Shown here: positions 1 through 60,493 of the stretch, one piece after another | Numbering within the stretch: the stretch's first letter is position 1 | Layout of the letters: each line of letters starts with the position of its first letter | NCBI GenBank assembly: GCA_017516315.1 | Contig: JAFXDE010000028.1 | Location: 1 to 60,493, forward strand | Reading direction: 5' to 3' | Length of the DNA: 60,493 nucleotides | DNA from: Clostridia bacterium | GTDB taxonomy: Bacteria > Bacillota > Clostridia > Oscillospirales > Acutalibacteraceae | Notes under the pieces: generated by a model | Database searches by the model: none | What the model was told of the DNA's origin: nothing | What the model saw: the letters and a program-made list of their open reading frames with translations, nothing else | Translations under genes and position numbers: made by a program

Positions 1-235
1 CACTTATACGGACAGGGAAAGGGCAAGTGGAAACCCATTTTCCCGAAAGTTAACAGAATATTTAAAGTTAATTGTTTATTTGTCTGCTGTTAACTTGATT
101 CTTTTTTCTTCTTTTCATCTCCATTCATTCTGTTTTGTAAAACGGCTTTTTGCCCGTTTGGGGATTTTCGGGTCCGAAATCCAATGCTCGTTAAGACAAG
201 GACACAAACCCGCTGAAAGAAAAAATGCAAAACAA

Positions 236-323
236 AAAAGCTGTTACACAGGCAACAGAAATAAGCGTGGGGAGAAAATCTCACCTCGCTCATATTCTGT
301 TTGGTCACTATGTAACAGCTTTT
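236..323. repeat. nested imperfect palindrome (possible RNA or miniature element)
   Basis: Three nested stems are visible. The outer stem is 13 bp and perfect (236-248 with 311-323). The middle stem pairs 254-267 with 287-301, including a perfect 7-bp AACAGAA/TTCTGTT block and an AGCG/CGCT block. The inner stem pairs GAGA (272-275) with TCTC (279-282) and GG with CC outside it. Arm ends AAAAGC/GCTTTT give a short T run on either strand. It could be a structured RNA, a bidirectional terminator or a miniature mobile element. No direct target duplication was recognised. Confidence 0.5.
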
Positions 324-901
324 AAATAAAGCTAAATATAAATCGATGTGTGTGGCTGTTTGAGCAAAGCATAATTAAAGTAGTTGTGGTTTTGCCAAGC
401 TCAACAAAAACATCGTGACGGTGGTATGATATATTATTTTGAAAAAATTGACAACGGGAAATTTGTCGAATGGTTTAAAAATTTTTTTGCGGTCAATAAT
501 ATTTGGTTTAGTCTTTTAAAAATCTTTTTATCTCCCTATATATATCACGACATAAGGAAGGGTGAAATGTTCCAAGATTTTCAAAAAAGTTGAAAAAATT
601 TTTTGAGTGAGAAAAATGTGACACAGTATTCATATAGCCAAAATTTGATTTTATTGCTTCGCAACCTGCCGCATAACACTGACGTGTTTGAATTTTTTCT
701 GAGTATTATTGAATTATTACATCCTTCCTTGAAATTTTTTTGTAACCTTAACGGTTATACGGTGAGGGTATCACCCTCGTAATTTCCAAAGAGCACAGAA
801 TGTTTTTGTTGTCAAGATAAGAAGCGGAGCGGCTCTTGACAATGGAAACAGACCGTGGTAATTAAAAGTCCGTCTGAATTTTTATGTAACATATTATCAT
901 A

Positions 902-947
902 AACACACAAGCCCCTTCCCAACAAAAAGGAAAGAGGTTTGTGTGTT
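902..947 (-). terminator. strong hairpin after niaR, probable terminator of the nad operon
   Basis: AACACACAA at 902-910 pairs with TTGTGTGTT at 939-947. The stem continues inward through CC.CTT.C and GG.AAG.GG, giving arms of about 18 bases with a few mismatches around an A-rich loop. It lies 37 bases past the niaR stop codon. The T run on the minus strand is short and broken, so termination efficiency is uncertain. Confidence 0.6.
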
Positions 948-983
948 AAAAGTATATGGGGTGAGGAGATTTTTGCTAATCAA

Positions 984-1496
984 TTAAATTTCAGGAGCAA
1001 TATACCCTTTTTCCGATAAAACTTCTGCGATTCTGTCAAGAATTTCCTCCTTTTCAGCACGGACGGTATGATAATGATAGCCGCCGGTTATGTTCATAAG
1101 CTCTGTTGATTTGCCCGTTCTTACACCCTCCATAAACTGTTTTACCTGAAGGCGGGAAAAAATATTAAGCGGTGCAACGAGCTTACCGTACACCTTATGC
1201 CATACAAACACATCAGCAACCGTTCCGCCGAGGTCAACGATAATATTAAGCTCATCCTCCGTTTCCTCGGTGGTGTGCTTCAGCTTAAAAACTCTCTCCT
1301 TAAAGGGCGACTTCTGAAGAATGTAGCCGTTGTGGGTCGAAAGAATATCGAAGCCCTGACCCTTAAGTACAGAAATATCCTGCACGATTATCTGTCTCGA
1401 TACTCCGCACTTTTCCGAAAGCTCACCGCCGGGTATGGGTCTGTCCTCTGAAAGCAGAAGGTTAATAATAGATTTTCTTCTTTCCTGTGCCTTCAT
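984..1496 (-). CDS. niaR: NiaR-type niacin-responsive transcriptional repressor
   Basis: A 170-residue regulator of NAD synthesis genes. The first 60 residues form a winged helix-turn-helix of the HTH_11/BirA type (ERRKSIINLLL, then GGELSEKCGVSRQ). The rest matches the 3H ligand-binding domain, which in this family senses nicotinic acid with metal help; conserved histidines are visible in FKLKHTTEE, VWHKVYGKL and GGYHYHTVRA. The ATG at 1496 follows an AAGGAG ribosome site. It is the last gene of the nadA-nadB-nadC-niaR run, 21 bases after nadC, so the repressor is probably co-transcribed with its targets and autoregulated. The family role (repression when niacin is available) is established for Bacillus and Thermotoga homologues; the target here is inferred from context. 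Confidence 0.92.
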   Translation of the reverse strand: MKAQERRKSIINLLLSEDRPIPGGELSEKCGVSRQIIVQDISVLKGQGFDILSTHNGYILQKSPFKERVFKLKHTTEETEDELNIIVDLGGTVADVFVWHKVYGKLVAPLNIFSRLQVKQFMEGVRTGKSTELMNITGGYHYHTVRAEKEEILDRIAEVLSEKGYIAPEI

Positions 1497-1517
1497 AATT
1501 TTCTCCTTGAATTAAAT

Positions 1518-2369
1518 TTATATTGCGTGAAGATTTTTAAGTGAGAGGTCAAGAATGGGAGAAGAGTGTGTAAGCGCCCCGCTTGAGATGTAGTCAACAC
1601 CTATATCAACAAGCCTTGCCACATTTTCTTTGGTGACATTACCGCTGCACTCTGTTTCTGCCTTGCCCTTACAGAGCTTGACTGCTTCCTTCATATCTTC
1701 GACACTCATATTGTCAAGCATTATAATATCTGCACCTGCCTCGAGAGCTTCTCTGAGCATATCAAGGCTTTCAACCTCTACCTCAATTTTGCGTACAAAG
1801 GGAGCGTACTCTTTAGCCATGGTAACAGCTTCCTTTACTCCGCCTGCAGCTCCGATGTGATTATCCTTAAGGAGAATACCGTCGCTTAAATTATAGCGGT
1901 GATTATATCCGCCGCCTACCTTGACTGCATACTTTTCAAAAATTCTCATATTCGGCGTAGTCTTACGGGTATCGAGAAGCTTTGTCGCGGTGCCTTCGAG
2001 AAGGTCAGCGATCTTTCTCGTATAAGTGGCAATACCACTCATCCTCTGAAGATAATTGAGCGCTGTTCTTTCGCCCGAAAGAAGAACTCTGATGTCTCCC
2101 TTTACAAGACCGATTTTCTGTCCATTTGTAACGGCATCGCCGTCTTTCACGGTAAAGCTGACCTCAGTTTTTTCATCGAGCAATTCAAATACTCTTCTGA
2201 AAACATCAAGGCCTGCAATAACACCGTCTTCCTTACAGATAAGCTCAACCTCACCGAGCTGATAGCAGGGCATAACGGAATTGGTTGTAATGTCCTCGCT
2301 TGTAATGTCCTCCTGTAAGGCACTTAAAATAAGATTATCCGCATTAAGCTTCATTGAAATATCATTCAT
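1518..2369 (-). CDS. nadC: nicotinate-nucleotide pyrophosphorylase (quinolinate phosphoribosyltransferase)
   Basis: A 283-residue cytoplasmic enzyme, full length for the family. It converts quinolinate and PRPP to nicotinate mononucleotide, CO2 and pyrophosphate, the third step of the aspartate route to NAD. The N-terminal alpha/beta sandwich (about residues 5-110) is followed by the barrel. Family signatures include LNYLQRMSGIATYTR, LLDTRKTTPNMR, KVGGGYNHRYNLSDGILLKDNH and DIIMLDNMS, which supply substrate-binding Arg, His and Lys residues and the late acidic residues. The ATG at 2369 overlaps the end of nadB by 8 bases, with an AAGGAGA ribosome site inside nadB, so translation is likely coupled. 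Confidence 0.96.
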   Translation of the reverse strand: MNDISMKLNADNLILSALQEDITSEDITTNSVMPCYQLGEVELICKEDGVIAGLDVFRRVFELLDEKTEVSFTVKDGDAVTNGQKIGLVKGDIRVLLSGERTALNYLQRMSGIATYTRKIADLLEGTATKLLDTRKTTPNMRIFEKYAVKVGGGYNHRYNLSDGILLKDNHIGAAGGVKEAVTMAKEYAPFVRKIEVEVESLDMLREALEAGADIIMLDNMSVEDMKEAVKLCKGKAETECSGNVTKENVARLVDIGVDYISSGALTHSSPILDLSLKNLHAI

Positions 2370-3636
2370 GGCTTTTTCTCTCCTTTTCTATCGCTTCAAG
2401 AACTGTAATTTTGTATTTTTCCTCGTAGCCCTCATAAACCGAAGGATCGATGGGTATATCCTTTTTATCCTCCGCGGCCCTGTAGTTTTTCACAATGTCG
2501 GTGGCGGCACGCTTTGCGAAAACGAGGCTTTCAAGCAGTGAGTTGCTTGCCAATCTGTTTTTTCCGTGTACACCGTTGCAGGCAGTTTCACCTACGGCGT
2601 AAAGGCGTTCCATCGAGGTTTTGCTGAAGCCGTCGACATCAATGCCACCCATAAAATAATGCTGTGAGGGTACGACGGGAATCGGCTCTTCGGTCACATC
2701 GTAGCCTTCCTCAAGACAGCGCTGATAAATATTCGGGAAGTGGTTTCTGATTTCCTTTTCGGGAATGGGAGCAAGAGAAAGCCAGACATGCTCACTGCCC
2801 TCTTTTTTCATCTCTTCAAAAATGGCATTTGCCACCACATCTCTCGGCAGAAGCTCGTTTACAAATCTTTCTCCCTTTGAATTCAGAAGAACTGCACCCT
2901 CACCTCTTACAGATTCTGATATGAGGAACTCTCTGCCGTGCTTTTTAGTGTAGAGGGTTGTGGGATGAATCTGTATGTAATCAATATGCTGAAGCCTTAT
3001 ACCGTGCTTCAGAGCTACTGCCAGAGCATCACCTGTCAGGTGTCGGTAATTGGTCGAATGCTTGAACAGGCCGCCTATACCGCCCGTAGCAAGAACCGTA
3101 TAATCTGCGCTTATGCTTACATACTCGCCCTTTTCATCGTGTCCGATAATGCCCCTGCACTCACCGTTATAACAGATAAGATCCACCATCGTAAAGTTTT
3201 CTATCAGCGTAATGTTTCTTCTGTTTCTTACGGTGTTAAGTAAATTCTGCGTGATTTCCTTACCCGTTTCATCCTCGTGGAATAAGATTCTGGGATTTGA
3301 ATGAGCGCCTTCACGGGTATATGTAAACTCTTCACCGTCTTTTTCAAACCTTGCGCCGAAGAAAACCAGGTCTCTTATTACCTCCTGAGAGGAACGAATC
3401 ATAATTTCCACCGAATCGGGGTTGTTTTCATAGTGACCGGCTTTCATTGTATCCTCATAAAAGGCCTTATAATCCGCTTCATCACGCAAAACGCATATAC
3501 CGCCCTGGGCAAGAAAGGAGTCACTTTTAGGAGCTTCGTCTTTAGTTACGATTATAATATTTTTATATTCGGGCAGATTAAGTGCGCAGTAAAGACCTGC
3601 CACACCGCTGCCGACGATAACAACATCTGTATTCAT
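2362..3636 (-). CDS. nadB: L-aspartate oxidase
   Basis: A 424-residue flavoprotein of the fumarate reductase/succinate dehydrogenase family. It oxidises L-aspartate to iminoaspartate, which NadA uses directly. The N-terminal FAD-binding Rossmann signature is VVIVGSGVAGLYCAL. Catalytic-domain blocks include FLAQGGICVL, THREGAHSN-like TREGAHSNPRIL, IQIHPTTLY, SVRGEGAVLLN and the FAD-contact block GETACNGVHGKNRLASNSLLE. At 424 residues it is about 100 shorter than Bacillus or E. coli NadB because the C-terminal helical domain is largely missing. Short clostridial NadB proteins of this kind exist, so I read it as functional. The ribosome site is weak (AGATGAGA), consistent with coupling to nadA 6 bases upstream. 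Confidence 0.95.
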   Translation of the reverse strand: MNTDVVIVGSGVAGLYCALNLPEYKNIIIVTKDEAPKSDSFLAQGGICVLRDEADYKAFYEDTMKAGHYENNPDSVEIMIRSSQEVIRDLVFFGARFEKDGEEFTYTREGAHSNPRILFHEDETGKEITQNLLNTVRNRRNITLIENFTMVDLICYNGECRGIIGHDEKGEYVSISADYTVLATGGIGGLFKHSTNYRHLTGDALAVALKHGIRLQHIDYIQIHPTTLYTKKHGREFLISESVRGEGAVLLNSKGERFVNELLPRDVVANAIFEEMKKEGSEHVWLSLAPIPEKEIRNHFPNIYQRCLEEGYDVTEEPIPVVPSQHYFMGGIDVDGFSKTSMERLYAVGETACNGVHGKNRLASNSLLESLVFAKRAATDIVKNYRAAEDKKDIPIDPSVYEGYEEKYKITVLEAIEKERKSHE

Positions 3637-3642
3637 TTTATC

Positions 3643-4542
3643 TCATCTCGCAAGTTCAAGCATTTTATCCAGAGGAAGCATAGCCCTGCTACGGGTTTTC
3701 TCGTCAATTATTATTTCATTCTCTTCATTTTGAAGCACATCAAGGACTGTTTTCAATGAATTGAGCTTCATATCAACACAGCAGGGACAGGGCTCGGGGA
3801 AGAAGAATTTTTTATGGGGATTATCACCCATAAGTCTGCAGCTTACCCCCTCTTCCGTACAGATAATGAATTCCTTTTCACGGCTGTCTTTGGCATAATC
3901 GATAATCTCTGCCGTGCTTCCGATAAAGTCGGATATCTCAAGAACCTCTTTTTCACATTCGGGATGAGTAAGCACTTTTGCATCGGGATGCTTCTCTTTT
4001 TCCTTAAGGACCTGCTCTGCGGTAATTTTCGCGTGTATGGGGCAGAAGCCGTCATTAAGGATAATGTTTTTTTCGGGTACCTGCCTTGCGACAAAGGAGC
4101 CGAGATTTTTATCGGGAATAAAAAATATGTTTTTGTTTTCAAGTGCCTTCACTATCTTGACGGCATTTGATGAGGTAACGCAAACATCGCTCTGACATTT
4201 GAGCTCAGCCGTGGAATTTATGTAGCAGACAACTGCAAGGTCGTCGTACCTTCTGCGCATTTCGGCTATTTTACCCTCAGCAACCATGTGAGCCATAGGA
4301 CAGTCTGCCGTAAGGTCAGGCACAAGCACTTTTTTATTAAAATTCAGTATCTTTGCGCTCTCACCCATAAAGCGTACACCGCAGAAAACTATTATGTCAG
4401 CCTCGACACTTTTGGCGATTTTGGCAAGATAAAAGGAATCCCCCACATAATCCGCAATCTCCTGCACATCTGCAGGAGCATAATAATGAGCAAGAATAAC
4501 CGCATTTTTTTCTTTTTTGAGCTTTAAAATTTCAGTTTTCAT
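3643..4542 (-). CDS. nadA: quinolinate synthase
   Basis: A 299-residue [4Fe-4S] dehydratase that condenses iminoaspartate with dihydroxyacetone phosphate to quinolinate. The fold is three related domains with one cluster ligand each. Candidate ligands are the Cys in IVFCGVRFMGESAK (domain 1), the Cys in KCQSDVCVTSSNA (domain 2) and a Cys of EPCPCCVDMK (domain 3). Other signatures are ILAHYYAPADVQ and LVPDLTADCPMAHM. It is the first gene of the nad operon, transcribed leftwards from a consensus promoter at 4578-4606 with a leader of about 30 nt. Together with NadB and NadC it gives a complete aspartate-to-NaMN pathway. Confidence 0.96.
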   Translation of the reverse strand: MKTEILKLKKEKNAVILAHYYAPADVQEIADYVGDSFYLAKIAKSVEADIIVFCGVRFMGESAKILNFNKKVLVPDLTADCPMAHMVAEGKIAEMRRRYDDLAVVCYINSTAELKCQSDVCVTSSNAVKIVKALENKNIFFIPDKNLGSFVARQVPEKNIILNDGFCPIHAKITAEQVLKEKEKHPDAKVLTHPECEKEVLEISDFIGSTAEIIDYAKDSREKEFIICTEEGVSCRLMGDNPHKKFFFPEPCPCCVDMKLNSLKTVLDVLQNEENEIIIDEKTRSRAMLPLDKMLELAR

Positions 4543-4577
4543 TTTTTGCTTCCTTAATTAAAATTTGTAGCGTGTGA

Positions 4578-4606
4578 ATTATATCATTACACTTTACATC
4601 TGTCAA
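4578..4606 (-). promoter_or_regulatory. consensus sigma-A promoter of the nad operon
   Basis: On the minus strand TTGACA (4606-4601) and TATAAT (4583-4578) are separated by exactly 17 bases: a perfect match to the vegetative consensus. The predicted start falls near 4571, about 30 bases before the nadA ATG. A promoter this strong on a biosynthetic operon implies tight repression. Confidence 0.88.
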
Positions 4607-4618
4607 CTTATCTGTAAA
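4593..4618. promoter_or_regulatory. candidate NiaR operator over the -35 box
   Basis: TTTACA (4593-4598) and TGTAAA (4613-4618) form an inverted repeat with a 14-bp centre, directly over the -35 hexamer. The half sites extend as ACATCTGTCAA and TTATCTGTAAA, which also look like a direct repeat of ATCTGT. NiaR regulates nad operons in related bacteria, so this is the natural operator. Assignment is by position and symmetry only. Confidence 0.45.
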
Positions 4619-4909
4619 CTTTTGTTGTGAGAATTTTACAATGCCAAATAGGTAAGATATGTGCAAAACAGCCAAAACGGGAGGCTCTCACATTTAGTGA
4701 GGACAGTTTCTTTTCTTAATAAAAGCATAAAAACAACAGACATTTTTTCTTAAAAAAAACGAAAACGAAAATATAAATGAAATTTCGGATGAAAATGTAT
4801 AATTCGATACGATAAAAAAACATTTACAAAGTGATTAAACGGTGTTACATTTATTAAAAATACGGTGTATATTTTAAGAAATACACCCGTAAAGAAAGAA
4901 GGGAAAAAT

Positions 4910-5584
4910 ATGAATATGTCAAAAATAGGAATTTTTGTGAAAGATCTTATTGCAACCGTAGTAATTCTTTTAACGATGTTATCCCCCTTCAGTGACAAAA
5001 CAGGAGTAGCCTACGAGGCTGAAAATGCAGAGAAGCTTGTTATGAGTATGTCAGTCGTCTCAGATGTACACATAGAAAAGCTCAACCCGACAAGCTATCA
5101 ATACTTTTTCGAAATACTCAAAAACATTAAGGCAGGCAAGGATATCGACGCCGTGGCTTATCTTGGCGACAATGTTATGAATGGCCAGCTTATAGAAAAC
5201 ATACTCTTCTACAATGCTGTCAAGGCAGTGAATCCCTCTGACAATCAGTATGTAATCGTCGGTAACCACGACCACGGACTCGGTGAACGCAGCTACAAAG
5301 CTTCCTGCAATGACTTCATCGCAAACAACAGACTCTATCTCGACAATAACATCGATAAGACCTACTACTACAAAATTGTAAACGGCTGCTATATTATCGC
5401 TCTTGCCTCTGAGGATGAAACGGCGCAGGGCTTTCAGATGAGCGAAATCATTTCGGGCTACGACGATGCGGTTGCGAGCTTTAATTCCGAACGCGAGCGC
5501 AACGAAGAGCAGGCAAGGCTTCTCAGGCAAGAGCAAAAGCTCGACCTTGAGAGAAAAAGAGCTCAGCGCAGGTTAAAAAAGTAA
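4910..5584 (+). CDS. truncated calcineurin-like metallophosphoesterase
   Basis: A 224-residue protein whose first 170 residues match the N-terminal half of calcineurin-like phosphoesterases. Metal-binding motifs I to III are present: DVH in VVSDVHIEK, GDN in YLGDNVMNG, and GNHDHG. A hydrophobic stretch near residues 8-28 suggests membrane anchoring or export. After about residue 175 the family sequence stops. The second half, with the late His and the GHxH motif, is replaced by a highly charged, coiled-coil-like tail of about 40 residues rich in Glu, Arg and Gln. I chose the ATG at 4910 because AAGAAGGG precedes it at good spacing. A terminator follows directly, so no separated remainder exists. 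It is either a decayed enzyme or a metal-binding half domain reused for another role. Confidence 0.75.
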   Translation: MNMSKIGIFVKDLIATVVILLTMLSPFSDKTGVAYEAENAEKLVMSMSVVSDVHIEKLNPTSYQYFFEILKNIKAGKDIDAVAYLGDNVMNGQLIENILFYNAVKAVNPSDNQYVIVGNHDHGLGERSYKASCNDFIANNRLYLDNNIDKTYYYKIVNGCYIIALASEDETAQGFQMSEIISGYDDAVASFNSERERNEEQARLLRQEQKLDLERKRAQRRLKK

Positions 5585-5605
5585 AAATACATATTTAAAA
5601 AATTA

Positions 5606-5642
5606 AAATGAGTATTCATACATCGCCATTGAATACTCATTT
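5606..5642. terminator. bidirectional rho-independent terminator
   Basis: A perfect 12-bp stem (5606-5617 with 5631-5642) with a 13-base loop has A-rich and T-rich flanks on both sides. It ends the plus-strand gene at 5584 and the minus-strand GH31 gene at 5671. Confidence 0.88.
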
Positions 5643-5670
5643 TTTAATACGCGTTATAAAAGCTCTGTGC

Positions 5671-7971
5671 TTAGCTGACCGTAATAAGCTCTCTGCTGTC
5701 CCCGTCACAAAGCCTTATTTTTACATCAAAATCCATATTACCCTCGTTAATATAAGACACCCTTACCCTGTTTTTTTCACAGACAACCGTAAACCTAAGC
5801 TTTACACAGTCGCCCTTCTGATAGCCGAAGCTTTCACCGTCGTCGGTAAAGAATTCACTTTCGAATTCACCTTCTTCAAGAGGATAAACAGTAAAGAATA
5901 TATCCTCCTTTGCTCCGAAGCCGTAGGGTGCTTCGTCGGTGGGGATAAGGCTTCCGCTTCTGACGAAGTACGGCATTTCACCCTCATCGGGAATGCTCAG
6001 CTTTATTTTCCGGCCGCCCTCGTAAAGCTTGTTGCCGAGATACCAGCTGTCCTTTTCGGGAAGATAAATTTCCGTTTCCGTTTCGCCATCATCGAAAATG
6101 AAGCCTATAAGAATATCCTTGCCGAGCATCATAGTGTCGCTTTCCTTTTTCAGCTCTTCATCGTCATAATAAAGGAAAGCGGGTGCATTTACGGGAATTT
6201 CCTTTTCCGTAGCATTATAAGCACAGTTGTAAAGATAAGGGATGAGCCTTTTCCTCTGGGCAAAGATTTTCCTTACGGCAGGAATAATGTCCTCGTAGCT
6301 CCAGGGCATAGTCGCCGAGCCGTCCTTATTCCAGGAATGAATAGTAAATCTCGGCTCGAAAACACCGTGCTGAAGCCACCTTAAAAGAAGCTCTCTCGAC
6401 GGCATTTCACCGTCAAAGCCGCCAAGATCGTGACCGTAGAAGAAAAAGCCTGAAAGTGACATGGTAAGTCCGATATTATGACAGTAGCGAAGGTCTCTGA
6501 AATCGCTTCTGTTATCCCCCGACCAGGTCTGAGCCAGACGCCTTACTGCAATGTTACCGCTTCGTGTAGAAAGGAATGGTCTTTTCCCCGGATCATTTTT
6601 CATCTGAGCCATATAGGATGAAAGCACCATAAGATAGGTAAGTGCAGGCCTTATACGGCTCGCCCTGACATATCCGTCACCGAAGCCGCTTGCCACAGCA
6701 TCACAGTCCTTTATATCATATTCGTTATTATCGTTCCAGGTAGCGGTTATACCGTAATCGAGAAGAGTCTCCTTTACCTTCTCCTCCCAGAACATAAAGG
6801 CTGAGGGGTCGGTAAAATCCATATAGCTGCCGAGTCCGTCCCAGAACTCCGTAAGGAAGGGTGTTCCGTCAGCGTTTTTTACAAACCAACCCTCCCGGGC
6901 TATTTTATCATAAAGAGGATGACTTTGTAAAAATGCAGGCTTTATGTTAGGTATTATCCTTATTCCTTCATCGGCGAATTTTCTGATAAAGGCCTCAGGC
7001 TCAGGGAATTTATCTCTGTTCCAGTTAAAAACGCATCGCAGCTTTCCTATAGATGTGTAGCCTGAGGAAAGATAGAAGCCGCCGCAGGAAAGTCCCGTCT
7101 CCTTAAGCCTTGCGAGAAAGCCGTCGAGCTGTGCTTCGCTGTCGGGTGCATCGGTATAAGCCATAGTGCTTCCGCAGTAATCAAAGCTCCAGCGCGGCGG
7201 TAAAGGCTGCTTACCGCAAAGACGGCAGAACTGCTGAAGAACGGAAAGCTTGTCACCGAAAAAGACATAATAAACGAGAGCATCATCCTCGGTACGGAAA
7301 TGCTTATAGGTGGGATAATAATTATTTATTTCCTTGCCGAAATCAGCGTAGGAGGAATCCGTGGTATCGTAAAAAATGCCGTAGGTGCCTACACTGTTTT
7401 CACATATATAAAAGGGAAGATGCTTATAAAGAGGGTCACTTTCAGCCGCATCGTAGCCCATAGCATCACTGCATTCTATACGGAAGGCTCTGCCCGATTT
7501 GTTAAGGTCACCGCCCTTATCACCGAGACCGTATATTTTCTCCCCCTTCTCACGGGTTATGTAATGAAAGCTGTCTCTTCCGAATTCACCCTCTATGTTA
7601 TAAGCCAGGGGCCTTCGGTCAGAGAAAAGCTCTTTTTCCCCGAGATAATAAGATAGATTAAAGTTCTTCAGGTCGAGATTAATCCTGACACCGCAGGGAA
7701 GAAGGAAGGTCTCTTTTCCGTTATTCTCCTTTATTTCAGCCTCACAGAGCCCGAAGCCTTCCAAAGAAAGTCTTTCTCTCCCGTTTAACATAAGGGAAAA
7801 CTCTGGACATACGGAAAATGTAGGAAGGAGCGAAGTGCAATCCTTATACATAGCCACACGGATACAGCTTCCGCTTATGAAATCTATGCGCGCAATATTC
7901 CTTCCGGAGGAATAAAAGCGGCTGTAAGGGGTTTTATCGTAAGCAGTAAAAATATGATTGAATTTATTCAT
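5671..7971 (-). CDS. glycoside hydrolase family 31 (alpha-glucosidase/alpha-xylosidase type)
   Basis: A cytoplasmic retaining alpha-glycosidase of 766 residues counted from the preferred ATG at 7971, which has GGAG seven bases upstream; an in-frame ATG 18 bases earlier is spaced less well. The N-terminal beta-sandwich covers roughly residues 1-230, followed by the (beta/alpha)8 barrel and beta domains. The catalytic nucleophile is the Asp in ATWNDNNEYD (about residue 414) and the acid/base is the Asp in WSGDNRSD (about residue 486). GHDLGGF and PRFTIHSW are further family blocks. There is no signal peptide, so substrates are imported oligosaccharides or glycosides. It lies 67 bases after the araC-type gene on the same strand and back to back with the phosphoesterase/glycosidase operon. 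Substrate cannot be read from sequence. Confidence 0.93.
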   Translation of the reverse strand: MNKFNHIFTAYDKTPYSRFYSSGRNIARIDFISGSCIRVAMYKDCTSLLPTFSVCPEFSLMLNGRERLSLEGFGLCEAEIKENNGKETFLLPCGVRINLDLKNFNLSYYLGEKELFSDRRPLAYNIEGEFGRDSFHYITREKGEKIYGLGDKGGDLNKSGRAFRIECSDAMGYDAAESDPLYKHLPFYICENSVGTYGIFYDTTDSSYADFGKEINNYYPTYKHFRTEDDALVYYVFFGDKLSVLQQFCRLCGKQPLPPRWSFDYCGSTMAYTDAPDSEAQLDGFLARLKETGLSCGGFYLSSGYTSIGKLRCVFNWNRDKFPEPEAFIRKFADEGIRIIPNIKPAFLQSHPLYDKIAREGWFVKNADGTPFLTEFWDGLGSYMDFTDPSAFMFWEEKVKETLLDYGITATWNDNNEYDIKDCDAVASGFGDGYVRASRIRPALTYLMVLSSYMAQMKNDPGKRPFLSTRSGNIAVRRLAQTWSGDNRSDFRDLRYCHNIGLTMSLSGFFFYGHDLGGFDGEMPSRELLLRWLQHGVFEPRFTIHSWNKDGSATMPWSYEDIIPAVRKIFAQRKRLIPYLYNCAYNATEKEIPVNAPAFLYYDDEELKKESDTMMLGKDILIGFIFDDGETETEIYLPEKDSWYLGNKLYEGGRKIKLSIPDEGEMPYFVRSGSLIPTDEAPYGFGAKEDIFFTVYPLEEGEFESEFFTDDGESFGYQKGDCVKLRFTVVCEKNRVRVSYINEGNMDFDVKIRLCDGDSRELITVS

Positions 7972-8038
7972 TGTCTTTCTCCGTTTCATAAAGCTCCACC
8001 GGCCGAAAAATCCGCCCTCAAGAAGCCTGCGTTTAAAT

Positions 8039-8845
8039 TCAAGTGCCCTTTTTCTGCACCTTCTTAGGCGAGGTGCCGTATACCTCCTTGAACTTTTTGG
8101 AAAAGTAATTGCTGTCCTCGAAGCCGCAGCTTTCCGCCACCATCGTTATATTCTGTCCGTCAGCAGATTTAAGAAGCTGTTCGGCGTGTTGGAGTCTCAG
8201 CGAATTAAGATACTTTGAAAAGCCAAGGCCCGTCTCCTTTTTAAACATTCTCGAGAAATGCTCAGGGCTTACGGAAAACCTTTTCGCAAGTGATGACAGA
8301 GTAATGTCTGAAGAAAAATTTTCTCTTATGTATGCCACAGCCTGCTCGATTACCTTGTTTCCCTCGTCTGCGGCAAGACAGGACTCTGCATTTCTTACAA
8401 GAAGATAAAAAAGTGAATGGATATGGCAGGAAATAATCTCGTCGGATAAATTATCCTTATCCCTGTACTCCTTTTCTATTTTAGAGAAAAGCCTTTTCAC
8501 CTCATCGGAAACAAAGGGGTTTCTGTAAAGATATGTATCGGTAAAAATGTTATTTCTTGCCGAAGCAGGTATATATTCGCAGGCGCAGTTTATGAGTATT
8601 CTCGAATGTCTGATGTCATCGTATTTGGTATGATGGATTATCCCGTCAGGAATGATTACGATATCACCCGCCCGTACGCTGTAAACCTTATCGTCTATGA
8701 TATAGGTACAGTTACCGTCCTCGAGAAAATATATCTCGTAAAGGGAATGATAATGCGGCCAGGAGCTGCCCGTTTCGGCTACTCTTTTACTCACACCGCG
8801 ATGAAAATAAAGCTTCTCATTGGGGTCAAATTTAATATTGCTCAC
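8039..8845 (-). CDS. AraC-family transcriptional regulator with cupin sensor
   Basis: About 268 residues. The N-terminal half is a cupin-like AraC sensor (HYHSLYEIYFLEDGNCTYI, then VRAGDIVIIPDGIIHHTKY), which in this family binds sugars. The C-terminal 100 residues carry two helix-turn-helix motifs: ITLSSLAKRFSVSPEHFSRMF and the block around NITMVAESCGFEDSNYFSKKF. The frame is open from a GTG at 8854, but AGAAGG sits 8 bases before a second GTG at 8845, so that start is preferred. It is followed by the GH31 gene and divergent from the operon beginning at 8990; it probably activates one or both in response to the imported sugar. Confidence 0.92.
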   Translation of the reverse strand: MSNIKFDPNEKLYFHRGVSKRVAETGSSWPHYHSLYEIYFLEDGNCTYIIDDKVYSVRAGDIVIIPDGIIHHTKYDDIRHSRILINCACEYIPASARNNIFTDTYLYRNPFVSDEVKRLFSKIEKEYRDKDNLSDEIISCHIHSLFYLLVRNAESCLAADEGNKVIEQAVAYIRENFSSDITLSSLAKRFSVSPEHFSRMFKKETGLGFSKYLNSLRLQHAEQLLKSADGQNITMVAESCGFEDSNYFSKKFKEVYGTSPKKVQKKGT

Positions 8846-8989
8846 TCTCTGCACCTTCTTTCCCTTCCGATATTATCATTCAATATCAAAAAAGTCAAGA
8901 AATCAACTGTAATCCGTCAATTTTATTAAGGAAATCATAACAAATTAGATGTAATATATTAGTAAATAAATTATAAAGGAATGGTATGT

Positions 8990-10081
8990 ATGAAAAAAGG
9001 CATTAAGATTATTACAGCTCTTTTACTCGTTACTGTCATCGGCGCAGGCGGCTTCGTTCTTTATAAATGCTCTCAGGGCATTTCCTATGATATTTCATCG
9101 GTGGAAAAGGTCGGAAGCGATGTGGAAATCGTAAAAGAAGACGAGGACAGTGTTACTCTCAGAAAAAAGGGAAAGGGTCAGTTCAAGGTTCTGATGTTCA
9201 CCGACACTCACCTTAACGGAAAAAAGGCCAAGGATAATACGGCTGTAAAATACATAGTCAAAAATATTACTGAGCAGAAGCCCGATCTTGTAATCTTCGG
9301 CGGAGACAATATCTCCTCAGGCTTCAATAAAAAAAGAACTGCTGAATTTGCAGAGCTTATGGATGCTCTCGGTGTTTACTGGGCGGCCGTGCTCGGCAAC
9401 CATGAGGGCGAAGGAATTTTAGCTGTGTCAAGAAAAGAAAATGTCGACATTTTCTCTTCCTATGATTACTGTCTTATGCGTCAGGGCAAAGAGGATATCG
9501 ACGGTAACGGAAACTATACCGTGAACATCCTTAACTCCGACAATACAATCAGACAGGTATTATTCCTTATGGATTCGGGCAGCTATATGACCGAGGAGGC
9601 AAAGGCTGAATACGGTGTAACCAAGGAGGGAGAGGTTTACGACGGTGTCAAAACCTCCCAGGTAGAATGGTATAAGGAGAAGCACGATTCTCTCAAGGCA
9701 GAATACGGCGAATTCAAATCTGTAGCCGTTCTCCATATTCCGCCCTACCAGACAGAAAGAGAATATGCCGAGGGTGATTTCATTATCGGTGAGAAAAGAG
9801 AGGGCGTATGCGAATCCGGCTTTGATTCGGGTCTTATGGATGCCATAACTGAAAAAGGCAGCACAAGGGCCGTCTATTTCGGTCACGACCATGTAAATGA
9901 CTTCGGTACTATGTACGAGGGTGTACGCTTATCATATATTCAGACCTCGGGCTACGGCTCTTACACTATGGAAAGCAAATTCGGTTCACCCGAAAATGAA
10001 TGGATTCAGGGCTGTACCGTACTGACCGTTAACGAAAAGGGTAACCTTATGGAAACAAGAATTTTAAACCACGCTGAATAA
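8990..10081 (+). CDS. membrane-anchored metallophosphoesterase
   Basis: A 363-residue calcineurin-like phosphoesterase of the class related to fungal Dcr2 and purple acid phosphatases. An N-terminal hydrophobic segment (ITALLLVTVIGAGGFVLY) after KKGIK indicates a membrane anchor with the enzyme outside. All metal motifs are present: FTDTHLNG (DxH), FGGDNISS (GD), LGNHEGEG (GNHE), VLHIPP (His) and FGHDHVND (GHDH). I chose the ATG at 8990 because AAAGGA lies 9 bases upstream, whereas the ATG at 8981 abuts it. It is the first gene of an eight-gene operon and would release phosphate or cleave a phosphodiester outside the cell before uptake. The natural substrate is unknown. Confidence 0.88.
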   Translation: MKKGIKIITALLLVTVIGAGGFVLYKCSQGISYDISSVEKVGSDVEIVKEDEDSVTLRKKGKGQFKVLMFTDTHLNGKKAKDNTAVKYIVKNITEQKPDLVIFGGDNISSGFNKKRTAEFAELMDALGVYWAAVLGNHEGEGILAVSRKENVDIFSSYDYCLMRQGKEDIDGNGNYTVNILNSDNTIRQVLFLMDSGSYMTEEAKAEYGVTKEGEVYDGVKTSQVEWYKEKHDSLKAEYGEFKSVAVLHIPPYQTEREYAEGDFIIGEKREGVCESGFDSGLMDAITEKGSTRAVYFGHDHVNDFGTMYEGVRLSYIQTSGYGSYTMESKFGSPENEWIQGCTVLTVNEKGNLMETRILNHAE

Positions 10082-10094
10082 AGGAGCAACAGAT

Positions 10095-11483
10095 ATGAGA
10101 TATATTGACAATAAAGCGGAAGATGTAAAGATTGCCTACATAGGCGGCGGCTCAAGAGGTTGGGCATGGGGTCTTATGAGTGACCTTGCTATGGCAGGTG
10201 ATATGAGTGGTGAGGTTTGTCTTTATGATATTGACATCGAAGCCGCAAAAGCAAACGAAACCATAGGTAATATGTATAACAGTCTACCCGAAACCCTTTC
10301 AAAGTGGAGTTACAAAGCCTCTGAAACAATAGGAGAAGCTCTCACAGGCGCAGACTTTGTTGTTATCTCCATTCTTCCCGGTACCTTCGATGAAATGGAA
10401 AGCGATGTTCACGCTCCCGAAGAATACGGTATTTATCAGTCAGTGGGCGACACAACAGGCCCCGGCGGTGTTGTGCGCGCTATGCGTACTTTGCCGATGT
10501 TTGAGGAAATAGCAGAAAACATAAAGAAGTATTCACCCGATGCGTGGGTTATAAACTACACCAATCCTATGACACTTTGCGTCAAGACTCTTTACAGAGT
10601 TTTCCCCGAAATCAAGGCCTTCGGCTGCTGCCACGAGGTTTTCGGCACTCAGGATCTTCTGGCAAAAATGGCAGGGATTCTCTTTAACGAAGATGTCAAA
10701 AGAAAGGATATCAAGGTTAATCCCATAGGTGTCAACCACTTCACATGGCTTACAAAAGCAACCTACAGAAATATCGACCTTTTCCCCTATTACAGAGAGT
10801 TCTGCGAAAAATACAAGGATGGCTGTACGGAATATGTAGACCCGAACTGGCTTAAGAGCTTCCACGGTAATGCTCACAAGGTTAAAATCGACCTTTTCAG
10901 ACGCTTTGGTTACATAGCCGCCGCAGGTGACAGACATCTTGCTGAATTCTGTGAGGGTAAGTGGTACCTTGAATCTCCCGAAAGAGTTGAGGAAATGCTT
11001 TTTCACCTCACACCCGTGTGGTCGAGAAAGGACGAGCTTAAAGAGCGCCTCCAGAAAAGCAAGCGACTTTTAAGTGGTGAAGAAGAACTCAAAATAAAGA
11101 AAACAGGCGAAGAAGGCGTTAAACAGATGAGGGCAATTTTAGGCCTCGGAGATTTTGTCACAAATGTCAACCTTCCCAACCGAGGACAAATCCCCAATCT
11201 CCCCTTAGGTGCAGTTGTTGAAACAAACGCTTCCTTTACATCGGGTACAGTAACGCCCGTCGTGGCAGGTGAAATACCCAAGGAGATTTATCCTCTCATT
11301 TCCCGTATCTGCACACAACAGGAAGTGCTTTCCGATGCTATTGCAGAAAGAAATATCGATAAGATTTTTGAGGTTTTCGCTAACGATCCTCTCGTTACCT
11401 GCTCACTCAAGGATGCAAAGGAGCTTTTCGGTAAGATGGTAAACAATACAAAAGCCTATCTTTCAGATTATAATATCGGTTAA
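10095..11483 (+). CDS. glycoside hydrolase family 4 (NAD- and Mn-dependent alpha-galactosidase/6-phosphoglycosidase type)
   Basis: A 462-residue cytoplasmic enzyme of family GH4, which cleaves glycosides by an unusual redox-elimination mechanism using NAD+ and Mn2+. The N-terminal Rossmann fold is IAYIGGGSRGWAWGL. Substrate and metal residues are visible in TGPGGVVRAMRT, INYTNPMTLC, FGCCHEVFG (metal-site Cys) and GVNHFTWL (metal-site His). The family includes alpha-galactosidases, alpha-glucosidases, alpha-glucuronidases and 6-phospho-glycosidases; the sequence alone does not choose between them. No phosphotransferase system is nearby and the adjacent transporter is a symporter, which argues against a phosphorylated substrate from a PTS. 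It starts 13 bases after the first phosphoesterase with a good AAAGGAG site. Confidence 0.92.
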   Translation: MRYIDNKAEDVKIAYIGGGSRGWAWGLMSDLAMAGDMSGEVCLYDIDIEAAKANETIGNMYNSLPETLSKWSYKASETIGEALTGADFVVISILPGTFDEMESDVHAPEEYGIYQSVGDTTGPGGVVRAMRTLPMFEEIAENIKKYSPDAWVINYTNPMTLCVKTLYRVFPEIKAFGCCHEVFGTQDLLAKMAGILFNEDVKRKDIKVNPIGVNHFTWLTKATYRNIDLFPYYREFCEKYKDGCTEYVDPNWLKSFHGNAHKVKIDLFRRFGYIAAAGDRHLAEFCEGKWYLESPERVEEMLFHLTPVWSRKDELKERLQKSKRLLSGEEELKIKKTGEEGVKQMRAILGLGDFVTNVNLPNRGQIPNLPLGAVVETNASFTSGTVTPVVAGEIPKEIYPLISRICTQQEVLSDAIAERNIDKIFEVFANDPLVTCSLKDAKELFGKMVNNTKAYLSDYNIG

Positions 11484-11486
11484 GCT

Positions 11487-12164
11487 ATGAAGATATTACC
11501 TTTAATCTTCGCCGCCTTTTCAGTATCAATGCCCGTCATAACCCAAAAGACGGGCCTTTCGGAAAAATACGGCTTCAAAATGAAAATGCTCTGTGCAATT
11601 ATGTATCTCATCACGGGTATCCTTTCGGCTGTTTCGTTATATAGAATTACAGCCTATTCGCTTATGATACTCGGAGCGCTCCTTTTCGGTGTACTCGGAG
11701 ATTTCTTCCTGAGCTATAAAAACGATAAATATTTTCCTGTGGGAATGGCATTTTTCGCATTAGGGCATATAGCTTACATTATTACCTTTCTTTGTATCGG
11801 CGGAGAGAATGCAGTGAAATATGTTATACCTGTCTTTGGTGTTGCAGTTATACAGTATCTTCCGCTGCTTCTGATAATCAGAAGGCTGAAATTTAAAAAA
11901 TACAGAGAATTGATGCTTATTTACGGTGCAGTGCTTGTCTTTTTCTTTTCCTGTGCTTTTGTTATGGGATGTGTCTGCGCTTACTGCGGAAACCTTTCCC
12001 TCTGTCTGTGTCTGGTATTCGGCGGTGCCCTTTTCTTTGCTTCGGATTTAATGATAGGCTTGGGCAAGGGCGGAATAAAGCGACCCGCCTTTCTGCAAAA
12101 TGCAGTTTCCTACACATATTTCGCGGCACAGACGCTTTTTGCTTTAAGTATATATTTTCAGTGA
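11487..12164 (+). CDS. YhhN/TMEM86-family membrane protein (lysoplasmalogenase-like)
   Basis: A 225-residue integral membrane protein with about eight hydrophobic helices. It carries the family landmarks GVLGDFFLS, FALGHIAYI and the late acidic helix block FFASDLMIGL. Characterised members (human TMEM86B, bacterial YhhN) hydrolyse the vinyl-ether bond of lysoplasmalogens, yielding a fatty aldehyde and a glycerophospho-head group. The two conserved acidic residues in GD and SD are thought to be catalytic. The start is only 3 bases after the GH4 stop and has no clear ribosome site, suggesting coupled translation. A lipid-ether hydrolase among phosphodiesterases and glycosidases is the main clue that the operon deals with a lipid-derived or glycerol-based substrate. 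Confidence 0.82.
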   Translation: MKILPLIFAAFSVSMPVITQKTGLSEKYGFKMKMLCAIMYLITGILSAVSLYRITAYSLMILGALLFGVLGDFFLSYKNDKYFPVGMAFFALGHIAYIITFLCIGGENAVKYVIPVFGVAVIQYLPLLLIIRRLKFKKYRELMLIYGAVLVFFFSCAFVMGCVCAYCGNLSLCLCLVFGGALFFASDLMIGLGKGGIKRPAFLQNAVSYTYFAAQTLFALSIYFQ

Positions 12165-12174
12165 GGTGAAATTT

Positions 12175-13389
12175 ATGAAAAAGGAGTTTTTGCCTGTTCT
12201 TCGTTTTATCGCTTCGAGTGACGCTCACATCGAAGGTGTCGGCTCTGTCGGTTATGTCAGGCTGAAAAAAGCCATCGATTTTTCGCTGAGCTTTGCGAAA
12301 AAAAGTGAAGGCTACCAAAAGCTCGATGCAGTGCTTATGGCAGGAGACTTTACCGACCACGGAAGGCCCGACGAATTCGATGCCTTCGGTGAAATTTTCG
12401 ATTACGCCAAGGAAAAGGGATTGCCCGTTTTAAGTATAGTGGCGAGAGGTCACGAATGCTTCACTCTTAAAAAGAAATCTCTGGCTTATTTCAGAGGTGT
12501 CACCGGTCAGGAAACGGATTTTCACGAGGTCATCGGAGGATATCACTTTATCGGTCTTTCCACCTGCCGTTTTCCCGTTCTTTATTATTCCCCGAAGCAG
12601 AAAATATGGCTCAGAAATCAGCTCAGAGAGGCTGTAGCCGACACACCTGATAAGCCTGTATTTTTATTCCATCATGAGCATGTGAGAGACACAGTATACG
12701 GAAGCAGTAAATTCGACGGATGGGGAAATCCCTTTTTCACGCAAATGCTCAAGGACTTCCCTAATGTGGTTGATTTTTCCGGTCATTCCCATTATCCTCT
12801 GAACGATCCCCGTTCCTTATGGCAAAAGGAATACACTGCCGTCGGCACCGGCTCTCTGAAATATGCCGAGCTGACCGTAGATAAGGAAAGATGTGTTCAT
12901 CCTCCTACACACAGAGACTGTGCTACCTTCTGGATAGCAGAAGCAGATAAAGACGGAAACCTTCATCTTATGGGAATTGACTGTGAAGCTGAAAAAATAC
13001 TATGCGAATACTTCCTCGGAAATCCTGCTGACAAAAGCAACAGAGAATATACCGAAGAAAAGCAGCGTTCACGCTCTCGCCCACCTCTTTTCCCCGAAAA
13101 GGCAGAAATTAACCTTAAAGAAGAAAAGGGTAATTATACGGCGGAATATCCTGCAGCCGAAAGCACCGACGGTATGCCTGTTTTTATTTACAGGGCATAC
13201 GTTTCTGACCGGGACTGCAAGGAAATCGCCAAGGGTAAAACAGTACCCTCCTACTATCTTTATGAGAGTGAGGACATCATTTCTACCTCTCTCGGTGCTT
13301 TACCTGAAGGCAAATATACAATCAGAATACTGGCTGAAACCGCTTACGGTGTACATTCAGAGAGCATAAATAAAACAATTGAAATTTAA
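12175..13389 (+). CDS. cytoplasmic metallophosphoesterase with C-terminal beta domain
   Basis: A 404-residue calcineurin-like phosphoesterase without a signal peptide. Motifs seen are SSDAHIE (DxH), MAGDFTDHG (GDxxD), RGHECF (motif III), LFHHEHV (His) and FSGHSHYPL (GHSH). Motif III is odd: the usual Asn of GNH(D/E) is replaced by Gly, giving RGHE, and this Asn normally helps bind the metal and substrate. The last 100 or so residues look like a beta-sandwich (fibronectin-like) appendage. The ATG at 12175 is preferred over an in-frame GTG at 12166 because GAGGTGA lies just upstream. Unlike the first phosphoesterase of the operon it should act inside the cell. Confidence 0.85.
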   Translation: MKKEFLPVLRFIASSDAHIEGVGSVGYVRLKKAIDFSLSFAKKSEGYQKLDAVLMAGDFTDHGRPDEFDAFGEIFDYAKEKGLPVLSIVARGHECFTLKKKSLAYFRGVTGQETDFHEVIGGYHFIGLSTCRFPVLYYSPKQKIWLRNQLREAVADTPDKPVFLFHHEHVRDTVYGSSKFDGWGNPFFTQMLKDFPNVVDFSGHSHYPLNDPRSLWQKEYTAVGTGSLKYAELTVDKERCVHPPTHRDCATFWIAEADKDGNLHLMGIDCEAEKILCEYFLGNPADKSNREYTEEKQRSRSRPPLFPEKAEINLKEEKGNYTAEYPAAESTDGMPVFIYRAYVSDRDCKEIAKGKTVPSYYLYESEDIISTSLGALPEGKYTIRILAETAYGVHSESINKTIEI

Positions 13390-13401
13390 GGAGAAAAAAC
13401 C

Positions 13402-14856
13402 ATGGGAAAATTTAAAGAAAAGCTTCAGAAATTTATGGATAACCCTGACATAGCCTTCAAAGAACAGATGGGCTATGTTTCGGGTGTATTCGGCAACTGC
13501 ATGGGTCAGGATTCGGTCAGCACCTACACCGACCAGTTTATGTATGACTATATGGGTCTTAAATCTAGCCATGTGATAGCTATGAAATCGACTACCACAG
13601 CGGTAAACATTCTTATAGCGCCCATCGTCGGAGCTATGCTCGATAATAACCGTTCAGGCAAGGGTAACGCGAGAAGCTTTATGATGGCTTCTGCCATTCC
13701 CTTCACTCTCGCCTCGGTGCTTCTCTTCGTGGTACCCTCCGCTTCACTTGCCTTCAATGTGATATGGAGCTTCGTCCTTTATCTCGTTTTCAATATCGCA
13801 GACACCTTCTACGATGTGGCTCTTTCCACCCTTTCTGTACGAATGACACCCAACGCGAAATCAAGAAAGAATTTTTACACCGTGGCAAAGATTGCCTCTA
13901 CTCTCGGCTCTATGTTCCCCGGCTGGCTCGTTCCCGTAATCATCGAAGCGAGGGGCGGAGACTATAACAGCGAAAAATGGGCCTTTTTCTCAGTAGCGCT
14001 TCTTTTCGGTATAATGGGTCTTTTCACTATGCTTGTGCCTTCTATGACGCTTAAGGAAAGAAATATCGTGCTTCCGCCAAAGGATGGCAAAAAAATCCAA
14101 ATTGACTATAAGCTCATCCTCCTGAACAGACCTCTCCTTCTTCTGTGTCTTTGCAACTGTATTGAATCCGTAAGAAAGGTATGCTATAATGCACTTCCCT
14201 TCTTCTACAAGCAGACCCTTAACAAATTCAGTATGAAGACTTATGTAGAAATGGCTTCATCGGCACTTTCCTACGGCGGTCTTTTCTCCGTTCCCTTCCT
14301 CGGAAGAAAGCTTTCATCGAGAGATATTGTTGTTGCCGGCTATATGCACACAGGTATATGCTACATTCTTCTCGCGCTTTTCGGCTACAAAAATCTTTGG
14401 ATAGTAGGTATTCTCATCGCACTCGGCGGTCTTCCCAATGCAGGTATGAGCGCAGCAAAGAGAGTTTTACTTGCTGACTCTACAGACTATATGGAATGGA
14501 AAAGCTATCAGAAATACGGCGTCGCACAGCGTAACGAGGGTATGGTTTTCGCCTTCAGCACTATGGTGTCGAGAATTGCCGACCTCTGGAAGGAGCTTCT
14601 CGTCAACGGCGGTCTTGCCCTTATCGGCTATCAGAGTGCTCAGATGGTAAACGGTGAAATGGTAGAGGCAGTTCAGACTCCCGAAACCTTACACGGCATC
14701 TTCCTTCTCGTAGCGATACCGGGCATTATAGGCAACCTTATTCCCGGTATTATTATGATGTTTGACAACTTCACCGGTAAGCGTAAGGAAAAGATTATGG
14801 CAGAGCTCGAGATTATCAGAGCTGAAGCCAAGGAAAAGCTCGAAGAAACTGTTTAA
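13402..14856 (+). CDS. GPH-family (MelB-like) glycoside/cation symporter
   Basis: A 484-residue major-facilitator-type transporter with about 12 membrane helices, closest in layout to the glycoside-pentoside-hexuronide:cation symporters (MelB, XynB-like). N-terminal blocks such as FGNCMGQDSV and APIVGAMLDNNRSGKGNARS match the family, as does the cytoplasmic loop between helices 6 and 7. It is the only transporter of the operon, so it defines the imported compound as a small neutral glycoside or sugar derivative. Start has a GGAGAAAAAACC ribosome site 12 bases after the preceding gene. Ion specificity (H+, Na+) cannot be read safely. Confidence 0.9.
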   Translation: MGKFKEKLQKFMDNPDIAFKEQMGYVSGVFGNCMGQDSVSTYTDQFMYDYMGLKSSHVIAMKSTTTAVNILIAPIVGAMLDNNRSGKGNARSFMMASAIPFTLASVLLFVVPSASLAFNVIWSFVLYLVFNIADTFYDVALSTLSVRMTPNAKSRKNFYTVAKIASTLGSMFPGWLVPVIIEARGGDYNSEKWAFFSVALLFGIMGLFTMLVPSMTLKERNIVLPPKDGKKIQIDYKLILLNRPLLLLCLCNCIESVRKVCYNALPFFYKQTLNKFSMKTYVEMASSALSYGGLFSVPFLGRKLSSRDIVVAGYMHTGICYILLALFGYKNLWIVGILIALGGLPNAGMSAAKRVLLADSTDYMEWKSYQKYGVAQRNEGMVFAFSTMVSRIADLWKELLVNGGLALIGYQSAQMVNGEMVEAVQTPETLHGIFLLVAIPGIIGNLIPGIIMMFDNFTGKRKEKIMAELEIIRAEAKEKLEETV

Positions 14857-14868
14857 AAGGTAAATATT

Positions 14869-15879
14869 ATGAAAAACGAAAAAAGAAGTAAAATAACCGC
14901 AGTTATTTTTAAAGCCGTAAAAATAACAGTATTCTCTTTACTGATAATCGGCATAACTCTTTTCGGTCTTTATAAGCTTGTAACTTATCAGTGGCAGGAT
15001 GAGCCTCAGAATTATCCTGTAACCAATCAATATATCATGCCCCTCGGCGAGACTATGGTTTCGGCTCACCGTGCAGGAAAGAAGCTTTTCCCTCAGGGTA
15101 CGATGATGGCTTTCGAGGGCTGTGTCAATGCAGAAAGCTTCGAAACGGATATTTTCGAATTCGATGTGCGCATAACTGCAGATGAACAGCTTATCATCCT
15201 TCACGATGACACCCTTGACGAAACAACCGATGCGACGGAGCATTTCGGAAAAGCCGAAAACTATCCCGAAAACTATACCTACGAGGAAATCCGCGAGCTG
15301 AATTTCGGTGAATTTTTCAAAAATGCAGAGGGAGAAACACCCTATCAGGGTCTTCGCGGAAAAGACATACCTGACAATCTGAGAGCTTTGACTGCAAAAG
15401 ATGCTCTCAGCTATCTCGAAAAAAACGGCGGATATTATTACAGCATAGAGATAAAAAACAGCGGAGAGCTCGGCTTTAAGTCTGCTGATATACTTTATGG
15501 AATTCTCTCTGATATGAAGCTTATCGACAGAGTAATCGTAGCCTCCTTCGATAAGGATATTCTTCATTACCTCGATGATAATTACCCCGACCTTACCCGT
15601 ACAGGCTATAATATTGAGATTTTCGGTTTATATTTAGACTCTCTTTTAAATCTTGACAGAGCCGAGGGCTATTATGAATTCGATGTTTTACAGGTACCCC
15701 CGGACAGATATATCGTAAATCTCGGAACATCAAAGCTGATAAATTATGCTCATAAAAACAATATCGCCGTACATTACTGGACAATAAACGATAAGGAAAA
15801 AATGTCCTTTTTACAAAGCATCGGTGCAGACGGAATAATTACAGACATTCCCGATGTGGCATACGGGGTTCTGAGATAA
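14869..15879 (+). CDS. membrane-anchored glycerophosphodiester phosphodiesterase
   Basis: A 336-residue GDPD-family enzyme with one N-terminal membrane helix (about residues 17-37), placing the catalytic domain outside. It hydrolyses glycerophosphodiesters to glycerol 3-phosphate and an alcohol. Catalytic and metal residues are present: the HR of SAHRAGKK, Glu and Asp of EFDVRITAD, His of ILHDDTLDETT, and Glu of SIEIKNSG. One oddity is that the usual PENT after the first histidine reads PQGT. C-terminal blocks HYWTIND and GADGIITDIPD are standard. It may remove glycerol phosphate from a glycerophospho-glycoside so that the sugar part can enter through the neighbouring symporter. Confidence 0.93.
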   Translation: MKNEKRSKITAVIFKAVKITVFSLLIIGITLFGLYKLVTYQWQDEPQNYPVTNQYIMPLGETMVSAHRAGKKLFPQGTMMAFEGCVNAESFETDIFEFDVRITADEQLIILHDDTLDETTDATEHFGKAENYPENYTYEEIRELNFGEFFKNAEGETPYQGLRGKDIPDNLRALTAKDALSYLEKNGGYYYSIEIKNSGELGFKSADILYGILSDMKLIDRVIVASFDKDILHYLDDNYPDLTRTGYNIEIFGLYLDSLLNLDRAEGYYEFDVLQVPPDRYIVNLGTSKLINYAHKNNIAVHYWTINDKEKMSFLQSIGADGIITDIPDVAYGVLR

Positions 15880-15934
15880 ATCCGCCCCACAGCTTGTTTC
15901 TAACCTATATTTTCAGAATACAGGAGCTTGAAAA

Positions 15935-16795
15935 ATGTTTTTCAGAAAAATCAAAATCAAAAATACAGATAAAATCATCATCGACGGCGTTCCCGAGAGG
16001 AAGGATAACATTCTCAGAATTATGTCCTTTAATCTGCGTTACTGCGACGACAAGGCAGGCAGTGTGAATGACCGTTCGAAAATTTCTGCCGCTATAATCA
16101 AGGCCTATGCTCCCGATTCCTTCGGAGTTCAGGAGGCTACGGGCAGATGGCTCGATATTCTGACTGATGCCCTCGGAGAAAAATACGCTTACATCGGTGA
16201 GCCGAGAGATTCTCAGGGCTACAATTCGGAACGAAATGCTGTTTTTTATCTTAAGGATAAATATAAGCTTATTGACGAAGGCACTGTCTGGCTTTCGGAA
16301 ACACCTGAGATAAAATACACTAAAAGCTTCGACAGCAGATGCTACAGAGTCGCCTCCTGGGCAGTTCTCGAAAACAAAGCTACGGGCGTGGTCTACACTC
16401 ACCTCAATACTCATCTTGACCACATTCTCGAGAAAACGAGAGCAGAGCAGATAAAGGTATTAATCGGAAAGCTTACAGAGCTGCAGAAAAGGGGAAGGGT
16501 TTTCTGTACCGGCGATTTCAATACGGAGCCTACGGGCGAGGTTTATTCACTTATGACGGAATTTGCCGATGACGCCAGAGCTGCAGCCTCAGAATCAGAC
16601 AGCGGATTTACCTTCCACGATTACGGAAAGGCACTTAAAAACAGCAAGCTCGGCGGTACAATCGACTATATTTTTGTCCCGAAGGGAACTGATACCGAAA
16701 GATTCAGAATTATCCGTAACACCTTCGGCGGTATGTATCCCTCAGATCACTTTCCTATTATCGCCGACATAAATATCCGGGAGGACAGATTATGA
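15935..16795 (+). CDS. endonuclease/exonuclease/phosphatase-fold phosphodiesterase
   Basis: A 286-residue protein of the EEP superfamily, which includes DNase I, inositol polyphosphate phosphatases and sphingomyelinases. Metal and catalytic residues are present: Asn of MSFNLRY, Glu of GVQEATG, Asn and His of HLNTHLDH, Asp and Asn of TGDFNTEPTG, and the Asp-His pair of PSDHFPI. There is no signal peptide, so it should act in the cytoplasm. The class found in sugar-catabolism loci is generally annotated as phosphodiesterase of unknown substrate. AGGAG precedes the ATG at 15935, and the stop overlaps the next gene by four bases (ATGA). Confidence 0.88.
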   Translation: MFFRKIKIKNTDKIIIDGVPERKDNILRIMSFNLRYCDDKAGSVNDRSKISAAIIKAYAPDSFGVQEATGRWLDILTDALGEKYAYIGEPRDSQGYNSERNAVFYLKDKYKLIDEGTVWLSETPEIKYTKSFDSRCYRVASWAVLENKATGVVYTHLNTHLDHILEKTRAEQIKVLIGKLTELQKRGRVFCTGDFNTEPTGEVYSLMTEFADDARAAASESDSGFTFHDYGKALKNSKLGGTIDYIFVPKGTDTERFRIIRNTFGGMYPSDHFPIIADINIREDRL

Positions 16796-18471
16796 TACCA
16801 AACAAATGGGGTCAGGGACAGCTCTTTGCTTTCTCTGCTTTAGACGGAGCTTCTTTTTTCTCCGACGATTTTACAGGTACTCTTGCAGGTGATAAAATCG
16901 GTGTTATCTTTAATACCGCCTGCAGAAGAACTCTTTACTTCGGAGATATGCATAAATTTATCTCCCCTAAGCTCAGCTGTGTAGCTTCGGATATTATTAT
17001 ACTCGAAACTCTTATCGGTACTTTCAGTATGATTTTCGCCGAAAGGCATCTCGTTATCGGCGAAGGTGTCGATATGCCCTGCATTTTCGTAAGCTGCGGC
17101 GGTAAATGTGAAATCAGCCGTGAGGATGACGCAGAAATTCACGACACCGACGACGGAGAATATACGGCTTTACTCAGAAGGGGTACGCGCTTCGCCTTTG
17201 CTTACGGCAAAAGCAAGACCGAGGTAATCGCCCTGTGCGAAAAAGGAATCAAGCTTGATACCGAAAAGCTTAAAGAAAAAAAGCTCTGGCCTTATGAAAG
17301 GGCTTGTAAGGATGAAAATTACTCTGCTCTCTACGCCAAATGTATCAGCGTAATGAAAAGCCAGCTTTATTCTCCCGAGGGAAGGCTTAAGAGAATATGG
17401 TCCACTCCCGACCGTCTGCCCCACAGAAATATGTGGCTTTGGGATTCGGTTTTCCACGCTATCGGACACAGACATCTCGACACAAATACAGCCCGTGACC
17501 TTATACTCGCCCTTTTCGATGTACAGCGTGAGGACGGCTTTATACCTCACATGGCAAGACCTGACTTTTCCTCAGACATAACTCAGCCTCCCGTTATCGC
17601 CTGGGGGGCATGGACGGTATACGAAAAAAGCGGAGACAAATCTTTTCTTAAAGCTGTTTTCGATAATAATAAGGCGTTCCTTCTCTGGTGCAGGGAAAAC
17701 AGACGGAAAAGCAACAGAGAGCTTTATTCCTGGCATACTAACCCTGAGCTGAATAACCGCTGCGATGAATCGGGTATGGATAATTCTCCCCGCTTCGACA
17801 CGGAAAGCGACCTTTATGCTATCGATTTTTCCTGCTATATGGCAAACGAGGCAAGATTTATGAAAAGGATAGCCCTTGAGCTCGGAGACAGCGAAGAGGC
17901 AGATTTTTTCGACGGGTGGTATGAAAGCATAAAGGAAGACATAAACGGTCTTTTATGGTGCGAAAAGGACGGCTTTTATTACGATTATGACATACAGAAC
18001 AGCTGCTTCAATAAAGTACAGTCTGTATCCTCCTTCCTGCCTCTTTTCTCAAAGATATGTAATAAAGAGCAGGCTGCAAGGCTGACAGAGCATCTGGAAA
18101 GCCCCGAGGAATTCGGCACGGAATTCGCTGTTCCCACTATTTCGAAAAAGGATAAAACCTACGGCTCAGATATGTGGAGAGGACCTTCTTGGATTAACTA
18201 TAATTATATGCTTGCAAAGGGACTCAAGGAAAACGGATACGATAACTTATACCGTAAAATAACCGATAAAACCCTTTCCGTCGTCAATGAATGGTATATT
18301 CGCACAGGTACCGTCTACGAGTTTTATGACAGCGAAAACCGTATTCCGCCTTACTGCTTTAACAGAAAAGGTGAGGTGTTTGAGCCTTACGATTTCAGAG
18401 TCAAATATCAGACCATAAGAGATTACGGCTGGAGTGTCACTCTCGTTTTTGATATGCTTAACGAGGAATAA
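16792..18471 (+). CDS. GH63-like (alpha/alpha)6-barrel glycoside hydrolase
   Basis: A 559-residue cytoplasmic enzyme related to the GH63/GH37 clan (mannosylglycerate hydrolase MGH1, YgjK, trehalase). The N-terminal 180 residues are a beta domain. The barrel follows with RNMWLWDSVFHAIGHRH, which holds a candidate catalytic Asp, QREDGFIPHM, and late blocks SSFLPLFSKIC and MWRGPSWINYNYML. MGH1-type enzymes act on glucosyl- or mannosyl-glycerate and glycerol, which would fit a glycerol-containing substrate, but sequence does not fix the specificity. It is the last gene of the operon, overlapping the EEP gene by four bases, and is followed by a terminator at 18494. Confidence 0.85.
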   Translation: MIPNKWGQGQLFAFSALDGASFFSDDFTGTLAGDKIGVIFNTACRRTLYFGDMHKFISPKLSCVASDIIILETLIGTFSMIFAERHLVIGEGVDMPCIFVSCGGKCEISREDDAEIHDTDDGEYTALLRRGTRFAFAYGKSKTEVIALCEKGIKLDTEKLKEKKLWPYERACKDENYSALYAKCISVMKSQLYSPEGRLKRIWSTPDRLPHRNMWLWDSVFHAIGHRHLDTNTARDLILALFDVQREDGFIPHMARPDFSSDITQPPVIAWGAWTVYEKSGDKSFLKAVFDNNKAFLLWCRENRRKSNRELYSWHTNPELNNRCDESGMDNSPRFDTESDLYAIDFSCYMANEARFMKRIALELGDSEEADFFDGWYESIKEDINGLLWCEKDGFYYDYDIQNSCFNKVQSVSSFLPLFSKICNKEQAARLTEHLESPEEFGTEFAVPTISKKDKTYGSDMWRGPSWINYNYMLAKGLKENGYDNLYRKITDKTLSVVNEWYIRTGTVYEFYDSENRIPPYCFNRKGEVFEPYDFRVKYQTIRDYGWSVTLVFDMLNEE

Positions 18472-18493
18472 TATATAATCAAATATGAAATGG

Positions 18494-18537
18494 CCGCTGT
18501 ACTCATCGGTTTTCCGACAGTACGGCGGTTTATTTTT
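18494..18537 (+). terminator. terminator of the phosphoesterase/glycosidase operon
   Basis: CCGCTGTACT (18494-18503) pairs with AGTACGGCGG (18519-18528), one G-T pair included. A second small CGG/CCG stem lies in the loop, and TTTATTTTTT follows. It sits 22 bases past the GH63-like stop codon. Confidence 0.9.
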
Positions 18538-18589
18538 TATAAGCACAGCAACAAATAATAATTTTCTAATAGATTTTTAATCATCTTTA

Positions 18590-18598
18590 TGTTATAAT
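18590..18598 (+). promoter_or_regulatory. extended -10 promoter of the two-component operon
   Basis: TGTTATAAT matches the extended -10 form TGnTATAAT. No good -35 box is seen 17 bases upstream, as is usual for this promoter type. Transcription would begin near 18605, leaving a leader of about 27 nt before the response regulator ATG. Confidence 0.6.
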
Positions 18599-18631
18599 TT
18601 CCCCGTAATAATGTCGGAAGGGAAGATAAAT

Positions 18632-19306
18632 ATGAGAATCCTTATCGCAGAAGACGAAAAAAATCTGAACAGAATACTCGTAAAGCAATTCAAAGGCCTC
18701 GGATACAGCGTGGACAGCTGCTTCGACGGTGAAAGCGTTTTCGATTTTCTCGCAGGTGCTGAATTTGATGCTATCGTTATGGATGTTATGATGCCACGCA
18801 AGGACGGATTTGAGGTTCTCAAGGAAATGCGCGCCGCCAATAACCGTACACCTGTAATTTTTCTTACAGCCAAAGCCGAAATCAGAGACAGAGTTTTCGG
18901 TCTTGACCTGGGTGCCAATGATTATCTTGTCAAGCCCTTTTCCTTCGAAGAGCTCGCCGCCAGAGTAAGAATGATAACCCGTGACTCAAAGGGCAACAGC
19001 ACAAACGTTTTCTCTGTAGCTGACCTTACGGTGGATGTGAAAAGCCGCGAGGTAAAGAGAGCCGGGCAAAAAATCGACCTTTCAGCCAGAGAATATTCCA
19101 TCCTCGAGACATTAATAAGAAATGCGGGTACGGTTATGACCCGAGATAAAATAGAAAGCAGCGTGTGGAACTACGATTACGAGGGCGGCACCAATGTAAT
19201 CGATGTTTATATCCGTTATCTCCGCAAAAAAATCGATGACGGCTACGAAAAAAAGCTGATCCATACCGTAAGAGGTGTCGGATATATTCTTAAAGAAGGA
19301 GAATAA
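18632..19306 (+). CDS. OmpR/PhoB-family response regulator
   Basis: A 224-residue DNA-binding response regulator. The receiver domain (residues 1-118) shows the acidic pair in LIAEDEKN, the phospho-acceptor Asp51 in VMDVMMPRKDG, Thr in IFLTAKAE and Lys in YLVKPFSFEEL. The C-terminal winged helix (about 128-222) includes LSAREYSILETLIRNAG and GTNVIDVYIRYLRKKID. I chose the ATG at 18632 because GGAAG lies 6 bases upstream; an in-frame ATG at 18611 precedes that ribosome site. It is followed after 4 bases by its sensor kinase, and the pair is probably linked to the secreted PepSY protein at 21055. Confidence 0.95.
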   Translation: MRILIAEDEKNLNRILVKQFKGLGYSVDSCFDGESVFDFLAGAEFDAIVMDVMMPRKDGFEVLKEMRAANNRTPVIFLTAKAEIRDRVFGLDLGANDYLVKPFSFEELAARVRMITRDSKGNSTNVFSVADLTVDVKSREVKRAGQKIDLSAREYSILETLIRNAGTVMTRDKIESSVWNYDYEGGTNVIDVYIRYLRKKIDDGYEKKLIHTVRGVGYILKEGE

Positions 19307-19310
19307 AGTA

Positions 19311-20912
19311 ATGAAAAAGAAAAAAGGCAGGTCAATAAGCGCGAGGCTGAACCTGTGGTACACTCTGCTGGCAGGCTTTATCTCCCTGTGGCTGATTCTG
19401 TCCGTGGTTACGGTAGCGCGAATGTCGGAAACCTCTGAGGCACAGCAGAATCTCATAAGAAGCGTAGAAAGAAACATAGATGAAATCGAGGTAGAAAACG
19501 GTCTTCTCGACATAGAATCCGACTTCGCCTACAGAAATGAAAGTATTTACGCCATCGTTTATTCCTCTGACGGAAGCATTTTAGGCGGTGAATATCCTGA
19601 TGGTGCTTCATCGGATATGCCTCTCGAGGCTGAGCGCTTCGATAAATTCGACGGCTTTTATGTGTACGACACTAAGGTGGAATTTACTAAATACGACTAC
19701 AAGATAAACGGTGAAACAGGTGAGATTATAAGCAGCGAGGTAGAGGGTGCCGATTACTACACTCCCTTTGAGGGTAATCTGGATTTCTTTGGTGAAGACT
19801 GTGAAATTTCCTGCGGTGATGCCTTCGACATAGCCGTAAAAAAGAGTGGACTTAACAGAAATTCCATAGACATAATCAATGTCAAAAACTACGAATACAA
19901 TGATGAACCCATTTATGAGGTGGAATTTTACAGCACAGAGAAAGCCTACGATGACATCTGGGTGCGCGGTGTAGTAAAGGCAGACGGTACAGGCGGCGTA
20001 TGGACGGTCCTTGCCCGTGTAGCAGCGGTGCTTCTTCCGGTGCTTCTGATTGTCTGCTCGTTAGTGGGCCGTTTAATTACGAAAAGAGCATTTGAGCCCG
20101 TAAGACGCCTTATCTCTGCCGTAGAGGAAACTCACAGCGGTAAGGACCTTACCAAAAGAATAGACATTCCCGACGGAGATCCCCTACTGTCCTCTCTGGC
20201 CGACAGATTCAATGAAATGTTCAGCAGACTTCAGCTTTCCTTTGAAAGTGAAAGGCAGTTCTCGGGAGATGTTTCCCATGAGCTTCGTACACCTACGGCG
20301 GTAATTTTAGCCGAATGTGAGTATCAGCTCGGCAGAAAGGACCTCGACGATGAATCTAAGGAAGGCTTTGAAGACATACAGAATCAGACCGAAAGCATGA
20401 AAAAGTTAATTTCTCAGCTTTTGGAAATGACTAAAATGGAGCAAGGTGACAGTAATCTTTATCTCGAAAGAGAGGACCTGTCTATGCTCGTAAACGCTGT
20501 ATGCGATCAGAATGAAAGCCTCGATAAAAGAAATATCACTCTCAAAAGAGACATTGATGAAGGCATCAGCATAAATATGGATGTTACCCTCATTACCCGC
20601 CTCGTCTCAAATCTCCTCTCTAATGCCTACCGCTACGGCAAGGAAGGCGGAACCATAGCTGTCAGCTTAAAAAATACCGACGGCTCAGTCAGACTCTCCG
20701 TTTCCGATGACGGTGAGGGTATCGCTCCCGAGCACATAGATAAAATCTGGAACCGGTTTTACAGAGTCGATAAAGCCCGTTCGAGAGAGGACGGCTGTTC
20801 GGGCCTCGGTCTTCCGATGGTAAAACAGATAGCCAAGCTGCACGGCGGTGATGTTTACCTTGAAAGTGAGCTTGGAAAAGGAAGCACATTCACAGTCGAA
20901 TTCAGAATATAA
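19311..20912 (+). CDS. sensor histidine kinase with PepSY-like extracellular sensor
   Basis: A 533-residue membrane kinase. Transmembrane helices lie near residues 16-37 and 228-250 and enclose an extracytoplasmic sensor of about 190 residues. HAMP follows (about 251-300), then HisKA with the phospho-acceptor His323 in SGDVSHELRTP, and HATPase_c with N box LLSNAYRYG, G1 SDDGEGI, F-box FYRVDKARS and G2 GLGLPMV. The second half of the sensor (about 167-217) reads as a PepSY-like unit (DAFDIAVKKSGLN followed by PIYEVEFYS). The preceding KYDYKINGETGEIISSE resembles the typical PepSY C-terminal strand pair. The ATG at 19311 has GAAGGAG 9 bases upstream. Confidence 0.93.
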   Translation: MKKKKGRSISARLNLWYTLLAGFISLWLILSVVTVARMSETSEAQQNLIRSVERNIDEIEVENGLLDIESDFAYRNESIYAIVYSSDGSILGGEYPDGASSDMPLEAERFDKFDGFYVYDTKVEFTKYDYKINGETGEIISSEVEGADYYTPFEGNLDFFGEDCEISCGDAFDIAVKKSGLNRNSIDIINVKNYEYNDEPIYEVEFYSTEKAYDDIWVRGVVKADGTGGVWTVLARVAAVLLPVLLIVCSLVGRLITKRAFEPVRRLISAVEETHSGKDLTKRIDIPDGDPLLSSLADRFNEMFSRLQLSFESERQFSGDVSHELRTPTAVILAECEYQLGRKDLDDESKEGFEDIQNQTESMKKLISQLLEMTKMEQGDSNLYLEREDLSMLVNAVCDQNESLDKRNITLKRDIDEGISINMDVTLITRLVSNLLSNAYRYGKEGGTIAVSLKNTDGSVRLSVSDDGEGIAPEHIDKIWNRFYRVDKARSREDGCSGLGLPMVKQIAKLHGGDVYLESELGKGSTFTVEFRI

Positions 20913-20915
20913 GTC

Positions 20916-20952
20916 AAAAACCGTATCGGCCTTTTACCGATACGGTTTTTTT
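20916..20952 (+). terminator. terminator after the two-component genes
   Basis: A perfect stem, 20916-20929 with 20937-20950 (core ACCGTATCGG/CCGATACGGT), has a 7-base loop and runs into seven T residues. It separates the kinase from the PepSY gene, which therefore needs its own promoter or readthrough. Confidence 0.93.
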
Positions 20953-21054
20953 ATAAAAAATTAAAAGCTCTAATCGTCCTTTAATTTTTCCCGTGTATTA
21001 TATAGGTGTAAACAAAAGAGCTACAGCTCAAAAAAAAGAAAGGTGGTTTACTCT

Positions 21055-21669
21055 ATGAAAAAGAATTTAAAAAAATTATCGTCACTCGCCCTCTCATTAC
21101 TCCTGGTTTTTACTCTCTGTGTAACAGCCTCGGCGGCAGATATTTCTTCGGAAAAAGCAGGGATAATCGCTGTAACAGATGCAGGCTTTACCTCAGCAGA
21201 GGTTTCCTACCTCAATGTTAAAACCGAATACGAAAACGGCTCAAAGGTTTTCGATGTAAGCTTTATAGCCTTTAACGGCGATGGCTCCTACACAGAATAT
21301 GATTACGAAATCAAGGCCTCTGACGGAAGAATTCTCGAAAAAGATATCGATAAAGAAAGAAGCAAAAATCAGCAGGTGCCCATCGCAGACAATAATGACA
21401 TCGGTATCGAACAGGCTAAAAGAATCGCTCTGGAGTATTTCGGAGTAGCTGCAGAAGAAGCTAAATGCTTCCGTGTAAAAAAAGATTATGACGACGGCCG
21501 TTCCGTTTACGAGGTAGAATTCTGCAAGCCTTACACAGAGAAGTTCTCCTGTGAGGTAGCCTCCTCCGACGGGCTGGTAAGAGATGCAGAGAAGGAATAT
21601 GTAAAAGGAATCTTCGATAAGCTCGAACTTTTCTTCGAGGTTCTCTTCTGGTCACTTTTTAACAGCTAA
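21055..21669 (+). CDS. secreted protein with two PepSY-like repeats
   Basis: A 204-residue exported protein. The signal peptide (KKNLKKLSSLALSLLLVF, then CVTASA with predicted cleavage before ADISSEK) is followed by two related units. The first (about 30-110) contains AGIIAVTDAGF, VFDVSFIAF and YDYEIKASDGRI. The second (about 120-190) contains AKRIALEYFGV, VYEVEFCKPY and CEVASSDGLV. This is the PepSY pattern of a helix, a xxYEVxF strand and a DGxV turn, found in protease-inhibitory propeptides and other exported proteins. The ATG at 21055 has AGGTGG upstream. Its position directly after a kinase with a similar sensor module suggests that it is a target or a partner of that system. Confidence 0.85.
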   Translation: MKKNLKKLSSLALSLLLVFTLCVTASAADISSEKAGIIAVTDAGFTSAEVSYLNVKTEYENGSKVFDVSFIAFNGDGSYTEYDYEIKASDGRILEKDIDKERSKNQQVPIADNNDIGIEQAKRIALEYFGVAAEEAKCFRVKKDYDDGRSVYEVEFCKPYTEKFSCEVASSDGLVRDAEKEYVKGIFDKLELFFEVLFWSLFNS

Positions 21670-21717
21670 GCGAATTTCTGAAATCTTTATGTAAATCTCC
21701 CCTAAAATCTTCCTAAA

Positions 21718-21750
21718 AAATCTCCCGAAACAGCTTGTTTCGGGAGATTT
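21718..21750. terminator. bidirectional terminator between the PepSY gene and rpoC
   Basis: A perfect 14-bp stem (21718-21731 with 21737-21750, core TCTCCCGAAAC) has a 5-base loop. It has A-rich flank on the left and T-rich flank on the right, so it can stop transcription of both convergent units. Confidence 0.92.
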
Positions 21751-21781
21751 ACCTTTTATTTAATATCGGAAGCAGTAAAGC

Positions 21782-24700
21782 TTATACGCTCCACACTACA
21801 TTTTCATTCTGTGCGAATGCTTCAGCAGCTGTAGTATCGTAGTATTCTACCTCGTTATAACACTTCATACCTGTACCTGAGGGAAGAAGCTTACCGATGA
21901 TAACATTTTCCTTAAGGCCGAGAAGCGGGTCAACCTTACCCTTGATAGCAGCATCTGTAAGAACTCTTGTGGTTTCCTGGAAGGATGCAGCTGAAAGGAA
22001 GGAGTCGGTAGCAAGAGAAGCCTTGGTGATACCCATAAGAACAGGTGAACAGGTAGCTGTCTGAAGCTCTTCGCCTGTTTCTTCCATCTTTGATCTTACA
22101 GCATTATTGGCATCACGGAATTCCTTCTTATCTACTACGGAATTGGGAAGAAGATCAGTATCACCTGCATCCTCAACCTTAACCTTTCTCATCATCTGAC
22201 GTGCGATAACCTCGATGTGCTTATCGTTGATATCAACACCCTGGGTACGGTATGTGAGCTGTACCTGGCTGATGAGATAGTCATGAACTGCATTTACGCC
22301 GAGAACATTGAGTACGTCTCTGGGATCGATAGAGCCTTCTGTGATAGTTTCGCCCTTCTTAACGAACTGGCCCTCAGAAACTCTTGCTCTTGCACCGAAG
22401 GTAAGGAAATATTCCTTTCTTTCGCCTGTTTCTTCATTGGTAACAACGATGTGAGGATTCTTCTTGATTGTTTCGAAGGAAACGACACCGTCGATTTCTG
22501 AAAGCATAGCAAGTGTCTTGGGCTTTCTTGCTTCGAAAAGCTCTTCAACACGGGGAAGACCCTGTGTAATATCGGCGCCTGAAGCAACACCACCGGTATG
22601 GAAGGTTCTCATAGTAAGCTGTGTACCGGGCTCACCGATTGACTGAGCAGCGATAATACCTACAGCTTCGCCGACAGTAACGGGAAGACCTGATGCAAGG
22701 TTAGCACCGTAGCACTTGATACAAGCGCCATGGTCGGAGTTACAGGTGAGAAGTGAACGGATTTTGATTCTGCGGATAGCAGAAGCCTCTTCCTTATTCA
22801 TACCCTCTTCGAGAGCCTTATTCATCTTAGCAGTAAGGTAAGCGTCTACCTTTTCAGCCTCAGCCTCACTCATCATGTGGTCATTGGAGCAGATAACCTC
22901 GCCTGTAGCCTCATCAACGAGAGAATCGAGAAGATAACGGCCCTTAAGTCTTTCAGAAAGACTTTCAAGGATACGGTTACCGTCCATAATATCGTAAACC
23001 TCGAGACCGTCTGTACAGCCGCAGTCCTCCTCACGGATGATAACATCCTGTGAAACGTCAACAAGACGACGGGTAAGATAACCGGAGTCAGCGGTACGAA
23101 GAGCTGTATCGGCAAGACCCTTGCGGGCACCACGTGAAGAAATGAAGTATTCCTGTACATTAAGACCCTCTCGGTAGTTAGCACGAATGGGAACCTCGAT
23201 GGTTTTACCTGCGGTGTTAGCGATAAGACCACGCATACCTGCGAGCTGACGAAGCTGTGAGTTAGAGCCTCGGGCACCGGAGTCAAGCATCATCCAGATG
23301 GGATAGGTAGCCTCGAAGGAGCCTGTAAGAGCATCAGCTACACGGTTTGTACAGATGTCCCATGCCTTGAGAACCTTACTTGAACGGTCCTGATTGGAGA
23401 GAAGACCTCTGTTATATTTTCTGTTGATTTCGTCTACAGTTTCTTCGGTTTCAGCAAGGATATCCTTCTTTGTAGCGGGGATAGTAGCGTCACAAACAGC
23501 AACGGTAATACCGCTTCGTGTAGAATACTTAAAGCCCTGGTTCTTAACGTTGTCGAGAACCTCAGCAGTCTTTGCTGTGCCGTGTACCTGGATACATCTG
23601 GCGATAATTTTACCGAGGAGCTTTTTATTTACGAGACCTTCAACCTCGAGACGGAACATATTCTCGGGATCATCTCTGTCGATAAAGCCTAAGTCCTGAG
23701 GAACAGGCTCATTGAAGATAATCTTACCGAGTGTGGTGTCGATAATCTTAGAAACTGTTTCGCCCTTATATTCCTTGGTCATTCTTACCTTGATTTTAGC
23801 GTGAAGGTCGATAACGCCTGAGTCATAAGCGAGTCTTGCCTCATTAACGTCTCTGAATACCTTACCTTCACCCTTTGCACCGGGAAGCTCAAGAGTCATA
23901 TAGTATGAGCCGAGAACCATGTCCTGTGTAGGAACGGCAACGGGCTTACCGTCAGAGGGCTTGAGAAGGTTGTTGGCAGCGAGCATAAGGAAGCGTGCTT
24001 CAGCCTGTGCTTCTGCTGAAAGAGGTACGTGAACAGCCATCTGGTCACCGTCGAAGTCAGCGTTGAAAGCAGTACATACGAGAGGATGGAGCTTAATAGC
24101 CTTACCTTCTACGAGTACGGGCTCGAATGCCTGAATACCGAGACGGTGAAGTGTGGGAGCACGGTTAAGCATTACGGGGTGATCCTTGATTACTACCTCG
24201 AGAGCATCCCATACGCATTTTTCCTGTCTGTCTACAGTCTTTCTTGCTGTTTTTATGTGTGCGGCTACACCTGTTTCAACAAGTCGCTTCATAACGAAGG
24301 GCTTAAAGAGCTCAAGTGCCATTTCCTTGGGAAGACCGCACTGGTAAAGCTTAAGTCCGGGGCCGACAACGATAACTGAACGGCCTGAATAGTCAACACG
24401 CTTACCGAGAAGGTTCTGACGGAAGCGACCCTGCTTACCCTTAAGCATATCTGAAAGAGACTTAAGAGGTCTGTTATTGGGACCTGTAACAGGTCTGCCG
24501 CGTCTGCCGTTATCGATAAGAGCATCTACTGCTTCCTGAAGCATTCTCTTTTCGTTTCTGATAATGATAGCGGGGGCACCGAGCTCGAGAAGCTTCTTAA
24601 GACGGTTATTTCTGTTGATAACACGGCGGTAAAGGTCGTTAAGGTCACTTGTAGCGAAACGGCCGCCGTCGAGCTGTACCATGGGACGGATATCGGGAGG

Positions 24701-25408
24701 AATTACGGGGATAACGTCAAGAATCATCCATTCGGGCTTGTTGCCTGACGCCTTGAAGGCTTCGACAACCTCAAGTCTTTTAAGGATTCTTGCCTTTTTC
24801 TGTCCGCTGGCTGTAGCAAGCTGCTCACGGAGCTCTTCGTTAAGTGCTTCAACGTCGATTTCCTGTAAAAGCTCTTTGATAGCCTCGGCACCCATGCCTA
24901 CTCTGAATTCTTCGTCATCATAGTAGTATTCTTTGATGTCATCATACTGCTTGTCATTGATAACCTGTCCCTTCTTTACGCTGGGTACAGAACCGGGATT
25001 GATGACAACATAAGCTGCAAAGTAAAGGATTTTTTCAAGATCTCTGGGAGAGATGTCAAGGATAAGTCCCATTCTGGAGGGAATACCCTTAAAGTACCAG
25101 ATATGTGAAACGGGAGTAGCAAGTTCGATGTGACCCATACGTTCACGGCGAACCTTTGCCTTAGTGATTTCAACATGGCAACGCTCACATACCTTACCCT
25201 TATGGCGGATTCTCTTATATCTTCCGCAGTGACACTCCCAGTCCTTGAGAGGTCCGAAGATTTTTTCGCAGAAAAGTCCGTCACTTTCGGGCTTGAGTGT
25301 ACGATAATTTATAGTTTCAGGCTTAGTTACTTCACCGTAAGACCATTCTCTGATTTTTTCGGGAGAAGCAAGACCAATCTTAATTGATTCAAAGGTAATA
25401 TTTTCCAT
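21782..25408 (-). CDS. rpoC: RNA polymerase beta-prime subunit
   Basis: A 1208-residue subunit, normal for Gram-positive RpoC without large insertions. The N-terminal zinc site is CHCGRYKRI...CERCH. The clamp and rudder region includes [22 protein letters not shown] split by conserved Arg and Lys. The catalytic magnesium site is [12 protein letters not shown]. The trigger-loop region reads [20 protein letters not shown], and the second zinc site uses EEDCGC and the late [33 protein letters not shown] is the bridge-proximal block. It follows rpoB after a 99-base gap on the same strand, ends at the terminator at 21718-21750, and is not followed by rpsL/rpsG. Confidence 0.99.
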
Positions 25409-25507
25409 ATATATTTAAGCCAGCCCTTTCCGTATATTTAAAATTTAATGTCAGTCAATAAGTCCTGTGCAGTCAGAGCCTTATAAGCCCTGACAGCATA
25501 GGGAAAA

Positions 25508-28500
25508 TTACATATTATCTTCATCGGGAACAAATCCTGCACCGAAGCCTGCATCGTTGATGGTGGGATTCATTTCGTTAAAGAAAGCGTTAACATCGAA
25601 GTCTTCGTTTTCATCCTCTGAGAAGGCATCACCGAAGATAGCATCCATGTCAAGTTCCTCATCGTCTCCTGCGAATTCGTCCTCTTCCTCAGAGAGCTCG
25701 AGATCGTCTTCATTGTCATCATCGCGGAGATCTTCTGCTGCGGGAGCGCGGTACTTATGAAGTGAAACGCCTTCATCACCGTCAATGTTCTGCTTAAGGT
25801 CGATTTCCTGGTTTTCGGCGTCAAGAACCTTGACATCGAGACCGAGACTCTGAAGCTCCTTAACGAGAACCTTGAAGGATTCGGGAACACCTGCCTGAGG
25901 CACATTTTCGCCGTTTACGATGGATTCGTATGTCTTAACACGACCGACAACGTCGTCTGACTTAACTGTAAGAATTTCCTGAAGAGTATAAGCTGCGCCG
26001 TAAGCTTCAAGTGCCCAAACTTCCATTTCACCGAAACGCTGACCGCCGAACTGAGCTTTACCGCCAAGAGGCTGCTGAGTAACGAGTGAGTAGGGACCTG
26101 TGGAACGGGCGTGCATCTTATCGTCAACGAGGTGATGCAGCTTGAGATAATACATAACACCTACGGTAACCTCGTTATCAAACTTGTCACCTGTACGGCC
26201 GTCATAAAGAACTGACTTACCTGTGGTGCTGATGTTAGCCATTTCGAGTGCTTCTCTGATATCATCCTCATGAGCACCGTCAAATACGGGGGTCATAATC
26301 TTCCAGCCGAGCTGACGGCAGGCAAAGCCGAGATGAACCTCGAGAACCTGACCGATGTTCATACGGGAGGGAACGCCGAGGGGGTTAAGCACGATGTCAA
26401 GAGGAGTACCGTCTGAAAGGAAGGGCATATCCTCCTGAGGAAGAACGCGGGAAACAACACCCTTGTTACCGTGACGGCCCGCCATCTTATCACCGACCTG
26501 AATCTTTCTCTTCTGAGCAATATAGCAGCGTACTACCTTATTTACACCGGGAGAAAGCTCGTCGCTGTTTTCTCTGGTAAATTCTTCTACATTTACGACG
26601 ATACCGTATTCACCGTGAGGAACACGGAGAGAGGTATCTCTAACTTCTCTTGCCTTTTCACCGAAGATAGCACGGAGAAGTCTCTCTTCTGCGGTAAGCT
26701 CTGTTTCGCCCTTAGGTGTAACCTTACCTACGAGGATGTCACCTGCGTGTACCTCGGCACCTACACGGATAATACCTCTTTCGTCGAGGTCCTTAAGAGC
26801 GTCACCTACATTGGGAATGTCATTGGTGATTTCTTCGGGTCCGAGCTTGGTGTCTCTGGCTTCGAGCTCGTATTTTTCGATGTGGATAGATGTATATACA
26901 TCATCACGGACAAGCTTTTCATTAATAAGAACAGCGTCCTCGTAGTTATAGCCTTCCCAGGTCATAAAGCCGATAAGGGCATTCTTACCGAGGGAGATTT
27001 CACCGTGGTCTGTAGCAGGACCGTCAGCGATTACCTGATTTTCTTCTACACGCTCGCCAACCTTTACAACGGGCTTCTGATTGATACATGTACCCTGGTT
27101 GGAGCGCATAAACTTAATAAGGTTATAGGTATCTACACGGTTGTCGTCTGTGAGAACGTCAACCTTGTCAGCGCTTACATAGGTAACGGTACCTGCTGCC
27201 TTGGCAAGCACACATACACCTGAGTCGGTAGCTGCCTTATATTCCATACCTGTACCAACCATGGGAGAGTCACAGGTAAGAAGAGGAACTGCCTGACGCT
27301 GCATGTTTGAACCCATAAGAGCACGGTTAGCGTCGTCGTTTTCAAGGAAGGGAATAAGGGCTGTAGCTACAGATACAACCATCTTCGGTGAAACGTCCAT
27401 ATAATCTGCTCTGGAGGGATCGATTTCGAGGAATTCGTCACGGTGACGTGCGTTAACCTTATTTCTTACGAAACGGTTTTCCTCGTCAAGTCTTTCGTTA
27501 GCCTGAACAACTGTGTATTCGTCTTCTACATCAGCTGTCATATATTCGAAGGTTTCGAGAACCTTGCCTGTTTCCTTGTCGATAGGACGGAAGGGAGCTT
27601 CGATGAAGCCGTATTCGTTTATTCTCGCGAAGGTAGCAAGATAGGAGATAAGACCGATGTTGGGACCTTCAGGAGTTTCGATGGGACACATACGGCCGTA
27701 GTGCGAGTAGTGAACATCTCGAACATCGAAGCCTGCACGGTCACGGGAAAGACCGCCGGGGCCGAGAGCTGAAAGTCTTCTCTTATGAGTAAGCTCTGCA
27801 AGAGGGTTGTTCTGGTCCATAAACTGTGAGAGGGGTGATGAACCGAAGAATTCTCTGACAGCAGCGATAACAGGTCTTGTATTGATAAGAGCCTGAGGAG
27901 TAACCTTTTCGCTTTCCTGTGCCTGAAGAGTCATTCTTTCCTTGATAACTCTTTCCATACGGGAGAAGCCTACACGGAACTGATTCTGTAAAAGCTCACC
28001 TACGCTTCTGATGCGTCGGTTACCGAGATGGTCGATATCGTCAGCATTACCTACACCGTTTGCGAGACAGTTGAGGTAGTTGATAGAAGCGAGGATATCG
28101 TCAACGATAATGGTTTTAGGAATAAGCTCGTCAGCCTTGGATTCGAGATATGCGAGTCCCTCCTCCTTGCTCATGCCTTCCATTTCCGTAAGAGCATCCG
28201 TAAGAACGGCGTATCTTACATTTTCGTTAATACCTACGCTCTTTAATTCTTCGTCAGTATAATCGGGAAGATAGCCCTTGATGTCTACCATCTGGTTAGA
28301 GATAACCTTTACGGGCTCCTCTAGACCCTCTACGGAAACATAAGCGACCTTGGCGCCTGCCTGCTCGATTTCGAGAGCGCGGGCTTTAGTGATAAGCTCA
28401 CCCTCATCAGCGATGATTTCACCTGTAAGCTCGTTAACGATGGGAGCAGCAAGTCTGAAGCCGCGGATTCTGTCGGAAATACCGAGCTTCTTATTGTACT

Positions 28501-29323
28501 TGTAACGGCCTACTCTGGAAAGGTCATATCTTCTCTCGTCGAAGAACATACCCTCGATGTGATTCTGTGCGCTTGCAAGCGTGGGAGGCTCACCGGGACG
28601 GAGCTTCTTATAAATTTCAATAAGTGCCTCGTCACTGTTCTTTGAGTTATCCTTTTCGAGAGTAGCTTCAATTCTGTCATCATAGCCGAAGAACTCACGG
28701 ATATCTGTATCGGTAGAAACACCTAAAGCACGGATAAGTGTGGTGATAGGTATTTTTCTGTTTTTATCGATTCTTACGAAGAAGAGATCGTTCTGGTCGG
28801 TTTCATATTCGAGCCATGCACCGCGGCCGGGAATGATAGTTGAAGTGAAAAGCTTTTTACCTGTAACATTATGAGTCATTCCGAAATATGCACCGGGAGA
28901 ACGGACAAGCTGTGAAACGATGGCGCGTTCAGCACCGTTTATGATGAAGGTACCGCTTTCGGTCATAAGGGGGAAATCACCCATGTAAACTTCGCTTTCC
29001 TTAACCTCACCTGTCTCTTTGTTATAGAGACGGACGGTGAGTCTCATGGGAGCAGAGTATGTGGTGTCTCTCTCTTTACATTCCTTAACGGTGTACTTGG
29101 GTTTATCATCCATACGGTAGTCTACGAAGGAAAGAACTAAATTACCGCTGTAGTCGGTAATGTCGGACATATCCTTGAGAACTTCCTTAAGACCGATGTC
29201 GATGAACCATTTGTAAGAATCCTTCTGAACCTGGATAAGATTCGGCATCGGCATAACTTCTTTGATTTTACCGAAGCTCTTTCTTACGTTTGTTCCGAGT
29301 TTTACGTCGGTTACGTTTACCAT
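25508..29323 (-). CDS. rpoB: RNA polymerase beta subunit
   Basis: A 1271-residue subunit. The rifampicin pocket ([18 protein letters not shown], then LSALGPGG) carries the residues typical of sensitive enzymes. Other core blocks include [18 protein letters not shown], the active-site region [14 protein letters not shown], and [20 protein letters not shown] near the C-terminal clamp. After the usual end of the subunit there is an acidic tail of about 90 residues, dominated by Asp and Glu with [10 protein letters not shown] and [11 protein letters not shown]. The gene is transcribed from its own promoter (29478-29507) with a leader of about 150 nt and is not preceded by rplJ-rplL. Confidence 0.99.
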
Positions 29324-29639
29324 TGGCTTATCACTCCATATCTTTATTATTTTCCTCGGGAGAGGAATTGCTTTACGATATTTTTTTGAAAAATGTCTTG
29401 ACTTTTCCGCACATAAATGTTAATATTCAAGTGTGGAAAGGGGCACTAAGGCATAATTTCACATTATATGTTTTGCTATGATAACATATCTGTGTTTTTA
29501 TTGTCAAGTGGTTTCTTTTTATTTTTTTATTTTTTCTGTATTTTTTTGCTTAAAATATGAGATTTCCCGCCCTTTTGAGGCGATTTTTTTCTTTTACGGC
29601 ATAATTTCATCCTTATCACACATCCGTTAAAGCAAAAGC
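29324..29639 (-). other. rpoB leader and promoter region
   Basis: This gap holds the rpoB promoter (29478-29507) and, in the transcribed leader, a hairpin in which 29402-29411 (CTTTTCCGCA) pairs with 29431-29440 (TGTGGAAAGG part). A second TATAAT-like hexamer lies at 29463-29468. Long T and A runs occupy 29510-29590. No gene is seen. The leader may matter for RpoB control, since the usual L10-dependent leader is absent. Confidence 0.5.
29478..29507 (-). promoter_or_regulatory. sigma-A promoter of rpoBC
   Basis: On the minus strand a perfect TTGACA (29507-29502) is followed after 18 bases by TATCAT (29483-29478), one mismatch from consensus. Predicted transcript start is near 29471, about 148 bases before the rpoB ATG. 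Confidence 0.65.
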
Positions 29640-29670
29640 ACTCCCCTGCCCCGATTAAAGGCAAGGGAGT
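29640..29670 (-). terminator. terminator downstream of the AIM24/small-protein pair
   Basis: ACTCCCCTGCC (29640-29650) pairs with GGCAAGGGAGT (29660-29670) with one mismatch and a 9-base loop. GCTTTTGCTTT follows on the minus strand and TATTTTTCTTTTTTT on the plus strand. It ends the minus-strand genes at 29735-30962. Confidence 0.85.
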
Positions 29671-29734
29671 GTATTTTTCTTTTTTTGAACTGTTTCAGCT
29701 TACAAACACACGGCAAAGTGTGTTCTTTCTGATG

Positions 29735-30211
29735 TTATATCAGATCATAGCTGAACTCGAAATCCGCACTTTCACCTGCTATGCGAAGTGCAACATATCC
29801 GTCGGGATTTTCCAGAGTATAAGTCTGCATAAGCTCGTTAAGCTTAAACTCATGAACTATTTCATCATTATGAACGAGTACAGCCTTAAAATTACCCGAT
29901 TCAACCCAAAGATTATAAAGAGTAATATCGAGACGGTTGCCCTTGATGTTCGTGCCGTAGATTTCGGCTACGCCCGTGAACTTATCGGAAGAATACTCCT
30001 TCATAGTCAGAGGAGCTTCGCTTACGGAAAAATTCAGCGCTCCCACATCCATTTTTATAATATTGCTGTCATTGATTTCCTGCAGGGTGTAATTATCCGC
30101 GCCGTTAGTGTCCTCGATATGCTCGAGATCCGACGACATCATCCACAGTGCAAAAACAGCAATAAAGACTACTATACCGACAGCTGTAAATACCTTTTTC
30201 ATTCCTGTCAT
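29735..30211 (-). CDS. small membrane-anchored protein of unknown function
   Basis: 158 residues: an N-terminal membrane helix (VFTAVGIVVFIAVFALWMM) and an extracytoplasmic, beta-rich domain of about 130 residues. Visible features are SSDKFTGVAEIYG, LDITLYNLWVESGNFK and the end block YVALRIAGESADFEFSY. A C-terminal pattern of this kind (aromatic, LRIAGESA, aromatic) recurs in uncharacterised Firmicutes surface proteins; I do not recognise a named family. The ATG at 30211 has AAGGAG 9 bases upstream. It is 19 bases after the AIM24-family gene and probably shares its transcript. No catalytic motif is evident. Confidence 0.75.
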   Translation of the reverse strand: MTGMKKVFTAVGIVVFIAVFALWMMSSDLEHIEDTNGADNYTLQEINDSNIIKMDVGALNFSVSEAPLTMKEYSSDKFTGVAEIYGTNIKGNRLDITLYNLWVESGNFKAVLVHNDEIVHEFKLNELMQTYTLENPDGYVALRIAGESADFEFSYDLI

Positions 30212-30230
30212 ATTTTACATCTCCTTTTTC

Positions 30231-30962
30231 TTATGTGTTAAGATTGATGCTGAAGCCGCCCTTACCGCCGCTGCTCGTGGTGCTGACAGAAGGCAGATAA
30301 GGAAGAAGTCTCTCTGCAAGAGTTACGGCAGGCATAGACTGAACATAAACCTTACCGGGACCCGTAATAACCGTATTAAAAAGACCCTCTCCGCCGAAAA
30401 GCACATTCTTGACTCCCTTTACAGACTGAATATCCATAGTACAGCCCTCAGTCATAGCGGCAAGATATCCGCTGTCAACTACGATGCTTTCACCTGCTCC
30501 CAGCTCATACTCCTTACAGTATCCGTCGATCTCGATAAATACCGTACCGCTTCCCGATACCTTCTGAAGCACAAAGCCTTCGCCACCGAAAACACCGGTT
30601 CCGAATCTTTTCTGAAAATAAACAGAAAGGTCGAGGCCCTTTTCCATAGCCAGAAAAGCAGACTTCTGCAGAATAATCGAATTTCCCGGAGTTACCTCAT
30701 AGGGAATGATTTTTCCGGGAAGAGCCGCGCCGAAGGCTATCATTCCCGTGCCGCCCTGAGGGGTATACTCATTCATAAAAAGGGATTCACCTGCAAATAA
30801 TCTTCCGAGTGCCTTTTTGAAGCCGCCGCCCGAATTTGTAATCATCTGCATATTCGGACTCATCCAGCTCATAGCACCGCTTTGTGTGCAAAGAGACTGA
30901 TTCTGCTCGGGATAACAAATAAGCACGGGAAGGCTGCCGCCTTCAATTTCATATCTTATCAT
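30231..30962 (-). CDS. AIM24-family protein (TIGR00266-type)
   Basis: A 243-residue soluble protein rich in beta strands and glycine. It matches the AIM24/TIGR00266 family: AMSWMSPNMQM near the start, GESLFMNEYTPQGG, ILQKSAFLAME, FGGEGFVLQKVSGSG, VDSGYLAAM and FGGEGLFNTVITGPGKVYVQS. The fold resembles the tryptophan-attenuator TRAP-like beta structures. The bacterial function is not established; the mitochondrial relative Aim24 affects inner-membrane organisation. No signal peptide. Ribosome site CAGGAGA. It lies between a secreted esterase and a small anchored protein, all on one strand. Confidence 0.88.
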   Translation of the reverse strand: MIRYEIEGGSLPVLICYPEQNQSLCTQSGAMSWMSPNMQMITNSGGGFKKALGRLFAGESLFMNEYTPQGGTGMIAFGAALPGKIIPYEVTPGNSIILQKSAFLAMEKGLDLSVYFQKRFGTGVFGGEGFVLQKVSGSGTVFIEIDGYCKEYELGAGESIVVDSGYLAAMTEGCTMDIQSVKGVKNVLFGGEGLFNTVITGPGKVYVQSMPAVTLAERLLPYLPSVSTTSSGGKGGFSINLNT

Positions 30963-31048
30963 AATATTTTCTCCTGTCTTTAATTATTTATCTGTGTTAA
31001 TACAAGCTTTAAAATACCCGTTAAAACCATTTCAGCTCCTTTTCACAA

Positions 31049-31072
31049 GCGCCGCGGATTTCTCCGCGGCGC
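31049..31072. terminator. GC-rich hairpin after the esterase gene
   Basis: A perfect 10-bp stem GCGCCGCGGA/TCCGCGGCGC with a four-base loop, 7 bases past the esterase stop codon. No T run follows on either strand, so it may stall or stabilise transcripts rather than terminate classically. Confidence 0.5.
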
Positions 31073-31079
31073 AATAGCC

Positions 31080-32072
31080 TTATATACCGAATATACTGAT
31101 AATGCCGTTAAAAATACTTATGAAAAAGTCAATAAGCCAGGCAAAGGGATTTTTCCATGCAGCAGTGGCATTCTCATTGAGACTTTGTGAGGAAAGCCAA
31201 TGGATAAAGCCCTCGGGATAGGTAAGATTAACTGTATTTCCGTTTCCGTCAACGGTAGTCATAGCCTTGTACTCGCTTCCGTCATCCATAAACAGGTCAT
31301 TAAGCACGGGAGTCCAGGTATTATGTACCTCATTCTTCTGTAATACTCCTCCCGTTCCGTAATATTCAGAGAAGGATGACCAACGGTTATTCTGAGGATT
31401 TTCAGACTTTTTATTAAGGTATGAAAAATAGTTTTTTACGGATGAATTAGAAAGCTGAGGATAATTATCGTTCTTATTATTGAACACCCATACAGCAGTT
31501 TTCGAAAGAGCCTTAAGCTCGGCATTAGTGGGAACATAAACGGGTGATATGGGGAAAATAGCGGCAAAAACCTCGGGATAAGCAGCGGCAATTTTATAAA
31601 CGCCCTTACCGCCCATAGAATTACCGCCCACATAAATACGGTTGATGTCGATGTTATTACCGTATTCGGCAATAAAGGAATCGAGTGTTTTTTTAGCGCC
31701 TTCTACTGCAAAATCCCAGGCAAGATTAATACCGTTTGTCGGGTCACGGGGTAAAAGAAGGAAGGCACCGCCCGTACCGACAAAGCGTGACTGAAATTCA
31801 TCGGTAGAGAACTTATAAATATCGCTGTTATAAAGCTGATGTCTGGGATAATCACCTGAGGAATTACCGTGAAGCCAAAGAATAAGAGGATATTTGGTTT
31901 CGTCGTTTTCATCTTTTACAGGTGAAAAATAAACATAATCGAGGGAAGCCTCTCCGTCCTTGAAGGCCTCGAAGGCCGCATCGGGACCTGCGCTGATCGA
32001 AACAGCTGAAGCTGTCACCGACAAGGACACAAGCATAAGCAGTGAAAGAAAAAGTGAAACAATTTTTTTCAT
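31080..32072 (-). CDS. secreted alpha/beta-hydrolase esterase with C-terminal hydrophobic tail
   Basis: A 330-residue exported esterase. The signal peptide is KKIVSLFLSLLMLVSLSV with a TASA cleavage region near residue 23. The hydrolase core shows the oxyanion-type strand YPLILWLHGNSSG, the nucleophile elbow YVGGNSMGGKG (Ser), VFNNKNDNYP as a candidate acid region and VHNTWTPVL with a candidate catalytic His. The layout resembles polyhydroxybutyrate depolymerase or feruloyl-esterase-like enzymes. The last 22 residues (after KNP) form a hydrophobic helix ending at the stop codon, which would anchor the protein by its C-terminus. It has its own consensus-like promoter at 32105-32133. Substrate unknown; cell-wall or dietary esters are possible. 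Confidence 0.85.
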   Translation of the reverse strand: MKKIVSLFLSLLMLVSLSVTASAVSISAGPDAAFEAFKDGEASLDYVYFSPVKDENDETKYPLILWLHGNSSGDYPRHQLYNSDIYKFSTDEFQSRFVGTGGAFLLLPRDPTNGINLAWDFAVEGAKKTLDSFIAEYGNNIDINRIYVGGNSMGGKGVYKIAAAYPEVFAAIFPISPVYVPTNAELKALSKTAVWVFNNKNDNYPQLSNSSVKNYFSYLNKKSENPQNNRWSSFSEYYGTGGVLQKNEVHNTWTPVLNDLFMDDGSEYKAMTTVDGNGNTVNLTYPEGFIHWLSSQSLNENATAAWKNPFAWLIDFFISIFNGIISIFGI

Positions 32073-32104
32073 AGTTATTTCTCCTTTGTTAATACTCTGT
32101 TAAT

Positions 32105-32133
32105 AATATACACTTCTTTTTCTGCTGTGTCAA
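32105..32133 (-). promoter_or_regulatory. sigma-A promoter of the esterase gene
   Basis: On the minus strand TTGACA (32133-32128), a 17-base spacer and TATATT (32110-32105). The leader before the ATG at 32072 is about 26 nt. Confidence 0.8.
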
Positions 32134-32177
32134 TGCAATATAAAAAGTTTAATAATTTTGCTAACAGTATATAACAT

Positions 32178-32250
32178 AAAAAGAACTCGCAGGAGGCGAC
32201 ACTTCATAAGAAATTTAAGTCTTATGAAGTGCTGCCAAAGAGTCCTTTTT
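32178..32250 (-). terminator. terminator of dgt-dnaG-rpoD with nested stems
   Basis: An inner perfect 12-bp stem (32200-32211 with 32220-32231) is enclosed by GCAG/CTGC (32089-type block at 32189-32192 with 32232-32235) and by an outer AAAAAG.ACTC/GAGT.CTTTTT stem (32178-32188 with 32240-32250). The T run lies on the minus strand, as needed for rpoD, which ends 12 bases away. Confidence 0.85.
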
Positions 32251-32261
32251 GTATATAGAAA

Positions 32262-33353
32262 TTATAAATCCTTAAGATGCTTGCTTCTGGAGGGATGACG
32301 GAGCTTTCTGAGAGCCTTGGCCTCTATCTGTCTTATTCTTTCACGGGTAACATTGAAAGCCTTGCCGACCTCCTCGAGGGTCTGAGGTGTACCGTCACGC
32401 AGACCGAAGCGAAGTCTGAGTACCTCTGCCTCTCTCGGGGTAAGAGTCTCGAGAACCTCGTTTACCTTGGCCTTAAGGAAGGTCATAGCGGCTGCATCGG
32501 CAGGTGAAAGAGCCTCCTCGTCGGGAATGAAGTCACCCAGATGGCTGTCCTCCTCTTCGCCGATAGGAGTTTCGAGAGAAACAGGCTCCTGAGAAATGCG
32601 AAGAATGTCACGCACCTTTTCCGTCTGCATACCGAGCTCTTTTGCGATATCCTCGGGTGAGGGATCCTTACCGTCACGGTGAAGGAGCATATTGCTCGTC
32701 TTTTTTACCTTATTGATGGTTTCTACCATGTGAACGGGAATACGGATGGTTCTGCCCTGGTCAGCGATGGCACGGGTTATAGCCTGTCTTATCCACCAGG
32801 TAGCATAGGTAGAGAACTTAAAGCCCTTAGTGTGGTCGAACTTGTCTACAGCCTTGATGAGACCGAGATTGCCTTCCTGGATAAGATCTAGGAACATCAT
32901 ACCTCTGCCCACATATCTTTTGGCAATAGAAACAACGAGTCTGAGGTTTGCCTTAGTGAGGATTTCCTTAGCCTCCTTATCGTTATTTGAAATGCGGATA
33001 GCGAGGTCGATTTCCTCCTCAGGAGTAAGAAGAGGCACTCTGCCGATGTCCTTAAGGTAAACCTTTACGGGGTCATCGATAACACTTTTAGGATCTGTGG
33101 CAATAACAGCGGAATTGTCATAATCCTTCGGAAGATCAATATCAATAGAAATATTCTCGAGAATTTCATCGCTTAAATCGTCGATGATCTCTACGCCTGC
33201 GGCCTCAAGCTTAGAATAAACCTTTTCCATCTCGTCCACATCCACATCAGCCTCTACAAGGACTGTGTCGATATCTGTGGAGTTAAGCTTACCTGTGGCA
33301 ATACCTCTGTCGATAAGAGCTTTGATCAATGAATTTTTTTCCTGGTTGTCCAT
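32262..33353 (-). CDS. rpoD: primary RNA polymerase sigma factor (SigA/RpoD)
   Basis: A 363-residue group-1 sigma-70 factor, of the short Gram-positive length. A sigma 1.1-like N-terminal segment (residues 1-80) is followed by region 1.2 ([16 protein letters not shown]), region 2 with [20 protein letters not shown] and the -10 recognition helix [17 protein letters not shown]. Region 3 includes [16 protein letters not shown]. Region 4 has [15 protein letters not shown] and the -35 helix [19 protein letters not shown]. It is the last gene of dgt-dnaG-rpoD, 19 bases after dnaG, with an AAAGGAT ribosome site. It would recognise the many TTGACA-17-TATAAT promoters visible in this window. Confidence 0.98.
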
Positions 33354-33372
33354 ATTTTATATATCCTTTCTG

Positions 33373-35139
33373 TTATATACCTTTTTTATTTCTGAATAAA
33401 GCAGCGAAATCCTCGTCACTGAGCTCAGCGGCAGAAACGCTCTGCTGACGCTTACGAGCCTCATCCTTCATAACCTCTACACAGTCGGTACAGAGCTTGA
33501 AGGTGTGTCTGAGATTTTCGTTCTTCTTTATTATCTGCATAAATGTGTCCATTTCCTCACCGGTCATCTCCTGCGAAAAGGAAGTAAGCTCCAAGCTTCT
33601 GTGTTCTTCTATTCTTTCCGCTAAAAGAGAAAATATTCTTTTGTGAGTGCTTACCGAAAAGTCCTCCGCCGTAACCTCGGCTTTTATGCTTCTGTAAAAA
33701 TCGGGACTCCGGTAAAGGACACCTAAAAGCTGTTCTTCAGCAGTTATGGCTCTTATATTCGTGGAATTTTTCATAGCGAGCTTCGTATTACGGCTCATCG
33801 CATCCTGCTGAATTCTTTTATATTTCTGACTTTCTTCCTTTTTCTGAGTGCGTCTGCGGAACTGTCCGATACGGATAGCTATTTTGGATTTGTCCACCTG
33901 TAATTCCTCAGAAAGACGGGAGGTATATATATCCTGTGCGATTACGCTCGTTTTGGCTAAAGCCTCAGCAGCCTTTTCCAGATATTTCATCTTTCCGTCA
34001 CTGGTAGTAAGGTCGAAGCTTTTTCGCAGGCTGATAAGCTCAAATTCGATATCGTTAGCTGCTCCGTCAATAAGACTTCTGTAACGCTCCGGACCGAATT
34101 TTTTCAGTATTTCGTCAGGATCCTTACCTCCCTCGAGGCGGATAACTCTGACCTTCATACCTATGGAGGAGAAAATCCCGATAGCTCTGTCCGTAGCCTT
34201 CTGTCCCGCATCGTCGGCGTCGTATGACAGGATGATTTCGTCAGTATATCTTGCCAGAAGATGCGCCATTTCGCTCGTAAGCGCCGTTCCGAGACAGGCA
34301 ATAACATTATCAAAGCCTGCCTGATGCAGAGAGATGGCATCCATATAGCCTTCTACCAGAATAAGGCTTTTTTCCTTGGTGCTTTTGGCGAAATTCAAGC
34401 CGAATACACCGAGGCTTTTTTTGTAAACGAGAGTGTCCGAGGAGTTAATATATTTCGGCTTACTGTCATCGAGAACCCGTCCGCCGAAGGCAACCACATT
34501 ACCTCTGACATCGATAATGGGCACCATCACTCTGTTACGGAAGGAATCGTAAAAGCTTACCTTGCCGTCCTTCTCGCTTTTGTTAGCTAAATTAGCCTCA
34601 TAAAGCTCCTCGTAGCTGTAGCCCTTGCCGCGCATATAGGTAAGAAGATTTCTCCACCCGTCGGGCGCATAGCCGAGACCGAAGCGGATTATCGTACCCT
34701 TTTTCAGACCTCTGGCCTTATAATAATCGAGACCGGCCTTACCCTGCTCCGAGAAAAGACAGGAATTAAAAAACCTGGCAGCCTCCTTATTGATTTCGTA
34801 CATTCTCTTTCTCTTTTCAGCCAGAGAATTATCGTAGCCCTCGCTGGGCATTACCATACCGCATCGGTCGCATAAAAGCCTTACCGCTTCGGTGTAGTCG
34901 AGATTTTCCGCACGGCGGATAAAGGAAACTACCTCTCCCCCTGCTCCGCAGCCGAAGCAGAAAAAGCTCTGACTTTCGGGGTATACTGTGAACGACGGTG
35001 TTTTTTCGTTATGGAAGGGACAAAGACCGACGAGATTTTTACCGCGTCTTTTAAGAGGAGTATATGATGATATGACCTGCTCAATATCGCATCTCATACG
35101 AAGCTCAGCGAGAAATTCATCGGAAAACCTTTGTGCCAT
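33373..35139 (-). CDS. dnaG: DNA primase
   Basis: A 588-residue primase that makes RNA primers for replication. The N-terminal zinc domain has the CHC2 pattern in CPFHNEKTPSFT...FFCFGCGAGG. The catalytic core includes IIRFGLGYAPDGW, FGGRVL and the Toprim blocks LVEGYMDAISLHQAG and LSYDADDAGQKA, whose acidic residues bind metal. The C-terminal helicase-binding domain follows (LLGVLYRSPDFY onwards). It is placed between dgt and rpoD, the classic macromolecular-synthesis arrangement, with a ribosome site AAGGACGGTG before ATG 35139. Confidence 0.98.
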   Translation of the reverse strand: MAQRFSDEFLAELRMRCDIEQVISSYTPLKRRGKNLVGLCPFHNEKTPSFTVYPESQSFFCFGCGAGGEVVSFIRRAENLDYTEAVRLLCDRCGMVMPSEGYDNSLAEKRKRMYEINKEAARFFNSCLFSEQGKAGLDYYKARGLKKGTIIRFGLGYAPDGWRNLLTYMRGKGYSYEELYEANLANKSEKDGKVSFYDSFRNRVMVPIIDVRGNVVAFGGRVLDDSKPKYINSSDTLVYKKSLGVFGLNFAKSTKEKSLILVEGYMDAISLHQAGFDNVIACLGTALTSEMAHLLARYTDEIILSYDADDAGQKATDRAIGIFSSIGMKVRVIRLEGGKDPDEILKKFGPERYRSLIDGAANDIEFELISLRKSFDLTTSDGKMKYLEKAAEALAKTSVIAQDIYTSRLSEELQVDKSKIAIRIGQFRRRTQKKEESQKYKRIQQDAMSRNTKLAMKNSTNIRAITAEEQLLGVLYRSPDFYRSIKAEVTAEDFSVSTHKRIFSLLAERIEEHRSLELTSFSQEMTGEEMDTFMQIIKKNENLRHTFKLCTDCVEVMKDEARKRQQSVSAAELSDEDFAALFRNKKGI

Positions 35140-35170
35140 AATTACACCGTCCTTTCTGTTTGTTATTTTA

Positions 35171-36169
35171 TCAATAGTTCCATCCCTTGGGAATAAAGTA
35201 GTCGCCGTAAACCTTCAGCACATAATCATCGGTCATACCTGCGATATAGTCACAGGCGGCTCTTTCGGCGCCCTCCTTCCAGGCTATGGTTATGTATTCA
35301 TTGGGAAGCTCGTTAGGATTTGATACGAAAAATTCGTAAAGAGCCTGAATGAGCTTTATTGCCTTTCCCTCTTCACTTTTACAGGCAGGGTTCGTGTAAA
35401 CTCTGTCAAACATAAATTCGTGAAGCATATCAAAGGCCGACTGCACATCGCTGTCGAGAACTATTTCGTCCTTTGTATTTTCGATAGCGGACATTACGAG
35501 AGTATTTATTCTCTGACTTTTCGTTTCACCTAAAATCTTTCTCGCCTCAGCGGGAATATTACCCTCGGTAATTATTCCGCCTCTTACCGCATCGTCTATG
35601 TCGTGATTGATGTAAGCGATTCTGTCGGCGAGCTTTACTATTCTGCCCTCGAGGGTAGAGGCCTCCTCACCTCTCGTATGGCACAGTATTCCGTTTCTTA
35701 CCTCGTAGGTAAGGTTCAGTCCCTTGCCTTTGTTTTCTAAAAAATCAACTACACGCAGACTTTGCTCGTAATGCTTGAAGCCGCCGGGATACACCTCGTT
35801 AAGAGCTCTTTCACCGGCATGTCCGAAGGGAGTATGTCCCAGGTCGTGACCGAGAGCAATAGCCTCGGTAAGAGTTTCGTTAAGAGAAATCCCCATAGCA
35901 ATAGTACGGGCTATCTGCGAAACCTCAAGTGTATGAGTAAGGCGTGTTCTGTAATGAGCGCTGTCGGGAGTAAGAAAAACCTGTGTCTTATGCTTTAAGC
36001 GTCTGAAGGCGGGACAGTGAATGATTCTGTCTCTGTCTCTCTGAAAGGCTGTTCTTACGGGGCACTCCTCTTCGGGAGTAAGTCTTCCCTTTGTATTTTC
36101 GCAAAGAAAGCCGTACGCGGAAATGGTTTTTCTTTCGTTTTCCAAAGACCTTAGCCTTATATGAGACAT
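35171..36169 (-). CDS. dgt: deoxyguanosinetriphosphate triphosphohydrolase-like protein
   Basis: About 332 residues of the HD-domain dNTPase family, which hydrolyses dNTPs to nucleosides and triphosphate. Metal ligands are visible in RLTHTLEVSQIAR (His), ALGHDLGHTPFGHAGE (His-Asp) and LADRIAYINHDIDD (late Asp). The N-terminal block RDRDRIIHCPAFRRLKHKTQV is also typical. The frame opens with a GTG at 36178, but AGGGG lies 8 bases before the ATG at 36169, which I prefer. It precedes dnaG by 31 bases and probably shares its transcript, pairing dNTP control with replication priming. Substrate preference (dGTP or general) cannot be told from sequence. Confidence 0.93.
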   Translation of the reverse strand: MSHIRLRSLENERKTISAYGFLCENTKGRLTPEEECPVRTAFQRDRDRIIHCPAFRRLKHKTQVFLTPDSAHYRTRLTHTLEVSQIARTIAMGISLNETLTEAIALGHDLGHTPFGHAGERALNEVYPGGFKHYEQSLRVVDFLENKGKGLNLTYEVRNGILCHTRGEEASTLEGRIVKLADRIAYINHDIDDAVRGGIITEGNIPAEARKILGETKSQRINTLVMSAIENTKDEIVLDSDVQSAFDMLHEFMFDRVYTNPACKSEEGKAIKLIQALYEFFVSNPNELPNEYITIAWKEGAERAACDYIAGMTDDYVLKVYGDYFIPKGWNY

Positions 36170-36242
36170 TCTGAACACCCCTTTTTTTATCCTATATAAT
36201 TATATACGCTAAAAAATTATTTTTTCCCCTAAATTTTTAAAA

Positions 36243-36863
36243 TTAAATTTCACAAAATTTTTCATCGACAACCTTACAGTCAAATCTTCCGTTTGAGACA
36301 TCGATCAGCCTGGCTCTGAAGGAATCGAGAAGTCCCTCGGGAATACGGAAGGTTACGGTCACATTATCGGTGAACTCCGTGTCCTCGACTATACCTCCGT
36401 TTTCGCAGATAAGAGGTACCAATCTTCCGTAGAAATTATAATCAGCCGTGGCAGTTACTATCTTGCACAGGGACATAGTAATAATTCCGCCCGAATCGAG
36501 AGCTATCTTTGCGCCGTGGGAGTAGGCTCTTACCAGTCCTCCCGCACCGAGCATTATGCCGCCGAAATAACGGGTAACAACCACACAGCAGTCGGTAACC
36601 TCCTCCTTCAGAAGCACATCAAGGCAGGGAATTCCCGCTGTACCCTGAGGCTCACCGTCATCGCTGAAGCGGCGCACTCCGCCGTCACGAAGGACATAGG
36701 CATAGACATTATGAGTAGCATCCCAATGCTTTGATTTGATACTGCCGATGAAATCGAGAGCCTCCTGCTGAGTCTTCACGGGCTTTACATAGCCGATAAA
36801 CCGTGACTTTTTAACGATAAATTCATCAGAGCTTTCAGTTTTTACTGTGCGGTATTCGGACAT
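36243..36863 (-). CDS. YigZ/IMPACT-family protein
   Basis: A 206-residue protein of the UPF0029/IMPACT family. The N-terminal domain has the signature KSRFIGYVKPVKT, KHWDATHNVYAYV, RRFSDDGEPQGTAG and VVVTRYFGGIMLGAGGLVRAYS. The C-terminal ferredoxin-like domain (about 135-206) resembles elongation factor G domain IV-type folds. Bacterial members are uncharacterised; eukaryotic IMPACT binds the GCN1 translation regulator. Ribosome site AAGGAGG. It lies between rpmE and dgt on the same strand, downstream of the rpmE terminator, so it may have a separate promoter that I could not identify. Confidence 0.92.
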   Translation of the reverse strand: MSEYRTVKTESSDEFIVKKSRFIGYVKPVKTQQEALDFIGSIKSKHWDATHNVYAYVLRDGGVRRFSDDGEPQGTAGIPCLDVLLKEEVTDCCVVVTRYFGGIMLGAGGLVRAYSHGAKIALDSGGIITMSLCKIVTATADYNFYGRLVPLICENGGIVEDTEFTDNVTVTFRIPEGLLDSFRARLIDVSNGRFDCKVVDEKFCEI

Positions 36864-36917
36864 AGGAGTACCTCCTTATCAGTGCCTGAGGGCAGGGATT
36901 TGTGTAAAATGAAAATA

Positions 36918-36942
36918 AGACGATACAAAAGCTGCATCGTCT
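36918..36942 (-). terminator. terminator of rpmE
   Basis: AGACGAT (36918-36924) pairs with ATCGTCT (36936-36942). On the minus strand TATTTTCATTTT follows, and an outer TTTACA/TGTAAA pairing extends the stem. It lies 18 bases past the L31 stop codon. Confidence 0.75.
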
Positions 36943-36960
36943 GATTTACATAAAAAATAA

Positions 36961-37164
36961 TTATTTGCTGAGATTGAAACGCTTATTGAATCTGTCAACA
37001 CGTCCGCCTGTATCAACAAGCTTCTGCTTACCTGTAAAGAAGGGGTGGCAGTTTGAACAAATATCAACACGCATATCCTTTTTTGTAGAACCTGTAGCGA
37101 TCTTAGCGCCGCAAGCACATCTTACTTCTGTCTGTTCGTAGTTGGGATGAAGATCCTTTTTCAT
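36961..37164 (-). CDS. rpmE: 50S ribosomal protein L31, zinc-binding type
   Basis: A 67-residue large-subunit protein. The cysteine motifs CACG and [12 protein letters not shown] mark the zinc-binding (C+) paralogue, which Gram-positives replace under zinc limitation with a zinc-free copy. RFNKRF near the C-terminus is typical. The ATG at 37164 follows GAGGTG at good spacing; a GTG three codons earlier overlaps that ribosome site. It is monocistronic, with a promoter at 37208-37236 and a terminator at 36918-36942. Confidence 0.96.
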
Positions 37165-37207
37165 TTTGTTCACCTCTTTCGGCTCATTGCATTATTTAAC
37201 GGGTAGT

Positions 37208-37236
37208 ATTGTAACACAAGAAAAAGGAAAAATCAA
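37208..37236 (-). promoter_or_regulatory. sigma-A promoter of rpmE
   Basis: On the minus strand TTGATT (37236-37231), a 17-base spacer and TACAAT (37213-37208). The leader before ATG 37164 is about 37 nt. Confidence 0.75.
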
Positions 37237-37284
37237 CATTTTTTTGAAAATAATTTATTTTATTTCGAAAAAGTTTTTTTACTC

Positions 37285-40200
37285 TTATTCTACTGCTATA
37301 GCCTTGCCTAAATAAAAGGAGTAAAGCACCGTTTCTTTTACGCTGTAGTCTGTACAAAGAGACAAAGCCTTTTTATAAAGCTTTACCTGTGAAGAATATT
37401 TTTCTCTGAATTCCTCCTCGGTTTTAAGCTTATCGGTCTTATAGTCCACTACCACCAGCTCACCCTTTTCCTCAAATGCACAGTCAGCGATACCCTGAAT
37501 CATTACCTTTTCTTCGGAAAATTCATCGGTACCCTCATAAACCTCATTGATAGGTACTTCTACGGTAAACTTCTTTTCTCTCATAACATTACCGCTTGCA
37601 AGTATTCTCTTCGCGAGATCGCTTTCAAAGAATTTTTCTACGGCACAAGCATCTATACCCTCTGCCTGCTTATCGGTAATAATACCTCTTTCTCTGAGTC
37701 TGTCTATCTCACCTCTCACATCGCGCGAGGCGTTTTCATAATCTGCAAACTGCATAAAAGAATGAGTGGCGATACCCTTCTGCGCTCCCGTAAGACCGCC
37801 CTCAGATAAAAAGGGAGGCACAGACGAAGCGAAGTATTCTCTGTCCACAAATTCCTTATCCACCTCAGAGGCTGCTCTTTTCATCAGCACACCGGAAAGC
37901 GCCTCATATTTATATCTGAAGCTCACCTTCTCCTCTATGAGACGAAGCAGCTCCGGATCGGTTTTAGCATCTGCTTCTCTTTTCCTTCGGCTTATGGGCA
38001 GAATGTCCTCTTCCATAGAAGAAATCACTACCTTAAGAGGCGAAGGACAGTCCGAGACTATATGCTCGCGACAGCCGATAATTTCACGCAGCTCAGAGGC
38101 ATCCCTGTGTCTGAGAAGCGCTGTAACTATCCATTCACCCATACCCCCTGCCGAAGAAACGAGAAAGGGTGAAATCTTATCCTTTTTCGGGTTTATATTG
38201 TCATAACACTTTTTAAGAGTGGCTTCGAGATTATTCGTGCCGTAGACCATTATCAGTCTTTCTCTGGCGCGGGTAAGAGCCACATAAAGAACACGAAGCT
38301 CTTCACTCAGTCCGTCCATACTCTTTGACAGCTTGACAGCACTGTGACACACCGTATCGTACTGATCGAAGGTGTCGATGTCTCTTCTGATTATACCGAG
38401 TCCGTGCTTGAGACTGATAAGAAGGTTTTCTCTTTCATCGGTCTTATTGAATTTGCTTCCGCAGGAGCCGAGAATACATACGGGGAACTCCAGACCCTTT
38501 GATTTATGGACAGACATTATCTTTACCGTATCGGCGCTCTGCACCTGTCCGAGGCAGGCAGTAAGATCCTTTTTATTATGCTTAAGTCTGTCGATGAAGC
38601 GCACAAAGCCCGAAAGGCCTCCCGAGCCTGTTTTTTCGTAATTATCCGCATAATCCGTCAGAAGCATAAGGTTAGATCTTTTCATTCCCGTCGGGTCTAC
38701 GGCATCGAAAATGTTCAGTATCGCCGTATCCTCAAATATAACCCCGATAAGCTCTCTGACGCTTCGGCAAAGTCCTGTTCTGCGCCAATGTCTGACTCTT
38801 TCGTTAAAGGCCTTTACCTTTTCGTTTCCCTTTTCCTCCTGAAGGAGAAGGCAGGAATAAATGTCACCCTTTCTCGAATCAATACGGTACTGACTTATAT
38901 CGTCGGCAGTAAAGGAAAACAAGGGGGAAAGCATTACGCTTAAAAGAGGCACATCCTGCTTGGGATTATCTGTAATCCGCAGAAGATTAAGCGCCAGAGC
39001 GATTTCGGAAGAGTCAAGAAAGGACCCCGTAGGCTCCGTAAAGGAGGGTACACCCATTTTACGGAAGGCGTCGGCATAAATATTGCTTCTGCTCTTTGCT
39101 GAGCGCAAAAGCACAGCAAAGTCTCCGAAGGTGGCTTTTCTTTCTCCCTCCTCACCCTTGACAGTAAAGCCTGAATCTATCATTTCCTTTATGAGCTTGG
39201 CTATATATCTTGCCTGGTTTTCGTCGCTGCTTTCGAGAATGAGCTCACCCGTTTTCACGAAATGAAGCTCTGCACCGAGACGGTCACCGTCCTCATAAAG
39301 GGCAGAGGGTACGAGCCGTTCCTCCTCATTGTAATCGACGGCACCGCAGCTTTTACTCATAAGTGCGTCAAAGATAAAATTGATTATATCCGTTACGCCC
39401 TTCCGTGAACGGAAATTATTACCGAGAACTATTTTCGAAGGATAATTATCCTTTTCTCTGTCATAAAGAGCATACCTCTCCTTAAGAGAGATGAATATTT
39501 CGGGCATAGCCTGTCTGAAGCCGTAGATGCTCTGCTTGACATCGCCTACACGGAAAAGATTATTCCGTGAAATGGCAGTAAAAAGCATATCCTGAGCTTC
39601 GTTGGTGTCCTGATATTCGTCGATAAGTATTTCATCGTAGGCTTCGGCTATTTCCATCGCCTTTTCTGTTCTTTCGTAGCCGTCCTCTGTTTTTCTGACT
39701 AAAAGCTTTAAGGCTCCGTGAGCTATGTCGCTGAAATCGGCAAGCTTTTTTTCTTTTTTGTTCCGCGAATAAATCTCCCCGTAAAGCTTTACTGTTCTTA
39801 CAAGTGATGCTACGAGAGGTGCGAAAAATTCCATATCCTCTCTGTAATCCTTTTCCGAGGAGAAGAAATGGCCTTTAAGAGCCTTTACCCTTTTACTGCA
39901 GGCGTCACGCTTGAAAACGAGAGAATCAAAGAAGCTGTCGTCCTTAAGGCTTTTCGGTGCTCTTCCTCTTTTAGCGGGAGCGAAGTTAAGAATTTTTTCT
40001 CTCGCTCCGTCCCAGTCACCGCGGGAAAGTAAATCAAGGCAGGCAGAAAACTGCCGTCTGTCCTCACTTACCGCATCAAAGAAAACATTGCTATAGTCCC
40101 CGTTGCCTTCGCTTTCCGAAAGAATATAGTCGGCTATATCGACCGCATATCTGAGGCAGTCGGAAACATAGGAAATAATAATTTTTCCGTAGACGCTCTC

Positions 40201-40818
40201 ACCGAATTCCTTTACATCTCTGTATTCATCACAAAGAGAATCAAGCCAGAAATCGGGAAAAGGAAAAGAACGGGAGTTTTCGTAGAGCTTTTTCACTGTT
40301 TCAGCTAAATAGCTGTCATCTCTGCCTCTGAAAAGGAGTTCGGAAAGGTTACGGAAATCCTCTCCACCCTCATCGTACATAAAGCAAAGGGCCTCGTTTA
40401 CGCTGTCATTTTTTATTATTTCAAGCTCGCCCTCATCGGCATTGACCGTTTTGGGAGAGAAATCCAGAAGCTCAAAGTTTTCCTTCACCAAGGAAGCACA
40501 AAAACTGTCAATAGTGCATATTTTCGCCGAGGGAAGAAGCATCTGCTGCTTTATGAGATTAGTATCCTCCGGGTTATCTCTGAGAAGCCCTTCTACGGCG
40601 GCGGTTATTCTTTCGAGCATTTCATTAGCTGCTGCCTTAGTAAAGGTAACGATAAGAAGCCTGTCGGCAGAGGTCGGATTATCCTTGTCCGTAAGACGCT
40701 GAATTACTCTTTCTACGAGGACTGCCGTTTTACCCGAGCCTGCGGCGGCGGAGACGACTATATCCCCTCTTCGGGAATTGATGGCATCCTTCTGATTTTC
40801 TGTCCAGCTTCTGCTCAT
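37285..40818 (-). CDS. addA: ATP-dependent helicase/nuclease subunit A
   Basis: A 1177-residue UvrD-type helicase with a C-terminal nuclease, the Gram-positive counterpart of RecBCD with AddB. Motif Ia region: the Walker A is VVSAAAGSGKTAVLVERV. Walker B is ILIDEYQDTNEAQ. Later helicase motifs include VKQSIYGFRQA, IMSVHKSKGLEFPV and LRVLYVALTRAREL-like LYVALTRARERL. The RecB-family nuclease domain near the end has ADCAFEEKGELVVVDYKTDK with catalytic Asp and Lys. The ATG at 40818 is preferred because GGAGGAG precedes it; it overlaps the addB stop by four bases (ATGA). It repairs double-strand breaks by end resection to Chi-like sites. Confidence 0.97.
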   Translation of the reverse strand: MSRSWTENQKDAINSRRGDIVVSAAAGSGKTAVLVERVIQRLTDKDNPTSADRLLIVTFTKAAANEMLERITAAVEGLLRDNPEDTNLIKQQMLLPSAKICTIDSFCASLVKENFELLDFSPKTVNADEGELEIIKNDSVNEALCFMYDEGGEDFRNLSELLFRGRDDSYLAETVKKLYENSRSFPFPDFWLDSLCDEYRDVKEFGESVYGKIIISYVSDCLRYAVDIADYILSESEGNGDYSNVFFDAVSEDRRQFSACLDLLSRGDWDGAREKILNFAPAKRGRAPKSLKDDSFFDSLVFKRDACSKRVKALKGHFFSSEKDYREDMEFFAPLVASLVRTVKLYGEIYSRNKKEKKLADFSDIAHGALKLLVRKTEDGYERTEKAMEIAEAYDEILIDEYQDTNEAQDMLFTAISRNNLFRVGDVKQSIYGFRQAMPEIFISLKERYALYDREKDNYPSKIVLGNNFRSRKGVTDIINFIFDALMSKSCGAVDYNEEERLVPSALYEDGDRLGAELHFVKTGELILESSDENQARYIAKLIKEMIDSGFTVKGEEGERKATFGDFAVLLRSAKSRSNIYADAFRKMGVPSFTEPTGSFLDSSEIALALNLLRITDNPKQDVPLLSVMLSPLFSFTADDISQYRIDSRKGDIYSCLLLQEEKGNEKVKAFNERVRHWRRTGLCRSVRELIGVIFEDTAILNIFDAVDPTGMKRSNLMLLTDYADNYEKTGSGGLSGFVRFIDRLKHNKKDLTACLGQVQSADTVKIMSVHKSKGLEFPVCILGSCGSKFNKTDERENLLISLKHGLGIIRRDIDTFDQYDTVCHSAVKLSKSMDGLSEELRVLYVALTRARERLIMVYGTNNLEATLKKCYDNINPKKDKISPFLVSSAGGMGEWIVTALLRHRDASELREIIGCREHIVSDCPSPLKVVISSMEEDILPISRRKREADAKTDPELLRLIEEKVSFRYKYEALSGVLMKRAASEVDKEFVDREYFASSVPPFLSEGGLTGAQKGIATHSFMQFADYENASRDVRGEIDRLRERGIITDKQAEGIDACAVEKFFESDLAKRILASGNVMREKKFTVEVPINEVYEGTDEFSEEKVMIQGIADCAFEEKGELVVVDYKTDKLKTEEEFREKYSSQVKLYKKALSLCTDYSVKETVLYSFYLGKAIAVE

Positions 40819-43800
40819 TCGGTCTCCTCCTCTCTTAAAAGCTCTACACATTCATCGTGGGGTATTTTTTTTATATATCTCTTTTCCGGATTTTCCTCGA
40901 GGCAGATTTCTCTGTAATCACACCAGTCACAAACCTCCGTATAGGATGAGCCGCAGACAGGCTTGGCGGGAATGATACCGTCCTGAATATCCTCTGCCAT
41001 ATTTATTATTACCTCATCCATCTTTTTACCGAGTCTTTCCAGCTGATAAAGAGAAATGAATTTGCCTTTGATTTTACCGCTTCTCTTATCGGCGGTTACG
41101 GGAATAAAGAGTCCCTTGCCCTCGGTGTCCATGTGGCTGACCATATCGTATTCGTCTACTATCATACCGTTCATTTTACCTGCACGGTAGCGGTTTTCCT
41201 TAAGAAGCTCCTCTCCGTCACCTCTCGACTCCACATTGACCGCACTCATTTTGGCAGGGAAATAGAGTATACCTGCAGGAATAATATCCTTGTATTCTCC
41301 CTCACCCTTTCTCCATATAGAGATAAGATAAAGCAGCATCTGCATATTGAGTCCCTCTAAAACATCGGAAAGCTCAAAGGTTTTTCCGCCTGTTTTATAG
41401 TCTACGACCCGTATAAAGCGCTTGCCGTCCATATCCATTTTATCCACACGGTCGATAATACCCCTTATCTGCACCGTACCCCTTTTAAGCCCGAGGGTAA
41501 AGGGCTTCACATCGCCGTCACGCCTTATGGAAAGCTCGAAATCGCAGGGCTCGAAATCACTGGACATAAACTCGCCCCTGAGCCTGTCCATAATATCGGA
41601 AAGGACCTTAAGAAGACGGGAATAAATATAATTGAAGCGTGAATCCTTTGTGTCGCTTCCACCCATCTTATCCTTCATATATTCCTCAAGACAGAAGCGA
41701 AGCTCCTGCTTCATCTGCTCATCGGAGAGAGCCAGGAAATCCTTCCCCTTGTATTTTTTCAGTATCAGCTCCAAAACGTGATGGACCACCGTACCACTCT
41801 GTGAAGCGTCAAGTGCAGCCTTGACACGGGGAGAAGCACCGATACCGTAACGGCAGTAATACATAAAGGGACATTTGCTGTAGGTCTCCATCTGCGAAGC
41901 GGAAAAATACAGATCCTTGCCGAAAAGTGAGAGTGCAGTTTCCTTGTTTTCTATTTCGTAGGGCTCCCTATAAACAGCTCTGCTCATAGAGTCAAGCACT
42001 CCGCCGTAATCCTTTTTATCAGCGAAAAAAGAATAAAGAGTGTTACTCTCAGTGCTGTTTTCGCGATATTTTTCCGCCATAAGCCTGAAGGCGGATTTTT
42101 CACTTTCGATAAGCTCGGAAAGCTCTTCGCTTCCCGTAGTTATATATTTAAGTCCCGGCATCATTTTTTCACAAAGAGTAATGCCCTCGCTCTTTGTTCT
42201 TTTTTCGTCGCCCTGTCCCGAAACACAATAAGAAAGATAAAGTCTGTCCGAGGGGGAAGAAAGTGCATTGTAAAGAATAAAGCGCTCCTTAAGGCTCTTT
42301 TCCTTTACTCCGTCACCAAGGTCAAGACCTGTGCTTTCCAGCCTACTCTTTTCGAAGGCTGAAAAAAGGCCGCTTTCACTCTGAGTTTTCGGGAAAAGAC
42401 CGCTGTTAAGTCCCACCACAAAAACAACTCTTGCTTTTTTCGTGAGCATTCTTTCGGCACCGACCACACTTACCTCGTCGAAGCCGTCGGGAAGCTTACC
42501 GAGTGATTTTTCTCTAATAACCAGCTCAAAAAGCTCACTGAGTCTTTTCGGACTTACCTTTTTTTCACCCAAAGCACCCGCCATATCGTCGAGAGCCTCC
42601 ATAAGTATATCCCATACCTGCTCCTGCTCGAGAGCAAGGTCTGTGTCACCCTCTTTTTCCAGAGTAAGGGCATAATGCTTAAGGCCTTCGTCGATTTTAT
42701 TTTCGCGAAGGAAATAATAAAGAGCGCTTATGGCCTCGACGGCACTTCCGTCTTTTATTTTTTCACTCAGAGAAAGAATGGGGAGAACCGTTTTTTCTCT
42801 CAGGGCATTGAGCCTGTCCAGCTCTGCCTGTCTTTTTTCGTTAAGGCTTTCACCGAAGCCGTCAGGATTATACCTCCACTCGCTCAGCCACTTTTTACCG
42901 CTGATATCCCACATAAAGCAGTAGTTTTCCATCAGCGCACTCTCCTCGTCGCTGATGCCTGCGAGATAGGTTTTAAGGTAGCGGAAAACATAATCGCTGT
43001 CAAAGCCCTCTGCGCAAATTTTCAGAAGGCTTCTTACGAGAATTATAAGGGGCTGATGGATAATCTCCTGTCGCTTATCCTCGAAAAAGGGTATTCCGTA
43101 GATGTGAAAAGCGGAGCGAAGCTGTCTTTCATAGCCTTCATCGTCTCTGTAAACAACGGCTATGTCTCTGCAGCGGTATTCACCTGTACGGATGAGTGCT
43201 TTGATTTTTCTCGCTACAGCGTCACATTCCTCATAGAAATCTCCTGCCGTGATAACCGTTATGTTTTCGCTTTCTCCCTCATAAATAACGAAATCAGGCT
43301 TATATAAGTTCTTTTCTATATGAGCTATATCATCTCTGAAATATTGGCTCTCACCCTTACAGATAACAGGCTCTGCCACCTGTATATTATACTCTCCCGC
43401 CAGCTTCATAAGCTTACGTGCAGTACGCTGAATGTAAGGGAAGGGACCTGTGCCTGCGGTAATGTCGATTTTATCCAAACAAAGAGTAACGAATACATCC
43501 TCTGCCTGCCTCATCATAAGAGAGATAAGCTTTAATTCGTCATAGGTAAAAGCCGGAAAGCCGTCGATAACCACGGTCTTGCCCGCAAAGAAGCTTTCAC
43601 AGCAGAGTATCTCATAAACCCCCGACAGCAAATCGCCGTCATCAAAGGCACTCTGTGCCACCACAGCCTCATAGGTGCGGTAAATAAGAGCTGACTCCTC
43701 TGTCTTTTCGCGGAGAAGTCTGTCAGTAATGCTTTCTGCGCTTTTCAGCAGCTCATCGGCATTTATACCCTCATTTTTCATTTCATCCACAAAGGACAGT

Positions 43801-44156
43801 AGCTTTTCACAGAGAGCTATATCGTTTTTATGCCTAGAAAATACGCGAAGGCGGTCACTTATGCTCTCTACGGCAAGAGACATATAAATCAGTCTCGCCG
43901 CGCCCGAAGCGACAGGCTTTTTAATTCCCCCGTAAAGTGAAAGAGCGATATGAGAAAGACGGGTAAAGGAAAGCACCTCTACCTCAGAAGCCGCCTTCGG
44001 TCCCAAAAGAGAAAGTATACCTCTATCGCTTTCGAAGGTATACTGACGGGGTACGATCAGCATAGTCGCCTTCCCATCTTTAACCCTTTCACCGAGTATT
44101 TTATGAGCAGCCGAGGTCTTGCCGCTGTTTTTTCTGCCGATAATGAAATTAAGCAT
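40815..44156 (-). CDS. addB: ATP-dependent helicase/nuclease subunit B
   Basis: A 1113-residue partner of AddA. The N-terminal nucleotide-binding loop is IIGRKNSGKTSAAH. The inactive-helicase core follows, and the C-terminal RecB-family nuclease shows GIIDRVDKMD and RVVDYKTGGKTF. Four cysteines fit the iron-sulphur clasp of this family: one in YSKCPFMYYC and three in the block CGSSYTEVCDWCDYREIC near residues 1070-1090. AddB recognises Chi-like sequences in studied relatives. It precedes addA with a four-base overlap and has its own promoter at 44186-44214. Ribosome site GGAG eight bases before ATG 44156. Confidence 0.96.
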   Translation of the reverse strand: MLNFIIGRKNSGKTSAAHKILGERVKDGKATMLIVPRQYTFESDRGILSLLGPKAASEVEVLSFTRLSHIALSLYGGIKKPVASGAARLIYMSLAVESISDRLRVFSRHKNDIALCEKLLSFVDEMKNEGINADELLKSAESITDRLLREKTEESALIYRTYEAVVAQSAFDDGDLLSGVYEILCCESFFAGKTVVIDGFPAFTYDELKLISLMMRQAEDVFVTLCLDKIDITAGTGPFPYIQRTARKLMKLAGEYNIQVAEPVICKGESQYFRDDIAHIEKNLYKPDFVIYEGESENITVITAGDFYEECDAVARKIKALIRTGEYRCRDIAVVYRDDEGYERQLRSAFHIYGIPFFEDKRQEIIHQPLIILVRSLLKICAEGFDSDYVFRYLKTYLAGISDEESALMENYCFMWDISGKKWLSEWRYNPDGFGESLNEKRQAELDRLNALREKTVLPILSLSEKIKDGSAVEAISALYYFLRENKIDEGLKHYALTLEKEGDTDLALEQEQVWDILMEALDDMAGALGEKKVSPKRLSELFELVIREKSLGKLPDGFDEVSVVGAERMLTKKARVVFVVGLNSGLFPKTQSESGLFSAFEKSRLESTGLDLGDGVKEKSLKERFILYNALSSPSDRLYLSYCVSGQGDEKRTKSEGITLCEKMMPGLKYITTGSEELSELIESEKSAFRLMAEKYRENSTESNTLYSFFADKKDYGGVLDSMSRAVYREPYEIENKETALSLFGKDLYFSASQMETYSKCPFMYYCRYGIGASPRVKAALDASQSGTVVHHVLELILKKYKGKDFLALSDEQMKQELRFCLEEYMKDKMGGSDTKDSRFNYIYSRLLKVLSDIMDRLRGEFMSSDFEPCDFELSIRRDGDVKPFTLGLKRGTVQIRGIIDRVDKMDMDGKRFIRVVDYKTGGKTFELSDVLEGLNMQMLLYLISIWRKGEGEYKDIIPAGILYFPAKMSAVNVESRGDGEELLKENRYRAGKMNGMIVDEYDMVSHMDTEGKGLFIPVTADKRSGKIKGKFISLYQLERLGKKMDEVIINMAEDIQDGIIPAKPVCGSSYTEVCDWCDYREICLEENPEKRYIKKIPHDECVELLREEETE

Positions 44157-44185
44157 AATAAATTCTCCGTAATTTTGATAGCTAC

Positions 44186-44214
44186 ATTATACATTAACCG
44201 ATTTTATTTTGCAA
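44186..44214 (-). promoter_or_regulatory. sigma-A promoter of addB-addA
   Basis: On the minus strand TTGCAA (44214-44209), a 17-base spacer and TATAAT (44191-44186). Predicted leader about 23 nt. Confidence 0.78.
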
Positions 44215-44261
44215 GACAGGAAAAGGGGTGAGGGAAGATATTTGGACTGTGAAATACATAT

Positions 44262-44419
44262 AAGGACCGAGGAATGAGAGCCAAGGGTTAAGTGCCAAGG
44301 ACCGCGAAACAAGATTTTCACTTCTCCGATACATCTGCAATAAAAAAACCTCTCCATTAATTGAAGAGGCATTTTTCTATTTAATTTCCTTGGCCCTTAT
44401 TCCTTGTCCCTCGGCCCTT
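44262..44419. repeat. CCAAGG-type inverted repeat element
   Basis: The left arm (44262-44303, with GGACCGAGG, GCCAAGGG and GCCAAGGACC) and the right arm (44385-44419, with CCTTGGCCC and CCCTCGGCCC) are imperfect inverted copies. They enclose the terminator of the TraX gene. The right arm abuts the TraX stop codon at 44420. The element resembles the other inverted short-repeat elements at 48.4 kb and 56.0 kb in layout but not in sequence. Confidence 0.6.
44342..44369 (-). terminator. terminator of the TraX-family gene
   Basis: CCTCT (44349-44353) pairs with AGAGG (44365-44369), with further pairing inside the ATTAATT loop. Seven T residues follow on the minus strand. It lies about 50 bases past the stop codon, inside the inverted repeat element. 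Confidence 0.75.
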
Positions 44420-45190
44420 CTATGCAAAATATCGAATCAGATACAGGACCAGCATATGCGCAGGGTAAAAGGCATAAAAGCCGTACTGCAAAACCCTGTT
44501 TTTTCCGAATCTTTTACTTCCGTAAAGCCAAATGGGAACAAGTGAAAGAACGGCAAAGCCCTGAGTAGGAATTTCGAGTGCTTTACCGAAAAGCTCAAAA
44601 GGTATGACCTGACCTTCGAAAAAGACGATATTGATAAGCACCATACCGATAAGCTGACAAAGCCATGCAAAGGGAAAATCCCGAAAAAGATAAAACATAA
44701 CCACCGTCATTACACCCAAAAATCCGTAATCCACGAAGCCGATAACAGATGCTGCAGTAATAAGCAAGAGCCACAGAAAGGAAAGAGCAATATTTTTTGC
44801 ACTTCTGTCCTTTTTCAGCCTGTCAATAACAATAATGGCCAAAAGACCAAGCAGCAGAGTAAACATTACATTCTGATGATAGGGGTTAAAGATACGGCTG
44901 GAGTAAAAAAGATTAAATGGTATCTCTGAAATAATACCGAAACTCAAAAGCCTTAAGGCATATTTTTTCACATCAGAGGTACGGCAGAAGCCTTCTGCGA
45001 TAAAAAAAGCGAAAATCGGAAAAGCAAGTCTGCCTATATAGGTCAGCCAGTCACCGAAAGACATATATGTAGCCCAGATATGGTCACAAAGCATCAGAAC
45101 CACAGCAATAAGCTGAAGCATTTCTTTTCTCAGTCCTCCGAATGGAAGCTTTACAAAAGGACTGTTACAGGGTAAAGGTTTTCCGTTCAT
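44420..45190 (-). CDS. TraX-family integral membrane protein
   Basis: 256 residues with about eight membrane helices. The TraX signature is visible: MLCDHIWATYM, YIGRLAFPIFAFFIAEGF, SEIPFNLFY, HQNVMFTLLLGLL and the late PAHMLVLYLIR. In F-plasmid conjugation TraX acetylates the pilin N-terminus, and chromosomal relatives in Firmicutes are presumed membrane acyltransferases acting on unknown targets. No conjugation genes are nearby. The ATG at 45190 follows GGCGGTGA. The hydrophobic family start is MLQLIAVVLM about 23 residues in, so a later start is possible. Confidence 0.88.
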   Translation of the reverse strand: MNGKPLPCNSPFVKLPFGGLRKEMLQLIAVVLMLCDHIWATYMSFGDWLTYIGRLAFPIFAFFIAEGFCRTSDVKKYALRLLSFGIISEIPFNLFYSSRIFNPYHQNVMFTLLLGLLAIIVIDRLKKDRSAKNIALSFLWLLLITAASVIGFVDYGFLGVMTVVMFYLFRDFPFAWLCQLIGMVLINIVFFEGQVIPFELFGKALEIPTQGFAVLSLVPIWLYGSKRFGKNRVLQYGFYAFYPAHMLVLYLIRYFA

Positions 45191-45220
45191 TTTTTCACCG
45201 CCTTTTTTCTTTACAGATTT

Positions 45221-45248
45221 ATTTTAGCATAATGAATAAATTTGTCAA
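45221..45248 (-). promoter_or_regulatory. sigma-A promoter of the TraX-family gene
   Basis: On the minus strand TTGACA (45248-45243), a 16-base spacer and TAAAAT (45226-45221). It is divergent from the promoter at 45308-45336. Confidence 0.65.
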
Positions 45249-45307
45249 TAGCTGCTCCGAAACTCTTTCCGTATCGCTCGTCCCCTCAATAAATTATATA
45301 TATTATA

Positions 45308-45336
45308 TTGAATTTTTATCAATTATATAGTATAAT
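45308..45336 (+). promoter_or_regulatory. sigma-A promoter of the phosphatase-YmdB-lipoprotein operon
   Basis: TTGAAT (45308-45313), a 17-base spacer and a perfect TATAAT (45331-45336). The leader is about 22 nt, with GGAG eight bases before ATG 45366. Confidence 0.82.
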
Positions 45337-45365
45337 GAAATGTATTATTTTCAGGAGATGAGCTT

Positions 45366-46082
45366 ATGAAAACCTACCGTATACATCTTATCAGACACGC
45401 TCTCACTAAGGACAACCTTGACGGCATTTATGCAGGCAGAACCGACTCTCCTCTTTGCGAAGAGGGTATCGTCCAGTTAAGGGATGCCAAGGATAAATAT
45501 ATCTATCCCGAAGTTGATTTCGTTTTTTCTTCACCCTTGAAACGCTGTACGGAAACCGCCGAAATTCTCTATCCCCATCTCAAGCCTATCGTTATGGACG
45601 GCCTTACGGAATATAACTTCGGTGAATTCGAGGGACAGACTGCCGAGGTGCTTCACGAAAAGCAGCCTCTCTTTGACAGATGGATAAGAGGTGAAGAGGG
45701 CATAAAGCCTCCCTTCGGCGAAAGCAATGCAGATTTCGCTAACAGAGTATGCTCTACCTTCGAAAAGATGGTAGACGGCATTATAAAGTCTGGTACCGAC
45801 TCCGTAGCTATCGTAACTCACGGCGGCGTTATCTCCACTATTCTTTCTAATTTCGGTATCCCCGAGGCAAGCGTAAGCCAATGGCTCACCCCCTCCTGCT
45901 GCGGATATACTCTCCTTGTTTCACATTTCTTATGGATGAGTGGTAAAAAGGTCGAGGTTATTAAGGAAATCCCCGAGAATCCCGACTCAGGCAAGGACGG
46001 AAACTACTATGACGGTTGGGATTACTATCCCGATGATGACGATTTCGACATAAGCGAATACCTGAACGACTTTAACAAATGA
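45366..46082 (+). CDS. histidine phosphatase family protein
   Basis: A 238-residue cytoplasmic member of the phosphoglycerate mutase/histidine phosphatase superfamily. The phospho-accepting His is in LIRHALTKDN (RHA in place of the usual RHG). The second Arg is in FSSPLKRCTETAE, the general acid Glu in TEYNFGEFEGQ and the second His in IVTHGGVIST. The first half of the family pattern GIYAGRTDSPLCEEG is complete. The last 40 residues are acidic (YYPDDDDFDISEYLND) and outside the conserved fold. It could act on a small phosphate ester such as alpha-ribazole phosphate or a sugar phosphate. It leads a three-gene operon with ymdB 14 bases downstream. Confidence 0.93.
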   Translation: MKTYRIHLIRHALTKDNLDGIYAGRTDSPLCEEGIVQLRDAKDKYIYPEVDFVFSSPLKRCTETAEILYPHLKPIVMDGLTEYNFGEFEGQTAEVLHEKQPLFDRWIRGEEGIKPPFGESNADFANRVCSTFEKMVDGIIKSGTDSVAIVTHGGVISTILSNFGIPEASVSQWLTPSCCGYTLLVSHFLWMSGKKVEVIKEIPENPDSGKDGNYYDGWDYYPDDDDFDISEYLNDFNK

Positions 46083-46096
46083 CAGGAAGAGGAAAT

Positions 46097-46870
46097 ATGA
46101 ATATTCTCGTTTTAGGGGATGTGGTCAGCGGCATCGGCTGTGACTTCATAAGAAAAAAGCTCCCCGCCTTCAAAAAGCTTAAAAACATAGACCTGTGTAT
46201 CGCAAACGGTGAAAACTCTGCTACGGGCAACGGTATTACCCCCGACTCTGCGGAGCATCTTTTCGTAAGCGGTGTAGACCTTATCACCACGGGCAACCAT
46301 GTTTTCAGAAGAAAAGAAATCTATGATTATTTAGACGAAAACGAATTTATCCTGAGACCCTATAACCTTTCTCCTTCTGCACCCGGCAGGGGTGTGGCTG
46401 TGATTGACACGGGAAGATACTCCGTAGCTGTGATTAACCTTATGGGTAATATGTTCAGCGACAGCTGTGATAACAGCTTCCGTGCCGCAGACAAGGCTGT
46501 AAAGGAAGCGAAGGAAAAAACCAATATCATCCTCGTTGACCTTCACGCTGAAGCCACTAGCGAAAAGAAAGCTATGGGATTTTATCTTGACGGCAGAGTA
46601 TCGGCCCTTTTCGGTACCCACACCCATGTGCTTACTGCCGATGAAAGAGTTCTCCCCGGCGGTACGGGCTATATTACCGACATCGGTATGTGCGGTGTAA
46701 AGGAAAGCGTTTTAGGAGTGGACAAGGATATAGTTATCTCCAAATTTCTCACCGGCATGCCCGTACGCTTCGACGCTGCCCACGGTGACTGTATGATTAA
46801 CGGCTGTATTTTTACCGTAGACGAAAAAACAGGCAGATGCCTTTCGGCAGAAAGAGTATGCTTTGAGTAA
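46097..46870 (+). CDS. ymdB: YmdB-family metallophosphoesterase (2',3'-cyclic nucleotide phosphodiesterase type)
   Basis: A 257-residue enzyme of the TIGR00282/YmdB family. Metal-binding motifs are VLGDVVSGIG (Asp), IANGENSATGNGI (Glu-Asn), TTGNHVFRRKE (Asn-His), LVDLHAEATSEK and FGTHTHVLTADE (His-x-His). The Bacillus protein hydrolyses cyclic nucleotides and controls the switch between biofilm and motile states; that role here is by homology only. GGAAGAGG lies just before the ATG at 46097, which I prefer to an ATG overlapping the preceding gene. In many Bacillota ymdB follows rny; here it sits with a histidine phosphatase. Confidence 0.92.
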   Translation: MNILVLGDVVSGIGCDFIRKKLPAFKKLKNIDLCIANGENSATGNGITPDSAEHLFVSGVDLITTGNHVFRRKEIYDYLDENEFILRPYNLSPSAPGRGVAVIDTGRYSVAVINLMGNMFSDSCDNSFRAADKAVKEAKEKTNIILVDLHAEATSEKKAMGFYLDGRVSALFGTHTHVLTADERVLPGGTGYITDIGMCGVKESVLGVDKDIVISKFLTGMPVRFDAAHGDCMINGCIFTVDEKTGRCLSAERVCFE

Positions 46871-46882
46871 GAGGTGAAGACA

Positions 46883-48403
46883 TTGAAAAAAACTATCAGT
46901 ATTTTTATCTGCATTTTAATAGCCTTCTGCATCTTCTCCGCCTGTAAAAAAAATGAGAACGAGCCTGTACAGGAAACTACTGCCGAAGCAGAAACCACAG
47001 CTTTACCCGCAGCAGAAAAAAGCATAACTCTCGGCTATTTCGAGAGCAAGGGCTTCAATCCCTACAAAACAGACAGTCCTCTTAACAGAAATCTGCTTAC
47101 CCTCATTTATGACAGTCTTTTCATCGTCGAGGACGGCTATACCGTATCGCCTCTTATCGCCGAAAGCTTTACTAACGACGGTAACCTGCTTACCGTCACC
47201 ATAAAGGACGAGCTGTATTTTTCCGACGGAAGCCTCGTAGACCCGTCAGATGTGGTTTACTCCTTCAATATGGCAAAGGACAATTCATTTTACGGAAAAA
47301 GACTCTCAAATGTAAAATCTGCCACCGCATCGGATACTTCCGTTCTTTTCACTCTCGGTAAGGAGGATATTTTTGCCGAGGGCTGTCTTACCTTTCCCAT
47401 AATAAGAGCTGGTGACGGCGGAGAAAAAACTCCCGTGGGAAGCGGAAGATATATCCTTAAGAAAAAAGACGGTGCCTATTTCCTGAAGGCCAACGAAACC
47501 ACTACGAGAAAAGAGGAAATGTCTACCGACAGAATAAGCCTCGTTCCCGTAAGCGCCGACGAGGGTGAGCTTTATCTTCTCCAAACAGGCGACCTTTCCT
47601 ATTTCTTTGACGATTTAAGCGACGGAGAATACACAAAAATAGGCGCAAATATGGTTAAAATGCCTCTTAATAATCTGGTCTTTCTATCCTTTAACAGCGA
47701 AGGCGCCTTCGCCGATGAAAGTCTTAAGGAGGCTGTTAATCTCGCTATCGACAGGACGGGGCTTTGCGATAAAATTTACGAGGGTATGTACCGTAAAACC
47801 AAAAGCGTTTTCAATCCGGACTGGTATGCCGCCTCTTCCGTTTCCGTCAGCGAAAACCCCTACAGCCTAAAGGACGCTGAAAGCATTCTCGAAAAAAACG
47901 GTTACATTTATGCTTATTCATATAACGCCTACCGTTCAAAGAATTTCGAATTCTTAAAGCTCAGGCTTCTCGTATGCAGTGACACCGAGGCTAAGGCTTC
48001 TCTTGCCAAGGAGATTAAAAAAGCTCTGGAAGGCATCGGAATCGGTGTAGAGCTTTACGAAAAGGAATACAGCGAATACATCAGCAGTCTAAAAAGCGGA
48101 GATTTCGACCTTTATATAGGCGAAATCAAGCTTTCTCCGAATATGTCTCTTTCGCCCTTCTTCTCATCGGGCGGAAGCGCAAGCTACGGAATAGATACTA
48201 AAAGTGTAGCAGCCAAGGCTTATTTCGATTTTACTGAGGGCGCTATAGATATTTCTACCTTTGTCCAGGTCTTTGACAGCGCTCTGCCCTTTATACCTCT
48301 GTGCTACCGCGACGGCATGGCTTACTACTCCCGTGAGCTTTCCTACGAAGGAAATGTAAACGAATACGAGCCCTTTAAGAATGTGTACAGCTGGGAAGCG
48401 TAA
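46883..48403 (+). CDS. family 5 solute-binding lipoprotein (oligopeptide/dipeptide type)
   Basis: About 506 residues. A lipoprotein signal peptide ends at the lipobox IFSAC, with Cys near residue 22, followed by a Glu/Thr-rich linker. The mature part matches SBP_bac_5: NRNLLTLIYDSLFI, LYFSDGSLVDPSDVVYSF, ESLKEAVNLAIDRTGLCDKIY and SLKSGDFDLYIGEIKLSP. Such proteins deliver peptides, nickel or sugars to ABC importers. The best-spaced start is a TTG at 46883, six bases after GAGGTG; the GTG at 46874 overlaps that site. No permease or ATPase genes follow, so this is an orphan binding protein that must pair with a distant importer or serve in signalling. Confidence 0.9.
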   Translation: MKKTISIFICILIAFCIFSACKKNENEPVQETTAEAETTALPAAEKSITLGYFESKGFNPYKTDSPLNRNLLTLIYDSLFIVEDGYTVSPLIAESFTNDGNLLTVTIKDELYFSDGSLVDPSDVVYSFNMAKDNSFYGKRLSNVKSATASDTSVLFTLGKEDIFAEGCLTFPIIRAGDGGEKTPVGSGRYILKKKDGAYFLKANETTTRKEEMSTDRISLVPVSADEGELYLLQTGDLSYFFDDLSDGEYTKIGANMVKMPLNNLVFLSFNSEGAFADESLKEAVNLAIDRTGLCDKIYEGMYRKTKSVFNPDWYAASSVSVSENPYSLKDAESILEKNGYIYAYSYNAYRSKNFEFLKLRLLVCSDTEAKASLAKEIKKALEGIGIGVELYEKEYSEYISSLKSGDFDLYIGEIKLSPNMSLSPFFSSGGSASYGIDTKSVAAKAYFDFTEGAIDISTFVQVFDSALPFIPLCYRDGMAYYSRELSYEGNVNEYEPFKNVYSWEA

Positions 48404-48408
48404 AATGA

Positions 48409-48681
48409 ATGCAAAGTGCAAAATGCAAAATAAAGGGTCACTTCGTTCCGGATTATAGCCGTGTAAGATTACAATACAAATTTATCTTTACACCGCCAAA
48501 CTGCTTTTTACAATAAAAAAGATTAAAATTTACTCTTTACCTTTTACTACGCACTTTTCTCTGCGGAGATAACTCTAAAATATTATACCGTGATAAATCC
48601 GCGACCGACATTTTGAATTTTGCATTTTGAATTTTGCATTTACTGTGGCGACCACAATTTTGCATTTTGCATTCTGCATTT
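48409..48681. repeat. ATGCAAA-type inverted repeat element (copy 1)
   Basis: Left arm 48409-48434 is a run of ATGCAAA/GTGCAAA units; right arms at 48611-48651 and 48656-48681 are runs of the complement (TTTTGCAT, TTTTGAAT, TTCTGCAT). About 180 bases without a gene lie between. The left arm starts 6 bases after the stop codon at 48403; the right arm ends 20 bases before the recG start and just before its ribosome site. The arms can fold into a long AT-rich stem in the transcript. Confidence 0.7.
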
Positions 48682-48700
48682 AAAAGAAGGGAGGATAAAA

Positions 48701-50731
48701 ATGATACCTGTTCAGTTTATCAAGGGAGTAGGCGAAAAAAGAGCTGCCCTTTTAAAAAAGCTCGGTATAGAAACACTTTACGACTTAGTGCATTTTTATC
48801 CCCGTTCCTACATCGACTTTACCTCCCTTACTCCTATCTGTAAGCTCCTTCCCGACAGCATCGGCTGTTTTTCCGCCGTGGTGGGCTATGACCCCGTAGA
48901 GCATCAGATAAGAAAAGGTATGACCGTTTACAAAACTCTCGTAACCGACGGCGAGGCGGGAGTGCATATAACTATATTCAATAACCGCTTTCTCGCCGAA
49001 AAAATGAAGCAGGGCGAGGAATATGTTTTCTACGGTAAGGTTACCGTAAGCCGCGGCTCCCTCGAAATGACCAACCCTATCGTAGAGCCCTTCACCGAGG
49101 GTATGACTATGATGCCCGTCTATCCTCTTACGGCAGGCCTTACATCAAACATTTTAACCAGGATTATAAATAACGCTCTTCCTGTCTATATGGAGAAAAA
49201 GGAAAGAGATTATCTGCCCGACAGCGTAAGGAAAGAGCATTCTCTTTGCCACGAAAGCTTCGCACTGAAAAACATTCACTTTCCGAAAAGCAGAGCTGAA
49301 TATGAAATAGCACGGAAAAGGCTTATTTTCGAGGAGCTGTTTATCCTCCAGGCAGGAATGAAAATGCTGCGCAAAAGAAACCGCAAGCAGACCTCGGGCA
49401 TAATAGAAAAGGATTACAGTAAGGAATTCATAGCCACTCTCCCCTTTACTCTTACCTCTGCACAGCAAAGAGTAATCGATGAGGCGGTAAAAGATATGCA
49501 GAAAAGCGTACCTATGAACCGACTCGTTCAGGGAGATGTAGGCTCAGGCAAAACCGTAATCGCCTGCTGTCTTACCTATGTCGCGGCTAAAAACGGTCTG
49601 CAGAGTGCTTTTATGGCACCTACGGAAATTTTGGCAAGACAGCACTTTGAGACCGTAAAAAAGCTCACGGAAAGCACGGGAATAACCGTCGACCTTTTAG
49701 TCGGCTCCCTTACTCCGAAAAAGAAAAAAGAAGTAAAGGAAAGACTCGCCGAGGGTAAAACCGACATTATTGTCGGCACTCATGCCCTCATTACCGAGGA
49801 TACTCTTTTCAGCCGTCTCGGTCTCATCGTCACTGATGAGCAGCACCGCTTCGGTGTAAATCAGAGAGGCTCACTGTCCCGTAAGGGAAGCAGTCCCCAT
49901 ACTCTCGTTATGAGTGCCACACCCATTCCGCGTACCCTTTCACTTATCATTTACGGAGACCTTGATTTATCCGTTATCGATGAATTACCTAAGGGCAGGC
50001 AGAAAATTTCCACCTATGCCGTGGATACCTCCTACCGTCAGCGCCTTTACTCCTTCATAAAAAAGCATCTGGATATGGGTCTTCAGGCTTACATTGTCTG
50101 TCCCGCTGTCGAGGAGGGTGACAGTGACCTTGCCGCCGCCACGGAATATACCGAAAGGCTTAAAAACGAGGTTTTCCGCGACTACAGCGTAGGCCTTCTC
50201 CACGGAAAAATGAAAGCCAAGGAAAAGGAAAAGGTAATGGAAAGCTTCTCAAGGGGCGAAACAGGACTTTTAGTCGCCACTACCGTAATAGAGGTAGGTG
50301 TCGATGTGCCTAATTCTGTGATAATGGTTATCGAAAATGCCGAGCGCTTCGGTCTGTCACAGCTTCATCAGCTTCGCGGACGGGTAGGCAGAGGCACGGA
50401 AAAATCCTACTGTGTTCTCGTAAGCGATGCGGAAACACAAGCAGCTAAAGCAAGACTCGAAATAATGTGTAAAACCTCCGACGGCTTCCGTATAGCCGAC
50501 AAGGATCTCGAGCTTCGCGGACCCGGTGACTTTTTCGGCTCGAGACAGCACGGTCTACCCGATTTAAAAATAGCCGATCTTACGGAAAATATGGACATCG
50601 TAAGAGAAAGCAGGCAGGCCTGCGAAAATCTTTTCAGAGACGATCCCGACCTGAAAAAAGAAGAAAACCTAGGTGTAAGACAGGGCATAGCACGGCTCTT
50701 CACCTCACAGAAATATATTACCTTTAACTGA
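48701..50731 (+). CDS. recG: ATP-dependent DNA helicase RecG
   Basis: A 676-residue helicase that remodels stalled forks and Holliday junctions. The N-terminal wedge (OB-fold) domain covers about residues 1-230, including FIKGVGEKRAALLKKLG. Helicase motifs are VQGDVGSGKTVIA (Walker A), VGTHALI, VTDEQHRFGVNQR (DEQH), MSATPIPRTL, LLHGKMKAKEKE, TTVIEVGVDVPN and QLRGRVGRG. The ATG at 48701 has GGGAGGA upstream. In-frame codons further upstream fall in the ATGCAAA repeat and are not part of the protein. Confidence 0.98.
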   Translation: MIPVQFIKGVGEKRAALLKKLGIETLYDLVHFYPRSYIDFTSLTPICKLLPDSIGCFSAVVGYDPVEHQIRKGMTVYKTLVTDGEAGVHITIFNNRFLAEKMKQGEEYVFYGKVTVSRGSLEMTNPIVEPFTEGMTMMPVYPLTAGLTSNILTRIINNALPVYMEKKERDYLPDSVRKEHSLCHESFALKNIHFPKSRAEYEIARKRLIFEELFILQAGMKMLRKRNRKQTSGIIEKDYSKEFIATLPFTLTSAQQRVIDEAVKDMQKSVPMNRLVQGDVGSGKTVIACCLTYVAAKNGLQSAFMAPTEILARQHFETVKKLTESTGITVDLLVGSLTPKKKKEVKERLAEGKTDIIVGTHALITEDTLFSRLGLIVTDEQHRFGVNQRGSLSRKGSSPHTLVMSATPIPRTLSLIIYGDLDLSVIDELPKGRQKISTYAVDTSYRQRLYSFIKKHLDMGLQAYIVCPAVEEGDSDLAAATEYTERLKNEVFRDYSVGLLHGKMKAKEKEKVMESFSRGETGLLVATTVIEVGVDVPNSVIMVIENAERFGLSQLHQLRGRVGRGTEKSYCVLVSDAETQAAKARLEIMCKTSDGFRIADKDLELRGPGDFFGSRQHGLPDLKIADLTENMDIVRESRQACENLFRDDPDLKKEENLGVRQGIARLFTSQKYITFN

Positions 50732-50752
50732 AACAGAAAGGAAAATACGATT

Positions 50753-51217
50753 ATGAAAAAAATAGCCAGCTTTACAATCGACCATACTATCTTACCTAAG
50801 GGTATGTATCTTTCCAGAAGGGATATGAATACCGTAACCTATGACATCCGCTGTCGCCGTCCCAATGTGGAGGAGGTTATGGAAAACGGCTCAATTCATA
50901 CTATTGAGCATCTTTTCGCCACCTTTGTCAGAAACAGCGAGTTCTCCGATAAAATCATCTATTTCGGACCTATGGGATGCCGTACAGGCTTTTATTTCAT
51001 CACAGCCGACACCCTTTCCGAGGCTGATGCCATAAGCCTTACCGCAGCTGCTCTCTCCTTCTGTGCCCAATTCGAGGGCGAGGTACCCGGTGTCTCAGCT
51101 GAGGAATGCGGAAACTACCGTGACCATAATCTTCCCTTGGCAAAAAAGGAAGCTGCCGAAATGGTAAAGGTGCTCGAGGTCTGGACAAAGGAAAAACTTG
51201 CTTATCCCACTAAATAA
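50753..51217 (+). CDS. luxS: S-ribosylhomocysteine lyase
   Basis: A 154-residue enzyme that splits S-ribosylhomocysteine into homocysteine and the autoinducer-2 precursor DPD, recycling the methyl cycle. The metal site is HTIEHLFATFVRN (two His) and the later Cys in ECGNYRDHNL. MGCRTGFYF includes the second functional Cys, and FTIDHTILPKGMY gives the N-terminal substrate-binding block. It starts 21 bases after recG with an AAAGGA ribosome site, so it may be co-transcribed. Presence of luxS does not by itself prove quorum sensing. Confidence 0.98.
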   Translation: MKKIASFTIDHTILPKGMYLSRRDMNTVTYDIRCRRPNVEEVMENGSIHTIEHLFATFVRNSEFSDKIIYFGPMGCRTGFYFITADTLSEADAISLTAAALSFCAQFEGEVPGVSAEECGNYRDHNLPLAKKEAAEMVKVLEVWTKEKLAYPTK

Positions 51218-51225
51218 ACGAAGTC

Positions 51226-51254
51226 TTGAAATAAAAACGGCTTTATGGTAGAAT
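51226..51254 (+). promoter_or_regulatory. sigma-A promoter of the M23 peptidase gene
   Basis: TTGAAA (51226-51231), a 17-base spacer and TAGAAT (51249-51254). A GGCTTTAT/ATAAAGCC inverted repeat (51239-51246 with 51273-51280) overlaps the promoter, and a CTCTCCTT/AAGGAGAC hairpin lies in the leader. The leader is about 100 nt. Confidence 0.65.
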
Positions 51255-51365
51255 GAATAAATGTTATGAAAGATAAAGCCTTTCACTGAGTCCCCCTCTC
51301 CTTAAAGGAGACTTAACGGACACTGCGAAAGGTTCTTCTGACCTATAGGAAAGTGAGGTGAAACC

Positions 51366-53339
51366 GTGGAAAGCAATAAGGAACGCTTCAAAAAAGAGCT
51401 TTCGGATACCGTATCCTTTAATCTTAACGACGCATACTTTCTCGATGACGATGTCCCCTATTCACCCTTCAGCGGTGAGGAGGCAGCAGAGATTATCCTT
51501 CCCGTGGAGGAAGAATCACCTGCAGCTATTATAAGCCAGACCGAAAGCCCCGAAAAAAGTCCGCTTACGAAAAAAAGCCTACCCGAAAAAAGGGTAAAGC
51601 TCTCCGATTTTGATATTACATCCGTTATTTATACGGCGGGAGATAAAATCGAATATGTGGGCGAGGAAACAATAAAGCTTTTCAAATATATTATCTCTAA
51701 GGTTTCACCCCTGTTCGTTATACCCTGGCTTCTTATAAGCAATCTTGCCTCAGCCTTATGGAAAAAAACGAGACAGCTTCCTGAAAAAATCAATCTGAGC
51801 TTTAATGACGATATAAAGAGAATAGCTCTCGAAATAAAGGCAATCTCAAACGCCGCCAGGGCGGTAAAGAAAAAGAAAAGGCTCGTCTTTGTGAAGGCTA
51901 TGGCAAAGTATTTCCTTATGTCCTTCAGAAGACATAATCATTTCTGGAAAACCCTCTTTAATATCGCTCTTCCCCTGGGAACCTGCTTTATTATTCTGCT
52001 TACGGGCAAGGCTCTGTCCAAGGACAGCACCTTCGCTCTGGAGGTTATTTATAACGGCAGCTCCTTAGGATATATCGAAAATACGGATACCTTCGAAAAG
52101 GGCAGAAGCCAGGCTCTTGCTCTTCTCTCCTCTTCGCAGGAAAGCGACACCGTAAAGCTGAATACACAGCCTCAGTATAAATTCAGCAGAGTAAAAATTA
52201 ACGAGCTTAGTAATGCTCAGATGATAAGTGAAGGTATTATCTCAAAAAGCGGCGAAAGCTATGTCCGCGCCTGCGGTGTTTACATCAACGGCGAATTCAT
52301 CTGCGCCGTTAAAAATGAATCCGACGCTGTAGCAGTTTTCTCTAAAATTCTCGCTCCCTACGAGGCCAAGGCCGAGGAAGGCACTATGGTAAGCTTCGTA
52401 GAAGAGATAGAATATATCCAGGGCTACTATAAAGAAAACAGCGACCTTATCTGGGACACTACAAAGCTCCAGGATATGCTCTCCGGGCCGAAGTCCGAGG
52501 CAAAATACCATCGTGTAAGGAAGGGTGACACTCAGGCATCAGTAGCCAAGCAGTACGGTCTTACCCGTAAACAGCTCCGCGCCCTTAACCCCGGCAAGGA
52601 TTTCTCTGACTTTTCCTCCATAAAAAGGCTTCTCGTAGCCGAAGAGGAAAGCTATGTCAGAGTCAAGGTTATGAAAACACGCACACGAAAGGTCTCCATC
52701 CCCTACGAAACTATCGAAAAGCAAAGCTCCTCTCTGGCTAAGGGTACTAAGAAAACCTCACAGAACGGTGCTTACGGACAGAAGGTTATCACTGAGCTTG
52801 TCACCTATATCAACGGTGAAATCTCCTACACCTCCTTCCTTTCGGAAAAGGTGACGAAGAATCCCGTTAACAAGATAGTTCTTATCGGTACCAAAACCTA
52901 TTCCTCCCCCGTCTACGGCGGTGCGGTAACCTCACGGGGCTTCACCTGGCCTACCCGCGGTGCTTACAGTATTTCCTCACGCTACGGCTACAGAAATCCC
53001 GGCATTTCCGGCTGGGGCTTCCACGGAGGTATAGACATTATCCGTTACGGCGGCTCCTCGGGCATTCCCGTAGTAGCTTCTGCCTCAGGTACGGTAGTAA
53101 CAGCCTACAGCGGCTGGTCAGGCTACGGACACACGGTAGTCATCAACCACGGAAACGGCTTCACCACCCGTTATGCACACATGCAGCCCGGCTCAATCTG
53201 TGTAAGAGCAGGACAGTATGTATATCAAGGTCAGCAGATAGGACGTATAGGCTCTACAGGTAACTCCACCGGTCCTCACCTTCATTTCGAGGTGCTCGTT
53301 TACGGCCGAAAGGTTAATCCGCTGAACTACGTCAGATAA
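51366..53339 (+). CDS. membrane-anchored LysM/G5/M23 cell-wall endopeptidase
   Basis: 657 residues from a GTG start behind GAGGTG. The first 190 or so residues are charged and probably cytoplasmic, with an amphipathic or hydrophobic patch near 113-135 (PLFVIPWLLISNL). A membrane helix lies near 195-214 (LFNIALPLGTCFIILL). Outside are a spacer, a LysM domain (about 380-425, RVRKGDTQASVAKQYGLT), a G5 domain (about 438-510) and the M23 peptidase (about 529-657). The zinc site uses HGGID and HLHFE, with YAHM between. M23 enzymes cut peptidoglycan cross-bridges. A long cytoplasmic head is unusual in this class and could couple the enzyme to division or signalling proteins. Confidence 0.93.
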   Translation: MESNKERFKKELSDTVSFNLNDAYFLDDDVPYSPFSGEEAAEIILPVEEESPAAIISQTESPEKSPLTKKSLPEKRVKLSDFDITSVIYTAGDKIEYVGEETIKLFKYIISKVSPLFVIPWLLISNLASALWKKTRQLPEKINLSFNDDIKRIALEIKAISNAARAVKKKKRLVFVKAMAKYFLMSFRRHNHFWKTLFNIALPLGTCFIILLTGKALSKDSTFALEVIYNGSSLGYIENTDTFEKGRSQALALLSSSQESDTVKLNTQPQYKFSRVKINELSNAQMISEGIISKSGESYVRACGVYINGEFICAVKNESDAVAVFSKILAPYEAKAEEGTMVSFVEEIEYIQGYYKENSDLIWDTTKLQDMLSGPKSEAKYHRVRKGDTQASVAKQYGLTRKQLRALNPGKDFSDFSSIKRLLVAEEESYVRVKVMKTRTRKVSIPYETIEKQSSSLAKGTKKTSQNGAYGQKVITELVTYINGEISYTSFLSEKVTKNPVNKIVLIGTKTYSSPVYGGAVTSRGFTWPTRGAYSISSRYGYRNPGISGWGFHGGIDIIRYGGSSGIPVVASASGTVVTAYSGWSGYGHTVVINHGNGFTTRYAHMQPGSICVRAGQYVYQGQQIGRIGSTGNSTGPHLHFEVLVYGRKVNPLNYVR

Positions 53340-53372
53340 ATGCAAAGTGCAAAATGCAAAATGCAAAGTGGC
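53340..53372 (+). repeat. ATGCAAA-type short repeats after the M23 stop codon
   Basis: Four units of the TGCAAA type begin at the base after the stop codon. No complementary arm is evident close by, so this is a half element compared with the copies at 48.4 and 56.0 kb. The nearest complementary unit is an isolated ATTCTGCATTT at 54442-54452, directly after the antiporter stop codon. Confidence 0.65.
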
Positions 53373-53427
53373 GTGGAAGACTTCAGAAGAATGAAGCTAC
53401 AGTCCGCCGAATAAACAGAATATAACA

Positions 53428-53461
53428 AATCCCACAGAGACGGTTTAAGCTCTGTGGGATT
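53428..53461. terminator. bidirectional terminator between convergent genes
   Basis: A perfect 12-bp stem AATCCCACAGAG/CTCTGTGGGATT (53428-53439 with 53450-53461) has a 10-base loop and AT-rich flanks. It lies between the M23 gene and the minus-strand gene ending at 53466. Confidence 0.88.
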
Positions 53462-53465
53462 AATT

Positions 53466-53960
53466 TTAATAGCAGATACTGCAAGGCTTTCTTCCGAAGC
53501 TTTCCGCGGTCTCTGTATCTGTTTCGAAGGCCGTTCTTCCAGCACAGTAAATATCGCTGTGATACTTTTTGCCCGAAGGAGTGGCATATACTATTTCGCT
53601 TATTTCTTTTTGAGGCTTTTCCATCTGATAAAGAAGCTCACCGTCACTGTTGATAACGAAAGCTTCTGAGCCTGTTTCGGAAAGGTTTATTTTTTTGCCG
53701 TTAGATACGAAAAAAAGATCATCCTTGTAATGAAGCTCGGCATCTCCAACCTTATATGTTTTTTCTTCAAAATTCACTTCCGTTACAGTAATATCCTCTG
53801 CTGTTTCGCAGTATACCACTATGTTATGGTCGCCGAATTCAAATCGTATGACAGACGGAATCGGTCTGAGGTTTTCATAAAGATAATAAGACAGAAGTAA
53901 ATTGCAGACAACTGACAGAACAAAAAAAAGTCTAAAAAACACTTTCATTGCTTTTTTCAT
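53466..53960 (-). CDS. small anchored protein with C-terminal Cys/His motif
   Basis: 164 residues, unrecognised. An N-terminal membrane helix (KVFFRLFFVLSVVCNLLLSYYLY) is followed by a beta-rich region (residues 40-120) and a short C-terminal motif: SGKKYHSDIYCAG, a 13-residue spacer with TAESFG, then KPCSICY. The His-x4-Cys ... Cys-x2-Cys spacing suggests a small zinc-binding knuckle. Similar motifs end many uncharacterised Firmicutes membrane proteins and resemble the Ada-type metal site. The ATG at 53960 is chosen because GGTGGAGGA lies 8 bases upstream. Directly before that ribosome site are a terminator hairpin and a structured RNA (53983-54146), so expression may depend on readthrough. 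Confidence 0.75.
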   Translation of the reverse strand: MKKAMKVFFRLFFVLSVVCNLLLSYYLYENLRPIPSVIRFEFGDHNIVVYCETAEDITVTEVNFEEKTYKVGDAELHYKDDLFFVSNGKKINLSETGSEAFVINSDGELLYQMEKPQKEISEIVYATPSGKKYHSDIYCAGRTAFETDTETAESFGRKPCSICY

Positions 53961-53982
53961 ACTATACTTCCTCCACCTTGGT

Positions 53983-54146
53983 AAAAATAAAAAGTGCGCC
54001 ATTAAGACGCACCGAAAAATGCATCTCATTTGTTGTCACACAAATCCTACTAATCCAACAAAGAATAGCAAAGCAAGAGATACACTTTTACCAAAGTGTT
54101 TCTCTTTGTTGGATCAAATATTCAGATTTGTGTGACGAGAATAATT
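53983..54146 (-). ncRNA. candidate structured leader or small RNA with terminator
   Basis: On the minus strand a promoter-like TATAAT (54158-54153) would start a transcript near 54146. The RNA first folds into three nested stems: 12 bp perfect (54125-54136 with 54035-54046), 11 bp perfect (54104-54114 with 54053-54063) and 7 bp (54093-54099 with 54082-54088). It then meets an intrinsic terminator, GTGCG (53994-53998 as paired with 54008-54012) followed on the minus strand by TTTTTATTTTT. The ribosome site and ATG of the small anchored protein come about 20 bases later. This is the order expected of a riboswitch or attenuator, or of an independent sRNA. No known class was recognised. Confidence 0.6.
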
Positions 54147-54152
54147 TACCAC

Positions 54153-54158
54153 ATTATA
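54153..54158 (-). promoter_or_regulatory. -10 box of the structured RNA
   Basis: A perfect TATAAT on the minus strand, 7 bases before the predicted transcript start. The -35 position (54176-54181) reads TATTCA, a weak match to TTGACA, so the promoter may need an activator or be of moderate strength. Confidence 0.5.
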
Positions 54159-54211
54159 CAGAAAAAATCAATATTTGAATAAAATAAAATATCTGTATCT
54201 TCTAAGAAACA

Positions 54212-54247
54212 AAAGGACACGGCAAAAAATGAAAAGCCGTGTCCTTT
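54212..54247 (-). terminator. terminator of the antiporter gene
   Basis: A perfect 12-bp stem AAAGGACACGGC/GCCGTGTCCTTT (54212-54223 with 54236-54247) with a 12-base loop. TTTTGTTTCTT follows on the minus strand. Lying between the antiporter and the structured RNA, it makes these separate transcripts. Confidence 0.88.
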
Positions 54248-54454
54248 GTATTTGTTTTTGTATTTGTATTTTATTTTTTTATTTTGATTTTAATTTAAAG
54301 TTATCCTTTTACTTTTTACCTTCATTATCCTTTTATTTGTTACAAAACGATGCAAAAGGATGCAATTGCATAAAAACAACAGACCGTCGAGAACACCCTC
54401 CCCTGAAAGCGGAAGGTATACGAAAGGATAAAGAAAGGTGTATTCTGCATTTAT

Positions 54455-55735
54455 TTACTCTCCGCGGCCCTTTTCAGCTGCAATCTTCACCTTTTCTTCC
54501 TTAGGCTTAATATCGCCTGCCTTGGTAAGTGCTATCTTGGTCATAAGAGGACCGAAGAGCTCATAAATAAGCACACCGAAGAGAACGATGTTTCTTATTA
54601 CCACACCTACTTCACCGAGCTCCAGAGCGCTTACGGACATGCCGAGAGCTACGCCTGCCTGAGGAAGAAGAGTAATTCCCAAATACTTTTTGATATTCGG
54701 CTCACATCCGGCGATGTTTGCACCGATTCTTGCACCGAACCATTTACCGAAGGAGCGTGTAATAATATAAACTATACCGATACCTACTACGGAAAGCTCA
54801 GAGAACACAGAGAACTCAAGCTCCGCACCGCTTAAAACGAAAAAGAGAATAAAGAGAGGAGCTGTCCAGCGGTCTGTCTTTTCCATAAGGTTAGCAGAGA
54901 AATCGCAGACATTACAGAAAACTGTACCGAGCATCATACATACGAGAAGAGGACTGAAGCCGAGCTCCACAGGTCCGAGATGGAACTTAAGCTTTGACAG
55001 AGCTACGGCAAGGAAGATAGCAGTTACTACTATTGCCTGCCTCTTTGAACGGGAGAAGAAATACTTCTCTGCCCAGGCGAGAAGATAGCCTAAAATCGCA
55101 CCTAAAATGAGTGAGCCTATAATCTCGACGATAGGGTCAACAAGCACGGAATATATGTTTGACTCTCCGCTGACGAGTGTTTTGGCATAGCCGAAGGATA
55201 CGGCGAAAATTATCAGACCTACCGCATCATCGAGAGCAACGATAGGAAGAAGAAGATTAGTCAGCTTACCCTTTGCCTTGTACTGACGGACAACCATAAG
55301 CGTAGCTGCAGGAGCTGTAGCAGAGGCAATAGCACCGAGAATGATAGCCGTGGGAAGAGGGAACTTTTCTTCTCCTAAAATGAAGTGAAGACCGATAAGG
55401 GCCGCATCTACGACTACCGTAGTAAGCACTGCCTGTAAAATACCTATAATGGTAGCAGCCTTACCTGTCTTTTTCAGCTGCTCGAGACGGAATTCGTCAC
55501 CGATTGCGAAGGCGATAAAGCCCAGAGCCACATCGTTGATTATGCTCATAGCACCTACCTGTTCGGTAGATACGAAGCCGAAGCCGTCGATACCGAGTCT
55601 GCCGAGGCAGTAGGGACCGATAAGTATACCTGCTATAAGATATCCCGTAACTGCGGGAAGCTTAAGAGGCTTTACCACTCTCGACATAAAAAGTCCTGCA
55701 CTGAGAGCTATTGAAATCGATAAAAGAGTTTCCAT
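54455..55735 (-). CDS. CPA2-type cation/proton antiporter
   Basis: A 426-residue membrane protein with about 12 helices, of the monovalent cation:proton antiporter-2 (KefB/NapA-like) family. Landmarks are GYLIAGILIGPYCLGR near the N-terminus, ATAPAATLMVVRQ, the transport-site region LPIVALDDAVGLIIFAV (paired Asp residues typical of electrogenic Na+/H+ exchange) and the later LLPQAGVALGMS. There is no TrkA-N cytoplasmic domain, and the C-terminus is a short charged tail. It would maintain cytoplasmic pH or Na+/K+ balance. Monocistronic: strong promoter 55771-55799, terminator 54212-54247. Confidence 0.93.
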   Translation of the reverse strand: METLLSISIALSAGLFMSRVVKPLKLPAVTGYLIAGILIGPYCLGRLGIDGFGFVSTEQVGAMSIINDVALGFIAFAIGDEFRLEQLKKTGKAATIIGILQAVLTTVVVDAALIGLHFILGEEKFPLPTAIILGAIASATAPAATLMVVRQYKAKGKLTNLLLPIVALDDAVGLIIFAVSFGYAKTLVSGESNIYSVLVDPIVEIIGSLILGAILGYLLAWAEKYFFSRSKRQAIVVTAIFLAVALSKLKFHLGPVELGFSPLLVCMMLGTVFCNVCDFSANLMEKTDRWTAPLFILFFVLSGAELEFSVFSELSVVGIGIVYIITRSFGKWFGARIGANIAGCEPNIKKYLGITLLPQAGVALGMSVSALELGEVGVVIRNIVLFGVLIYELFGPLMTKIALTKAGDIKPKEEKVKIAAEKGRGE

Positions 55736-55770
55736 TTTTAATTCCTTCTTTTTTTAAAATCCAAGAATTT

Positions 55771-55799
55771 ATTATAGTTTTGCATAAAGACAAAGTCAA
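55771..55799 (-). promoter_or_regulatory. sigma-A promoter of the antiporter gene
   Basis: On the minus strand TTGACT (55799-55794), a 17-base spacer and a perfect TATAAT (55776-55771). Leader about 29 nt. Confidence 0.85.
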
Positions 55800-55879
55800 T
55801 GATTATATTGACGAAAATAATAATCTTTTTTCTATCTAATTTATGTATTATTTTATTAAATAAAGGAAGAAAGAGGGTG

Positions 55880-55908
55880 TTGATTTTCTATGGGATTTAT
55901 AGTATAAT
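55880..55908 (+). promoter_or_regulatory. sigma-A promoter of the hydrogenase maturation operon
   Basis: TTGATT (55880-55885), a 17-base spacer and a perfect TATAAT (55903-55908). The leader to the first ATG at 56186 is about 270 nt and contains the inverted repeat element at 55963-56125. Confidence 0.8.
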
Positions 55909-55962
55909 AAGTATAACCTGACATAAAGACGGTTTTTACCCTCTGAGGATAAGGCAACAGGA

Positions 55963-56125
55963 AAATGCAGAATGCAGAATGCAAAATGCAAAATAAGAGG
56001 TTTTCCGATTATATGCATATCGCATTCCGAAAAAAAGAAAGTAATAATCTTTTCTGACAGAGCTATACACCGATGCGGTAAATTTTTGACCGCAATTCTG
56101 CATTTTGAATTTTGCATTTTGCATT
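55963..56125. repeat. ATGCAAA-type inverted repeat element (copy 2)
   Basis: Left arm 55963-55994 (ATGCAGA and ATGCAAA units) and right arm about 56095-56125 (TTCTGCAT, TTTTGAAT, TTTTGCAT units) are near-perfect inverses around a centre of about 100 bases. The centre has short stretches in common with copy 1 (TCCGATTATA versus TCCGGATTATA, and a GCGGTAAA/GACCG-like block before the right arm). That suggests two diverged copies of one miniature element. It sits in the untranslated leader of the hyd operon. Confidence 0.7.
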
Positions 56126-56185
56126 ATATACAGTTGCCATACTCTTTAAAAGGGTGTGGCATTTTCATTTGTTAAGGAGGCATTT

Positions 56186-56443
56186 ATGGAAACAAGAGTA
56201 GCGGTAATGAGTATTATCGTAGAAAAAAGCGAGACAGTCGAAAAGCTCAATTCACTTCTGCACCGTTACGGTGAATACATCATCGGCAGAATGGGTATTC
56301 CCTACAGACAAAAAAATATTAATATTATAAGCATTGCCATCGACGCGCCGCAGAACACTATTTCATCCCTTTCGGGACAGATAGGAAGACTGGACGGCAT
56401 CAGCGTCAAAACAGCTTATTCGGGCGTGATTTCAGATGAATAA
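56186..56443 (+). CDS. TM1266-family putative iron-only hydrogenase system regulator
   Basis: An 85-residue protein of the TM1266/TIGR03959 family, a small ferredoxin-like, ACT/NikR-type ligand-binding fold without a DNA-binding domain. Visible blocks are RVAVMSIIVEK, YGEYIIGRMGIPY, INIISIAIDAP and ISSLSGQIGRLDGISVK. It is repeatedly found beside [FeFe]-hydrogenase maturases, and its biochemical role is unknown. The ATG at 56186 follows AAGGAGG. It overlaps hydE by 8 bases, so the two are translationally linked. Confidence 0.9.
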   Translation: METRVAVMSIIVEKSETVEKLNSLLHRYGEYIIGRMGIPYRQKNINIISIAIDAPQNTISSLSGQIGRLDGISVKTAYSGVISDE

Positions 56444-57494
56444 GAGAAGAGATTATCTTATCGGAAAGCTCATCGCAAGCCACTCTCTCGGAGAAGGCGA
56501 ATACAAAGAGCTGATAGAACTCCGTGACGACGAAGCCGCCCTCATCCTTCAAAAGGAGGCGGTCAGACTGCGTAAAGAAATTTACGGTGACAAGGTCTTT
56601 ATCAGAGGTCTCATCGAAATCAGCAATATCTGTAAAAACGACTGTCTTTACTGCGGTATACGGAAAAGCAATAAAAGCTGTGACCGATACCGCCTTACGA
56701 AGGAGGAAATTCTCTCCTGCTGTAAGGACGGATATGCCCTGGGCTTTCGCACCTTCGTTATGCAGGGCGGTGAAGACGGTGCCTTTACCGATGATTTTCT
56801 GTGCGAAACGGTAAGTGAAATAAAAAGCCTTTATCCCGACTGTGCAGTTACTCTCTCGTTAGGAGAAAGAAGCCGTGAGTCATATAAAAGGCTTTATGAG
56901 GCAGGTGCCGACCGCTACCTTCTCCGTCACGAAACGGCAGATGAGGAGCATTACTCCCGTCTTCACCCGAAAAATCTTACTCTTAAAAGCCGTATGGAAT
57001 GTCTTCACACTCTTAAAGAAATCGGCTTTCAGACAGGCTGCGGCTTTATGGTAGGCTCTCCGTATCAGACTGCGGAATGTCTGGCAAAGGATCTGAAATT
57101 CATCGAAGAATTCAGACCCGATATGGTGGGAATAGGACCCTTTATCCCTCATAAGGACACCCCCTTCAGGGATTATCCGCCCGGAAGTGCAAAGCTAACC
57201 TGCTATCTTCTCTCAATAATAAGAATCATACATCCGTCTGTACTTCTCCCCTCAACCACAGCCCTCGGCACACTTGAGGAGGGAGGAAGAGAAAAAGGTA
57301 TTCTTCACGGTGCCAATGTCATTATGCCAAATCTCTCCCCTACTGCCGTGAGAAATAAATATATGCTTTATAACAACAAGCTTTCCACAGGCGCCGAATC
57401 GGCACAGAAGCTCGATGAATTAAAAAAGAAAATCAGCGGCATCTGCTACAGAATAACCTGTGAGCGCGGCGATGCGGCAAAAAATATCACATAA
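56436..57494 (+). CDS. hydE: [FeFe]-hydrogenase maturase HydE (radical SAM)
   Basis: A 352-residue radical SAM enzyme needed to build the H-cluster of [FeFe] hydrogenase, probably supplying a processed iron-sulphur/dithiolate precursor. The radical SAM cysteines are in ISNICKNDCLYCGIR (CX3CX2C). Other family blocks are FVMQGGEDGAF, SLGERSRESYKRLYEAGADRYLLRHE and GFMVGSPYQTAEC, then GIGPFIPHKDTPFRD. The fold is a full TIM barrel related to biotin synthase. It precedes hydG by 29 bases. Confidence 0.96.
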   Translation: MNKRRDYLIGKLIASHSLGEGEYKELIELRDDEAALILQKEAVRLRKEIYGDKVFIRGLIEISNICKNDCLYCGIRKSNKSCDRYRLTKEEILSCCKDGYALGFRTFVMQGGEDGAFTDDFLCETVSEIKSLYPDCAVTLSLGERSRESYKRLYEAGADRYLLRHETADEEHYSRLHPKNLTLKSRMECLHTLKEIGFQTGCGFMVGSPYQTAECLAKDLKFIEEFRPDMVGIGPFIPHKDTPFRDYPPGSAKLTCYLLSIIRIIHPSVLLPSTTALGTLEEGGREKGILHGANVIMPNLSPTAVRNKYMLYNNKLSTGAESAQKLDELKKKISGICYRITCERGDAAKNIT

Positions 57495-57523
57495 TCAGAA
57501 GCGAAACGAAAGGATGAAATAAT

Positions 57524-58972
57524 ATGGCAAACTACAACCCTAAATCACTCAAAGCAGAAGAATTCATCAATGACGGAGAAATCCGTGCCACTCTCGAATA
57601 TGCAGAGGCAAATAAAAACAACCGTGAGCTTATTCTCAGCATCATCGAAAAAGCTCGTCCCCGTAAGACAGAGACAGGTACCGTCTGCTCAGGACTTTCT
57701 CACCGTGAGGCAAGCGTGCTTTTAGCCTGCGAGGACGAGGAGCTTATAGAAAAAATCTACGAGGTAGCTGAGGAAATCAAGCTCGCCTTTTACGGAAACA
57801 GAATCGTTATTTTCGCTCCTCTCTATCTCTCCAACTACTGCGTAAACGGCTGTGTTTACTGCCCCTATCACATCAAAAACAAAAACATAGCCCGTAAAAA
57901 GCTCACTCAGGAGGAGGTTAAAGCTGAGGTTATCGCTCTTCAGGATATGGGTCATAAGCGTCTTGCCATCGAAGCAGGTGAGGACCCCGTAAATAACCCC
58001 ATCGAATACATTCTCGAATGTATCAAAACTATCTACAGCGTTCACCATAAAAACGGTGACATCCGCCGTGTAAACGTAAATATCGCTGCCACCACCGTAG
58101 AAAACTACCGCAAGCTGAAGGAAGCAGGCATCGGCACCTATATTCTCTTCCAGGAAACTTACCATAAGGAAAGCTACGAAAAGCTTCATCCCACAGGACC
58201 CAAGCATAATTATGACTATCACACAGAAGCTATGGACAGAGCTATGGAGGGCGGCATCGACGATGTAGGTCTCGGTGTTCTCTTCGGTCTTGAAATGTAT
58301 AAATACGAATTTGCAGGTCTCATTATGCACGCTGAGCATCTCGAGGCTGTACACGGCGTAGGCCCTCATACCATCAGCGTTCCCCGTATCAAAAAGGCTG
58401 ACGACATCGACCCCTCAGCCTTCGATAACTCTATTTCCGACGAAATCTTCGCTAAAATTACTGCCTGCATCCGTCTCGCAGTTCCCTATACAGGTATGAT
58501 TATCTCTACGAGAGAAACTGAGGAAACAAGAACAAAGCTTCTCCGCCTGGGCATTTCTCAGGTAAGCGGCGGCTCGAGGACCTCTGTCGGCGGCTACACT
58601 CAGCAGGAAAGACCTCACGATACAGAGCAGTTTGATGTTTCTGACCAAAGAACGCTCGACGAGGCAGTTGCCTGGCTTATGGAAAACGGCCACATCCCCT
58701 CCTTCTGTACAGCCTGCTACCGTGAAGGCAGAACCGGAGACCGCTTTATGTCTCTTTGCAAAAACGGTCAGATTATCAACTGCTGCCATCCCAATGCACT
58801 TATGACTCTTACGGAATATCTTGTGGACTACGCAAGTGACAGAACAAAGGAAATCGGCTTTAAAATGATTGACGAGGAAATCGAAAGAGTCACCAAGGAT
58901 AAGGTTAAATCTATCGCAAAGCAGAACATCGAGGACATCAAAAATTCAAACAGAAGAGATTTCAGATTTTAA
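57524..58972 (+). CDS. hydG: [FeFe]-hydrogenase maturase HydG (tyrosine lyase)
   Basis: A 482-residue radical SAM enzyme that cleaves tyrosine to p-cresol and dehydroglycine, giving the CO and CN ligands of the H-cluster. The radical SAM cluster motif is LSNYCVNGCVYCPYH. The C-terminal auxiliary cluster site is CTACYREG with the later Cys of GQIINCCHPNAL. Further blocks are HKRLAIEAGEDP, YKHE-type FQETYHKESYEKLHPTGPK and GVGPHTISVPR. A tandem 43-bp repeat array begins at the last base of the stop codon and separates it from hydF. Confidence 0.97.
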   Translation: MANYNPKSLKAEEFINDGEIRATLEYAEANKNNRELILSIIEKARPRKTETGTVCSGLSHREASVLLACEDEELIEKIYEVAEEIKLAFYGNRIVIFAPLYLSNYCVNGCVYCPYHIKNKNIARKKLTQEEVKAEVIALQDMGHKRLAIEAGEDPVNNPIEYILECIKTIYSVHHKNGDIRRVNVNIAATTVENYRKLKEAGIGTYILFQETYHKESYEKLHPTGPKHNYDYHTEAMDRAMEGGIDDVGLGVLFGLEMYKYEFAGLIMHAEHLEAVHGVGPHTISVPRIKKADDIDPSAFDNSISDEIFAKITACIRLAVPYTGMIISTRETEETRTKLLRLGISQVSGGSRTSVGGYTQQERPHDTEQFDVSDQRTLDEAVAWLMENGHIPSFCTACYREGRTGDRFMSLCKNGQIINCCHPNALMTLTEYLVDYASDRTKEIGFKMIDEEIERVTKDKVKSIAKQNIEDIKNSNRRDFRF

Positions 58973-59101
58973 ACCTCTCCGACTGCTTCGCAGCCACCTC
59001 TCCTTTCAGGAATTAACCTCTCCGTCTGCTTCGCAGCCACCTCTCCTTTCAGGAATTAACCTCTCCGTCTGCTTCGCAGCCACCTCTCCTTTCAGGAGAG
59101 G
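58972..59101 (+). repeat. 43-bp tandem repeat array A (3 copies) ending in a hairpin
   Basis: Units start at 58972, 59015 and 59058 and differ by one substitution (GACTGC versus GTCTGC). Each has a CTGC-ttc-GCAG palindrome and a CCTCTCCTTTCAGGA block. In the last unit this block completes a perfect 8-bp hairpin CCTCTCCT-ttc-AGGAGAGG (59083-59101), followed by CAGTTTTCCACA. In the earlier units the stem is interrupted by AATTAA. The array may weakly terminate or stabilise hydG mRNA. Confidence 0.85.
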
Positions 59102-59139
59102 CAGTTTTCCACACTCAAAAACATAAAAGGAGCATAATT

Positions 59140-60333
59140 ATGAGCCTTAATAATACCCCCTCCTCAGAAAGAGTTCATATCGGATTTTTCGGTCTGAGAA
59201 ATGCAGGTAAATCCAGTCTCGTCAATGCAGTTACGGGGCAGAGCCTCGCCGTGGTTTCCGATGTAAAGGGAACCACCACCGACCCTGTCAGAAAGGCTAT
59301 GGAGCTTTTACCCCTGGGTCCCGTCGTTATCATCGACACACCCGGCATCGACGACGAAGGCACTCTCGGCGAAATGCGTGTACAGAAAGCCAGAGAAAGC
59401 CTTCATAAGACCGATATAGCCGTTCTCGTCCACGATGCGAGAGAAAGCCTCACCGAGGCCGAAAAGGAGCTTACAGAGCTTTTTAAAGAGAAAAAGACAC
59501 CCTTCATCATCGCACACAATAAATGCGATACTTTGGAAAGGGTCCCCGAAAAGAAGGATAATGAAATATATGTCAGCGCCCTCACCGGTGAAGGTGTTTA
59601 TGCTCTTAAGGAGCTTATCGCCGAAAAAGCCAAGGGTGTAAAAACCGAAAGGCTTATCGTCAGCGACCTCATAAGCGAGGGTGACACGGTGCTTCTCGTC
59701 ATCCCCATCGACAAGGCGGCACCCAAGGGAAGACTTATTCTTCCCCAGCAGATGACCCTCAGAGACATCCTCGACAGGGGCGCAATCCCCCTCTGCTGCC
59801 GTGACAGTGAGCTTACCGCCACTCTCGGCAAGCTCAAGGAGCCTCCCGCCCTCGTTATCACCGACTCACAGGTTTTCGGCAAGGTTTCAAAGGCTCTTCC
59901 CGACTCCGTTCCCCTCACCTCCTTTTCTATTCTTATGGCAAGATACAAGGGTGACCTGCCCACTCTCTTAAAGGGGACAGATGCTCTTGCCGGGCTGAAG
60001 GACGGTGACAGAGTGCTTATCAGCGAGGGCTGTACCCATCACAGACAGTGCAACGACATCGGCACGGTGAAAATGCCGAAATGGATAGAGGATTTTTCAG
60101 ATGCCAAGCCCGACTTTTCCTTCACAAGCGGCGGCGAATTTCCCGAGGATTTATCACCCTATAAGCTGGTAGTTCACTGCGGAGGCTGTATGCTCAATGA
60201 AAAGGAGATGCAGTCAAGAATAAAGCGATGCGAAAAACAGAATGTGCCCATCGTTAATTACGGTATGGCGATAGCGAAAATGAACGGTATTCTGGAGAGG
60301 AGTATGAAGCCACTCCGTCAGGCTGACGCTTGA
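59140..60333 (+). CDS. hydF: [FeFe]-hydrogenase maturase HydF (GTPase scaffold)
   Basis: A 397-residue scaffold on which the H-cluster precursor is assembled and passed to the hydrogenase. The N-terminal GTPase domain has IGFFGLRNAGKSSLVNAV (P-loop), TTTDPVRKAME (switch), IIDTPGIDDEG (G3) and AHNKCDTLE (G4). A dimerisation domain follows (about 180-270). The C-terminal cluster domain has the CxH...CxxC ligands EGCTHHRQCNDIG and VHCGGCMLNEKEM. ATG 59140 is preceded by AAAGGAG. It is flanked on both sides by the 43-bp repeat arrays. Confidence 0.97.
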   Translation: MSLNNTPSSERVHIGFFGLRNAGKSSLVNAVTGQSLAVVSDVKGTTTDPVRKAMELLPLGPVVIIDTPGIDDEGTLGEMRVQKARESLHKTDIAVLVHDARESLTEAEKELTELFKEKKTPFIIAHNKCDTLERVPEKKDNEIYVSALTGEGVYALKELIAEKAKGVKTERLIVSDLISEGDTVLLVIPIDKAAPKGRLILPQQMTLRDILDRGAIPLCCRDSELTATLGKLKEPPALVITDSQVFGKVSKALPDSVPLTSFSILMARYKGDLPTLLKGTDALAGLKDGDRVLISEGCTHHRQCNDIGTVKMPKWIEDFSDAKPDFSFTSGGEFPEDLSPYKLVVHCGGCMLNEKEMQSRIKRCEKQNVPIVNYGMAIAKMNGILERSMKPLRQADA

Positions 60334-60360
60334 CAATCTCCTCTTTTTCAAGAGAGAATT

Positions 60361-60447
60361 AACCTCTCCGTCTGCTTCGCAGCCACCTCTCCTTTCAGGA
60401 ATTAACCTCTCCGACTGCTTCGCAGCCACCTCTCCTTTCAGGAGAGG
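60361..60447 (+). repeat. 43-bp tandem repeat array B (2 copies) ending in a hairpin
   Basis: Units start at 60361 and 60404 and match array A almost base for base, including the terminal hairpin (60429-60436 with 60440-60447) and the following CAGTTTTCCACA. It starts 27 bases after the hydF stop codon. Confidence 0.85.
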
Positions 60448-60468
60448 CAGTTTTCCACATTTTAAAAG

Positions 60469-60487
60469 TTTTCCACAGTGTGGAAAA
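60469..60487. repeat. perfect palindrome TTTTCCACA-g-TGTGGAAAA
   Basis: A 19-base palindrome at the window end. Its half sites repeat the TTTTCCACA that follows both 43-bp arrays (59105-59113 and 60451-60459). The half site is one base from a DnaA box (TTATCCACA). It could be a hairpin terminator or part of the repeat family. Confidence 0.55.
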
Positions 60488-60493
60488 GTCCCC

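Follow-up and report, generated by a model that had tools for sequence, protein, structure and literature searches.

A family of candidate transcription attenuators with four competing helices, spread through the Clostridia and absent from Rfam 15

Attenuating riboswitches, and the orphan candidates that resemble them, sit in the 5′ leader with a gene start just downstream, keep conserved loops among variable stems that stay paired, and combine a mutually exclusive anti-antiterminator, antiterminator and intrinsic terminator. The RNA described here is built in the same way, but its family is not in Rfam 15, it occurs in tandem units that each have their own promoter and terminator, and the genes behind it share no pathway that would suggest a ligand. 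A second related arrangement is the type III ToxI RNA, in which a promoter, a structured RNA of tandem repeats and a terminator precede a gene of about 165 aa, the repeats being short and standing before one kind of toxin. The order of parts and the tandem copies are alike in our family, whereas its downstream genes come from many unrelated families, led by BspA repeats; a type III antitoxin RNA was rejected, as no ToxN/CptN/TenpN-type toxin appeared among the 25 Pfam/PADLOC families listed for 121 downstream proteins. In Firmicutes, LoaP/dfn leader elements let RNA polymerase past terminators; in contrast to what such a partnership would require, LoaP scoring over the cut-off never co-occurs with our RNA in 291 genomes of the class. 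Finally, Naville and Gautheret (2010) reported IS-borne mobile attenuators with highly conserved terminators and a recent spread (PMC2965389). They resemble our family in that related, terminator-bearing sequences stand before unrelated genes, and differ in that our family diverges in sequence across a bacterial class with its structure kept.

The window, i.e., the whole 60,493-nucleotide stretch of DNA that was analysed, contains one copy of a large RNA family. We consider this RNA to be a cis-acting transcription attenuator, a member of a class-wide family of orphan riboswitch-like leaders, with a probability of about 0.78; as such, it probably sets whether the gene behind it is transcribed. 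Its parts are as follows.

54166..54171, minus strand: -35 hexamer TTGATT, at 17-nt spacing to the -10 hexamer; a TTGA/TTGC upstream block is common to the genus copies
54143..54148, minus strand: extended -10 hexamer TAAATT (TGG before it), in the register of the family copies
53983..54136, minus strand: whole RNA, the predicted transcript from the first base of P1 to the end of the U-run; covariance model match 53988-54136, 134 bits
54125..54136, minus strand: 5′ arm of P1; both-side changes in 10 of 12 pairs (32 copies)
54035..54046, minus strand: 3′ arm of P1, pairing with the 5′ arm over 12 perfect bp
54103..54114, minus strand: 5′ arm of P2, 12 bp perfect, seen in the fold; sequence hypervariable among copies
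54053..54064, minus strand: 3′ arm of P2, partner of the 5′ arm
54093..54105, minus strand: strand B, 5′ side of the apical hairpin P3, which shares its initial bases with the P2 arm; the B:A pairing is kept
54077..54089, minus strand: strand A, 3′ side of P3, AAAAGTGTATCTC; partner of B or of X
54099-54093 with 54088-54082, minus strand: inner stem of 7 bp, read directly from the sequence
54065..54076, minus strand: bulge separating P3 from the 3′ arm of P2, unpaired in the predicted fold
54015..54027, minus strand: strand X, GAGATGCATTTTT, able by sequence to pair with A over 13 bp and also with T5
54006..54013, minus strand: strand T5, 5′ half of the terminator; T5:T3 z -27.7, n=180 copies
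53993..54000, minus strand: strand T3, 3′ half of the terminator, from the terminator scan and family pairing
53983..53993, minus strand: U-run TTTTTATTTTT; its first T doubles as the last base of T3
54013-53983, minus strand: terminator hairpin GGTGCGTC/GGCGCACT with TTTTTATTTTT, as read from the sequence
53970..53974, minus strand: GGAGG ribosome site for the downstream gene, as read from the sequence
53466..53960, minus strand: downstream gene, ATG at 53960, for a 164-aa protein that has a hydrophobic stretch at its N terminus and a Cys/His motif at its C terminus

With a predicted energy of -65.4 kcal/mol, the minus-strand fold is more stable than every one of 200 dinucleotide shuffles, which average -41.4 kcal/mol (sd 4.1; z -5.9), and the terminator is the sole one in a scan of 421 bases, where 0.2 would be expected. 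Each family copy is about 155 nt long, with a promoter at its start and an intrinsic terminator at its end, and in most cases the ribosome site of a gene comes some 20 nt behind it. The layout runs from the 5′ arm of P1 through a conserved AUA element and the hypervariable P2 to the apical P3 with its GGUAAAA loop, and from there through a bulge of unpaired bases and the P2 and P1 3′ arms to a linker (mostly 7 nt, in 88 of 160 copies), strand X and the terminator. An earlier note on this DNA had described three nested stems, a terminator hairpin with a T tail, a ribosome site and an ATG at 53960. Its 12-bp stem corresponds to P1, which is perfect (54136-54125 with 54046-54035, minus strand), its 7-bp inner stem is found at 54099-54093/54088-54082, and the hairpin, the GGAGG and the ATG were all confirmed on the minus strand. 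The 11-bp stem is likewise present and perfect, but P2 is counted as 12 bp (54114-54103 with 54064-54053). A separate hairpin, which the note had described as a terminator isolating the unit from the antiporter, was seen near 54245-54214; its loop is too long for the terminator scan, hence it is unlisted there.

Comparison among the copies fixes the register of the promoter. Exactly 6 nt lie between the -10 box and the first base of P1 in 153 of 181 copies, so that transcription should begin on P1, and a -35 box with at least 4 of 6 matches at 16-18 nt spacing is found in 137 of 181. The promoter sequence itself is conserved within the genus; outside it the promoters are, among the copies listed, ordinary sigma-70 TTGACA/TATAAT types. 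From the usual -10 spacing, the exact start would be the first base of P1. A promoter scan of the 421-base stretch (at least 9 of 12 matches needed) found none where 1.5 would be expected by chance, and neither version of the promoter is listed by it. The second version is a TATAAT box, proposed earlier together with a transcript start near 54146. The box does exist, at 54158-54153, but relatives do not keep it, and it is probably not the -10; we rejected it, as it is not conserved and the register is set elsewhere by 153 of 181 copies, which because of the 6-nt distance to P1 also moves the predicted start from 54146 to about 54136.

A search with the 216-base leader at E 0.001 returned only the leader itself in its own genome and many relatives in the genus, part of them in tandem; 40 stretches were collected and 32 copies aligned (alignment A1). 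The covariance model R1, built from relatives, matched in 29 of 34 genomes of the genus, in 97 of 295 of the order (E 1e-3) and in 73 of 291 of the class (E 1e-5), with the own genome counted each time. Two draws from the phylum, which consisted mainly of other classes and a few genomes from the same order and class, yielded the own genome alone, both among 199 genomes searched with R1 and among 299 searched with R2, a broader model. With R2 the own genome shows four matches (contigs C36, which is the window, C11, C22 and C18) and one genus genome holds 26 R1 matches; copy numbers from searches over more than 40 genomes are lower bounds, because stricter filters were applied and few candidates scored. 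Named genomes scanned by pattern yielded 33 stretches, 12 of which were confirmed by model search (L086, L098, L102, L118 and eight more), and a further set of pattern stretches was used in model building. When 13 pattern loci were model-searched in one run, 8 matched, and L088, L089, L091, L092 and L110, having no match, were taken as chance. The confirmed pattern copies lie in records whose titles read Clostridia, Ruminococcus sp. or Candidatus Borkfalkia; the sequences used for the model include Oscillospiraceae records, and many record titles name ruminant or rabbit gut.

The earlier note had recognised no known RNA class and had suggested a covariance model for comparison with Rfam. R1 reveals a class-wide family, and Rfam 15 has no match for it. 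Not one of the 4227 families in Rfam 15, among them the T-box and the known riboswitches, matched the window at gathering score, and in a search at loose E-values over the window stretch and 10 loci with copies no family reached gathering score on the RNA; the sole match above gathering score in the 10 loci is a tRNA beside the copy in L182. A known Rfam class was rejected on these grounds. The literature searched (including PMC11109978 and PMC8632094) does not name the family. Thousands of candidate motifs from human microbiomes are reported in PMC8040213, with the details in its supplementary tables, and the family may be present in that list under a number, without a name. The kind of element is thus known, namely attenuators and riboswitch-like leaders, and the family is absent from Rfam 15 and not named in the literature searched.

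Strand A is complementary to both B and X, and X is complementary to both A and T5, the first half of the terminator. Comparison of the copies shows four mutually exclusive predicted pairings to be kept, i.e., the apical hairpin B:A, A:X, X:T5 and T5:T3. We gathered 187 copies (68 + 119) and used 181 for pairing, the other 6 lacking the AAAA anchor. In these 181 copies, which are related to one another, true partners were more stable than swapped ones for B:A (-10.2 versus -6.0 kcal/mol, z -21.9), A:X (-13.6 versus -10.0, z -17.3) and X:T5 (-12.3 versus -8.8, z -17.7), and for none of the three did any of 2000 permutations reach the true-partner energy; T5:T3 gave -13.2 versus -9.2 kcal/mol (z -27.7, 180 rows). 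Control non-partners in the same 181 copies gave z -0.8 for A:T5 and z +2.5 for B:X, i.e., slightly worse than swapped. The signal persists among 159 distinct A/X combinations and within the own-genus (n=49), order (n=61) and class (n=55) groups, with z from -7.2 to -11.5 against controls between -1.3 and +1.1; four named-MAG loci were excluded from this grouped test. In at least 4 rows (L191, L207:2154 and L228 twice) strand A was put in the wrong place by the anchor rule; these rows were retained and weaken the signal, and some of the 21 of 181 copies with A:X weaker than -9 kcal/mol are such mis-anchored rows. In the window copy the predicted duplex energies are -15.0 kcal/mol for A:X and -12.9 for X:T5. 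The C18 copy of the same genome has A and X strands that are both unlike those of the window and, by eye, still match each other.

Column by column, the picture is graded. With 32 copies aligned by MAFFT, the set of P1, A:X and terminator is paired in 93.6% of cells, versus 35-59% when slid by 1-3 columns, and the two parts of the A:X helix are 97% and 81% paired. Changes on both sides affect 10 of 12 pairs in P1, 3 of 8 in the terminator and 2 of 13 in A:X, where mostly one side changes, so the shuffle result for the whole structure is carried largely by P1. The alternative set of P1, P3 and X:T5 pairs in 83.5% of cells, with both-side changes in 1 of 8 pairs of X:T5 and P3 paired in 65% of cells, the latter partly because the alignment is poor at P3. 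The aligned columns thus support P1 strongly, the terminator moderately and both A:X and X:T5 weakly; since both-side changes are few in the last two, their case rests mainly on the partner-swap energies. The predicted X:T5 pairing would exclude the terminator, and with z -17.7 against permuted partners, no signal in the control pairings and few both-side changes (1 of 8 pairs) it is a candidate antiterminator.

These pairings suggest how the switch might work. Transcription would begin at the first base of P1, and the P1-P2-P3 rod would fold before strand X emerges. As long as A is held in P3 by B, X would be free to pair with T5, forming an antiterminator in place of the terminator, and the gene would be read. 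Should A leave P3, it would pair with X, T5 would be free for T3 and transcription would stop before the gene. A:X would then be an anti-antiterminator, a loop-tail pseudoknot crossing P1 and P2 with both kept, for which slack could come from the linker of 7 nt and from the bulge, which measures some 12-14 nt. The balance may be set by anything that stabilises or breaks P3, whether a small molecule, an ion, a protein or an RNA. We infer the alternation of the pairings in time, a working terminator and antiterminator, which way the switch turns, and that a signal exists and what it may be. Mean predicted energies (n=180) are -10.9 kcal/mol for P3, -13.7 for A:X, -11.3 for the antiterminator and -15.3 for the terminator; they are close to one another, as one would expect if the switch can be tipped, and favour the terminated state.

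The interplay of A, X, T5 and T3 resembles that of amino-acid and antibiotic leader attenuators, in which ribosomes stalling on a leader peptide would decide the outcome. Such a mechanism is hardly credible here, since P1 begins at the predicted transcription start, and we rejected it because a short leader ORF, recognised by an ATG and a motif resembling a ribosome site, is found within the first 110 nt of only 2 of 181 copies.

In the window and across the family, a predicted intrinsic terminator lies between promoter and gene. Among 181 copies with at least 300 nt downstream (a count separate from the pairing set), 34 are followed by another copy within 400 nt. For the 147 single or last copies, an ORF with a ribosome site starts within 80 nt in 105, at a median of 23 nt for these, and within 150 nt in 120, which leaves 27 with no such ORF within 150 nt. 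The loci were chosen from the best-scoring matches, so these fractions describe strong copies. Every unit of a tandem array has its own promoter and terminator, which is odd for a plain leader.

The genes behind the RNA are diverse. The 164-aa protein of the window has no Pfam family at E up to 1, and matches to 67 Pfam families occur across the 121 downstream proteins; in the 25 families listed, BspA-type repeats account for 20 of 121 and the copper-amine-oxidase N-terminal domain for 6 of 121. BspA repeats do not appear in the 25 families listed for 148 other ORFs of the same loci, i.e., there is at most one case. A hydrophobic segment at the N terminus is present in 56 of 106 downstream proteins versus 29 of 148 controls (Fisher p 4.5e-8), the controls being mechanical ORFs that may include false ones. 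Altogether, the downstream proteins lean to surface and membrane types. One downstream protein has a strong PD-Lambda-1 match in PADLOC and 4 phosphoesterases match the NCBIfam anti-phage phosphoesterase model; a role in defence was rejected, as PADLOC families reach at most 2 of 121 downstream proteins each among the 25 listed.

So many unrelated genes under one RNA suggest a global regulator, and this regulator could be a dedicated RNA-binding antitermination protein in place of a small-molecule ligand, a sub-case of the attenuator that we think rather unlikely. The conserved GGUAAAA loop and AUA element would suit such a protein. The obvious candidate, LoaP, is on the contrary anti-correlated with the RNA: it scores over the cut-off in 47 of 291 class genomes, none of which is RNA-positive, and in 0 of 73 RNA-positive ones, and it was rejected as the partner.

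Matches to the window protein were found at 14 loci, with the RNA upstream of four fuller homologues from the same genus (L003, L004, L006, L013) and no RNA upstream at L005, a stop-containing relative, or at nine loci with the C-terminal motif. A phosphoesterase gene is present in 16 of 34 genus genomes and has the RNA just upstream in 6 of the 16. The other 10 have no convincing match, and the RNA thus seems dispensable at these genes; the ten include L299, which has a contig end at its start, and two distant homologues, L303 and L304, with 33-35% identity. Two of the RNA-less orthologues retain the promoter and the initial 15-20 nt of the RNA. In L293, compared with L292, the RNA body is gone and the promoter plus the first 15 nt of P1 stand directly before the ribosome site of the gene; in L291, compared with L290, the same promoter and start of P1 are followed by some 60 nt in which the alignment has become poor. 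The remnant of P1 suggests that both loci are losses, not ancestral states. L296 and L297 have a different promoter. A family of 77-aa proteins occurs in 22 of 291 class genomes, 20 of which are RNA-positive with R1 (Fisher p 1.6e-11) and a 21st, G442, with R2; the RNA lies directly upstream on the strand of the gene in 8 of 30 loci examined, and two members scanned gave no Pfam match over the cut-off. Loci of this family are L213, L239, L252, L255 and L308-L337.

Each unit has its own promoter and terminator, 34 of 181 copies are followed by another copy and not by a gene, and the terminated state is predicted to be the more stable, all of which would suit a stand-alone small RNA of about 155 nt that is constitutively terminated and acts in trans, the gene being served by leaky read-through. 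Any terminated leader is itself a short RNA, so that some room for this reading is left. We nevertheless find it unlikely: the ribosome site stands right behind the terminator, with 105 of 147 ORF starts within 80 nt, the X:T5 pairing is kept although a constitutive terminator would not need it, and the same promoter is retained for the gene where the RNA body is missing. The attenuator, which the earlier note had offered side by side with the small RNA, is favoured by the four competing helices, the nearby gene starts, the orthologues without an RNA body and the lack of an Rfam match.

The number and scatter of copies raise the question of a MITE-like mobile or repeated element that spreads a promoter and terminator through genomes. 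One genome has 26 matches, there are tandem arrays, several copies lie near contig ends, and one P2 sequence is common to copies before different genes (the first copy of L047, and L050). Scattered copies in unrelated intergenic sites, together with terminal duplications, had been named earlier as the mark of such an element; scattered and partly tandem they are, but they keep the promoter register and lie mostly just before genes. They are in register with a promoter that outside the genus is, in the copies listed, an ordinary sigma-70 one, they stand mostly just upstream of genes on the same strand (105 of 147 within 80 nt, with no random-site control for this figure), their internal pairing is kept across families, and the two loci without an RNA body look like internal deletions and not like clean excision. 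We therefore regard a mobile element as very improbable. A search of IMG/VR with one exact pattern and a blastn search of phage and plasmid collections with the window copy found nothing, and a phage or plasmid origin was rejected on these two results.

Returning to the attenuator, this structured RNA has no entry in Rfam 15; a single genome can have as many as 26 model matches to it, and roughly one in four of the class genomes sampled contains it. In animal-gut bacteria it seems to act as a gate for surface, membrane and accessory genes. It is tempting to speculate that it represents a new riboswitch class, which reads a global signal such as a second messenger, an ion or a nutrient and controls a regulon of surface, small-membrane and accessory genes in many Clostridia; we hold this tentatively, at somewhat below even odds. 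If so, each gene or array would bear its own promoter-plus-switch cassette, which would be gained, duplicated and lost independently of the gene, as the loci without an RNA body suggest. The four-strand switch yields exact mutations for testing, and the ligand or protein, once found, would open the whole regulon to study.

Several minor observations were made along the way. The two copies of the same genome on C11 and C22 (L178, L179) belong to a second RNA subtype with an ACCACAC P1 and a longer GTGTGTGC terminator, and precede lipoprotein-like and phosphoesterase genes. The fourth own-genome copy is L307 (C18:18242-18438), and the start of the gene behind it resembles, by eye, those of the genes behind the copies L197 and L200. 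Copies in L046, L047, L048, L068, L069 and L073 lie close to contig ends, as if repeats had broken the assemblies. In the window, intergenic repeats of ATGCAAAAT/ATTTTGCAT units occur on both strands at 48399-48682, 53330-53373 and 55962-56133.
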